This document shows, one piece after another, positions 1 through 45,274 of a DNA stretch of 45,274 bases. The position numbers and the translations under genes are program-made. Positions within the stretch are counted from its first letter, which is position 1. Each line of letters starts with the position of its first letter. The stretch spans positions 1-45,274 of the forward strand of contig NZ_JAKDLO010000011.1 of assembly GCF_030452765.1 (NCBI RefSeq), read 5' to 3'. The notes below the pieces were generated by a model. The model was not told where the DNA came from and did no database searches. It was given only the letters and a program-made list of their open reading frames with translations. Source of the DNA: Intrasporangium sp. (GTDB lineage: Bacteria > Actinomycetota > Actinomycetes > Actinomycetales > Dermatophilaceae).

Positions 1-165
1 TGCTCGGGGAGAGGATCTCGACGGAAAGAACGGGAGTGGTGGGCAGGTTCTTGTCGGTGCTGCCAGACACCAGCGTTGGAAGCGCCCATCTGTTCGCGTC
101 CCTCTGCCAGACTTCGGACACGCGAGCCGACCGGCTCGCAGCCGCTGAACCCCGAGGAGGACGCC

Positions 166-1383
166 GTGACGCAGACTCCGGCTGCGGTGTCAGCCGACGA
201 GCGGGCGCGTCTTGAGGCTGAGGCGGCGCGTCTGGTGGCTGTCGCCAAGGGCTCCGCGGACCCGGGTGGCGGCTTCGGCTGGCTCGACGAGGCGGCCCGG
301 CTGGTGCCGGGTCGTCCTGTCGAGACGTGGGTCACCTGCCGGATGACGCATGTGTTCGCGTTGGCGGCCCTGCACGGGGACGTCTCGGCGCCCGAGTTCG
401 TCGACCGTGGCGTGGCAGCGCTGACCTCGCTGCTGCGAGACCCGCGGCACGGCGGGTGGTTCTCCACGGCCGGCCCGGACGGTCGGGTCAAGGAGGGCTA
501 CGCCCACGCCTTCGTCGTGCTCGCCGCGGCCTCGGCCACCGGTGCCGGCCACCCGGACGGGCCGGGGCTGCTCGAGCAGGCCCTGGGCGTGGTGCTGGAG
601 CGTTTCTGGGACGAGCAGCAGGGCCTGGTCGCCGACGTGTGGGACGCCGACTGGACGGTGCTGGACCCCTACCGGGGGGTCAACGCGAACATGCATACCG
701 TGGAGGCGTTCCTGGCCGCGGCCGAGGTCACCGGTGAGCGGGTCTGGCTCGAGCGGGCGGTGCGCATCCTGGCTCGGGTCGTGGACGGGTTCGCGCGGGA
801 GCACGGCTGGCGGCTGCCGGAGCACTTCGACGAGCGGTGGCGCCCGGTGCTGGGCTACAACATCGAGCAGCCCGCCGACCCGTTCCGTCCTTATGGGGTC
901 ACGATCGGGCACCTGTTCGAGTGGTCGCGGCTGGCCCTGCACGCGCGGACCGCGCTCGGGTCCGAGGCTCCCGGGTGGCTGCTGGCCGCCGCGGGCCACC
1001 TGTACCGTGCCGGTGTCGAGCACGGCTGGGCCGTGGACGGGGCGCCCGGCTTCGTGTACACGACCGACTTCCAGGACCGGCCGGTGGTGCGTGAACGGAT
1101 GCACTGGGTGGTGGCCGAGGCGATCGCCGCCGCGTGGACCCTGCTGCGGGACACGGGTGAGAGCGCCTGCGCGGGCGACCTGGACCGGTGGTGGGCATAC
1201 GCGCGCCGGTACCTGGTCGATGAGCGCGACGGGTCGTGGCGACACGAGCTCGACGCGCAGAACCGTCCCTCGAGCAGGGTGTGGTCCGGCCGGCCGGACG
1301 TCTACCACGCCTACCAGGCCACGATCCTGCCGCTGCTACCACCGGCCGCCAGCTTCATCGGCGCGGCCAAGGGCGGCTGGTGA
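166..1383 (+). CDS. AGE family epimerase/isomerase (N-acylglucosamine 2-epimerase fold)
   Basis: A 405-residue protein of the N-acylglucosamine 2-epimerase superfamily, an (alpha/alpha)6 barrel acting on free sugars in the cytoplasm. Family traits seen: an N-terminal WVTCRMTHVFALAAL stretch, a central HWVVAEAIAAAW helix and a C-terminal SGRPDVYHAYQATILP segment, which carry the conserved Arg and His residues. Length is normal for the family (about 390-420). The GTG start at 166 is chosen because GAGGAGG lies five bases upstream; the frame runs open further up to an ATG at 76 but without family-like sequence. Members include GlcNAc 2-epimerase, mannose isomerase and sulfoquinovose isomerase. 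The YihS/mannose-isomerase branch is my best guess, but the substrate cannot be fixed from sequence alone. Bases 1-165 hold no gene I can support. Confidence 0.85.
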   Translation: MTQTPAAVSADERARLEAEAARLVAVAKGSADPGGGFGWLDEAARLVPGRPVETWVTCRMTHVFALAALHGDVSAPEFVDRGVAALTSLLRDPRHGGWFSTAGPDGRVKEGYAHAFVVLAAASATGAGHPDGPGLLEQALGVVLERFWDEQQGLVADVWDADWTVLDPYRGVNANMHTVEAFLAAAEVTGERVWLERAVRILARVVDGFAREHGWRLPEHFDERWRPVLGYNIEQPADPFRPYGVTIGHLFEWSRLALHARTALGSEAPGWLLAAAGHLYRAGVEHGWAVDGAPGFVYTTDFQDRPVVRERMHWVVAEAIAAAWTLLRDTGESACAGDLDRWWAYARRYLVDERDGSWRHELDAQNRPSSRVWSGRPDVYHAYQATILPLLPPAASFIGAAKGGW

Positions 1384-1408
1384 AACACGCCGGGCGGTGT
1401 AGCAGGCT

Positions 1409-1425
1409 GGGCGGCCGCGCCGTCC
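1409..1425. terminator. short GC hairpin between convergent genes
   Basis: GGGCGGC and GCCGTCC can pair (one G-U on one strand) around a three-base loop. It sits in the 50-base gap between two converging genes, the AGE-family gene and pepN, so it could end transcripts from both sides. There is no T-run, which is common in high-GC actinobacteria. This is a structure-only call. Confidence 0.35.
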
Positions 1426-1433
1426 GGTCGACC

Positions 1434-3941
1434 TCAGCAGCCCCGACCTGATGTGCGGAACGCGTCCCGCGACGCGAGAACCTCGCGCAGCTCGTGGTCG
1501 GCGTCGACGAGCGAGCGGCGCACCGCAGGGGTGAGGTCCTCGCGCCCCAACGTCGCGGCACTGAGTCGGGCCGTCCGCGCGGTGTGGACCTGGGGAAAGG
1601 CGAGGGTGACAACCTGGGCGACAGCGTCCTCACCCACCCACGCGGACATGGCCGGAACGTCGGCGAAGTACCGTGCGACATACGGCTCGACGAGCTCGTC
1701 GTCAGGCGCGGACCAGAAGCCCCTGGCAAGGTGGTTCATCTCGTAGTTCGACCGACCGTGTCGACCGGTGAGCTGCTCCCACGCCCACACCTTGGCCTGC
1801 GGGTCGGGGCGGCTCGCGCGGCACATGAGCGCGTTGAGCGATCCCTGCAGGGTGTCGTCCGTCTCGCGGAAGCGCTCGATGTCCCCGTCCGACAGAGCCC
1901 CCCGGCAGGCGAGCTTGCGCACGACGATCCACCTGAAGTCGCCGTCGTCCTCGAGCCCGGCCGGCAGGCCATGTCCGGTGGCCCATCCGCGCAGCAGGTC
2001 CTGGTCGTCACTCGTGCCCGCGACGAGCCGCGCGGCAGCCAGCGATGCCGTCGAGCCGGCCTCGGCGGACTCGAGCAGCGACACACCGACCGCGGCGAGC
2101 CTGCTGCGGGCCACCGCCCGCTCCCCCCGCGGGAGGAACACCCCGATGACGACCTGCTCGGCGTAGGCGGCCGCCCGGGTCTGGATCGACGAGTTCGGCT
2201 CACCGGCCCAGGCCGCTTCGAAGACGTCGAGAACCAGGGATGGTGGCATCGCGGCCGTGTGCACGCCGTCGACGAGCGCGGACCAGAGCACGGCGCGAGC
2301 CTGGGCGTCGGGAACCTGGCCGAGCTGGGCGGGCAGCGCGCTGATCGTCGCGTCCGACAGGACGACTCGCGCCCAGGTCAGGTCCGCCGCGTTCGGGACG
2401 AGCACCGCGGGCGCAGGTGTCCCGACGAGGCCGTCGAGCGATGTCTGCGCGGTGGTGATCGTCGCCATGACCCGGGCGGTCTGCTCGCCGTCGGTCCATC
2501 CCGCGACGTCGAGGGCGTGCGGCCGGTCGGCCGGGAACGCCATCGGTGCCTCGCGGGTCATCCTCGCCGCGACGACGCGGAGGTCCTGCACGCTCAGGTC
2601 GACGGCGATCGTGTCGCGGCCGGCGGTGAGCAGCCAGGCCTTGGCCCACGCATCGAGGTCCTTGCCACTACCGAGCTGGATCGCGGCGAGGAAGTCGGCG
2701 AGGGTGCCGTTGCCGTACGCGTTGACGGACAGGTACGACCGGACCCCGGCGATGAACCGGTCGTCGCCGGCGTAGGCGATCAGCTGCCGCAGTGCCGCGG
2801 CGCCCTTGGCGTAGGAGATGCCGTCGAAGTTCTGCAGCGCGCTCATTGCGTCGAGCGCCTCGACGCCGGCCACGGGGTGGGTCGACGGCGAGCGCTCGGC
2901 GCCATACCCCCACACCTTGCGCACGATCGACGAGTCGACCCACGCGTCCGTGTACTCCGTCGCGTCGACGAGGCAGCGGTGCGACATGTACTCGGCGAAC
3001 GACTCGTTGAGCCAGAGGTCGTCCCACCACTTCATCGTGACGAGGTCGCCGAACCACATATGGGACAGCTCGTGCGCGATGGTGTTGGCGCGGGTGAGCA
3101 GCTCGTCGCGCGTGGCCGCACCCCGGTAGATGTACTGGTCGCGCAGGACGACACAGCCCGGGTTCTCCATCGCGCCGGCGTTGAACTCCGGCACGAACAC
3201 CTGCTCGTAGGCGCCGAACGGGTAGCGGATGTCGAAGAGGCTGTGAAAGTAGTCGAACGACTGCCGCGTCACGGCGAAGATCTCGGTCGCGTGCCGCTCG
3301 AGCGGTTTCCTCAGCGACTGGCGGGAGTGAATGCCGAGAGGTATGCCGTCGTGCTCGTCTCGCACGGACGCCCAGGGCCCGGCGCAGACGGTCACGAAGT
3401 AGGTCGCGAGCGGCTTCGTCGTCGCGAGCACCCACTCCCCCGGCGCGGTCTCGGTGGCCGCGCCGTTGCCGATGACGGACCACTGTCGGGGCGTGCGCAC
3501 CGTGACGTCGTAAGGCGCCTTGAGGTCGGGCTGGTCGAAGCAGGCGAAGACGCGCGGGGCGGCAGCGAGGAAGAGGTGTCCGTAGACATAGTCCTGCCCG
3601 TCGGCAGGATCGGTGGCCCGGTGCAGCCCCTGCCCGTCGTGGCTGTAGCCCATGACGGCATCGACGACCACCTCGTTCTCGGCGGCGAGAGCCGGCAGGG
3701 GCAGCCGGCCGTCGACGACAGTGGCGGGGTCGAGGTCACGGCCGTTGAGGCGGATCGAGGCGACCTCGCGCGCCCTGAGGTCGACCCAGCTGTCGGCACC
3801 CGGCGTATCGCACGTGAAGTGGATCTTCGCGACCGAGCCGAAGACCTCGGAGCCGCGGTCGAGATCGAGGTGGACGGCATACGAGACGACGTCGATGAGC
3901 GCGGAGCGTTCGTGCGCCTCAGCCAAGGTCAGACTGCGCAT
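1434..3941 (-). CDS. pepN: aminopeptidase N, M1 zinc metallopeptidase
   Basis: An 835-residue cytosolic aminopeptidase that removes N-terminal residues from peptides. The exopeptidase motif GAMEN is at residues 256-260. The zinc site is H290-E291-L-S-H294 with the third ligand E313 in NESFAEY, the exact HExxH-18-E spacing of family M1. The N-terminal part is the usual beta-saddle domain, and the C-terminal 400 residues look like the helical ERAP1-like domain of actinobacterial PepN. The start at 3941 (MRSLTLAEAHERS) matches the common N-terminus of the family. An upstream in-frame ATG at 4031 would add 30 residues of unlikely sequence. No strong Shine-Dalgarno is visible. It lies 86 bases downstream of htpX on the same strand and may share its transcript, giving two proteases side by side. 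A long opposite-strand ORF over it is a codon shadow. Confidence 0.95.
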   Translation of the reverse strand: MRSLTLAEAHERSALIDVVSYAVHLDLDRGSEVFGSVAKIHFTCDTPGADSWVDLRAREVASIRLNGRDLDPATVVDGRLPLPALAAENEVVVDAVMGYSHDGQGLHRATDPADGQDYVYGHLFLAAAPRVFACFDQPDLKAPYDVTVRTPRQWSVIGNGAATETAPGEWVLATTKPLATYFVTVCAGPWASVRDEHDGIPLGIHSRQSLRKPLERHATEIFAVTRQSFDYFHSLFDIRYPFGAYEQVFVPEFNAGAMENPGCVVLRDQYIYRGAATRDELLTRANTIAHELSHMWFGDLVTMKWWDDLWLNESFAEYMSHRCLVDATEYTDAWVDSSIVRKVWGYGAERSPSTHPVAGVEALDAMSALQNFDGISYAKGAAALRQLIAYAGDDRFIAGVRSYLSVNAYGNGTLADFLAAIQLGSGKDLDAWAKAWLLTAGRDTIAVDLSVQDLRVVAARMTREAPMAFPADRPHALDVAGWTDGEQTARVMATITTAQTSLDGLVGTPAPAVLVPNAADLTWARVVLSDATISALPAQLGQVPDAQARAVLWSALVDGVHTAAMPPSLVLDVFEAAWAGEPNSSIQTRAAAYAEQVVIGVFLPRGERAVARSRLAAVGVSLLESAEAGSTASLAAARLVAGTSDDQDLLRGWATGHGLPAGLEDDGDFRWIVVRKLACRGALSDGDIERFRETDDTLQGSLNALMCRASRPDPQAKVWAWEQLTGRHGRSNYEMNHLARGFWSAPDDELVEPYVARYFADVPAMSAWVGEDAVAQVVTLAFPQVHTARTARLSAATLGREDLTPAVRRSLVDADHELREVLASRDAFRTSGRGC

Positions 3942-4027
3942 GAAGGCGAGCCTGCCAGATGGCTGGACACCGCGGCGTACGAGTAACGCAGGATTGTGGA
4001 CGACCTCGCCGGCGCTCGGTCGGATCC

Positions 4028-4894
4028 TCACTCCGGTCGGCCCACCATGCCCTCGAGCCGCGAGATCCGCTGGTCCATCGGCGGGTGAGTGGCGAAGAGC
4101 CGGGAGACGTCCTGGGCCCGGAACGGGTTGGCGATCATCATGTGGCTCGCGTTCACGATGTTCTGCTGCGGGGCGAGCGGGGCGCGCTGGACGCCATACT
4201 CGAGCTTGCGCAGCGCGGACGCGAGTGCCAGCGGGTCACCCGTCAGCCGTGCGCCGTCCTCGTCCGCGTCGTACTCGCGGGTGCGGCTGATCGCCATCTG
4301 GATCATCATCGCCGCGAACGGCGCGAGCAGGCTCATCGCCAGCAGGGCGATCGGGTTGGCGCGGTCCTCGTCGGACCCGCCGCCGAACATGCCGAAGAAC
4401 ATGAGCATCTGCCCTATGGCGGTGATGACCCCGGCGATCGCGGCCGCGACCGAGCTGGTCAGGATGTCGCGGTTGTAGACGTGCATGAGCTCGTGGCCGA
4501 GCACCCCCCGCAGCTCTCGCTCGTCAAGCAACTGGAGGATGCCCTCGGTGCAGCAGACCGCGGCGTGCTTCGGGCTGCGCCCGGTCGCAAAGGCGTTCGG
4601 CGCCTGGGTCGGCGAGACGTAGAGGCGCGGCATCGGCTTGCCGGCGGCCGTGGACAGCTCGCGGACGATGCGGTACATCGCCGGCGCCTGCGCCTCGGAG
4701 ACGGGATAGGCGTGCATCGCCCGGATCGCGAGCTTGTCCGAGTTCCAGTAGCCGTAGGCGGTGGTCCCGACGCCGATCAGAGCGAAGAGCCAGATGTAGC
4801 GGCCGCCCCCGATCAGCGAGCCGAGACCGAGCAGCAGCACCCAGATGGCGCCGAAGAGGGCAGCGGTCTTCAGCCCGTTGAAGTGATGTCGCAT
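4028..4894 (-). CDS. htpX: HtpX-type membrane zinc metalloprotease (M48)
   Basis: A 288-residue inner-membrane protease for quality control of membrane proteins; family length is about 290. Two hydrophobic segments lie near the N-terminus (about residues 10-45), a further pair lies after the active site, and the catalytic motif is H134-E-L-M-H138 with the third zinc ligand in the later EYDADEDG motif. The ATG at 4894 ([15 protein letters not shown]) matches the usual N-terminus. The frame stays open upstream through the 21-bp repeat array, so a longer product starting at 5029 with a repetitive, low-complexity leader is formally possible but unlikely. The 5' flank holds two repeat arrays and no clear Shine-Dalgarno, so its promoter must lie in or among the repeats. 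Zinc ligands and topology support the call strongly. Confidence 0.93.
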
Positions 4895-4942
4895 GCCCGT
4901 TGAACGTTCGACCAACGCGGCCCGTTCCGCGGCCTTCCTCGG

Positions 4943-5068
4943 CATCGAGAGTGCAGGCCTTCGCATCGAGAGTGCAGGCCTTCGCATCGAGAGTGCACAT
5001 CCCGGCATCGAGAGTGCACTTCCCGGCATCGAGAGTGCAGATCTCGTGATCGAGCGTGCGCGTGTCGG
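4943..5068 (+). repeat. 21-bp tandem repeat array A (six units), upstream of htpX
   Basis: Units start at 4943, 4964, 4985, 5006, 5027 and 5048, exactly 21 bases apart. The first five share CATCGAGAGTGCA followed by a variable 8-base tail; the sixth is worn (ATCGAGCGTGC). The array fills most of the htpX 5' flank. The same core with small changes appears in array B just downstream of nuoN2 (inverted) and inside menD. Confidence 0.9.
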
Positions 5069-5121
5069 CCGTCCCCCCGAAAGTAGGGGTCAGCAGGCGT
5101 CGCCTCCGTGGGCTCAGTGCT

Positions 5122-5195
5122 GCACTGTCGATCCGGAGTACAGCACTGTCGATCCGGAGTGCTGCACTGTCGATCCGGAGTACTGCACTGTCGAT
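5122..5195 (-). repeat. 21-bp tandem repeat array B (four units), inverted relative to array A
   Basis: Plus-strand units begin at 5122, 5143, 5164 and 5185 with GCACTGTCGAT; the first three continue CCGGAGT. Read on the minus strand the core is ATCGACAGTGC, one base from the array A core. The period is again 21. The last unit ends one base before the nuoN2 stop codon. Arrays A and B point in opposite directions around a 53-base centre containing a weak CCCC/GGGG hairpin. No gene is seen in 4895-5196. Confidence 0.9.
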
Positions 5196-5196
5196 C

Positions 5197-6816
5197 TCAG
5201 GTGCCGAACAGACCGAGCAGGAGCTGCGGTTGGATGCTCACGGCGAGCAGGACGAGGACGCTCGCGACGAGCGCAACCGTGATCGCGAGCCGCCGGCCCG
5301 CCAGAACGGCACTGGGCCCGGCCTGGCCCGCGGCCGCTGGCTCCACCGGGGCGCTGCCCGTCTCGGCCTCGCTCGGGTTGAGCACCGGGCGCAGCCAACG
5401 CAGGTAGACCGCGACCCCGAGGACGGCGTTGCCGGCGGCGACGAGCGCGAGCCAGACCCACCCCTCGACGATGACCGGCCGGAACGCGACGATCTTGCCG
5501 ACGAGCCCGATGACCCCGGGCGGCAGCCCCGCCAGGGAGGTCAGGGCCAGGGCCAGCGCGCCGGCTCGCCACGGACTACGCAACCACAGGCCCGCGTATG
5601 CCGCCATCCCGCGTCCGCGCGCCCCGACCTCCTGCACGGTGCGGGCGACGACGGCGAACGCCACGAGGGTGGCGGCGACATACGTGAGCAGGTAGATGCC
5701 GGCGGACCGCTGCCCGAGCGCCGAGATGCTGACGAGCGGCAGGATGACCCAGCCGGCCTGGGCCACCGTCGACCAGGCGAGCAACCGCACCACGTCGTCC
5801 TGGCGCAGTGCCATGACGTTGCCGAGCGTCATCGTCACGGCGGAGAGGACCGCGACGGCGAGCAGGCCGGGAGTGCCGAGGCCGCTCAGCGCCTGGACGA
5901 GCACGAGCAGCGCAGCCAGCGCACCGATCTTCGAGACGGTGGCCAGGAAGGTCGCGACCGCGGGGGTTGACCCCGCGTAGGCCGTCGGTGTCCATGCGTG
6001 GAACGGCACGAGTGAGAGCTTGAACCCGAGCCCGGCCAGGACGAGCACGAGCGAGAGGGACAGCAGCGCGACGGAGGGCGCCGGCGCAGCGGCGGCGACG
6101 GTGCCGGCTGGGACCTGCCCGGCCGCGAGCGCCGCGTCGGGGCTGAAGAAGGGGGCGCCGGTCGCGAGGAACCAGAGCGCCGCCCCGACGGCGAGCAGGG
6201 CGAAGGAGACGAGCGAGGTGACGAGCAGCTGCATCGCCCCGGCGAGCGCCGCGCGGGTGCCGGTCAGCGCGACGAGGGCGATGACGGGCAGGGTCGCGAG
6301 CTCGAGGGCGACCAGCCAGGTGCCGATGTCGCGGCTCGCGGCCACGACGACGGTGCCGGTCAGGGCGGTGAGGAACAGGATCGCCTCGATGGGCTCCCGG
6401 GTGCTCTCCGCGGGGCGAGCCCGCGCCACGGGCCAGGCGAGCGCGAGGCACACCGCGGCGGCGAGCCCGGCTCCGAGCTGCAGGCTGCTGCCCAGCGCGC
6501 CGGCTCGCCACAGGCACTCCGACGCGGCCATGGCCGAGGTGTACGGCGACGCCTCCCCGGGCGTGTAGGAGAACGACCCTCCGCCCGGCGAGAACCAGCC
6601 CGCGCTCAGGCAGAACGTGGTGCGGACCGTACCGGCGCCGGCGGCGACGCCCGGGATGGCGGCACCAGCGGCACCGAGCGACGCGACGGCGGCGACGGCA
6701 TACGGCAGGCCTCTGAGCCGGGGCACGACGAGGTCCGCGACGAGCACGACGAGCACCCCTGCGAGAGGGATCAGCGCGGGCAGCAGGGTGACGACGTCGA
6801 TGGCGAGACCGGTCAT
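5197..6816 (-). CDS. nuoN: complex I-like subunit N, second copy (antiporter-like membrane subunit)
   Basis: A 539-residue, many-spanning protein of the Mrp-antiporter-like family. It is the last gene of the partial nuo operon. Pump residues look intact: the Glu in WLVALELATLP, the Lys pair in GLGFKLSLVPFHAW and TVSKIGALAALL, and the later Lys in GLVGKIVAF. An extra loop of about 40 residues after the second helix (around residues 65-105, GGGSFSYTPGEAS) is absent from the main operon's NuoN. The ATG overlaps the nuoM2 stop as ATGA. The C-terminus ends directly at the 21-bp repeat array. It should move protons in the membrane arm; the electron source of this complex is unknown. Confidence 0.93.
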   Translation of the reverse strand: MTGLAIDVVTLLPALIPLAGVLVVLVADLVVPRLRGLPYAVAAVASLGAAGAAIPGVAAGAGTVRTTFCLSAGWFSPGGGSFSYTPGEASPYTSAMAASECLWRAGALGSSLQLGAGLAAAVCLALAWPVARARPAESTREPIEAILFLTALTGTVVVAASRDIGTWLVALELATLPVIALVALTGTRAALAGAMQLLVTSLVSFALLAVGAALWFLATGAPFFSPDAALAAGQVPAGTVAAAAPAPSVALLSLSLVLVLAGLGFKLSLVPFHAWTPTAYAGSTPAVATFLATVSKIGALAALLVLVQALSGLGTPGLLAVAVLSAVTMTLGNVMALRQDDVVRLLAWSTVAQAGWVILPLVSISALGQRSAGIYLLTYVAATLVAFAVVARTVQEVGARGRGMAAYAGLWLRSPWRAGALALALTSLAGLPPGVIGLVGKIVAFRPVIVEGWVWLALVAAGNAVLGVAVYLRWLRPVLNPSEAETGSAPVEPAAAGQAGPSAVLAGRRLAITVALVASVLVLLAVSIQPQLLLGLFGT

Positions 6817-8300
6817 CGGCGCACCGCCTCGAGCAGCCCGGCCGCGTCGGCGTTCGACAGGTGCAGCAACAGCTGGGGTCCGACACCGAGCACGACGGTG
6901 GCGCCGACGAGCGCGACCACGACTGCGCGCCGGGCCCCGCGCAGGTCGCGCACCGGGGATGCAGCCGGGTCGCTGCCCTCCCCCGCCCAGACGATCCGGA
7001 TGACGCGCACCGCGTAGCCGGCCGCGATGGCCAACCCGACGGCACCGAGAACGACACAGACCCGCAGGAGCGCGACGGGGCGCCCGGGCGCCGGGAACCA
7101 CGCGGCGTACAGGGCGAGGAACTCCCCCCAGAAGCTGACCAGACCGGGCAGGCCGAGCGCCGCGGCGAACCCGAACACCAAGGGGAGCCCGAATCGGGGA
7201 GCCGTGTCGCGCAAGGCCACCCGCGCGACAGCAAGGTCGGCCGACCCCCACTGTTCCTTGAGGTCGCCGACGACGAAGAAGAGCAGCGACGCGACGACGC
7301 CGTGGGCGATGTTGCCGAAGAGCGCCGCCTGCAGGCCGGTGTGGCTCCCGGAGGCAAGGGCGAGCACGACGAAACCCATGTGCGCCACGGACGAGTAGGC
7401 GACCAGCCGCTTGAGGTCGCGCTCGACGAGACAGGCGAGGCCTCCCCAGACGATCCCGACGACGCCGAGCACGGCGAGCACGGGCGAGAGCGTGGCCACC
7501 CCGTCGGGCACGGTGGCGACGGCGAGCCGGACGATGCCGTAGGTGCCCATCTTGAGCAGCACCGCGGCAAGCAGTACCGAGCCCGCCGTCGGGGCGATCG
7601 TGTGCGCCGCGGGCAGCCACGTGTGCAGCGGCCAGATCGGCACCTTGATGCCGAGACCGGCCAGGAGCAGCGCGGCGACAGCGAGCTGCACACCGTGGGG
7701 CATGCCACTGCCGTGGGCCGCGGCGAGCACCCCGAGGTCGGAGCTGCCCTGGTGGTAGACGAGGAAGAGGATGCCGACGAGCATGAGTGTCGAGCCGAGC
7801 ACGGTGAAGAAGATGAACCGCCCGGCGGCGTCGGCGCGCACGGCGTCGGTGCGGTGATGGTCGCCGAACCGGCGGATGAGCACCCACATCGGCACGAGGA
7901 CGACCTCGAAGGCGACGAAGAACAGCAGCGCGTCGCGGGCCAGGAAGGTTCCCAGGGCACCGGCCTCGACGAGCAGGACGCAGCCGAGCAGGGTCGAGCG
8001 GGTGCCCCCCTCGGGGGGCGGCCCGTGCAGGGTGTGCAGGACGATGCCGACGGTGAGCAGCACGGTCAGCAGGATGAGCGCGATCGAGATGCCATCCGGT
8101 GCCAGGTGCCACCGGATGCCGAGGGCCCGGATCCACATGACGTCGACCTCGAGCCGCAGTGCCGAGACGACGACGGCGAGCCCCGCGGTGGCAACCGAGG
8201 CGACGAGCGCGACAGCGCGGTCGGCTCCCGAGACCGGCGGCATCGCGAGCAACAGGATCGCCGCGACGAGCGGCACCAGCACGAGGATCGTCACCGCCAT
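6813..8300 (-). CDS. nuoM: complex I-like subunit M, second copy
   Basis: A 495-residue antiporter-like membrane subunit. Conserved charged pump residues are all visible: Glu in FFVAFEVVLVPMW, Lys in LGIKVPIWPLHTWLP, Lys in LLKMGTYGIVR, and Glu in SFWGEFLALYAAW. The start is either ATG 8300, overlapping nuoL2 by ten bases, or GTG 8294, which would give the GTGA overlap used at several other joints of this operon. The two differ by two residues. It is co-translated with nuoL2 and nuoN2. It differs clearly from the NuoM encoded near 26 kb, so this is an old second lineage and not a recent duplication. Confidence 0.94.
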   Translation of the reverse strand: MAVTILVLVPLVAAILLLAMPPVSGADRAVALVASVATAGLAVVVSALRLEVDVMWIRALGIRWHLAPDGISIALILLTVLLTVGIVLHTLHGPPPEGGTRSTLLGCVLLVEAGALGTFLARDALLFFVAFEVVLVPMWVLIRRFGDHHRTDAVRADAAGRFIFFTVLGSTLMLVGILFLVYHQGSSDLGVLAAAHGSGMPHGVQLAVAALLLAGLGIKVPIWPLHTWLPAAHTIAPTAGSVLLAAVLLKMGTYGIVRLAVATVPDGVATLSPVLAVLGVVGIVWGGLACLVERDLKRLVAYSSVAHMGFVVLALASGSHTGLQAALFGNIAHGVVASLLFFVVGDLKEQWGSADLAVARVALRDTAPRFGLPLVFGFAAALGLPGLVSFWGEFLALYAAWFPAPGRPVALLRVCVVLGAVGLAIAAGYAVRVIRIVWAGEGSDPAASPVRDLRGARRAVVVALVGATVVLGVGPQLLLHLSNADAAGLLEAVRR

Positions 8301-10342
8301 ACCGTCACCCCCAGGACCGCGACGACGACGACACCCGCGACGACCCCGATGAGGCCGAGCGAGGGCACCGCCCGGTGGGTCCGCTGCCCCGCCCGGCCCA
8401 CGGCACGGGTCGTCGCCGCGAAGGCCCGTGGGTAGGCATCGAGCACGTCACGGTCGAGGAAGACGACGAGCCGGGCCGTCGCGACGACGGCCCGGCCGAA
8501 GGCGGCGTATGCCGTGTCGGCGCCCAGCCCGGCGACCGCGGCGGCCCGCACGGGCTGCGGCAGCACGTCCGCGGCGTCGCGCTGCCCGCGCCGCGCGACC
8601 ACCCACACCGCCCAGGCGGCCCCGGCGATCAGCAGCACGGAGACGACTGCGGAGAGCCAGCCGACGTGGATACTCCCGGGCAGGGTGAGCAGGAGCAGTG
8701 TCCCGAGCACGCTCCCCGCGGCGAGCGCCGCGACGGAGGCCGTGCGCAGCAACGCCAGCAGCTCGGTGTCCGACCACCAGCCCCGCCAGGGGGCGACCTG
8801 CACCGACGGCCGATGCTCGGAAGGCGCCGGCGGCGTCTCGTCGACCAGCTCCGGATCGGGTTCGCCCGCGCTCGTCTGCTCGGGTGGGCGTTCCGTCCCA
8901 GCCGCCACGACGGCCCCGTCAGGCGACCAGGCCACACCAGCGAGCCGGCTGTTCGTGACCGAGCCGGCCGGGGCACCGACCCGTTCGACCTCGAGCGCTC
9001 CGTTCGCGGGCCGGCGCGCGGGCTGGGGTCCGTTCGCGAGGACGAGCCACGCGCGAGTGCAGTAGGCGGCGGTCAGCAGCACCGTGGCGAACAGGGCCAC
9101 CACGACGACCCAGGCCCGAAACCCGGCCCCGTCGGCCGCGCCCTCGAGTGCCGCGTCGATGACGGTGTCCTTGGTGAAGAAGCCGACGAGCGGCGGCACC
9201 CCGGCCAGCGCGGCGAACCCGATCGCCATCCCCCACCGCAGCACGACGCCGGAGCGCACGTGCCCAGCCATCGGCGCGAGCGCGGTCGAGCCCGCGATCA
9301 CGGCGAGCCACCCGCCGCCGAGGAAGAGCAGCGCCTTGAAGAACGCGTGCCCGACCAGGTGCCCCATCCCCGGGCCGACGCCGAACGCCGCCGGGGCCGC
9401 CGCGAGCGCGGACAGCATGATCGCCACCTGGCTCAGCGTGGAGTAGGCGAGCAGCCGCTTGAGGTCGCTCTGCGCGAAGGCGAGGGCAGCGGCATACACC
9501 ATCGTGATCGCGGCCAGCACCGCGAGGACGGTGCGGGCCGCGTCGTTGCCGGCATAGAGGCTGAACAGGCGCGCGATGACATAGCTGCCCGCCGCGACCA
9601 TCGTCGCCGCGTGGATGAGCGCGGACACGGGCGTCGGGCCCTCCATCGCGTCGGGGAGCCAGTCGTGGAACGGCACCAGGCCGGACTTGCCGGCGATCCC
9701 GAACACGACGCAGACCAGGCCGAAGGTCAGCAGGCCGGTCCGGCCCGGCTCGGTGAGGACGGCGAACAGGTCGGTGCTGCGGGCGCGGACCGACAACGTG
9801 ATGAGGCCCACGACCATCGCGATGTCGGCGATGCGGGTGACCATGAAGGCCTTGTATGCCGCCCGCCGGGCCGCCGCTCGCTCGCTGTCGTGGCCGATGA
9901 GCAGCCACGAGCACCAGCCCATGATCTCCCAGCCGACGAGGGTCAGGACGAGGTCTGCGGACTGGACGAGCAGGAGCATGCCCGCCGCGAAGAGCGAGAC
10001 CCCGGCGGCGAACTGGGGGTAGCGGGCATCCTCGCGCAGGTACCAGACGGTGTAGGCCTGGATCGTGAGGACGACGAACGCGACGACGAATCCGATGAGC
10101 CCCGACAGCTCGTCGGAGAGCAGGTGCAGCGGCGCGCTGAGGTCACCCAGCGGCAGGGCACCGAAGGTGTCGATGTCGCCGGTGCCCAGCGGTGCGACCC
10201 ACTGGATCAGGGCCAGCACCGTCGTCGCGACGGCCGCCCCGACCGCGATGCGCTGAGCGGCCGGCCGGGACCGGGCGAGCAGCAGCCCGGCGAGCCCGGC
10301 CAGGGCCGGCACGAGCACGACGAGGCGCACGACCCACGTCAT
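8291..10342 (-). CDS. nuoL: complex I-like subunit L, second copy, with a hydrophilic insertion
   Basis: A 683-residue membrane pump subunit. It keeps the key Glu in GWEIMGWCSWLLIG, Lys and His in GKSGLVPFHDWLPDAMEG and [13 protein letters not shown], and the late Lys in FFTKDTVIDAAL. The C-terminal part should include the lateral helix that braces subunits M and N. Odd: residues about 436-519 are a polar, Pro/Glu-rich segment inserted before the last helices, including VAWSPDGAVVAAGT, which resembles a single propeller blade strand but is too short to be a domain. The main NuoL has no such insert. ATG 10342 overlaps the nuoK2 stop as ATGA. Confidence 0.94.
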   Translation of the reverse strand: MTWVVRLVVLVPALAGLAGLLLARSRPAAQRIAVGAAVATTVLALIQWVAPLGTGDIDTFGALPLGDLSAPLHLLSDELSGLIGFVVAFVVLTIQAYTVWYLREDARYPQFAAGVSLFAAGMLLLVQSADLVLTLVGWEIMGWCSWLLIGHDSERAAARRAAYKAFMVTRIADIAMVVGLITLSVRARSTDLFAVLTEPGRTGLLTFGLVCVVFGIAGKSGLVPFHDWLPDAMEGPTPVSALIHAATMVAAGSYVIARLFSLYAGNDAARTVLAVLAAITMVYAAALAFAQSDLKRLLAYSTLSQVAIMLSALAAAPAAFGVGPGMGHLVGHAFFKALLFLGGGWLAVIAGSTALAPMAGHVRSGVVLRWGMAIGFAALAGVPPLVGFFTKDTVIDAALEGAADGAGFRAWVVVVALFATVLLTAAYCTRAWLVLANGPQPARRPANGALEVERVGAPAGSVTNSRLAGVAWSPDGAVVAAGTERPPEQTSAGEPDPELVDETPPAPSEHRPSVQVAPWRGWWSDTELLALLRTASVAALAAGSVLGTLLLLTLPGSIHVGWLSAVVSVLLIAGAAWAVWVVARRGQRDAADVLPQPVRAAAVAGLGADTAYAAFGRAVVATARLVVFLDRDVLDAYPRAFAATTRAVGRAGQRTHRAVPSLGLIGVVAGVVVVAVLGVTVWR

Positions 10343-10728
10343 GGCTCGCTCACCTCCTCGGCGGCAAGAGCGGCCGGGTCGGTTCGGTCGGTTGGGTCGC
10401 GCTCGGTGTGCTCGGGGGCTCCCTTGGTGAGGTCGGGCACGGCCGTGAGGTCGATGTGCCCGAAGCGGCGGAACATCACCAGGATGACCGCGAGTGCGAT
10501 GCTGATCTCGGCGGCGGCGATCGTGACGACGAAGAGCGTCACGACCGAACCGGCGGCCAACGGCGCGTCCGGCCGGGACCCGGCGGTGACGAGCAGCAGG
10601 TTCGCCGCGTTGAGGATGAGCTCGACGCCGATGAGCACGAGGACCGCGTTGCGGCGCGCGATGACGCCGTAGACGCCCAGGCCGGCGAGGACCGCGGCGA
10701 GCATGACGGGCCACTGCAGGTGGATCAC
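10339..10728 (-). CDS. nuoK: complex I-like subunit K, second copy
   Basis: A 129-residue protein with three transmembrane helices. The conserved segment VLIGVELILNAANLLLV carries the membrane Glu of the family, and TIAAAEISIALAVIL carries the second. The core is about 100 residues; a polar tail of about 30 residues (rich in Thr, Asp, Glu) follows and is not found in the main NuoK. It starts with GTG 10728 overlapping the nuoJ2 stop (GTGA), so translation is probably coupled. Confidence 0.93.
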   Translation of the reverse strand: MIHLQWPVMLAAVLAGLGVYGVIARRNAVLVLIGVELILNAANLLLVTAGSRPDAPLAAGSVVTLFVVTIAAAEISIALAVILVMFRRFGHIDLTAVPDLTKGAPEHTERDPTDRTDPAALAAEEVSEP

Positions 10729-11246
10729 GACCGGGACCTCCTGGCCAGGACGACCCGCGAGACGGCGAAGGCACCGACCAGCGCGACGAGCAGCAGCACG
10801 GAGAGCAGCTCGAACGGCCAGACCCACGTGCCGAAGATGGCCGACGCGATCTGCTGGGTCGTCACGACCGGGGTGTCGAGGTCGACGGACTGCTGACCGA
10901 TGACCGGTAGGGTGGCGGCGGCGACGAGCGCGGTCGTGGCCGCACCGAGCAGGGCCGCGACGACCCGCTGCCACACCGGTGCGTCGATGTCGGGCTGCGG
11001 GCCGATCGGCGCCCGGGTCAGCATGAGGGCGAACAGGACGAGCACGACGATCGCCCCGACGTAGACGAGCAGCTGCACGATCCCGACGAGCTCCTGCCCG
11101 AGCACGATGTAGCAGCCGGCGAGCGAGCCGAGGCAGACGAGCAGCCACAGGGCCGCGTGGACGACGTGACGGGTGGAGACGGCGAGCAGCCCGGACAGGG
11201 CGGTGATGACGCCGACGACGACGAAGACGATGTCCCGTGTCGTCAC
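10725..11246 (-). CDS. nuoJ: complex I-like subunit J, second copy
   Basis: A 173-residue protein with about five transmembrane helices. The segment [25 protein letters not shown] is the hallmark of NuoJ TM2-TM3, including the helix that carries the pi-bulge in known structures. It lacks the long polar C-terminal tail of the main NuoJ. It begins with GTG at 11246, overlapping the nuoI2 stop as GTGA. Confidence 0.93.
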
Positions 11247-11989
11247 ACGTCACCGTCCGCGGGCGGGACGGGAGGCGTCTGCTGCGGATCGGCGCGCGGC
11301 GGACGGGACGGGCGGCCGGGGCCCGGGGCGCGCTCCCCTCGGACCGGCCGGGCAGGTCGGGCCGGTTTCGCGGCCGCGGTCACCTCGGCCGGGTCGGCGC
11401 TGCCGGGGTCGAGAGCAGGCGGGGCCGGGACGGTGGCCATCCACTGGCTGAGCCGCGGCTTCTCGTGGAGCAGGTCGTGGATGTCGAGCTCGGCGTACTC
11501 GAACTCGGGGCTCCAGAAGAGCGCGTCGAACGGGCACACCTCCACGCAGATGCCGCAGTACATGCACAGCGAGTAGTCGATGGCGAACCGGTCGAGGACG
11601 TTGCGCTGCCGGGCGCGGCCGCCCTCGGTCGTCGGGGGTAGCTCCTCCTTGTGCGAGTCGATGTAGATGCACCAGTCGGGACACTCACGGGCACAGAGCA
11701 TGCACGAGGTGCAGTTCTCGTCGAGCAGCGCGATGACGCCGCGGCTGCGTGGCGGCAGCTGCGGGCGGACGTCGGGGTACTCCGCCGTGTGCGTGTGGCG
11801 GGTCATCGTGCGCGCGGTCGTCGCGAGCCCCTGCACGATCCCGGGGAGTATGCCGCTCAGTCCGCTCCCCCCGCGCCCGCCGTCCGGCTCGCCGCCCTTC
11901 ACCTTCGAGGGAGCGCCCCCGGGCGGGGAGAGGTCGACGACCGGCCGTTCCAGGTCGTCGGGATCCGGTCTGTCGAGGTTGCCGGTCAT
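11243..11989 (-). CDS. nuoI: complex I-like subunit I, second copy (2x[4Fe-4S] ferredoxin-like)
   Basis: A 248-residue peripheral subunit with two [4Fe-4S] sites, C93-C96-C99-C103-P and C142-C145-C148-C152-P. These would carry electrons towards the NuoB cluster. The core (residues about 85-185) is flanked by an N-terminal polar extension of about 45 residues and a C-terminal Ala/Pro/Arg-rich tail of about 60, both longer than in canonical NuoI. With NuoE, NuoF and NuoG absent, this exposed ferredoxin-like subunit is the natural docking place for an external donor such as ferredoxin; that is inference. ATG 11989 overlaps the nuoH2 stop as ATGA. Confidence 0.94.
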
Positions 11990-12951
11990 CGCATCATCAC
12001 CACTCCCACCGCTGTGACCGCCAGCTGGAGCAGGGCGATCGGGACGAGCCACACCCAGGCGAGGCGCTGCAGCTGGTCCTCGCGCAGGCGCGGCCACGAC
12101 ACGCGGAACCAGATGACGACGACGGCGAGGACCAGGCCCTTGAGCAGGGTCCAGAGCCACCCGACGGTCGCGGCCCACGGGCCGGCCCAGCCACCGAGGA
12201 ACAGCACGGCGAACAGGAGCGCCATGACGACGATCCCGGCGTACTCGGCGAGCAGGAAGAACGCGAAGCGCAGGCCGGTGTACTCGGTATAGGGGCCGAA
12301 GACGATCTCGGAGTCGGCGACCGGCATGTCGAACGGGACCCGCTGCAGCTCGGCGAGCCCGGCGACGAAGAAGACGAGCGCACCGGGCAGCTGCCAGAGC
12401 AGCCACCAGGGGGTCCACGCCTGCGCGATCCCGACGAGCGAGAGCGTGCCGGCGGCGAGGGCGACCGAGGCGACGACCAGGACCATGGGCAGCTCGTAGG
12501 ACACCAGCTGGGCGGCGGCCCGCATCGCCCCGAGCAGGGAGTACTTGTTCGCCGAGGCCCAACCGGCCATGAGCGTGCCGATGATGCCGACCCCGATGAC
12601 GGCCAGGACGAGCAGCGCGCTCGCGTCGACCTTCGCGCCGACGACGCCCGGAGCCAGGGGAATCACCGCGAGCGCCACGAGGTAGGGCACGAGCGCGACA
12701 CCGGGGGCCAGCCGGAAGGCCGACCGGTCGGCACGGGCCGGGACGACGTCCTCCTTCTGCACGAACTTGATCCCGTCGGCGAGCAGCTGGGCCCAGCCGT
12801 GGAACCCACCGGCGTACATCGGCCCGAGCCGGCCCTGCATGTGTGCCATCACCTTGTGCTCGGTCTGCCCGACGAGCAGGGGCAGGACGAGGAAGGCGGC
12901 GAGGACGGCGACCGCCCGCAGCACGACCTCGAGCCAGGTGAGCCCGCTCAT
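11986..12951 (-). CDS. nuoH: complex I-like subunit H, second copy
   Basis: A 321-residue membrane subunit that in complex I joins the quinone site to the pumps. It has the family's eight-helix character and the [18 protein letters not shown] loop after TM1. The acidic loop is altered: where the main NuoH reads [11 protein letters not shown], this copy has P206[10 protein letters not shown]216, so one Glu is Val and one is Asp. It is also much shorter than the main copy (321 against 469), lacking that copy's extended N- and C-terminal regions. It starts with ATG 12951, which overlaps the nuoC2 stop (ATGA). Confidence 0.93.
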
Positions 12952-13481
12952 CGCGGGCCCCACTCGGGCGGCGGGACCCCCGGTGCCTGGACCCGGCGCC
13001 GCGACGGAGCGCCGCTGCGGAGCCCCTCGCCATGCCCTTCCCCGGGCTCCTTGGCGCCGGGCCAGGGCTTGCTCGCGCGAGCCGCAAGCATGAACGACTT
13101 GCGCAGCGGAGTCCCCTCGAACCCGTCCGGGAGCAGCAGCGGGCGCAGACCCAGCCCCGTGCCGTCGTCGAACCCGGCGAAGTCGATCCCGAACATCTCG
13201 TGGGTCTCCCGCTCGTGCCAGGCGGCGCCGTGGAAGACCGGGGTCAACGACGCGACCGCTGCCCCGTCCGGGACCCGGGTGCGCAGCAGCACGGAGCGCA
13301 GCCGTTCGGGTGCAGTGACGTCGAGCAGGTGGACGACGACGTCGAAGCCGGGCTCGTCCGTCGCGTCGGTCTGATCGACTGCGGTGAGCCAGTCGAAGTA
13401 CGAGAAGCCTTGCGACACGTGGTCGCCCACGCTCGAGACCCACTCGGCGAGTGGGATCTCGACGGCCTGGGTGACCTTCAC
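12948..13481 (-). CDS. nuoC: complex I-like subunit C, second copy, short at the N-terminus
   Basis: A 177-residue protein of the 30-kDa subunit family. The signature [16 protein letters not shown] and the PLRKSF segment are clear. Compared with the main NuoC (265 residues) about 75 N-terminal residues are missing, and a Pro/Arg-rich tail of about 40 is added. In complex I NuoC binds NuoD, but no nuoD follows here: nuoH2 starts inside the last codons of this gene. There is no NuoCD fusion either. The start GTG 13481 overlaps the nuoB2 stop (GTGA). Confidence 0.92.
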
Positions 13482-14077
13482 CGGGCCACCTGCCCGGCCG
13501 GCCCGTGCCTCGCGTCGAGAAGGAGCGGGCGGCTCAGCTCGGCGGCGCTGGGGGTGCGGTGAGCGGCATACTTGCGTCGCAGGGCGGCACCCGAGAGCGA
13601 CTCGGCGGCGATCTTCTCCTGCAGGCGGATGATCCCTTGCAGCAGAGCCTCCGGGCGCGGCGGGCAGCCGGGCACGTAGACGTCGACGGGGATGATCTGG
13701 TCGACGCCCTTCGTCACGCAGTAGGAGTCCCAGTAGGGGCCGCCGGAGTTGGAGCAGGCGCCGAAGGAGATGACGTACTTCGGCTCGGGCATCTGGTCGT
13801 AGAGCCGCCGGATCGCCGGCGCCATCTTGTCGGTGACGGTGCCGGAGACGACCATCAGGTCGGCCTGCCGGGGGCCCGGCGCGAACGGGATGACGCCGAG
13901 CCGGATGAAGTCGTGGCTGCCCATCGAGGTCGCGATGAACTCGATGGCACAACACGCGAGGCCGAAGTTGAAGACCCACAGGGAGTAGCGCCGCCCCCAG
14001 TTGAGCACGACCTTGATCGGGCGCGGGGCGTGCTCGGCGAGCGGGCCGACCCGCGGCATCGGCAGGTCGACGGGCAT
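13478..14077 (-). CDS. nuoB: complex I-like subunit B, second copy ([4Fe-4S] N2-type)
   Basis: A 199-residue peripheral subunit. All four cluster ligands are present: C42-C43 in FGLACCAIE, Cys in [14 protein letters not shown], and Cys in VPGCPPRPE. In complex I this cluster hands electrons to quinone at the NuoB/NuoD interface. NuoD is missing from this operon, so the partner must come from elsewhere. ATG 14077 shares a base with the nuoA2 stop (TGATG). Confidence 0.94.
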
Positions 14078-14436
14078 CACACCCACCTCAGCAGGCCGCG
14101 GCGGGCGGCGTGGGCCAGGCCGAGCACGACGACGGCGATGAAGATGCCCATCTCGACGAGGCTCGCGAGGCCGAGGTCTGCATCGCGGATGATCGTCGCC
14201 CACGGGTACAGGTAGACCGCGTCGACGGCGAAGATGACATAGAGGAACGCGAAGACGAAGTAGCGCACCTTCGTCTGGGCCCAGCCCTCGCCCACCGGGT
14301 CGACTCCGGACTCGTAGGTCGTCAGCTTCGCCGGGACCGGCGCACGCGGCGCGAGCAGGCTCCGGGCGAGCATCGCCGCGGTGACGAGCAGCACACCCGC
14401 GCCGAGGACCGCCGCCACGACGATGTACCCGGACAT
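14077..14436 (-). CDS. nuoA: complex I-like subunit A, second copy; first gene of the partial nuo operon
   Basis: A 119-residue protein with three transmembrane helices. The conserved loop [20 protein letters not shown] and the [17 protein letters not shown] helix (with its Asp) identify NuoA. There is no Shine-Dalgarno before ATG 14436, but TAGGCT lies seven bases upstream and fits an actinobacterial -10 box, which would make the mRNA leaderless. All ten genes from here to nuoN2 overlap end to end, so they are almost certainly one transcript. Confidence 0.93.
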
Positions 14437-14633
14437 GTTCGTCAGCCTAGCCACCACAGGCCAGGATGCCGCTCAGCCCGGCCGGGATTCCGCGCTGCGG
14501 TGGATCAGGGCGAACCGCCGATCACGACGGCACGCGCGGCGCGCCGTCCCACGTGGTGGGGATCTCCCACTCGGTCTGCACCGCACGTTCTACGATGGAA
14601 AGGACCCACGAGAACGACGAGGACATCGCCAGC
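14437..14633. promoter_or_regulatory. divergent promoter region between the partial nuo operon and korAB
   Basis: A 197-base gap from which both operons start. Minus side: TAGGCT at about 14444-14449 as -10 for nuoA2, seven bases from its ATG. Plus side: TACGAT at 14591-14596 as -10 for korA, followed by a GAGGA at about 14619-14623. In between are two dyads, GACGGC(11)GCCGTC at 14526-14548 and CCCAC-GTG-GTGGG at 14548-14560, which are possible operators. No -35 box is convincing. Shared control of the two operons is inference. Confidence 0.4.
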
Positions 14634-16493
<1,860 letters not shown>

Positions 16494-16498
16494 GTGCC

Positions 16499-17602
16499 GT
16501 GACCACCGACGAAACCGTCCAGACCACCCCTGTCGGCCCCGGTCCCACGCCCGGCTCGGCCGAGTCCGGCACGGCCAGGGTGCCGCGGCTGGCCGAAGGT
16601 GAGTCCCTCGGCAAGAAGGACTTCACCTCCGACCAGGAGGTGCGCTGGTGCCCCGGTTGTGGCGACTACGTCATCCTCGCGGCGATCCAGGGCCTGCTGC
16701 CCCAGCTCGGTCTCAAGCGCGAGAACATCGTCTTCATCTCCGGCATCGGCTGCTCGTCCCGCTTCCCGTACTACCTCGACACGTATGGCATGCACTCGAT
16801 CCACGGCCGTGCTCCGGCGATCGCGACCGGGCTCGCGACGAGCCGCGAGGACCTGTCGGTCTGGGTCATCACCGGCGACGGCGACTCGCTCTCGATCGGG
16901 GGCAACCACCTCATCCACGCGATGCGCCGCAACGTCAACCTCAAGATCCTGCTGTTCAACAACGAGATCTACGGCCTGACCAAGGGCCAGTACTCCCCCA
17001 CCTCGCGCGTCGGGCAGGTGACCAAGTCGACGCCGCTCGGGTCGGTCGACCAGCCGTTCAACCCGGTCTCCCTCGCCCTCGGGGCCGATGCCGGCTTCGT
17101 GGCCCGCACCCTCGACAACGACCGCAAGCACCTGACCTCGGTGCTGCAGGCCGCCGCGGACCACCGTGGGTCCGCGCTCATCGAGATTTACCAGAACTGC
17201 CCGATCTTCAACGACGGGGCCTTCGAGGTCCTCAAGGACCGGACCTCGGCGCAGGCCCGGATCATCCACCTGGAGGCAGGCCAGGAGGTCACGCTGGGAG
17301 ACCAGGTGGCCATCTGGGACGAGGTGAGCGGCATACGTCTCGTGCCGCGCGAGCAGGCCGACCCCGCACGCATCGTCGTGCACCACCCCGAGGCGGCCGA
17401 CCCGTCGACCGCCTACGCGCTCTCGCGGCTCGACACCCCTGACATGACGCACGTGCCGATGGGGATCTTCCGGAACGTGACGCGGCGCACCTACGACGAC
17501 GCCGTGCGCGAGCAGGTCGCGGCGGCGCAGACAGCTCCGGTGACCGATGCGGACATCGATGCCCTCCTCGCCGGACAGGATCCCTGGACCGTGAGCGCGT
17601 GA
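16499..17602 (+). CDS. korB: 2-oxoglutarate:ferredoxin oxidoreductase, beta subunit
   Basis: A 367-residue thiamine-diphosphate-binding subunit. C51-P-G-C54-G-D and the later ISGIGCSSR supply cluster-binding Cys residues, and GDGDSLSIGGNHLIHAMRRN followed by FNNEIYGLTKGQ is the ThDP/Mg motif. It carries one [4Fe-4S] cluster and has no fused ferredoxin domain, so it must use a separate ferredoxin; no ferredoxin gene is in the window. It starts with GTG 16499, five bases after the korA stop, and its own stop overlaps the start of the permease gene (GTGA). Confidence 0.94.
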   Translation: MTTDETVQTTPVGPGPTPGSAESGTARVPRLAEGESLGKKDFTSDQEVRWCPGCGDYVILAAIQGLLPQLGLKRENIVFISGIGCSSRFPYYLDTYGMHSIHGRAPAIATGLATSREDLSVWVITGDGDSLSIGGNHLIHAMRRNVNLKILLFNNEIYGLTKGQYSPTSRVGQVTKSTPLGSVDQPFNPVSLALGADAGFVARTLDNDRKHLTSVLQAAADHRGSALIEIYQNCPIFNDGAFEVLKDRTSAQARIIHLEAGQEVTLGDQVAIWDEVSGIRLVPREQADPARIVVHHPEAADPSTAYALSRLDTPDMTHVPMGIFRNVTRRTYDDAVREQVAAAQTAPVTDADIDALLAGQDPWTVSA

Positions 17603-18597
17603 CGTCGGGCCGACCGGCGTCCCCGACCCTGAGTCCCCCACGGGGGGTGCGCGCCAGGTTCGGCGGTGGTCTCTCGGAGACCGGGTGGGGAACCGTCCTC
17701 GGCTTCACCGCCTATGGCCTCTGGGGGTTCTTCCCGCTCTACTTCGATGCCCTGACCCCCGCGGGGCCATGGGAGATCCTGTCGCACCGGATCCTGTGGA
17801 CCCTCGCCTTCTGCGCGCTCGTCCTGCTCGTGACCCGGGACTGGCGCTGGCTCGGGCCGATCTTCCGCGACCGACGGCTGCTCGGTGGCCTTGTCCTCGC
17901 TGGGGTGTTCATCGCGACGAACTGGCTCGTCTACGTTGCGGCGGTCCTGTCCGGGCACACGAGTGAGGCGGCGCTCGGCTACTTCCTCAACCCGCTCGTG
18001 ACGGTCGCGCTCGGGGTCGTCGTGCTCGGTGAACGGCTGCGGGTGCTGCAGTGGGCCGCCGTCGGCATCGGTGTCGTGGCCGGGCTCTTCCTCGCCATAG
18101 CCGGCGGGCACGTGCCGTACGTGGCGCTCACCCTCGCCTTCTCGTTCGCGCTCTACGGCCTGATCAAGAAGAAGCTCGGGGCGACCCTGCCCGCGCTGCA
18201 CGGGTTGACCGTCGAGACCATCGTGCTGGCCCCCGCCGCGGCGGTCATCCTGCTCGTGCTGGGTCGCCAGGGCGACCTGACCTTCGGCGGGTACGGCCCG
18301 TTGCACACCTGGCTGCTCGTCGGCGCAGGCGTCGCGACGGCGCTCCCGCTGCTCTGCTTCGCCGCTGCAGCCCGGCGCATCCCGCTCGTGTCGATCGGGC
18401 TGATCCAGTTCGTCACGCCGGTGCTGCAGCTGCTCTGCGCCGTGCTGCTGCTCGGCGAGCACATGCCGACCGAGCGCTGGATCGGCTTCGCGATCGTCTG
18501 GGTCGCGCTCATCCTGCTGACCGCCGACTCGCTGCTCAGCCTGCGAGGCTCCCGCACCGAGGAGCGCGACATCCCCGTGGATGACTGCCCCCGCTGA
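17599..18597 (+). CDS. rarD: RarD-type EamA-family permease
   Basis: A 332-residue inner-membrane protein with about ten helices in two EamA halves. The opening GFTAYGLWGFFPLYFDALTP and the early SHRILWTLAFCALVLL are typical of RarD, and NWLVYVAAVLSGHTSEAALGYFLNPL is the strongest family marker. Substrates of RarD proteins are poorly known (chloramphenicol sensitivity in some species). GTG 17599 overlaps the korB stop (GTGA), so it is co-translated with korAB, which is unusual company for a permease and may be incidental. A GTG a little downstream is also possible because the first 25 residues are polar. Confidence 0.9.
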   Translation: MTSGRPASPTLSPPRGVRARFGGGLSETGWGTVLGFTAYGLWGFFPLYFDALTPAGPWEILSHRILWTLAFCALVLLVTRDWRWLGPIFRDRRLLGGLVLAGVFIATNWLVYVAAVLSGHTSEAALGYFLNPLVTVALGVVVLGERLRVLQWAAVGIGVVAGLFLAIAGGHVPYVALTLAFSFALYGLIKKKLGATLPALHGLTVETIVLAPAAAVILLVLGRQGDLTFGGYGPLHTWLLVGAGVATALPLLCFAAAARRIPLVSIGLIQFVTPVLQLLCAVLLLGEHMPTERWIGFAIVWVALILLTADSLLSLRGSRTEERDIPVDDCPR

Positions 18598-18627
18598 CGC
18601 GCTGCGGCTGCCTGGGTGCGTCCCGGC

Positions 18628-18678
18628 GCGCCGCCGTTCGGGACGCGCCGCCGTTCGGGACGCGCCGCCGTTCGGGAC
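18628..18678 (+). repeat. 17-bp tandem repeat, three units
   Basis: Units begin at 18628, 18645 and 18662 and read GCGCCGCCGTTCGGGAC, identical in all three. They lie 31 bases after the rarD stop. A degenerate GCCGTTCGGGG follows near 18692. The period is not a multiple of three and no gene spans it. Confidence 0.9.
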
Positions 18679-18755
18679 CCGGTTCATAGCAGAGCCGTTC
18701 GGGGCTCCTGGCCCAGCTCGCTCGCGTCACCGCCATCCGGACCTGCACATCACCA

Positions 18756-18837
18756 GTCAGGTCACGATTCATGTCACCGCGAACGCGGCTGTCACGCACG
18801 GCGGCATACCGGTCCGCGACATGACAGGTGACCTGAC
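18756..18837. repeat. 10-bp inverted repeat in a gene-poor stretch
   Basis: GTCAGGTCAC (18756-18765) is the exact reverse complement of GTGACCTGAC (18828-18837), with 62 bases between. The stretch 18598-19026 (429 bases) holds no supported gene, only the 17-bp repeats, this dyad and ORFs with no family character. It may be a worn remnant of lost genes. Confidence 0.5.
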
Positions 18838-19026
18838 CTTGCGAGGCGGGCCCATGCTCAGCTTGTCTCGTGATCGGTGGGACGCAGCGCTCTTCGCAGA
18901 TCGAGTCAGCCCTGCGTCGCTCGGGCCAGCCGGGCTGCAGGCCCTACGATGCCAAGGCGCCGTCGTTGCAGGCGGTTGGGCTCTCTGCGAGAGTGGCGCC
19001 GGAGTCACCTGCATCGTCGCAGTGCT

Positions 19027-19135
19027 CGGCATAGGATCCGGCTCTGGCACGAACTACACCCTGCTCTTCCTCGTCGCCGGCATCGTCGCGGTGCTCGGCG
19101 CCGCTGCCATCGTCCCGATCAAGAAGGTGCGCTGA
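19027..19135 (+). pseudogene. C-terminal remnant of an MFS transporter
   Basis: The last ~36 codons before the beta-glucosidase encode GSGTNYTLLFLVAGIVAV and then LGAAAIVPIKKVR. This is the typical last helix and basic tail of a major facilitator sugar transporter. Upstream, the same frame has no transporter sequence, only about 150 residues of unrelated composition. The stop (19133-19135) lies one base before the beta-glucosidase ATG, the spacing expected if the two were once co-translated. I read it as what is left of a sugar importer after an internal deletion. The short match limits certainty. Confidence 0.5.
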
Positions 19136-19136
19136 C

Positions 19137-21440
19137 ATGACCGACCTGTCCCTGTCCGACATCCCAGGGCTCGTCGCCGAGCTGACCCTCGAGGAGAAGG
19201 CCTCGCTCTGCTCGGGATCCGACTTCTGGCACACCCAAGAGGTGCAGCGGCTCGGGATCCCGGCAGTCATGCTCACGGACGGCCCGCACGGGCTGCGCAA
19301 GCAGGCCGGCGAGACCGACCACCTGGGCCTGAACGACTCGGTCCCGGCCACCTGCTTCCCCTCCGCGGCCGGGCTCGGCTCGACCTGGGACCGGGACCTG
19401 CTCCACCGGGTCGGCGAAGCGCTCGGTGCCGAGACCCTGGCCAACGACGTCGCCGTCCTGCTCGGGCCGGGCATCAACATCAAGCGCAGTCCGCTGTGCG
19501 GGCGCAACTTCGAGTACCTCTCCGAGGACCCTTACCTCACCGGTGAGCTGGCCGCACCCCTGGTCACCGGTGTCCAGTCCCACGGCGTCGGCACGTCGCT
19601 CAAGCACTTCGCGGCCAACAACCAGGAGACCGACCGCATGCGGGTCTCCGTCGAGGTCGACGAACGCACCCTCCGCGAGATCTACCTTCCGGCGTTCGAG
19701 ACGGTGGTCACGCGCTCCCACCCCTGGACCGTCATGTGCTCCTACAACAAGATCAACGGCACGTACGCCTCGCAGGACCCATGGCTGCTGACCGAGGTGC
19801 TGCGCGACGAGTGGGGCTTCGAGGGCCTGGTCGTCTCCGACTGGGGCGCCGTCGACGACCGGGTCGCCGGCGTGGCTGCCGGGCTCGACCTGGAGATGCC
19901 GTCCTCGAGAGGCGTCAACGACGCGAGGATCGTCGAGGCGGTCCGGTCGGGCTCGCTCGACGAGGCGGACCTCGATGCTGCCGTGACCCGGGTGCTGACC
20001 CTGGTCGCGCGTTCCCGGCAGGCGGGTTCCGAGCCGGCGTCGTTCGACATCGAGGCCAACCACGCGCTGGCCCACGAGGTGGCCACCCGGACCGCGGTGC
20101 TCCTGAAGAACGATGGCGTGCTGCCGCTCGAGGGGGCAACGCTCGAGAGCACGGCCGTGGTCATCGGCGAGATGGCCCGCACGCCGCGCTACCAGGGTGC
20201 CGGGTCCTCCCACGTCAACCCGTCCCGGCTCGTCAGCGCGCTCGACGCGCTCGCCGAGCGGGGGCTGCAGGTGCCGTTCGCCCCTGGTTACCGCCTGGCC
20301 GAGGCGGCGGACGAGCCCGAGCCGGACCGCTCCGACGAGGACCTGCGGCGCGAGGCGGCCCTGCTGGCCACCGGCCGCACAGCCGTGCTCTTCCTCGGCC
20401 TTCCTGCTGCCGACGAGTCAGAGGGCTACGACCGCGAGCACCTGGACCTGCCAGTCAGCCACGTCTCCCTGCTCCGGGCGGTCGCCGAGGTGGCCGACCA
20501 CGTCGTCGTGCTGCTCTCCAACGGCTCCGCCGTCGCCGTGGCCGACTGGGAAGAGCAGGCGGACGCCATCCTCGAGCTCTGGCTCGGTGGACAGGCCGGT
20601 GGCAGCGCCGCCGTGGGCCTGCTGCTCGGCGACGCCGCACCGTCCGGCCACCTCGCCGAGTCCATGCCGGAACGCCTTGCCGACGTGCCCGCCCAGCTCA
20701 ACTTCCCGGGTGAGGACGGCTCCGTGCACTACGGCGAGCGGATCTTCATCGGCTACCGCGGGCTGGACGCCATAGAGGCGCCGGTCTCCTACCCGTTCGG
20801 GCACGGCCTGACCTACACGAGCTTCGACTACACCGAGCTCGACGTCACCGCCGCTCCGGTCACCGCCGAGACGGCCGAGCATGACGTCGTCGTCCGGGTA
20901 GCCGCCGTCGTGACGAACACCGGCGGACGCGACGGCGTGGCGGTCCCGCAGCTCTACGTCGGCCGGCCGCACTCGGCGATCGCTCGGGCCCCCCGCGAGC
21001 TGCGAGGGTTCGACCGGGTCGAGCTCGCACCGGGGCAGTCCCGTCGAGTCGAGTTCGCCCTGACCCGGCGCGACCTCAGCCACTGGGATGTCGGGACCCA
21101 CGGCTGGGCGCTCGAGCCGGGCATCCTCGTCGTGTCGGTCGGCTCGTCGTCGCGAGACCTCCCCCTCCGGGCCACCACCCAGCTCGAGGCGCCGGTCCTG
21201 CGCCGGCCCCTGAACGACCACTCGACCATCCGCGAATGGATGGAGCACCCCGAGGCCGGGCCCGCGCTCAGCCATGCGATGGGCGACTTCGCGGCCACGT
21301 TCGGGCCGGACAGCCCCGACCCGATGACGGCCGCCTTCCTCATGGCGATGCCCGTGGTCAAGGTCCCGCTCATGGGCATGAGCGACGCGATCACGCTCGA
21401 TGACCTGGACGCGCTGCTGGCCCGCTACGGCAACCGGTGA
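19137..21440 (+). CDS. glycoside hydrolase family 3 beta-glucosidase
   Basis: A 767-residue GH3 enzyme that releases terminal beta-linked glucose (or similar sugars) from oligosaccharides and glycosides. Residues ~1-300 form the TIM-barrel domain: [12 protein letters not shown] and [11 protein letters not shown] near the start, [12 protein letters not shown] in the middle, and catalytic nucleophile D235 in [10 protein letters not shown]. The alpha/beta sandwich domain follows ([16 protein letters not shown]), then a fibronectin-III-like domain from about residue 570 ([17 protein letters not shown]). No signal peptide is present, so it acts in the cytoplasm on imported sugar. The importer gene once next to it seems to have been lost. 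Confidence 0.94.
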
Positions 21441-21516
21441 GTCCGGGGGGCAGCGGGGGCTGCGGGGCAGGGTCCTCATCAGCCGTCATCCGAAGGTTGA
21501 AGGGCATGATGGGGGC

Positions 21517-22920
21517 ATGAGCGAACCAGCGGAGACCAGGACCGAACACGACTCGATGGGTGAGGTGCAGGTCCCGGCCTCCGCCCTCTGGGGCGCGCAG
21601 ACCGCCCGCGCGGTAGAGAACTTCCCGATCAGCGGGCAGGGCGTCCCGCCCGAGGTCGTGCACGCGCTGGCACGCCTCAAGTCAGCCGCCGCGCAGGTCA
21701 ACGCCGAGCTCGGCGGCCTCGACCGGGAGCGCGCCGACGCGATCAGCGCGGCCGCCGACGAGGTCGCGAAGGGACAGCACGACGAGCACTTCCCGATCGA
21801 CGTCTTCCAGACGGGTTCGGGCACCTCGACGAACATGAACGTCAACGAGGTGGTCGCCCGGCTCGCGCACCTGCAGAGCGACCTGCAGGTCCACCCGAAC
21901 GACCACGTCAACATGGGCCAGTCGAGCAACGACACCTTCCCCAGCGCGCTGCGGATCGCCGCGACCCAGGCGGCTCTCGGCGATCTCGTGCCGGCTCTCG
22001 AGCATCTCGCTGCGTCCCTGGGCCGCAAGGCGACCGAGTTCGTCGACGTCGTCAAGTCCGGCCGCACCCACCTCATGGACGCCGTGCCGGTGACCGTCGG
22101 GCAGGAGCTCGGCGGCTACCAGCGCCAGGTCGAGCTCGGGCGGGCGCGAGTGGCCCGCGCCGCCGAGGCGACGAGCGAGCTGCCGCTCGGCGGGACTGCC
22201 GCGGGGACCGGGCTCAACGCGGCTCCGGGTTTCGCAGCCGCGGTCATCGCCAAGGTCGCCGAGGCGAGCGGGATCTCCTTCGTCGAGGCGCAGGACCACT
22301 TCGAGGCCCAGTCGGCCCAGGACGCGGTCGTCGAGCTGTCCGGGGCCGTCAAGGTCGTCGCCGTCAGCCTGACGAAGATCTGCAACGACCTGCGGTGGAT
22401 GTCCTCGGGCCCGCGCACCGGCCTCGGTGAGATCCACCTGCCGGACCTGCAGCCCGGCTCGAGCATCATGCCGGGCAAGGTCAACCCGGTCATCTGTGAG
22501 GCGACCCTGATGGCCTGTGCGCAGGTGATCGGCAACGACGTGACGGTCACGACGGCGGGCGCGGCAGGCAACTTCGAGCTGAACGTCATGCTGCCCGTGC
22601 TCGCGAAGAACATCCTCGAGTCGATCCGCCTGCTCGCCGCTACGTCGCGGCTGCTCGCCGACCGGTGCGTCGACGGGATCACCGCCGAGGTCGAGCACGC
22701 CCGCGAGCTCGCCGAGAGCTCACCGTCGATCGTGACGCCGCTCAACCGCTACATCGGCTACGAGGCGGCGGCTGCCGTCGTCAAGCGAGCCATCAAGGAA
22801 CGCAAGACGATCCGTGAGGTTGTCCTCGAAGATGGTCACGTCGCCGACGGCAAGCTCACGGAGGCGCAGCTCGACGAGGCGCTCGACGTCCTCGCGATGA
22901 CCCGCCCGCCCGCGCGCTGA
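21517..22920 (+). CDS. fumC: class II fumarate hydratase
   Basis: A 467-residue fumarase that reversibly hydrates fumarate to malate in the TCA cycle, iron-independent and homotetrameric. Motifs: [24 protein letters not shown], catalytic His in [17 protein letters not shown], and the superfamily signature [11 protein letters not shown] with the flexible catalytic Ser loop. The length is normal (460-470). ATG 21517 ([12 protein letters not shown]) is chosen because the usual DSMGEVQVP start of the fold follows shortly. There is no good Shine-Dalgarno, but CATGAT lies six bases upstream and could be a -10 box for a leaderless mRNA. Confidence 0.96.
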
Positions 22921-22938
22921 GCAGTCCACTGTGCAGCA

Positions 22939-22970
22939 CCGGGGGCCACCCGCACGGCGCTGGCCCCCGG
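22939..22970 (+). terminator. strong hairpin after fumC
   Basis: CCGGGGGCCA and TGGCCCCCGG pair perfectly over ten bases around a 12-base loop, 18 bases after the fumC stop. There is no T-run, as is usual in high-GC actinobacteria. The facing gene hepT ends about 180 bases further on, so the hairpin could also stop read-through from that side. Confidence 0.75.
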
Positions 22971-22996
22971 GTTCCACCGGCCATCGTGGACCGACC

Positions 22997-23080
22997 CACG
23001 AGAAGCGACATCGAACGCAGTTCTCGAGGGATTCCGGCCTGAACCACCACGAGAACTGACGACGAGGGCAGTTGTCGCGG
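22997..23080. repeat. pair of related palindromic elements
   Basis: Two ~33-base units (22997-23030 and 23048-23080) share CACGAGAA, GAC, CGA, GCAGTT and TCG in register. Each is also a dyad: CGAGAA with TTCTCG in the first, and CGAGAACTG with CAGTTGTCG in the second. They lie between two converging genes and resemble REP-like intergenic elements. Confidence 0.65.
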
Positions 23081-23116
23081 CGCTGTCGCCACGTCGCGGC
23101 GCCCGGCCACCCAGAG

Positions 23117-23157
23117 GGGGAGGGGTCAGCCGACGAGAGGGGAGGGGTCAGCCGACG
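23117..23157. repeat. 19-bp direct repeat across the hepT stop codon
   Basis: GGGGAGGGGTCAGCCGACG occurs at 23117-23135 and again at 23139-23157. The second copy contains the hepT stop codon and last codons; the first is a duplicate just outside the gene. It looks like a small slippage or tandem duplication. Confidence 0.85.
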
Positions 23158-24158
23158 CGGTCGACGACGCTCATCGGAAGGGCCTGCAGGGCCGCCTTGG
23201 CAGAGCTGTCCGGCAGCGGGTCGAGCAGGCGCTGGGCGTCCCGAGCCACGGCAAAGGTCTCCTCGCGGGCCATCACCAGTCCGGGGTGCACCCGCAGCAG
23301 GGCGAGCGCCTCCTCGACGGCGGCGTCGTCGCGCGACAGGTCCCGAGCGAGCAGGTCGTGCAGGCGGGCGTCGGCCGGGTCGCGGGAGCCGCGAGCCCGG
23401 ATCACGGCGAGGGTGTCGACCCCCTCGCGCAGGTCCGTGCCGGGGGTCTTGCCCGACTCCCCCGACTCCGAGGCGATGTCGATGACGTCGTCGGCGAGCT
23501 GGAAGGCGATCCCGATCTTCTCGCCGTAGGAGCGCATGATCTCCACGAGCGCGGGTGAGCCGCCGCTGAACATCACCCCGTAGCGCCCTGCGGTCGCGAT
23601 CAGGGCGCCGGTCTTGTCGGCGAGCACCGACAGGTAGTAGTCCACCGGGTCCACCCCGGGCGGGCAGGGCCGGTCGTCACGGATCTGGCCGGCGCACAGC
23701 CGGATGAAGGTGCGTGCCTGGATGAGGACGGCTTCCGCACCGAGGTGCGCGATGATCTCGGAGGCCTTGCCGAACAGCAGGTCGCCGACGAGGATCGCGG
23801 TGGAGTTGTCGAACGCGGCGTTGACCGACGGCACGCCCCGGCGCACGTCGGCCTGGTCCATGACGTCGTCGTGGTAGAGCGACGCGAGGTGGGTCAGCTC
23901 CACACCGGCGGCTGCCCTGACGACCGCGTCGTTGATGCCGCCCGCGAGCTCGGCGGCAAGGAGGGTCAGCAACGGCCGGAACCGTTTGCCGCCGGCGGCC
24001 GCGAGGTGTCCAGACGCTTGGGCGATGAAGGGGTCGTCGTGGTCGACGACCTCCTCGAGGAAGGCGTCCACTCGGCTCAGCCCATCCTCGAGGCGCGCCG
24101 TGAGCCCCGGCGTCGCCCCGGGGATGGACAGCATGGGCGGGGTGGTCTGCGTCGTCAT
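23148..24158 (-). CDS. trans-polyprenyl diphosphate synthase (menaquinone tail)
   Basis: A 336-residue all-alpha prenyltransferase. The first Asp-rich motif is H96-D97-D98-V-M-D101 in ASLYHDDVMDQADVRRG, and the second is in FQLADDVIDIASESG, with the GGKRFRP substrate motif at about 56-62. It extends farnesyl or geranylgeranyl diphosphate with isopentenyl diphosphate to make the long chain attached to menaquinone. The ATG at 24158 is preferred over GTG 24164 because an AGAGG sits five bases upstream of the ATG. It starts 21 bases after the nuoN stop and is probably the last gene of the menJ-nuo operon. Chain length cannot be read with certainty; hepta- to nonaprenyl is likely. Confidence 0.92.
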   Translation of the reverse strand: MTTQTTPPMLSIPGATPGLTARLEDGLSRVDAFLEEVVDHDDPFIAQASGHLAAAGGKRFRPLLTLLAAELAGGINDAVVRAAAGVELTHLASLYHDDVMDQADVRRGVPSVNAAFDNSTAILVGDLLFGKASEIIAHLGAEAVLIQARTFIRLCAGQIRDDRPCPPGVDPVDYYLSVLADKTGALIATAGRYGVMFSGGSPALVEIMRSYGEKIGIAFQLADDVIDIASESGESGKTPGTDLREGVDTLAVIRARGSRDPADARLHDLLARDLSRDDAAVEEALALLRVHPGLVMAREETFAVARDAQRLLDPLPDSSAKAALQALPMSVVDRVG

Positions 24159-24179
24159 GGACACCTCTCGAACACTCGA

Positions 24180-25772
24180 TCAACGCACGAACTGCGACGC
24201 ACGGTCGGCCAGGTCGAGCAGCGACGCTGGAACGATACCGAGCGCGAGCGTGACGAGTGTGCCGATCGCGATCGAGAACGTCATCGCGGCCGACGGGATC
24301 ACTACCTCGACCGAGTCGTCGGCCGGCTCGCTGAAGAACATCAACACGATCACACGCGCATAGACGAAGACGGTGATCGCGCTGCAGGCAGCCCCGATGA
24401 TCACCAACGCGAGACCGGTCGAGCCACCCGCGTGGATCGCGGCGGCGAACACGGCGAACTTGGCGACGAAACCGGAGGTCAACGGGATACCGGCGAAGGC
24501 GAGCATGAGGAAGGCCATGGTGCCGGCGACGATGGGGTGCTTCTTGCCGAGCCCGGCCCACTGGGACAGGTGCGTCGCCTCGCCGCCGTCCTGCCGGACG
24601 AGCGTGACCAGTGCGAACGCGGCGATGATCGAGAAGCCGTAGGTCACGACGTAGAACAGGACGGAGCTGACGCCGCTGCGGTCGAACGAGAGGACGCCGA
24701 CGAGAATGAAGCCGGCGTGCGCGATGGACGAGTACGCGAGCAGGCGCTTCATGTCGGTCTGGGCCACGGACAGGACCGAACCGACGATCATGGTCAGCAC
24801 CGCGACGATGATGACACCGTTCTGCCACTGCCAGGCCGCCGTGTCGAGGCCGACGTAGGCCAACCGGAGGATCGCGCCGAACGCGGCTGCCTTGGTGCAC
24901 GCCGCCATGAAGCCGGTGACCGGGGACGGAGCGCCCTGGTAGACGTCAGGTGTCCACCCGTGGAACGGCACCGAGTTGACCTTGAACAGCAGCCCGACGA
25001 AGACGAGGAACGCGCCGCCCAGGAGCAGCGGGTTGAGCCCGAGCTGGTTCTGCGTGATCGCGGCGCTCAGGTCGGGGAAGTACACGGACCCGGCGTAGCC
25101 GTAGAGCAGGGCCGTACCGAAGAGGAAGAACGCCGAGCTGAAGGCGCCGAGGAGGAAGTACTTCAGCGCCGCCTCCTGGGAGAGCAGCCGGCGCCTGCGC
25201 GCGAGACCCGAGAGGATGTAGAGCGGCAGGGAGAGCACCTCGAGGGCGACGAACATCCCGATGAGGTCGTTGACCGTGGGGAAGAGCATCATCCCGCCGA
25301 TGGCGAAGATCGTCAGCGGGAAGACCTCGGAGGTGATGAGGCCCGCGCGTGTCGAGGCGGCCTCGATGGCCGAGCCCGGCGTGGAGGCGCCACTCGGGGT
25401 GAACGCGTCCGAACCGACACCGCCGAACCGTTCGGCCATGGTCAGGATGCCGAGGATCCCCAACAGGACGATCGAGCCCTGCATGAACAGGGCGGGTCCG
25501 TCGATCGCCAGGGAGAACAGGCGCCGCCCCGTCGCCCCGTCCGCGAAACCCATCGTCAGGCCCTGGTGCCCGGTGGCGATGATGACGCCCACGAAGCCGA
25601 GCACGAGCCCGACGACGGCGATGGTCGCCTGGACGGTATGCCGGTGCGTGCGCGGCATGAACGCCTCGACGAGCACCCCGACGAGCGCCGTGCCGAACAC
25701 GATGAGCAGCGGCAGCACTGCCAGGTAGTCGATGTTCGCCTGCTGGAAGGCGGCCGGAGCCAGGGCGGTCAC
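24180..25772 (-). CDS. nuoN: NADH-quinone oxidoreductase subunit N
   Basis: A 530-residue antiporter-like membrane subunit, the last nuo gene of the full operon. Conserved features: Glu in GMFVALEVLSLPLYILSG, Lys in LLFKVNSVPFHGWTPDVYQGAP and MAACTKAAAFGAILRL, and the late Lys in GFVAKFAVFAAA. It forms one of the three proton channels of complex I. ATG 25772 overlaps the nuoM stop (ATGA). It is followed at once by the polyprenyl synthase gene. Confidence 0.96.
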   Translation of the reverse strand: MTALAPAAFQQANIDYLAVLPLLIVFGTALVGVLVEAFMPRTHRHTVQATIAVVGLVLGFVGVIIATGHQGLTMGFADGATGRRLFSLAIDGPALFMQGSIVLLGILGILTMAERFGGVGSDAFTPSGASTPGSAIEAASTRAGLITSEVFPLTIFAIGGMMLFPTVNDLIGMFVALEVLSLPLYILSGLARRRRLLSQEAALKYFLLGAFSSAFFLFGTALLYGYAGSVYFPDLSAAITQNQLGLNPLLLGGAFLVFVGLLFKVNSVPFHGWTPDVYQGAPSPVTGFMAACTKAAAFGAILRLAYVGLDTAAWQWQNGVIIVAVLTMIVGSVLSVAQTDMKRLLAYSSIAHAGFILVGVLSFDRSGVSSVLFYVVTYGFSIIAAFALVTLVRQDGGEATHLSQWAGLGKKHPIVAGTMAFLMLAFAGIPLTSGFVAKFAVFAAAIHAGGSTGLALVIIGAACSAITVFVYARVIVLMFFSEPADDSVEVVIPSAAMTFSIAIGTLVTLALGIVPASLLDLADRASQFVR

Positions 25773-27304
25773 TTGGTGCTCCCTTCGGCCAGGGTGGCGG
25801 GATTGGCCTGGACGTACGACAGCGTCTTGTCAACGGCCGGGTTGATCACGTCGAGGGCCGGCTTCGGGAAGAGTCCGAAGACCACGAAGAAGCCGATGAG
25901 CGGAGCCGCTACCCACTTCTCCCGGACCGACCAGTCCTTGATGTGCGACAGCCCCTCCGGCTTGGGGCCGGTCATGACCCGCTTGTACCAAAGCAGGATG
26001 TACATGGACGCCAGGATGATCACGAGACACGCGATGACGGTCCCGGCCGGGAAGACCCCGAACGCGCCGACCATGACGAGGAACTCCGAGACGAAGCTCG
26101 ACAGCCCGGGCAGGGCCAAGGTGGACAGTCCGGCGACGAGGAACGCGCCGGCGATACCGGGGGTGACCCGCTGCCACCCGCCGAAGTCCGGGATCCGCTT
26201 GCTGCCGCGCCGCTTGATGAACATCGCGGCGAAGAGGAACAGGCCGGCGGTCGCGAACCCATGGTTCAACATGTAGAGCGCGGCCCCCGCGGTGCTCGTG
26301 TTGGTGAGGGCGAAGATTCCCAGCACGATGAACCCGAAGTGGCTGATCGACGTGAACGCGATCAGGCGCATCATGTCCGTCTGCCCGATCGCGAGCAGTG
26401 CCCCGTAGATCACCGAGATCACGGCGAGGACGACAACCACGGGGGTAGCCCACGCGTTGGCCTCGGGGAAGAGCTGCAGACAGAACCGGATCATCCCGAA
26501 CGTGCCGACCTTGTCGAGCACCCCGACGAGCAGGGTGGCCGTCGCCGGAGTCGCCTCGGTGGCCGCGTCGGGCAACCAGGTGTGCACCGGCACCATCGGG
26601 GCCTTGATCGCGAACGCGACGAAGAAGCCGAGCCAGAGCAGCCGTTCGGTCGTCGGGTCGATGGACAGGCCGGTCAGCTTCGAGATGAGGAAGCCGTCCG
26701 TGCCGCCCGGGCCCTGCAGGTACAGGGCGATCACGGCGACGAGCATGACGAGCCCGCCGGCGAGGCCGAAGAGCAGGAACTTCATCGACGCGTACTGCCT
26801 GCGCGGGCCGCCGAACCGCCCGATGAGAAAGTAGATCGGGACCAGCATGGCCTCGAACAGGATGTAGAAGAGGAAGACGTCCGTCGCCGAGAAGACCCCG
26901 ACCATGAACGGGACGAGCGAGAGGAGCAGGCCGTAGTAGGCCTTGACCCGGCGGCCGCCGTCACCCTCGTCCTCCACGTCGTGCCAGGCGGCGAGCAGGC
27001 ACACCGGTGTCAGCACGAGCGACATGAGGATCAGGATGAGCGCGATGCCGTCGACCCCGAGCGCGTAGTTCACCCCGAACTGCGGGATCCACGCATGCTG
27101 CTCGGCCAGCTGGAACTGCGCCGGCGAGCTCCTGTCGAACTGGGTCGCCGCCACGATGCCCACCGCGAGGGTGACCAGCGAGACGCCGAACGCGAGGCGC
27201 TTGGCCTGCTCGGCCGGCCCGGGGAGGACGGCGACGAGCAGCGACCCCACGGCTGGGATGACGATCAGCAGCGTCAGCCACGGAACACTGGACATCTGCG
27301 ACAT
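25769..27304 (-). CDS. nuoM: NADH-quinone oxidoreductase subunit M
   Basis: A 511-residue proton-pumping membrane subunit. It shows Glu in FLFYILFEAMLVPIYFLIG, Lys in FAIKAPMVPVHTWLPDAATEAP-type sequence, Lys in LLVGVLDKVGTFGMIRF, and the late Glu in SSFVSEFLVMVG. ATG 27304 shares its last-strand base with the nuoL stop (TGATG); a second Met three codons in (27295) is also possible. A far longer open frame upstream is only a shadow of nuoL. Confidence 0.96.
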   Translation of the reverse strand: MSQMSSVPWLTLLIVIPAVGSLLVAVLPGPAEQAKRLAFGVSLVTLAVGIVAATQFDRSSPAQFQLAEQHAWIPQFGVNYALGVDGIALILILMSLVLTPVCLLAAWHDVEDEGDGGRRVKAYYGLLLSLVPFMVGVFSATDVFLFYILFEAMLVPIYFLIGRFGGPRRQYASMKFLLFGLAGGLVMLVAVIALYLQGPGGTDGFLISKLTGLSIDPTTERLLWLGFFVAFAIKAPMVPVHTWLPDAATEATPATATLLVGVLDKVGTFGMIRFCLQLFPEANAWATPVVVVLAVISVIYGALLAIGQTDMMRLIAFTSISHFGFIVLGIFALTNTSTAGAALYMLNHGFATAGLFLFAAMFIKRRGSKRIPDFGGWQRVTPGIAGAFLVAGLSTLALPGLSSFVSEFLVMVGAFGVFPAGTVIACLVIILASMYILLWYKRVMTGPKPEGLSHIKDWSVREKWVAAPLIGFFVVFGLFPKPALDVINPAVDKTLSYVQANPATLAEGSTK

Positions 27305-29283
27305 CACTGGATCACCCACAATGCTCCGAGGATGGCGACGATGCCGGCAAGCATCGTCAGGGCGTAGGACCGGACGAAACCGTTCTGGACCTTGCGCATC
27401 CGAGCCGCCCAGCCGCCGATGAAAGCCGCGAGGCCGCCTGCTGCGCCGTCGATTCCCTCGCCGTCGGCGAAGACGAGCGACCGGGTCAGGTGGATGCCGG
27501 GGCGCATGAGGAGGGCCTCGTTGACGTGGTCCTGGTAGAGGTCCAGCCGCGCCGCCTTGGTCAGCTGGTTGCCGGCCGGCGCGGTCAGCGGGACGTCGTC
27601 TCGCAGGTAGCGCATCCACGCGAGACCGCCTCCGACGAGCACGAACACGAGGGTCACGGCGATGATCACCGGCACGGGGATCACCGGATGGTGTTCCTCG
27701 ACGGCTCCGGTGACCGGCTCGAGCCACGTCGAGAACGCACCGGTCGGCCCGAGGATCAGGCCCATGAAGGCCGAGCCGATCGCAAGCACGATCATCGGGA
27801 TGGTCATCGTGGCCGGCGACTCGTGCGGGTGCACATCCTCGGTCCACCGCCGCTTCCCGTGGAACGTCATGAAGAACAGGCGGGTCATGTAGAAGGCGGT
27901 GATCCCGGCGCCGATGAGCGCCGCGAGCCCGAACACCCACGGCCGCCAGCCTTCGCCGACGAAGGCCGACTCGATGATCTTGTCCTTGCTCCAGAAGCCG
28001 GCGAACGGCGGGATGCCGATGATCGCCAGCCAGCCGGCGCCGAAGGTCAGCCAGGTGATCTTCATGACCGTGGCCAGGCCCCCGAACCGCCGCATGTCGA
28101 CCTGGTCGTTCATCGCGTGCATGACCGAGCCGGAGCCGAGGAACATGCCGGCCTTGAAGAAGCCGTGCGTGATCAGGTGGAAGATCGCGAACGCGTAGCC
28201 GATCGGGCCGAGCCCGGCGGCGAGCATCATGTAGCCGATCTGCGACATCGTCGAGGCGGCGAGCGCCTTCTTGATGTCGTCCTTGGCGCACCCGACGATC
28301 GCCCCGAACAGCAGCGTGATCGCGCCGACGATGGCCACGATGAGCTGAGCAGTCGGAGACGCCTCGAAGATCGTCCCGGAGCGCACGATGAGGTAGACGC
28401 CGGCGGTCACCATCGTCGCGGCGTGGATCAGTGCCGAGACCGGGGTCGGGCCGGCCATCGCGTCACCGAGCCAGCTCTGCAGGGGGAACTGCGCCGACTT
28501 GCCGCAGGCCGCGAGGAGCAGCATCAGCCCCATGGCTGTCATGAAGCCCTGGTTGGCGCCCTGCAGCCCGGCCACCCCGACGTTGACGTCCGCGAAGTTC
28601 ACCGAGCCGAAGTGGAAGAACATGATGAACATCGCGACGGACAGGCCGAAGTCACCGACCCGGTTGGCGAAGAACGCCTTGTTGGCGGCGGTCGCATAGG
28701 CGGGGTTCATGTTCCAGAACCCGATGAGCAGCCACGAGGCGAGACCGACACCCTCCCAGCCCATGTAGAGGGCGAGGTAGTTGTCGGCGAGCACGAGCAG
28801 CAGCATCGAGGCGACGAAGAAGTTGAGGTAGGCGAAGAAGCGCCGCCGGTCGGGGTCGTGCTTCATGTACCCGATCGAGTACACGTGGATGAGCGACCCG
28901 ACGAAGGTGATGAGCAGGACGAACGCCAACGAGAGGGGGTCGACGAGCAGGTTGACGTCGGCAGTGAACGAGCCGCCGGTCACCCACTCGTAGACGTGCA
29001 CGCTCCAAGCCCGGTCTTCCGACGGCTGGCCGAACATGACGAAGAAGAGGATGAGCCCGACGACGAAGGATGCCCAGGAGAGCAGGGTCGCCGCGACCGG
29101 TCCCCAGCGGTCCGTGCGTCGCCCGCCGAGCAGGAGGACCGCGGTGCCGAGCAGCGGGAAGGCGATGAGTAGCCACGCGTATGACGCGAAGCCCGTCGCC
29201 GCGTGCGCCTCGCCGTCGTGCGTGGCGAGCCCGGCGGCATACGTGCTGGCGGAACTGAGCAGGCTCGGGAGAGCAGTTGGCAT
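27304..29283 (-). CDS. nuoL: NADH-quinone oxidoreductase subunit L
   Basis: A 659-residue membrane subunit, the farthest pump and the carrier of the lateral helix. Motifs: Glu in [17 protein letters not shown], Lys in [19 protein letters not shown], His in [13 protein letters not shown], and Lys in [12 protein letters not shown]. The usual His in PLHTW is Gln here (FPLQSW). ATG 29283 is preceded by AAGGAGC at a spacing of about eight. A 12-base gap separates it from nuoK. Confidence 0.96.
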
Positions 29284-29295
29284 CCCTGGGGCTCC

Positions 29296-29595
29296 TTACA
29301 GCTTCAGCAGGTTGGCGTCGTCGACCGAAGCCGACCGGCGGGCACGGAAGATCGCCATGATGATGCCGAGCCCGACGACGACCTCGGCGGCGGCGACGAC
29401 CATGACGAACAGGGCCATGACCTGCCCGTCGAGGTCGCCGTGCATCCGCGAGAAGGTGACGAGCGACAGGTTCGCGGCGTTGAGCATGAGCTCGACGCCC
29501 ATGAAGACGATGATCGCGTTGCGCCGCACGAGCACGGTGGCGCCGCCGATCGCGAACAGGATCACGGACAGGTAGATGTAGTGGACCGGGCTCAT
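29296..29595 (-). CDS. nuoK: NADH-quinone oxidoreductase subunit K
   Basis: A 99-residue, three-helix membrane subunit. The conserved Glu residues are in [18 protein letters not shown] and [19 protein letters not shown]. The length is normal. The start ATG 29595 (MSPVHYIYL) overlaps the nuoJ stop as ATGA. It ends in TAA, one of few in this operon. Confidence 0.96.
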
Positions 29596-30380
29596 CTGTC
29601 GCCTCCCTGCTCGATCTCCCGCTCGATGTGGCGTTCCACGTCGCGGAAGCCGTCCGCCCGGGCGACCTGCTCGCGGGCGACGAGCACCCTCGAGACGGAC
29701 TTGCGCTCCGGTTGCCCGTCGGGCAGCAGAGCAGGGGTGTCGACGGCGTTGTGCCGAGCGTAGACACCGGGCGCGGGCAGCCCGGCGACGGCCTCGTTCT
29801 GCCTGACCCGACGAGCCGCCCATTCCGCCTGCCCCTGCCTGGGCAGGATCCGCTCCCGGTGCGCGAGGACCATCGCCCCGAGCGCAGCCGTGATGAGCAG
29901 CGCCGAGGTGAGCTCGAAGATCCAGACGTACTGGCCGAAGATCTTCTCAGCGAGGCCGGTGACGTTGCCGGTCGCGTTGTTGTTCGCGACGAGCCGGTCC
30001 ATGCCCGCCTGGACGGACGACTGGTCGAAGGAGACCTGGGCGAGCGTGAAGATGAGCAGGCCGGCCAGCCCGACGGAGAAGATGAACGACCACCAGCGCT
30101 GGCCCTTGATCGTCTCGACGAGCGAGTCGGCGGAGTCGACCCCGATGAGCATGATGACGAACAGGAAGATCATCATGACCGCGCCGGTGTAGACGAAGAT
30201 CTGGATGACGCCGAGGAAGTCCGCCTTCTGGATGAGGTAGATCACCCCGAGCGTGACCATGGTCAGCGCCATACCGAGCGCGGCATGGACCGCCTTGCGC
30301 GCGAAGATCAGCCCAAGGGCGCCGAAAACGGCGACGGTTGCGAGGATCCAGAAGGCGACGGCTTCAGCAGTACTGGTCAC
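29592..30380 (-). CDS. nuoJ: NADH-quinone oxidoreductase subunit J, with a long C-terminal tail
   Basis: A 262-residue subunit. The membrane core with [26 protein letters not shown] is canonical NuoJ. After the last helix (about residue 172) come some 90 polar residues rich in Arg, Glu and Asp, against few in shorter homologues. The tail faces the cytoplasm by topology and its role is unknown. It starts with GTG 30380 overlapping the nuoI stop (GTGA). Confidence 0.95.
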
Positions 30381-31060
30381 TGGCTCATCTCCTCTTCGAT
30401 GCGCGCGTCACGGATCTCGACGTAGGCACGCTGCGCGTCCGTCGGTCCGGTGACCTTGCCGCGGTAGTAGTCCTTGTCCTCCATGCCCTCGGCCATCGGG
30501 AACGGCGGCTGGAGCATGCCCTCGTGAACCGGCGCGAGCAGCTCGTCCTTGGTGAAGATCAGCTTGGCGCGGTCGTCGTCGGCTAGCTCGTAGAAGTTCG
30601 TCATCGTCAGAGCCCGGGTCGGGCACGCCTCGATGCAGTAGCCGCAGAAGATGCAGCGCAGATAGTTGATCTGGTAGACCCGGCCGTAGCGCTCGCCGGG
30701 AGAGAAGCGACCCTGGCCGTCCGGGTTGTCGTCGTTGTCGGCACCCTCGACCAGGATGGCGTCAGCCGGGCAGGCCCAGGCGCACAGCTCACAGCCGATG
30801 CACTTCTCGAGCCCGTCCGGGTGGCGGTTGAGCTGGTGCCGCCCGTGGAAGCGCGGCGCCGTGGGGCGCGGCTTCTCCGGGTACTCCTCGGTCGCGACCT
30901 TGCGGAACATCGTCGAGAACGACACGCCGAAGCCCGCGACGGGGGCGAGCAGGTCGGCCCAGAAGGCCGACGGCCTGCCGAACTCGTTGTCCGAGCCGCT
31001 GGGCAGTGCCTTGGCGCTGCCGTCCTGCGGCAGCCCACCGGGGTTGGTCTCGTCAGTCAT
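30377..31060 (-). CDS. nuoI: NADH-quinone oxidoreductase subunit I (2x[4Fe-4S])
   Basis: A 227-residue ferredoxin-like subunit with [12 protein letters not shown] and [12 protein letters not shown] sites (N6a and N6b), carrying electrons from NuoG to NuoB. The start is chosen at ATG 31060: AAGGAGG lies six bases upstream, inside the end of nuoH, whereas the in-frame ATG at 31066 would sit directly against it. The gene overlaps nuoH by eight bases. Tail regions after the clusters are acidic. Confidence 0.95.
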
Positions 31061-32462
31061 GGTCATCCTCCTTGACGGCGGTGACGGTCCCGCCCGTCAC
31101 GACGGACTGGCCGCTCGAGCCGCCCGCGGTGAGAGCCACGCTCGGCTCTCGCAGACGCTGCCCGGGCAGGGGCGGGACGGGGTATCCCCCGGCGAACGGG
31201 TCGATCTCCTCGGGCGGAGCGGCCTGTTCGGCCGCGAGACGGGCCTCCCTGCGCCCGTCCCAGACCCAGGCGACGGCCAGGGCGATGACGGCGACGACGG
31301 CGATGATGACGAGCGTCGCGGTGTTGAAGCCGAGCGGGCCGATGGAGACCGTACCCTCGCCGAGGAAGCCGAGCTGCGCGCCGCGGATGAAGGCCACGGC
31401 GACGACCCACGCGAGGGTGATCGGGATGAGGAACTTCCAGCCGAACCGCATGAACTGGTCGTACCGGGTGCGCGGCAGCGACCCGCGCAGCCACACGTAG
31501 CCATAGATGAAGAGCCACATCTTGAGGGTGATCCAGAAGATGCCCCACCAGCCGTGGTTGAACATCCCGTCGTTGATGGCGGAGATGAACGGCGGCGCCT
31601 GCCAGCCACCGAGGAACATCGTCGTGGCGAGCGCCGAGACGGTGAACATGTTGATGTACTCGCCGAGGAAGAACATCGCGAACCGCATCGAGGAGTACTC
31701 GGTGTGGAAGCCACCGGTCAGCTCGCCCTCGCCCTCGGCGAGGTCGAACGGCAACCGGTTGGTCTCGCCGACCATGGTGATGACGTATACGGCGAAGCTG
31801 AAGAACGCCGGCAGGATGTACCACAGGGAGCTCTGGGCCGAGACGATCTGCGAGGTCGACATCGACCCGCTGAAGAGGAAGACGACGACGAGCGACAGGC
31901 CCATGGCGATCTCGTAGGAGATGACCTGGGCGGTCGAGCGCAGTCCGCCGATCAGCGGGTAGGTGGACCCGGAGGACCATCCGGCCAGGATGATCCCGTA
32001 GACGCCGACGGAGGCGATCGCGAGCACGAGCAGGACCGCCACCGGCACGTCGGTCACCTGCAGCGGGGTGCGGTGGCCGAACATCCAGACCTCGGGCCCG
32101 AACGGGATCACCGCGAAGGCGACGAAGGCCATCGTCCCGGCGATGATCGGGGCGAGCATGTAGACGACCTTGTCGGCCTTCTCAGGGGTGATGTCCTCCT
32201 TGAGCATGAGCTTGGCACCGTCGGCGAGCGTCTGGAGCAGCCCGAAGGGGCCGTTGCGGTTCGGGCCGGGACGCTGCTGCATCCGCCCGATGACACGCCG
32301 CTCGAACCAGATGACGATCAGGGTCGACAGGAGCAGGTAGACGAAGACGACCACGGCCTTGACGAGAGCCAGCCACCACGGCGTGTCGCTGAAGTCCGCG
32401 GAAGGGTTCTCCGTCGCGGGCACGGCACTGAGCAGTCCGTATGCCGCTGAGCTGAGTGTCAT
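31053..32462 (-). CDS. nuoH: NADH-quinone oxidoreductase subunit H
   Basis: A 469-residue membrane subunit that lines the quinone channel. The canonical motifs are present: [22 protein letters not shown], the acidic loop [25 protein letters not shown], and the later [19 protein letters not shown]-terminal extension of about 80 polar residues (EEIDPFAGG onward) follows the last helix, as in other actinobacterial NuoH. ATG 32462 overlaps the nuoG stop (ATGA); the open frame reaches further up only as a shadow of nuoG. Confidence 0.96.
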
Positions 32463-35002
32463 GCGAGACCACCCTTCGTGACGTTGACGTGGTCGCCGGC
32501 CCGCGCACCGAGGTCGCGGTACACGGAGCAGCCCGGGGAGTTGGTGGGCAGCCACACGACACCGTCGACCATGTCGCCCGCGATGACGGCCGGCACGGTG
32601 ACCGCTCCACCCGGGCCGGTCACCGTGACGGTGTCGTCCTCACCGACCCCGAGCCAGGTGGCCGCTCTGGGCGACACCCGGGCGACCGTGCGCGGCGCGG
32701 TGCCCGCGAGGAACGGCTCGCCGTCCTGCATCCGACCCGCATCGAGCAGCGTGGCCCACGTGGCGAGGACGAACTCGCCCGCCCCCGTCGAGACGACCGG
32801 GGTGGCCGGGGTGGCTGTGGCAGCGGCGCGCTGCCCGCTCCACGGCCCCAGCGCCTCGAACTGAGCCTGGATCTCGGCCTGTGTGCGGGTCTCGATGAAG
32901 TGGCCCATCTCGCTGGCGAGCATGTCGATCGCGCGGTAGTCGCTGACGGCGTTGGAGCTCAAGGCCCGCTCGAACGGTCGGACGCGACCCTCCCAGTCGA
33001 CGAAGCTGCCCGCCTTGTGGGCGTGCGGTGCCACGGGCAGGACCACGTCGGCGACCGCGGTGACCGCGGACTCGCGCAGCTCGAACGAGACGACGAACGC
33101 CCGCTCGAGCGCGGCGGCTGCCTCGGGCAGCGCGAGGTCGAGCGGGTCGACCCCGCCCACGACGAGTGCGTCGAGGGTGCCGTCGGCCGCTGCGGCGATG
33201 ATGCTTGCGGAGTCGCGCCCGGGGGTCTGCGGCAGCGACCCGCTCTCCCAGACCGCGGCGACCTCGGCACGGGCGGCCGGATCGGTGACCGGGCGGCCAC
33301 CCGGCAGCAGGTGGCCTATCGCTCCGGCCTCCAGAGCGCCGCGCTCGCCGGCCCGGCGCGGCACCCAGGCGAGCCGGGCACCCTTGGCGGCCGCGAGCCC
33401 GGCCGCCGCGGTCAGGGCGCCGGGGGTCTGGGCGAGGCGCTCACCGACCAGGACGATGCCGCCATCGGTGAGGGCCTCGTCGGCCAGACGACCGGTCTTG
33501 GACCCGGCCAAGGCCCGTAGCGTCTCCGCCTCGTGTCCTGGAGCGGTCGGCACGAGGGTGCCGCCCATCTTCTTCAGGCCGCGGGAGGTGAACGGTGCGA
33601 CCGAGAAGACGCGGGTCCCGTGCTTGCGGAACGCCTTGCGCAGCCGCAGGAAGACGATCGGCGACTCGTCCTCGGGCTCGAAGCCGACGAGCAGGACCGC
33701 TTTCGCCTGCTCGAGGTCGGCGTAGGAGACACCGGTGCCACCGCCGGTCCCTTCGGCGGCACCCTCCGAGACCCCACGAGCACCCTCTGAGAACCCGGCG
33801 GCCTCCGGGACCCCGGTGCCGACGACGTGCCGGGCGAGGAAGTCCGCCTCCTCAGCGGTGTGCGGGCGGGCGCGGAAGTCGACGTCGTTGGTGCCGAGCA
33901 CGGTCCGGGCGAACTTGCCGTAGGCGTAGGCGTCCTCGGCGCTGACCCGGCCACCGACGAGGACGCCCGCCCGTGAACCTGCGAGCCCCTTGGCGGCCAC
34001 GGCGAGGGCCTCCGGCCAGCCGACGACGCGCAGGTCACCGTCGTCGCCACGGACCATCGGCAGCTCGATACGGTCGGGCTGGGTGGCGTAGGTGAAGGCC
34101 CAGCGGCCCTTGTCGCAGTTCCACTCGGCATTCACCTCGGGGGTGTTCAGGCCCATGCGGCGCAGCACGACCCCGCGTCGGTGGTCGGTGCGGATGCCGC
34201 ATCCGCTCGCACAGTGCTCGCACACGCTCGAGGTCGACACGAGGTCGAAGGGGCGCGACCGGAAGCGATAGGCCGCCCCGGTCAGGGCGCCCACCGGGCA
34301 GATCTGGACGGTGTTGCCGGAGAAGTAGCTGTCGAAGGGCTTCTCCTCGTAGATGCTGACCTGCTGGAGCCCGCCCCGCTCGGCCAGGACGAGGTACGGG
34401 TCGCCGGCGATCTCGTCCGCGAAGCGGGTGCACCGGGTGCAGAGGATGCAGCGGTCGCGGTCGAGCAGGATCTGCGCGGAGACGTTGATCGGCTTCGGGT
34501 AGGTCCGCTTGACGTCCTCGTAGCGGGAGTCGGGGCGGCCGTTGGACATCGACTGGTTCTGCAGCGGGCACTCGCCGCCCTTGTCGCAGACAGGACAGTC
34601 GAGCGGGTGGTTGACCAGGAGGAACTCGATGATGCCGTGCTGCGCCTTGTCGGCGACTGCGGAGGTGTTCTGGGTGTTGACGACCATCCCCTCCGAGGCG
34701 ACCATCGTGCACGACGCCTGCGGTTTCGGCATCGGCCGGGGGGTGCCCTCCTTGTCGGGCAGTGCGACATCGACCAGGCACTGTCGGCAGGCGCCGATCG
34801 GGTCGAGCAGCGGGTGGTCGCAGAAGCGGGGGATCTCGATCCCGATCCGCTCGGCGGCCCGGATGACGAGCGTCCCCTTCGGCACGTTCACGGGCACGCC
34901 GTCGATCGTCACGGTGACCTCGTTGGGGCCCTTCGGCACCTGCGCGTCGCCGCCCTCGCTGACCGAGTTGCCGCCGGCCCCGGGTGAGGTGGTGGTGGTC
35001 AT
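32459..35002 (-). CDS. nuoG: NADH-quinone oxidoreductase subunit G
   Basis: An 847-residue peripheral subunit with the N-terminal iron-sulfur domain and a molybdopterin-oxidoreductase-like body that carries no Mo motif of its own activity. Cluster ligands seen: [18 protein letters not shown] ([2Fe-2S] N1b), [17 protein letters not shown] (N5, His plus Cys), [16 protein letters not shown] (N4), and [12 protein letters not shown] with a later Cys (the extra N7 cluster found in some bacteria). A Gly/Ser/Glu-rich stretch at residues about 400-426 (33724-33800), built on short direct repeats, looks like a recent loop expansion. ATG 35002 overlaps the nuoF stop (ATGA). Confidence 0.96.
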
Positions 35003-36333
35003 GTGGTCACCATCCCGCTCGACTCCTTCGTGTCGCTGACCTCGAAGAGGGCAGAGTTCGCCAGTGGGAACAGAACGTCGGCAGGCGTGTGCATCCCCGC
35101 CTCGAACTCCTCCCGGAAGTGCTTGATCCCCGACGTGACAGGCATGGTCGCCGCGTCGCCGAGGGCGCAGAACGCCCGGCCGAGGATGTTCTCACACATG
35201 TCGAGCAGCTTGTCGACGTCGTCCTGCGACCCCTTGCCGTGCTCGAGGCGCGTCATGACCTGCCGGAGCCAGTAGGTGCCCTCGCGGCATGGAGTGCACT
35301 TGCCGCACGACTCGTGCTGGTAGAACTCCGTCCAGCGGGCGACGGCCCGCACGACGGAGACGGTCTCGTCGAAGACCTGCAGGGCCCGGGTGCCGAGCAT
35401 GGAGCCGGCCGCCGCGACCGAGTCGAAGTCGAGCGGGACGTCGAGGTAGTCCTCGGTCAGGATCGGGGTCGACGACCCGCCGGGCGTCCAGAACTTCAGC
35501 CGGTGGCCCTGGCGGATCCCGCCCGCGAGGTCGAGCAGCTCGCGCATCGTGATGCCGAGCGGTGCCTCGAACTGGCCGGGGTGGGCCACGTGGCCGGACA
35601 GGCTGAAGATGCCGAAGCCGGTGGACTTCTCCGTGCCCATGCTCTTGAACCAGTCGGCGCCGTGCCGGAGGATGCCGGCCACCGACGCGATCGACTCGAC
35701 GTTGTTGACCGATGTCGGCCGGGCATACAGGCCTTGCGCACCGGGGAACGGCGGCTTGCTGCGTGGCTGCCCGCGACGGCCCTCGAGCGAGTCGAGCAGC
35801 GCGGTCTCCTCGCCGCACTCGTAGGCGCCGGCGCCCGCGTGCACGACGATGTCGAGCGTCGCGCCGCTGCCCAGGACGTCGCGCCCGAGATACCCGGCGG
35901 CTCGGGCCTCGGCCACGGCCGACAGGAGCCGACGGTAGACGTGCACGACCTCGCCGCGCAGGTAGATGAACGCCTTCTCGCACCCGATGGCGTACGAGGC
36001 GATGGCGGCCCCCTCGACGAGCTCGTGCGGGTTGGCCATCATGAGCGGGATGTCCTTGCACGTGCCCGGCTCCGACTCGTCGGCGTTGACGACGAGATAG
36101 CGCGGCCCACCGTCGGGCGGGGACATGAACGACCACTTCAGGCCGGTCGGGAAGCCGGCGCCGCCACGGCCGCGGATGCTCGAGTCCTTGACCTCGGCAA
36201 GCACCTCTTCGGGCTTCATCGTCAGGGCCTTGCGCAGGGCGCGGTATCCGTCGTGCCGCTCGTATGTCGCGAGCTTCCACGACTCGGGGACATCCCAGAA
36301 GCGGGTGAGGACAGGGGTCAGCGTGTCGGTCAC
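34999..36333 (-). CDS. nuoF: NADH-quinone oxidoreductase subunit F (NADH and FMN site)
   Basis: A 444-residue subunit where NADH is oxidised. Motifs: [15 protein letters not shown] (NADH/FMN Rossmann-like loop), [19 protein letters not shown] (FMN), and [15 protein letters not shown] plus a later Cys for the [4Fe-4S] cluster N3. Start GTG 36333 overlaps the nuoE stop (GTGA), matching the N-terminus of actinobacterial NuoF. This gene has no counterpart in the partial nuo operon. Confidence 0.96.
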
Positions 36334-37217
36334 TTGGGCTCCTCCTTGCCAGTGGGGCCAGGCGGCGTGCCGGGTTGGGTCGACCGCATACCCGTGGGCC
36401 CGGCCTTGCTCGGGCTGTCGATCGAGGTCTGCTCGGGGTGGACCTGAGGCTGAACGGGAGCACCCGATCCGCCTGCGTCGTCGCCCGGCGCACGCCATCC
36501 CTGCTCCTTGGCGATCTGCAGGCCGAGCAGCGAGGCCGGCCCGGCTCCGACGCCCTCGTCGGCACGCCCGTCGTTGAACCCGGCCAGGACCCTGGAGATC
36601 TCCTTGAAGGTACAGACGCGATGCGCCCCACGGGTCGGCGCGACGTCCTTGCCAGCCCTCAGGTCGTCGACGAGCCGAGTCGCAGACTCGGGCGTCTGGT
36701 TGTCGAAGAACTCCCAGTTCGTCATGACTACGGGGGCGTAGTCGCAGCCTGCGTTGCACTCGATCCGCTCGAGCGTGATCTTGCCGTCCGGTGTCGTCTC
36801 GTCGTTGCCGACCCCGAGGTGCTCGGAGAGCCGGTCGAAGATGAGGTCGCCGCCCATGATCGCGCACAGGGTGTTGGTGCAGACCCCGACGGTGTAGTCG
36901 CCGTTGGGGTGGCGTTTGTACTGGGTGTAGTAGGTCGCGACCGCGCTGACCTCGGCGGCGGTCAGGTCGAGCAGCTCGGCGCACAGCTTGAGGCCACGAC
37001 CGGTGACATACCCGTCGACCGACTGGACCAGGTGCAGCAGGGGCAGCAGGGCCGAGCGCTTGCCGGGGTATCGGGCGATCACCACCTCGGCGTCCGCACG
37101 CAGCCGCTCGAGGACGTCGGCGGCATACGGCGCCTTGCTCTCGGCGTCGACGTGCAGGTAGGCGGCCTCCTGCGTCATGTGCAGGGACCAGGTCTCTCCG
37201 GAACCGTGCCCGCTCAT
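36330..37217 (-). CDS. nuoE: NADH-quinone oxidoreductase subunit E, with a long C-terminal tail
   Basis: A 295-residue [2Fe-2S] thioredoxin-fold subunit (cluster N1a). Ligand Cys residues are in GVCTNTLCAIMGG and ECNAGCDYAPVV. The fold ends at about residue 215; the remaining 80 residues are Pro/Gly/Ser/Gln-rich and likely disordered. ATG 37217 has a strong AAAGGAGC nine bases upstream. Unlike its neighbours it is not overlapped by the gene before it: 160 bases with a tandem repeat separate it from nuoD, so it relies on its own ribosome site. Confidence 0.95.
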   Translation of the reverse strand: MSGHGSGETWSLHMTQEAAYLHVDAESKAPYAADVLERLRADAEVVIARYPGKRSALLPLLHLVQSVDGYVTGRGLKLCAELLDLTAAEVSAVATYYTQYKRHPNGDYTVGVCTNTLCAIMGGDLIFDRLSEHLGVGNDETTPDGKITLERIECNAGCDYAPVVMTNWEFFDNQTPESATRLVDDLRAGKDVAPTRGAHRVCTFKEISRVLAGFNDGRADEGVGAGPASLLGLQIAKEQGWRAPGDDAGGSGAPVQPQVHPEQTSIDSPSKAGPTGMRSTQPGTPPGPTGKEEPK

Positions 37218-37227
37218 GGTTGCTCCT

Positions 37228-37381
37228 TTCGGGCGACGACGGTCGCTCCGGTCCTCGCTCGCTGGCGCTCGCTGCGATCCTCACTCCCTGTCGCCCTCAC
37301 GCCCTCTGTTCGGGCGACGACGGTCGCTCCGGTCCTCGCTCGCTGGCGCTCGCTGCGATCCTCACTCCCTGTCGCCCTCAC
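37228..37381. repeat. tandem 73-bp repeat (period 81) between nuoD and nuoE
   Basis: Copy 1 (37228-37300) and copy 2 (37309-37381) are identical by eye over 73 bases, from TTCGGGCGACGACGG to CTGTCGCCCTCAC, with an 8-base spacer. Each copy has a GC-rich core with repeated GCTCGCT words. Copy 2 contains the nuoD stop codon; copy 1 abuts the nuoE Shine-Dalgarno. It looks like an actinobacterial intergenic repeat that was duplicated in place. Confidence 0.92.
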
Positions 37382-38730
37382 CGGTCGACTCCTCCCATCA
37401 CCGGGTCCAGCGACGCGACAGCGACGATGACGTCGGCGACCTGGCCGCCCTCGCACATCGCGGCCACCGCCTGCAGGTTGTTGAAGCTCGGGTCACGGAA
37501 ATGGGCCCGGTAGGGGCGGGTGCCGCCCTGCGAGACGACGTGGCAGCCCAGCTCGCCCTTGGCGGACTCGACGGCCTGGTACGCCTGTCCCGGCGGGACA
37601 CGGAAACCCTCGGTGACGAGCTTGAAGTGGTGGATCAGCGCCTCCATCGAGTCGCCCATGATCTCGCGGATGTGGTCGAGGCTGTTGCCGTAGCCGTCCG
37701 GACCGAGAGCGAGCTGTGCGGGCCAGCCGATCTTCTTGTCGGCCACCATGACCGGGCCCGGGTTGTCCTGCAGGCGGTCGGCGCACTGGGCGATGATCCG
37801 CAGCGACTCGTACATCTCGTCGAAGCGGACCCGCAGCCGCCCGTAGGCGTCGGCACTGGTGCGGGTGATGACGTCGAAGTCGTAGGTCTCGTAGCCACAG
37901 TAGGGCGCGCTCTTGCGCAGGTCGTGCGGCAGGCCCGTGGAGCGCAGCACCGGCCCGGTCATCCCGAGGGCCATGCAGCCGGCCAGGTCGAGCACACCGA
38001 CGCCGACCATGCGGCCCTTGACGATCGGGTTCTCGTTGAGCAGGTCCTCGAGCTCCTTGATGCCCTGACGGATCTGCGGGATCATCTCGCGGATCGCGTC
38101 GATCGTGCCCGGCGGCAGGTCGACGACCACCCCACCGGGACGGATGTAGGCGTTGTTCATCCGCAGGCCGGTGACCATCTCGATGATGCGCATCAGCCGC
38201 TCGCGCTCCCGGAAGCCGATCGTCATGACGGTCGTGGCGCCCATCTCCATGCCGCCCGTGCCGACCCCGACCAGGTGCGAGCTGATCCGGGTCATCTCCA
38301 TCATCAGGACGCGGATGACGCTGGCCCGCTCCGGGATGTCGTCGGTGACCCCCAGCAGCTTCTCGATCCCGAGGCAGAAGGCCGCCTCCTGGAACATCGG
38401 GGTCAGGTAGTCCATCCGGGTGCAGAACGTCACGCCCTGCGTCCAGGTGCGGAACTCCATGTTCTTCTCGATGCCGGTGTGCAGGTAGCCGATGCCCGCC
38501 CGGGCCTCGGTCACCGTCTCGCCGTCGAGCTCCAGGATGAGCCGGAGCACGCCGTGGGTCGACGGGTGCTGTGGCCCCATGTTGACGACGATGCGCTCCT
38601 CGTGCAGCGAGGTGGCCTCGTCGACGAGATCGTCCCAGTCGCCGCCCTCGACGTTGAAGACGTGCGCGCCCTCGGCCATCTCCTCGTCGAGCGGGCTGGT
38701 CGCGTAGGGGTCGGTGGTGTGGGTGCTCAT
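37378..38730 (-). CDS. nuoD: NADH-quinone oxidoreductase subunit D (49-kDa, quinone site)
   Basis: A 450-residue subunit, homologous to the NiFe-hydrogenase large subunit without metal ligands. Motifs: [17 protein letters not shown] with the quinone-site His, [15 protein letters not shown], and the C-terminal DPVMGGVDR. Only one nuoD exists in the window, so it may have to serve both complexes. ATG 38730 shares a base with the nuoC stop (TGATG). Its stop lies inside the second copy of the tandem repeat. Confidence 0.96.
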
Positions 38731-39527
38731 CAGTTGTACGACCTCCGCTCGTCCGGCGCCGGGACGGTCGCGCCCTTGTACTCGACGGGGATGCCGCCGA
38801 GCGGGTAGTCCTTGCGCTGGGGGTGGCCCGGCCAGTCGTCGGGCATCAGGATGCGGGTCAGCGACGGGTGACCGTCGAAGATGATGCCGAACATGTCCCA
38901 CGTCTCGCGCTCGTGCCAGTCGTTGCTGGGGTATACCGAGACGATGGAGGGGATGTGCGGGTCGGCGTCGGGGCAGCTGACCTCGACGCGGACACGCCTC
39001 GAGCCGTGGGTGATCGAGACGAGATGGTAGACGGCGTGCAGCTCCTCGCCGGGCATGTCCAGGTAGTGCACGCCCGACACACCGGCGCAGAACTCGAAGC
39101 GCAGTGCCGGGTCGTCCCGCAGCGCCCGGGCGACCGCGAGCAGGTGCTCGCGACGGACGTGCAGGGTCAGCTCGCCTCGGTCCACGACGACCTTCTCGAT
39201 CGCCTCGTCGAACGACGCGCTGCCGCCGACGAGGGCCCGCTCGAGCTCGTCGGCGACCTCGTCGAAGTACTCGCCGTACGGGCGAGCCGCGGCTCCCGGG
39301 AAGAGAATCGGCTTCTCGAGGCCGCCGTAGCCGGAGGTGTCTCCGCCGAGCGAGGGGCCCCACATGCCGCTGCGGACCCCGACGGTCACGGGCTCGCCCG
39401 CCTCGCCGGCACGGGCCCGGTCGAGCGCGCCGATGTCGGTGGCGGTCAGGCCGGTGCCGGCCGTGCCCTCCGCCCGCTGGGACGACTCCGGAGGCTTCGG
39501 AGTCTTGGGAGGCTGACTGTCACTCAC
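38730..39527 (-). CDS. nuoC: NADH-quinone oxidoreductase subunit C
   Basis: A 265-residue 30-kDa subunit. The signature [20 protein letters not shown] and the [10 protein letters not shown] end are clear. The first ~60 residues are a Pro/Glu/Thr-rich extension typical of actinobacteria. GTG 39527 overlaps the stop of a 26-codon ORF (GTGA) and not the nuoB stop, so its translation probably depends on that small ORF. Confidence 0.95.
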
Positions 39528-39604
39528 GCTGTGCCTCCCCGCACGACTCCCACCGTGCTCGCCACGAACTGAGTCTCGTACTGCGTCGTCGTCGGCGTCG
39601 TCAT
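39524..39604 (-). CDS. 26-residue ORF coupled between nuoB and nuoC
   Basis: Its ATG (39604) overlaps the nuoB stop as ATGA and its stop overlaps the nuoC GTG as GTGA. The product begins [13 protein letters not shown] and ends VVRGGTA; it has no membrane segment and no family I recognise. Perfect overlaps at both ends argue that ribosomes pass through it, either as a bridge that couples NuoB to NuoC or as a real small protein. An alternative is that nuoC simply reuses a weak start here. Confidence 0.5.
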
Positions 39605-40155
39605 GCGAGCAACCCCTTCATCTCGTGCGTCGGCGTCGCCCGGAGCGCCGCCTCCTCCGCGGCCCGCGCCGCAGCCTCTCGCTGGACCCCGAGGTGCGAG
39701 CTCTGGATCTGCTTGTGCAGCTCGATGATCGAGTTGAGCAGCATCTGCGGGCGCGGCGGGCATCCGGGCAGGTAGATGTCGACCGGGACGATGTGGTCGA
39801 CGCCCTGGACGATCGCGTAGTTGTTGAACATCCCGCCCGAGCTGGCGCAGACACCCATCGCGATGACCCACTTGGGGTTGGACATCTGGTCGTAGACCTG
39901 GCGCAGCACGGGAGCCATCTTCTGGCTGACCCGGCCGGCGACGATCATCAGGTCGGCCTGACGCGGCGTGGCAGAGAATTTCTCCATTCCGAAGCGGGCG
40001 ATGTCGTAGTCGGGCGTGCCGACGGCCATCATCTCGATGGCGCAGCAGGCCAGGCCGAACGTCGCCGGCCACATCGACGCCTTGCGGACCCAGCCGGCGG
40101 CGAGCTCGACGGTCGTGAGCATGAACCCCGCCGGCAGCTTCTCTTCAAGACCCAT
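39601..40155 (-). CDS. nuoB: NADH-quinone oxidoreductase subunit B ([4Fe-4S] N2)
   Basis: A 184-residue subunit with all four N2 ligands: adjacent Cys in [11 protein letters not shown], Cys in [13 protein letters not shown], and Cys in LPGCPPRPQ. It passes electrons to menaquinone at the NuoD interface. ATG 40155 has AAGGAG six bases upstream; this site overlaps the nuoA stop (TGAAGGAG). The last 25 residues are Ala/Glu/Arg-rich. Confidence 0.96.
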
Positions 40156-40165
40156 GGTTTCTCCT

Positions 40166-40531
40166 TCAGTCCCAGTCCAGTCCGCCGCGGCGCCACACGT
40201 AGGCGTAGGCGATGAACACGGTGAGGATGAACAGGACCACCTCGACCAGGGCGAACAGGCCCAGCTTGTTGAACGCCACCGCGAACGGATAGAGGAACAC
40301 CGACTCGATGTCGAACACGATGAACAGCATCGCGGTCAGGTAGTACTTGATCGGCACGCGTCCGCCGCCGGCAGCCTGTGGCGAGGGCTGGATGCCACAC
40401 TCGTAGGCCTCGAGCTTGGCGCGGTTGTAGCGCTTCGGCCCGACGACGAGCGAGGTGAACACCGACAGGGCTGCGAATCCGAACCCGAGTGCCAGCATGA
40501 ACAGCACGGGAACATACGGGGCGGTGCTCAT
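40166..40531 (-). CDS. nuoA: NADH-quinone oxidoreductase subunit A; first nuo gene of the full operon
   Basis: A 121-residue, three-helix membrane subunit. [23 protein letters not shown] is the conserved loop with its Cys, and [18 protein letters not shown] has the membrane acidic residues. ATG 40531 overlaps the stop of a 33-codon ORF (ATGA) and is preceded by GAAAGGGAAG with further purines near it. Confidence 0.95.
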
Positions 40532-40629
40532 CCTTCGTCACTTCCCTTTCGGTCGGCCATGAGGCGCGGCGCCCCCATCCTAGGGGTGGCCTCGGCGTAC
40601 GTCTCGACGGGCATGAGCGTGTCTCTCAT
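40528..40629 (-). CDS. 33-residue ORF coupled between menJ and nuoA
   Basis: Its ATG (40629) overlaps the menJ stop (ATGA) and its own stop overlaps the nuoA ATG (ATGA). The product starts MRDTLMPVETYAEA and ends RKGSDEG; it is polar, with no transmembrane segment or known motif. It fills the whole menJ-nuoA gap, so ribosomes leaving menJ could run straight into nuoA. Whether the peptide itself matters is unknown. It also argues that menJ and nuoA are in one transcript. Confidence 0.5.
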   Translation of the reverse strand: MRDTLMPVETYAEATPRMGAPRLMADRKGSDEG

Positions 40630-41927
40630 GCATCCGGTGCGAGCCGCGAGAGCGTGTTGATGATCCGGTCGCTGGCGGCCTTGCCGCCGGGCTCGGAAAG
40701 GTTGGCCATGATCTTCAGCAGGAACCTCATCAGTGTCGTGCGGGGCAGCCCGTACTTGGTCGCGAGGCGCATGACCTCGGGCTTGCCGATGAGCGAGGCG
40801 AAGTGGCGCCCGAGCGTGTAGTAGCCACCGAGCCCCTGCTTCATCCGGGTGTTGTATGACTCCAGGACACGCTCGCGGCCGGCATCGCTGGTGCGGGCGA
40901 ACGCCTGAGCGACGATCTCCGCGGCGACCCGGCCCGACTCCATGGCGTAGGCGATGCCCTCGCCGTTGAACGGGTTGACCATGCCGCCGGAGTCGCCGAC
41001 GAGCAGCAGCCCGTCGGCGTAGTGCGGTTGCCGGTTGAACCCCATCGGCAGCGCCGCGCCGCGGATCGGCTGCGTCATCGTGTCGGCGCCCATCGTCCAG
41101 TCGCCCGGCATCGCCGCCACCCAGCGGCGCAGGACGTCCTTGTAGTCGACGTTGCCGAACGCCGTGGACGTGTTCAGGATGCCGAGCCCAACGTTGGACG
41201 TGCCGTCGCCGACGCCGAAGATCCAGCCGTAACCGGGTAGCAGGATGTCTCGGCCGGACGGGTCCTTGGCCCACAGCTCGAGCCACGACTCGAGATAGTC
41301 GTCGTTCGTCCGCGGACTCGTGTAGTACGTGCGGACCGCGACGCCCATGGGACGGTCGTCGCGCTTCTCGCGGCCCATCGCGAGGGAGAGCCGCGAGCTG
41401 TTGCCGTCGGCCGCGATGACGAGCGGCGCCCGGAACTCGCACGTCTGGCCGGTCGGCCGTCCGCGCTCGTCGACGAGCTTGGCAGTGACGCCGACGATCC
41501 TGCCGATGGCGTCGGTGACCGACCCGGTGACGTTGCAGCCCTCGACGAGGCGGGCACCGTTCTTGACCGCGTGCTGGGCGAGGATCTCGTCGAAGTCCGC
41601 ACGAGTCCGCACGAGTCCGTACGGCGGGAAGGCGCTGTTCTCCGGCCAGTCCAACTGCAGCCGCATGCCGGCGCCGATGATGCGCAGACCCTTGTTGCGG
41701 ACCCAGCCCTCCTCCTCGGGTGTCGGGATGCCGAGGGTGATCAGCTCACGGACCGCACGCGGGGTCAGGCCGTCGCCGCAGACCTTCTCGCGGGGAAAGT
41801 GGGTCTTCTCGAGGAGCAGGACGTCGATGCCCGCCATCCCCAGGTATGCCGCGGTCGCCGAGCCCCCGGGGCCCGCGCCGACGACGATGACATCGGCTGT
41901 GGTCGAGGCGGCGCCCGACACGCTCAT
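40626..41927 (-). CDS. menJ: geranylgeranyl reductase family flavoprotein, probable menaquinone reductase MenJ
   Basis: A 433-residue FAD enzyme. The dinucleotide motif VGAGPGGSATAAYLG has G17-x-G19-x-x-G22, then LLLEKTHFPREKVCGDGLTPRAV, and the second FAD motif LLVGDSGGMVNPFNGEGI. Its family saturates isoprenoid double bonds; in mycobacteria the related MenJ reduces one unit of the menaquinone tail. Its position at the head of the nuo operon supports a menaquinone role. ATG 41927 has AGGAGC seven bases upstream. A Rex-like operator lies 28 bases before the start. Confidence 0.88.
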   Translation of the reverse strand: MSVSGAASTTADVIVVGAGPGGSATAAYLGMAGIDVLLLEKTHFPREKVCGDGLTPRAVRELITLGIPTPEEEGWVRNKGLRIIGAGMRLQLDWPENSAFPPYGLVRTRADFDEILAQHAVKNGARLVEGCNVTGSVTDAIGRIVGVTAKLVDERGRPTGQTCEFRAPLVIAADGNSSRLSLAMGREKRDDRPMGVAVRTYYTSPRTNDDYLESWLELWAKDPSGRDILLPGYGWIFGVGDGTSNVGLGILNTSTAFGNVDYKDVLRRWVAAMPGDWTMGADTMTQPIRGAALPMGFNRQPHYADGLLLVGDSGGMVNPFNGEGIAYAMESGRVAAEIVAQAFARTSDAGRERVLESYNTRMKQGLGGYYTLGRHFASLIGKPEVMRLATKYGLPRTTLMRFLLKIMANLSEPGGKAASDRIINTLSRLAPDA

Positions 41928-41954
41928 GCTGGTAGCTCCTGGACTCGAGTGACT

Positions 41955-41972
41955 TTGTGAAGTCCTTCACGA
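41955..41972. promoter_or_regulatory. Rex-type operator in front of menJ-nuo
   Basis: TTGTGAA-GTCC-TTCACGA is a near-perfect dyad. It differs by one base from the Rex consensus TTGTGAA-N4-TTCACAA known in Gram-positive bacteria. Rex is a repressor released by NADH; in Streptomyces it is known to control nuo and cyd genes. Its place just downstream of a putative -10 box fits repression by blocking RNA polymerase. No rex gene is in the window. Confidence 0.72.
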
Positions 41973-41985
41973 ACTATCGGGCCCG

Positions 41986-42015
41986 AGCCTACCCCCGCGC
42001 ATCGGGCTGCGTCAG
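41986..42015 (-). promoter_or_regulatory. putative promoter of the menJ-nuo operon
   Basis: On the minus strand CTGACG (42015-42010) and TAGGCT (41991-41986) are 18 bases apart, a plausible -35/-10 pair. Transcription would start near 41979, placing the Rex-like site at about +8 to +25 and leaving a ~50-base leader before menJ. The call rests on motif and spacing only. Confidence 0.4.
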
Positions 42016-42104
42016 GCAAGGGGACCCTAACCTGCGGGCGGGCGACTCGACACCTCCGGGACGCGAGCGCTCCCGCGTGGGGGTCGTGGGCGGCATACCG
42101 ACGA

Positions 42105-42800
42105 TCACCCGGGCTTGACGGCGGTGTGGAGCGCGACGATCCCGCCGGAGAGGTTGCGCCACCCGACGCCTGACCAGCCGGCTTGCTCGACCATCGCGCC
42201 GAGGGCCGCCTGGTCCGGCCAGGCCCGGATCGACTCCGCGAGATAGACGTACGACTCGGGGTTCGAGGAGGTGCGGCGTGCGATGGATGGCAGCAGGCGC
42301 ATGAGGTACTCGGTGTAGACCGTCCGGAAGGCGCGGCCGGCCGGCTGGCTGAACTCGCACACGACGAGCCGGCCACCCTGCTTGGTGACGCGCAGGAACT
42401 CGCGCAGCGCCGCGTCGGTGTCGTGAACGTTGCGCAGTCCGAAGCTCATCGTGACGACGTCGAAGCTCGCATCGGCGAACGGCAGGGCAAGCGCGTCCGC
42501 GGCGGTGAAGGCCAGGTCGGGGCGACGGCGGCGCCCGACCCGCAGCATGCCGAGGGAGAAGTCAGCAGGGACGACCTCGATCTCCTGGTCGGCCCACGGC
42601 TCGCTCGACGTGCCGGTACCGGCGGCGATGTCGAGGATGCGCTCACCCCGCTGCGCGGCGACGGTCCTGACGACGGCCCGCCGCCAGCGGCGGTCCTGCC
42701 CGAGCGAGAGGACGTCGTTGGTCACGTCGTACTTCTCGGCGACGGTGTCGAACATCGACGCGACGTCGAGCGCCTTCTTGTCGAGGTGGGCACGGGTCAT
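42105..42800 (-). CDS. menG: demethylmenaquinone methyltransferase
   Basis: A 231-residue class I methyltransferase of the UbiE/MenG family that makes the last head-group step, methylating demethylmenaquinone with S-adenosylmethionine. Motifs: [25 protein letters not shown] at the N-terminus, [16 protein letters not shown] (SAM site), and [21 protein letters not shown]. The Ser-Ser-Glu form of motif I is usual in actinobacterial MenG. ATG 42800 has AAGGA eight bases upstream. It faces away from menF across a 141-base gap and may be read into menJ, though the 177-base gap there has its own promoter. Confidence 0.94.
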
Positions 42801-42941
42801 GCGGCCATCCTTGCATCACGCTCGGGGCTCACGTCCGTACGGGGCAACGGCGAGTGCGCCGACTGCAACCGTGGAGGTTTCCGGTTGTTCGGTGCGTCGC
42901 AAGGCAGGCTCACGATGGTGCGCATCGTAGAGTTTGGGTCG

Positions 42942-44222
42942 ATGTCCACCCTTCCCACTCCGGCCGCCTTGCCGACCCTCGTCGTGCGGACCGTCGCCAT
43001 CGACACCGACGAGCCGCTGCTGCACCTGATCCCGGCCGGGCTCCCCGTCGAGCAGTGCGCCTCGTGGGTCCGGCACGGCGAAGGCATCGTCGGCTGGGGC
43101 TGCGCGCTGCGCTGCGAGACACGTGGTGCGACCCGGTTCGAGGACGCCCAGGCCTGGTGGGCCTCGGTCGCCGCGCACGCCGTGGTCCGCGACGAGGTCG
43201 GCGCGTCCGGGAGCGGGCTCGTGTGCTTCGGGTCCTTCCCGTTCGCGGACGACTCCGCCGAGGCAGCCTGCCTCGTCGTGCCAGAGGTCGTTGTGGGACG
43301 CGCCGACGGCCGCACCTTCGTCACCTGGATCACGACCCGCCCCGAGCTGGTCCCGCTCACGACGCCGGTACCGGCCGAGGTGCCTGCGGCCCCGCGGGGC
43401 GTCGCCTTCTCCGACGGGGCGCTGTCCCCGACCGACTATGCGGCGGCCGTCGAAGAGGCGGTCGATCGGATCAACACCGGCGAGGTCGACAAGGTCGTGC
43501 TCGCGCGTGACCTCGTCGTCACCGCGGCCGACCCGGTCGATCCCCGCTGGCTGCTGCGCCGCCTCGCCGACGGCTACGAGAACACCTGGGTCTTCGCCGT
43601 CGACGGCCTCACCGGCGCCACCCCGGAGCTGCTCGTCCGGCGTGACCATGGCCTCGTGACGAGCCGTGTCCTCGCCGGGACGATCCGCCGCACCGGCGAC
43701 GACGAGCACGACCTCGCCCTCGCGGCCTCCCTGGCCCGGTCGTCGAAGGATCTGGAGGAGCACGAGTACGCGGTCCGATCCGTCGCGGAGGCTCTCGCCC
43801 CGCACTGCTCGTCGATGAACGTGCCCGAGTCGCCCTTCGTCCTGCACCTGCCCAACGTCATGCACCTGGCGACCGACCTCGCGGCCGTGGCCGCGAACGG
43901 TGCGACCTCCCTGGCGCTCGCGGCGGCGCTGCACCCGTCGGCGGCGGTCGGAGGGACCCCCACGCCCGACGCGGTCCGGATCATCGGCGAGCTCGAGCAG
44001 ATGGACCGGGGCTGCTACGCGGGCCCGGTCGGCTGGATGGACGCCACGGGAGACGGTGCGTGGGGGATCGCCTTGCGCTGCGGTGCCATCGACGTGGACG
44101 ACCCGCGCCAGCTGCGCATCTTCGCCGGGTGCGGGATCGTCGCGGGCTCCGACCCGGAGGCCGAGGTCGCCGAGTCCGTCGCGAAGCTCGTGCCGATGCG
44201 CGACGCCCTGACAGGCAGTTGA
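42942..44222 (+). CDS. menF: isochorismate synthase (menaquinone pathway)
   Basis: A 426-residue chorismate-utilising enzyme that converts chorismate to isochorismate, the first committed step to menaquinone. The C-terminal half has the family core: [48 protein letters not shown] and the Mg site in [20 protein letters not shown] 42942 is chosen; an in-frame ATG at 42915 would add nine residues. There is no clear Shine-Dalgarno, but TAGAGT at 42928-42933 suggests a leaderless message. It is followed after one base by menD. EntC-type function for a siderophore is less likely given this context. Confidence 0.9.
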
Positions 44223-44223
44223 C

Positions 44224-45144
44224 ATGAGTGCCCGGCCGACGGCGGCCCGACTCGCCCGGGCCGTGCTCCATGCGCTGTGGCTCGGCGGGGTACGGGAGTT
44301 CGCGCTGTCCCCCGGCTCCCGCTCCGCTCCCCTCGCCATCGCCCTGTATGCCGCTGAGCGGGCCGGGGACGTGCGCCTGCACGTGCGCGTCGACGAGCGG
44401 TCCGCGGGATTCCTCGCGCTCGGCCTCGCAATCGGGTCCGGGGTTCCGGTGGCTGTGGTGACGACCTCTGGCACGGCCGTGGCCAACCTGCTGCCGGCCG
44501 TCATGGAGGCGCAGCACTCCGGCCGGCGGGTCATCGTGCTGAGCGCGGACCGTCCGGAGCGGCTGCGCGGCACCGGGGCGAACCAGACGACCCGGCAGGC
44601 GGGGATCTTCGGCTCCTTCGCCCCGTGTCACGACCTGGCCCAGGACGCGTCCGGCTCGGACGTCGCGCAGGCGGTCGCGGCTGCGGTGCGGGCGCCTGGA
44701 CCGACCCAGCTCAACCTGCAGTTCGACGGCGACCTGTTGCCGCCCAACGCCGAGCCCGACACGTGGTGGACCCGCCCCTCCTCCCCATCGAGTGTGCAGT
44801 CCTCCCGATCGAGTGTGCAGTTGTCCCGATCGAGTGTGCAGCTCTCCCGATCGAGTGTGCAGCTCTCCCGATCGAGTGTGCAGCTCTCCCAAGCCGAGCA
44901 TGATTCCCCCCGCCAAACGTCATACCCCATGGCCGGTGCCGAGCCCCTGACTGCTGGGCCACGCACCGTCGTCGTCGCCGGCGACGACGCCGGCCCGTCG
45001 GCACGCCTGCTGGCCGAGGCAGGCAACTGGCCGCTGCTGGCCGCGCCGACGTCCGGGGCCCGCCCCCGCCGGCCGGCACTGAGCCGCCGCTGTCGCAGAC
45101 GCCCGCGCAGATCCTCACCGGATCGGTGCTGCCGCCGGAGCTGA
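44224..45144 (+). CDS. menD: MenD (SEPHCHC synthase), N-terminal part, interrupted
   Basis: MenD joins isochorismate and 2-oxoglutarate using thiamine diphosphate. Residues 1-185 are the pyrimidine-binding domain ([64 protein letters not shown]). Residues about 185-225 are heptapeptides SSVQLSR encoded by 21-bp repeats, placed in the linker before the central domain. The central domain starts ([17 protein letters not shown]) but stops matching at TSGAR near base 45060; the last ~28 codons are Arg-rich nonsense up to a stop at 45144. About 306 of an expected ~550-600 residues remain, so no active MenD can be made from this copy as written. The neighbours menF and menG suggest the true gene continues elsewhere. 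Confidence 0.85.
44787..44890 (+). repeat. 21-bp tandem repeat array C (five units) inside menD
   Basis: Units start at 44787, 44808, 44829, 44850 and 44871 with ATCGAGTGTGCAG and a variable tail ending in CCCG or CCCC. The period, 21, is seven codons, so the reading frame is kept. The core differs by one or two bases from arrays A and B, about 39.5 kb away. Confidence 0.92.
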
Positions 45145-45274
45145 ACATCGGCCGCTGGTTCACAGAGTGGAACTTCGACCTGGCCTGGATCGTCTTCTGC
45201 GGATTCGCGCTCTTCTTCTACCTGGCCGGGGTGCGTCGGCTGCACCAGCGGGGCGACAAGTGGCCGATCTATCG
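45063..45274 (+). CDS. fragment of a CtaG-type cytochrome oxidase assembly / CopD-fused membrane protein
   Basis: A frame open from 45063 to the end reads [28 protein letters not shown], then a membrane helix ([14 protein letters not shown]) and [12 protein letters not shown]. This matches the start of the CtaG_caa3 domain, often fused behind a CopD domain in actinobacteria. Both ends are missing: it begins at the point where menD homology stops and runs off the window. It is in a different frame from menD. The fragment was probably brought here by a rearrangement or a faulty join. Confidence 0.6.

Follow-up and report, generated by a model that had tools for sequence, protein, structure and literature searches.

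A 21-base repeat inside menD of an Intrasporangium genome belongs to a large interspersed family found mostly behind genes

The menD gene of an Intrasporangium sp. carries, within its reading frame, a tandem repeat of 21 bases that also occurs between genes of the same contig. What kind of element is this, and how did it become part of a protein? We analyzed the whole stretch of 45,274 nucleotides (the window) together with the remainder of its own genome (G000, a draft of 4.6 Mb in 329 contigs) and with related genomes, among them Intrasporangium chromatireducens Q5-1 (G001), a member of the same genus, and G016, a complete genome of 4,024,382 bases related to both. The features of the window are as follows.

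4944..5060, plus strand: array A, intergenic, six units belonging to the family of array C (TRF, unit finder)
5121..5195, minus strand: array B, four units, beginning 2 bases past the stop codon of gene 5197-6816 (minus strand), converging with array A (unit finder)
44224..45060, plus strand: 5′ part of menD, comprising the N-terminal domain, the linker with the array and the start of the central domain (TIGR00173; alignment with menD of G001); the rest is on contig C168
44251..44598, plus strand: TPP_enzyme_N domain, residues 10-125, upstream of array C (Pfam PF02776, E 2.3e-18)
44787..44890, plus strand: array C, five 21-base units in frame, giving SSVQxSR heptapeptides in the MenD linker (TRF, unit finder, ORF translation)
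45061..45274, no strand given: contig tail, not a continuation of menD, which C168 and G001 continue differently; no family match

The array inside menD

The plus-strand ORF 44224..45144 reads array C in frame as (SSVQLSR)n. TRF reports a repeat of period 21 at 44781-44890 (5.2 copies, 94% matches), and the unit finder places five cores from 44787 onward, one every 21 bases, each unit consisting of the core ATCGAGTGTGCA and a 9-base spacer. The ORF product matches the menD model TIGR00173 with an E-value of 3.3e-65 over positions 2-255 of 435, a match that stays under the model's curated cut-off because menD is cut, and the array falls between the TPP_enzyme_N domain and the start of the MenD central domain. 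TRF, the translation and the profiles therefore agree with the preliminary description, which had reported in-frame SSVQLSR repeats in this linker and pointed out that 21 bases make seven codons. Elsewhere in the window, TRF lists an 81-base unit at 37228-37381 (1.9 perfect copies) and a 17-base unit at 18627-18678 (3.1 perfect copies).

In G000 the gene is split over two contigs, C86 (profile positions 2-255) and C168 (positions 244-434); the other menD-profile matches of this genome, among the matches listed, are much weaker. The last 214 bases of the window depart from menD at about 45061, and C168 aligns with the remaining menD of G001. The tail reads as part of another gene, its 64-residue peptide found no family match in profile searches against Pfam and TIGR, and it is probably a chimeric contig end of the assembly. 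Since menD continues on C168 and not in the tail, the stop at 45144 is not the true end of menD.

This chimeric look, the 329 contigs of the draft and the several contigs that end in arrays could be taken to mean that the repeat in menD is an assembly artefact or, failing that, a native linker that merely resembles the family. We consider this scarcely credible. Coding sequence of menD stands on both sides of the array within one contig and aligns to the menD of G001 (82% DNA identity on one side of the array, 77% on the other), and two separate assemblies agree on the site of the arrays in a CHAT protein and an ABC protein. Moreover, the MenD linker of G016 contains a single unit in the SSVQ frame, with a score reached by 0 of 2000 shuffles, and two further proteins of that genome, DnaX and an FHA protein (L331, L332), hold in-frame SSVQDVP and SSVQNVP repeats at intervals of 33 bases, except for a single interval of 45; as the G016 genome is complete, its in-frame copies are not an assembly artefact.

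Measured between two fixed motifs, the MenD linker of the window has 86 amino acids and is the longest of 32 genomes (31 loci from profile matches or fetched, plus the window), the other 31 having 44-82. Given that each unit adds seven codons, that linker length is variable, and that the linker of G001 lacks units and that of G016 has a single one, array C is most likely a tolerated passenger of menD, with no selection on the peptide repeat. The tolerance assumed in the preliminary description is thus plausible for linker length; the kept core and step described below suggest constraint too.

We also scored the G001 MenD linker as a possible remnant of this family and of a second one (see below); neither score was significant, being reached by 480 and 146 of 2000 shuffles, respectively. 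An eight-unit array on C168 (L075, 951-1131, minus strand) immediately follows the menD stop and is joined to the TGA with which the converging gene ends; G001 has an empty site there.

Size, anatomy and placement of the family

Array C belongs to a large, lineage-specific family of interspersed repeats whose unit has 21 bases and whose core is TCGA-NN-GTGC. A two-core pattern had 224+219 matches in G000, compared with 0+0 for the reversed pattern used as a control. From stretches fetched around the matches listed, we obtained at least 150 arrays in G000, together comprising at least 806 units, and 12 in G001, comprising 61, unit counts in drafts being uncertain and several G000 contigs stopping within arrays. 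The figure of 150 is a lower bound, because the chaining rule built no array at L103 despite two pattern matches there (its cores begin GTCGA); 34 of the 150 arrays come within 60 bases of the end of their fetched stretch.

Over the 162 arrays of both genomes, the step from unit to unit was exactly 21 in 700 of 705 cases. Steps of 42 and 63, which the unit finder also permitted, did not occur in these arrays, so decayed units between good ones must be rare. Neighbouring units differ in 0.1-0.9% of comparisons at core positions 2-5, 8 and 11, in 2% and 5% at positions 9 and 10, in 15% and 13.5% at the outer positions 1 and 12, in about 22% at the two bases inside the core and in 26% in the spacer, values to be read with the finder's bias to conserved cores, as it accepts a core with at most two mismatches in ten positions. 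The spacers come in 291 distinct forms; GTAG stands at positions 13-16 in some units only, and many have CTAC, CTTC or GCAA there. Ahead of the first core the DNA is rich in C, and none of 146 arrays has a T as the base just before the core.

Just 6 of 500 distinct two-unit strings were common to different arrays, which argues against recent copying between them. With an invariant core and spacers private to each array, local expansion is indicated instead, and the data fit arrays that grew locally from seeded units under core constraint. It follows that the "active spread" by copying put forward in the preliminary description is not supported as worded, as the arrays look locally grown; its statements that array C was not recently copied from A or B, and that a single family (arrays A, B and C) occupies intergenic sites as well as linkers or loops of proteins, are supported. 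The kept core and step suggest constraint, more than tolerance alone.

Arrays are found preferentially in sense orientation just after stop codons, and some stand in frame inside proteins. Relying on our own codon-score gene calls rather than a standard gene finder, we placed 142 of the 150 G000 arrays outside ORFs, 7 inside an ORF in sense orientation and 1 inside an ORF in antisense. Where both flanking genes were called, 29 arrays lie behind a sense gene and face a convergent one, 27 have both flanking genes in their own orientation, 25 have both in the opposite orientation and 12 are flanked by divergent genes; for 49 at least one side was uncalled. The 5′ neighbour is in sense orientation in 81 of 122 arrays (p 4e-4), and the strand of the 3′ neighbour shows no significant preference (sense in 47 of 112, p 0.11). 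Arrays beginning at most 40 bases behind a sense stop number 57, compared with 19 arrays whose far edge comes within 40 bases of the stop of an antisense gene (p 1.5e-5), and in 13 cases the stop TGA is fused to the array, its A being the first core base. Neighbouring arrays on opposite strands converge in 24 cases and diverge in 5.

Such convergent pairs can, according to folding predictions, form a long hairpin, and the pair A+B of the window folds with a z-score of −6.2. For 40 single arrays the mean z was −1.49 on the sense and −1.69 on the antisense strand, with 14 of 40 below −2 on each, and the consensus unit by itself gave −3.2 kcal/mol (z −0.63). The idea of the unit as a hairpin was therefore rejected: arrays fold only modestly better than shuffles, both strands behave alike, and strong folding is limited to inverted pairs. 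For the same reason a hairpin role fits the pairs only. We likewise rejected base pairing among unit positions, the strongest associations being between adjacent spacer positions, unlike base pairs. In the window and five loci, no known RNA family was matched at gathering score.

Inside proteins, at least six G000 arrays are read in sense and in frame with coding sequence on both sides, and one more is found at a contig end. Besides MenD, the G000 proteins concerned are listed here.

BluB-CobT fusion: in frame, SSVQQSR
NadB: in frame, DRECTTP
Double ABC ATPase: in frame, DRECTCP
XdhC-type protein: in frame, IESAANP
CHAT protein: in frame, SSVQQSP
MFS protein: DRECTTP array at the contig end, where the available sequence of the protein stops
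PIG-L protein: antisense array near the C-terminus

All three sense frames are used by these arrays. Frames open over the whole array were found in 148, 59 and 141 of 150 cases in sense and in 110, 146 and 112 of 150 in antisense, so that stop codons do not account for the sense excess of 7 to 1, the antisense frames being mostly open too. Compared with the solved structure 1chu, NadB aligns to about the array and resumes behind it, and the insert is absent from six related NadB sequences (about 40-46% identical) and from six CobT sequences. The ABC protein with the DREC array (L080, contig C267) has behind it a second, unrelated tandem peptide repeat (ARETTH, AQETTH).

Could the heptapeptides themselves have been selected, in MenD and elsewhere, as a flexible or binding linker? 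The repeated use of sense frame 1 (SSVQ), which is open in just 59 of 150 whole arrays, would speak for it, as this frame is read in MenD, CobT and CHAT of G000, in CHAT of G001, and in MenD, DnaX and the FHA protein of G016. Nevertheless, three frames and thus different peptides occur across proteins of unrelated function, MenD and XdhC of G001 do without the array, and the MenD linker varies in length anyway, so we regard this explanation as very unlikely.

Related genomes and their variants of the element

Among the 117 genomes searched (G000 included), the strict pattern was found in G000 and G001 only; a looser pattern occurred in 3 of 58 genomes, G016 having one match. Viral contigs gave 0 matches of the two-core pattern, and a viral origin was rejected on this ground. 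Among the 20 stretches listed from a scan of genome contigs, 10 belong to I. chromatireducens, 9 others have a single match each and one contig of a Microlunatus MAG has three. The latter (MAG 41_S55; L183, region 3488-3604) contains a seven-unit array of the G000 family, the MAG being assigned to another order. The single two-core matches in Rhizobium-group genomes (L165, L175, L181, L184) may be due to chance or to a common coding site. Literature searches on Intrasporangium tandem repeats and on 21-bp intergenic tandem repeats of actinobacteria retrieved nothing, and among the matches listed no title dealt with the G000 family; an excerpt of the I. calvum genome paper prints "0" for CRISPR repeats (PMC3035309).

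The preliminary description had proposed comparing the unit number of menD linkers between strains, and unit numbers were compared here with G001. The ABC protein has 8 units in G000 and 2-3 in G001, the CHAT protein 6 and 4 (both genomes being drafts), and the end of the PIG-L gene 8 units and 2 decayed ones. Sites occupied in G000 and without a unit in G001 are those in XdhC and MenD, the one behind menD, L087 and, as far as the G001 contig reaches, L079. This comparison covered 4306 of 5440 letters prepared, L083, L095 and L106 falling outside it; L093 (no match), L086 (matched on the right side only) and the A/B site of the window (right-hand gene elsewhere) were not counted as empty. At L098, G001 has one good and two decayed units, and at CobT its contig breaks off within a unit of the 21-base family, at the position corresponding to the G000 array.

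These differences in unit number, the many sites that are empty in G001, and the insertion in linkers, loops and gene ends would all be expected of a neutral or selfish minisatellite, that is, of useless units that spread and expand by slippage and recombination and persist where they do little harm, such as gene ends and loops. However, a neutral array should let its core drift, whereas here the core changes far less than the spacer between neighbours and the step stays at 21; the sense preference at stops is a further point against it. We consider this explanation rather unlikely.

At three sites, NadB and the intergenic loci L109 and L003, G001 has, where G000 has the 21-base family, a different repeat, TCGANRGGCCAC, in which the G001 contig also ends at NadB and L003. 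This second family, mostly with an 18-base step, had 11 pattern matches in G001 and 0 in G000. It also occurs in G001 as opposite-strand pairs (L291-L299, L187, L194, L197).

G016 has a related 21-base element, TCGAGTGTGCASTTCSTGCCG, which occurs singly, as inverted pairs and as tandem copies whose step is often 33 bases. Its core was counted 131 times in G016 against 5 for the reversed-pattern control, while seven other genomes had 13-37 with controls of 2-13; G000 has 754 strict core matches. In 20 stretches chosen for their matches, 40 of 50 runs lay outside called ORFs, and the 10 inside were 5 sense and 5 antisense. The 5′ neighbour within 40 bases was in sense in 16 cases and opposite in 3, and 13 pairs converged while 6 diverged. 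The step is thus 21 in G000, 18 in the second family of G001 and mostly 33 in G016. With periods of 18 and 33 occurring in relatives, 21 does not hold as a general rule, and helical phasing of the kind expected of DNA-binding operator arrays (iteron type) is weakened as a general reason for it.

The presence of different families at NadB and the two intergenic sites led us to consider a recognition system of Actinobacteria with species dialects, in which a putative factor would read TCGA-NN-(GTGCA or GGCCAC), each species would have its own dialect and spacing, and at a given gene end or protein loop the resident dialect would take the place of the element already there. We find it unlikely in this form.

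Known systems and the proposed explanation

By analogy, the closest known kind of element is the REP gene-end repeat. REP sequences of the GTAG and CGTC families are described, in the part of the source available, as occurring in many copies near gene 3′ ends, forming opposite-strand dimers, supplying stop codons and standing in some cases in frame in genes (PMC3733652). The G000 element resembles them in its position behind genes (57 against 19 near stops), its opposite-strand pairs (24 against 5), the shared TGA and the in-frame copies. Unlike a REP, which is a palindromic unit of 20-40 bases able to form a hairpin and has a GTAG or CGTC tag at one end, the G000 unit is not clearly palindromic (z −0.63), no tag is conserved in its spacers, and its copies stand head to tail at a fixed step of 21 bases. 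As the unit fails the two defining features, palindrome and tag, we describe the element as REP-like and not as a REP proper.

Rickettsia palindromic elements, in the same partial source, are repeats found in frame inside unrelated protein genes (PMC3733652), and the six G000 arrays inserted in frame, plus the one at a contig end, are similar in this respect; unlike those palindromic inserts, the G000 units are non-palindromic (z −1.25 for the fold of the menD array), tandem at 21 bases and mostly outside genes. With coding VNTRs the element shares unit numbers that differ between relatives at one site (ABC, PIG-L end, CHAT; drafts) and units of whole codons that cause no frameshift. A VNTR is usually private to one locus, whereas one core recurs here in about 150 arrays.

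The DNA uptake sequences of Neisseriaceae are, as far as the source text at hand goes, characterized by a short core that is conserved and comes in species dialects, by inverted pairs at terminators and close to gene ends, and by intragenic copies (PMC3630211). The G000 family likewise has a core conserved genome-wide, dialects (TCGANNGTGCA and TCGANRGGCCAC), inverted pairs (in G000 and in G016) and intragenic copies, and its core could by this analogy be a candidate uptake sequence with species dialects, kept by transformation and often placed as inverted pairs behind genes. Nonetheless, head-to-tail arrays of fixed step are not described for uptake sequences in that portion of the text, and the 754 and 131 strict matches are below the roughly 900 to 6000 copies quoted there (PMC3630211). 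The strand preference behind stops is another difference, and we judge an uptake-like system quite unlikely.

The explanation that we favor, with a probability of about 0.5, is an interspersed element that is REP-like at gene ends and grows locally, whose core is read by a putative trans-acting factor and whose copies in menD are passengers. Recognition by this factor, at the level of either DNA or RNA transcript, would be the reason why the core is kept; the preference for one strand and for gene ends suggests that the element acts in or on transcripts, as has been proposed for REP sequences. At gene ends the element may work in a REP-like manner, as a 3′-end mark or hairpin and, when paired, perhaps as a terminator. 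Units would be seeded at permissive sites, protein linkers included, and would then grow in whole 21-base steps by replication slippage or unequal recombination. Seven codons per step would keep the frame, and the copies in menD and other genes would be tolerated passengers. In favor of this explanation we counted the size of the family relative to its control, the exact steps of 21, the private arrays, the preference for stops and strand, the convergent pairs, the differences in unit number, and the trend in G016 together with its MenD unit. Against it we counted the modest folding of single arrays, the 25 arrays that run against genes, the 12 between divergent genes, the null result for the 3′ neighbour, the finder's bias to conserved cores, the variable core ends, the G016 copies in ORFs (5 sense, 5 antisense) and the periods of 18 and 33.

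The arrays are also a warning that short-read assemblies of these species may be interrupted, or have wrong unit numbers, where such repeats occur. The in-frame copies in MenD and at least five other proteins show how an intergenic repeat can become protein sequence. If the favored explanation is true, these would be gene-end repeats entering proteins, and three related genomes would present its different states, from the empty site through one unit and a few units to many, as well as a second dialect at the same place. This would offer a testable route from extragenic repeat to protein sequence, and it would be testable as well whether the strict core means that gene ends in these bacteria have a hidden reader.
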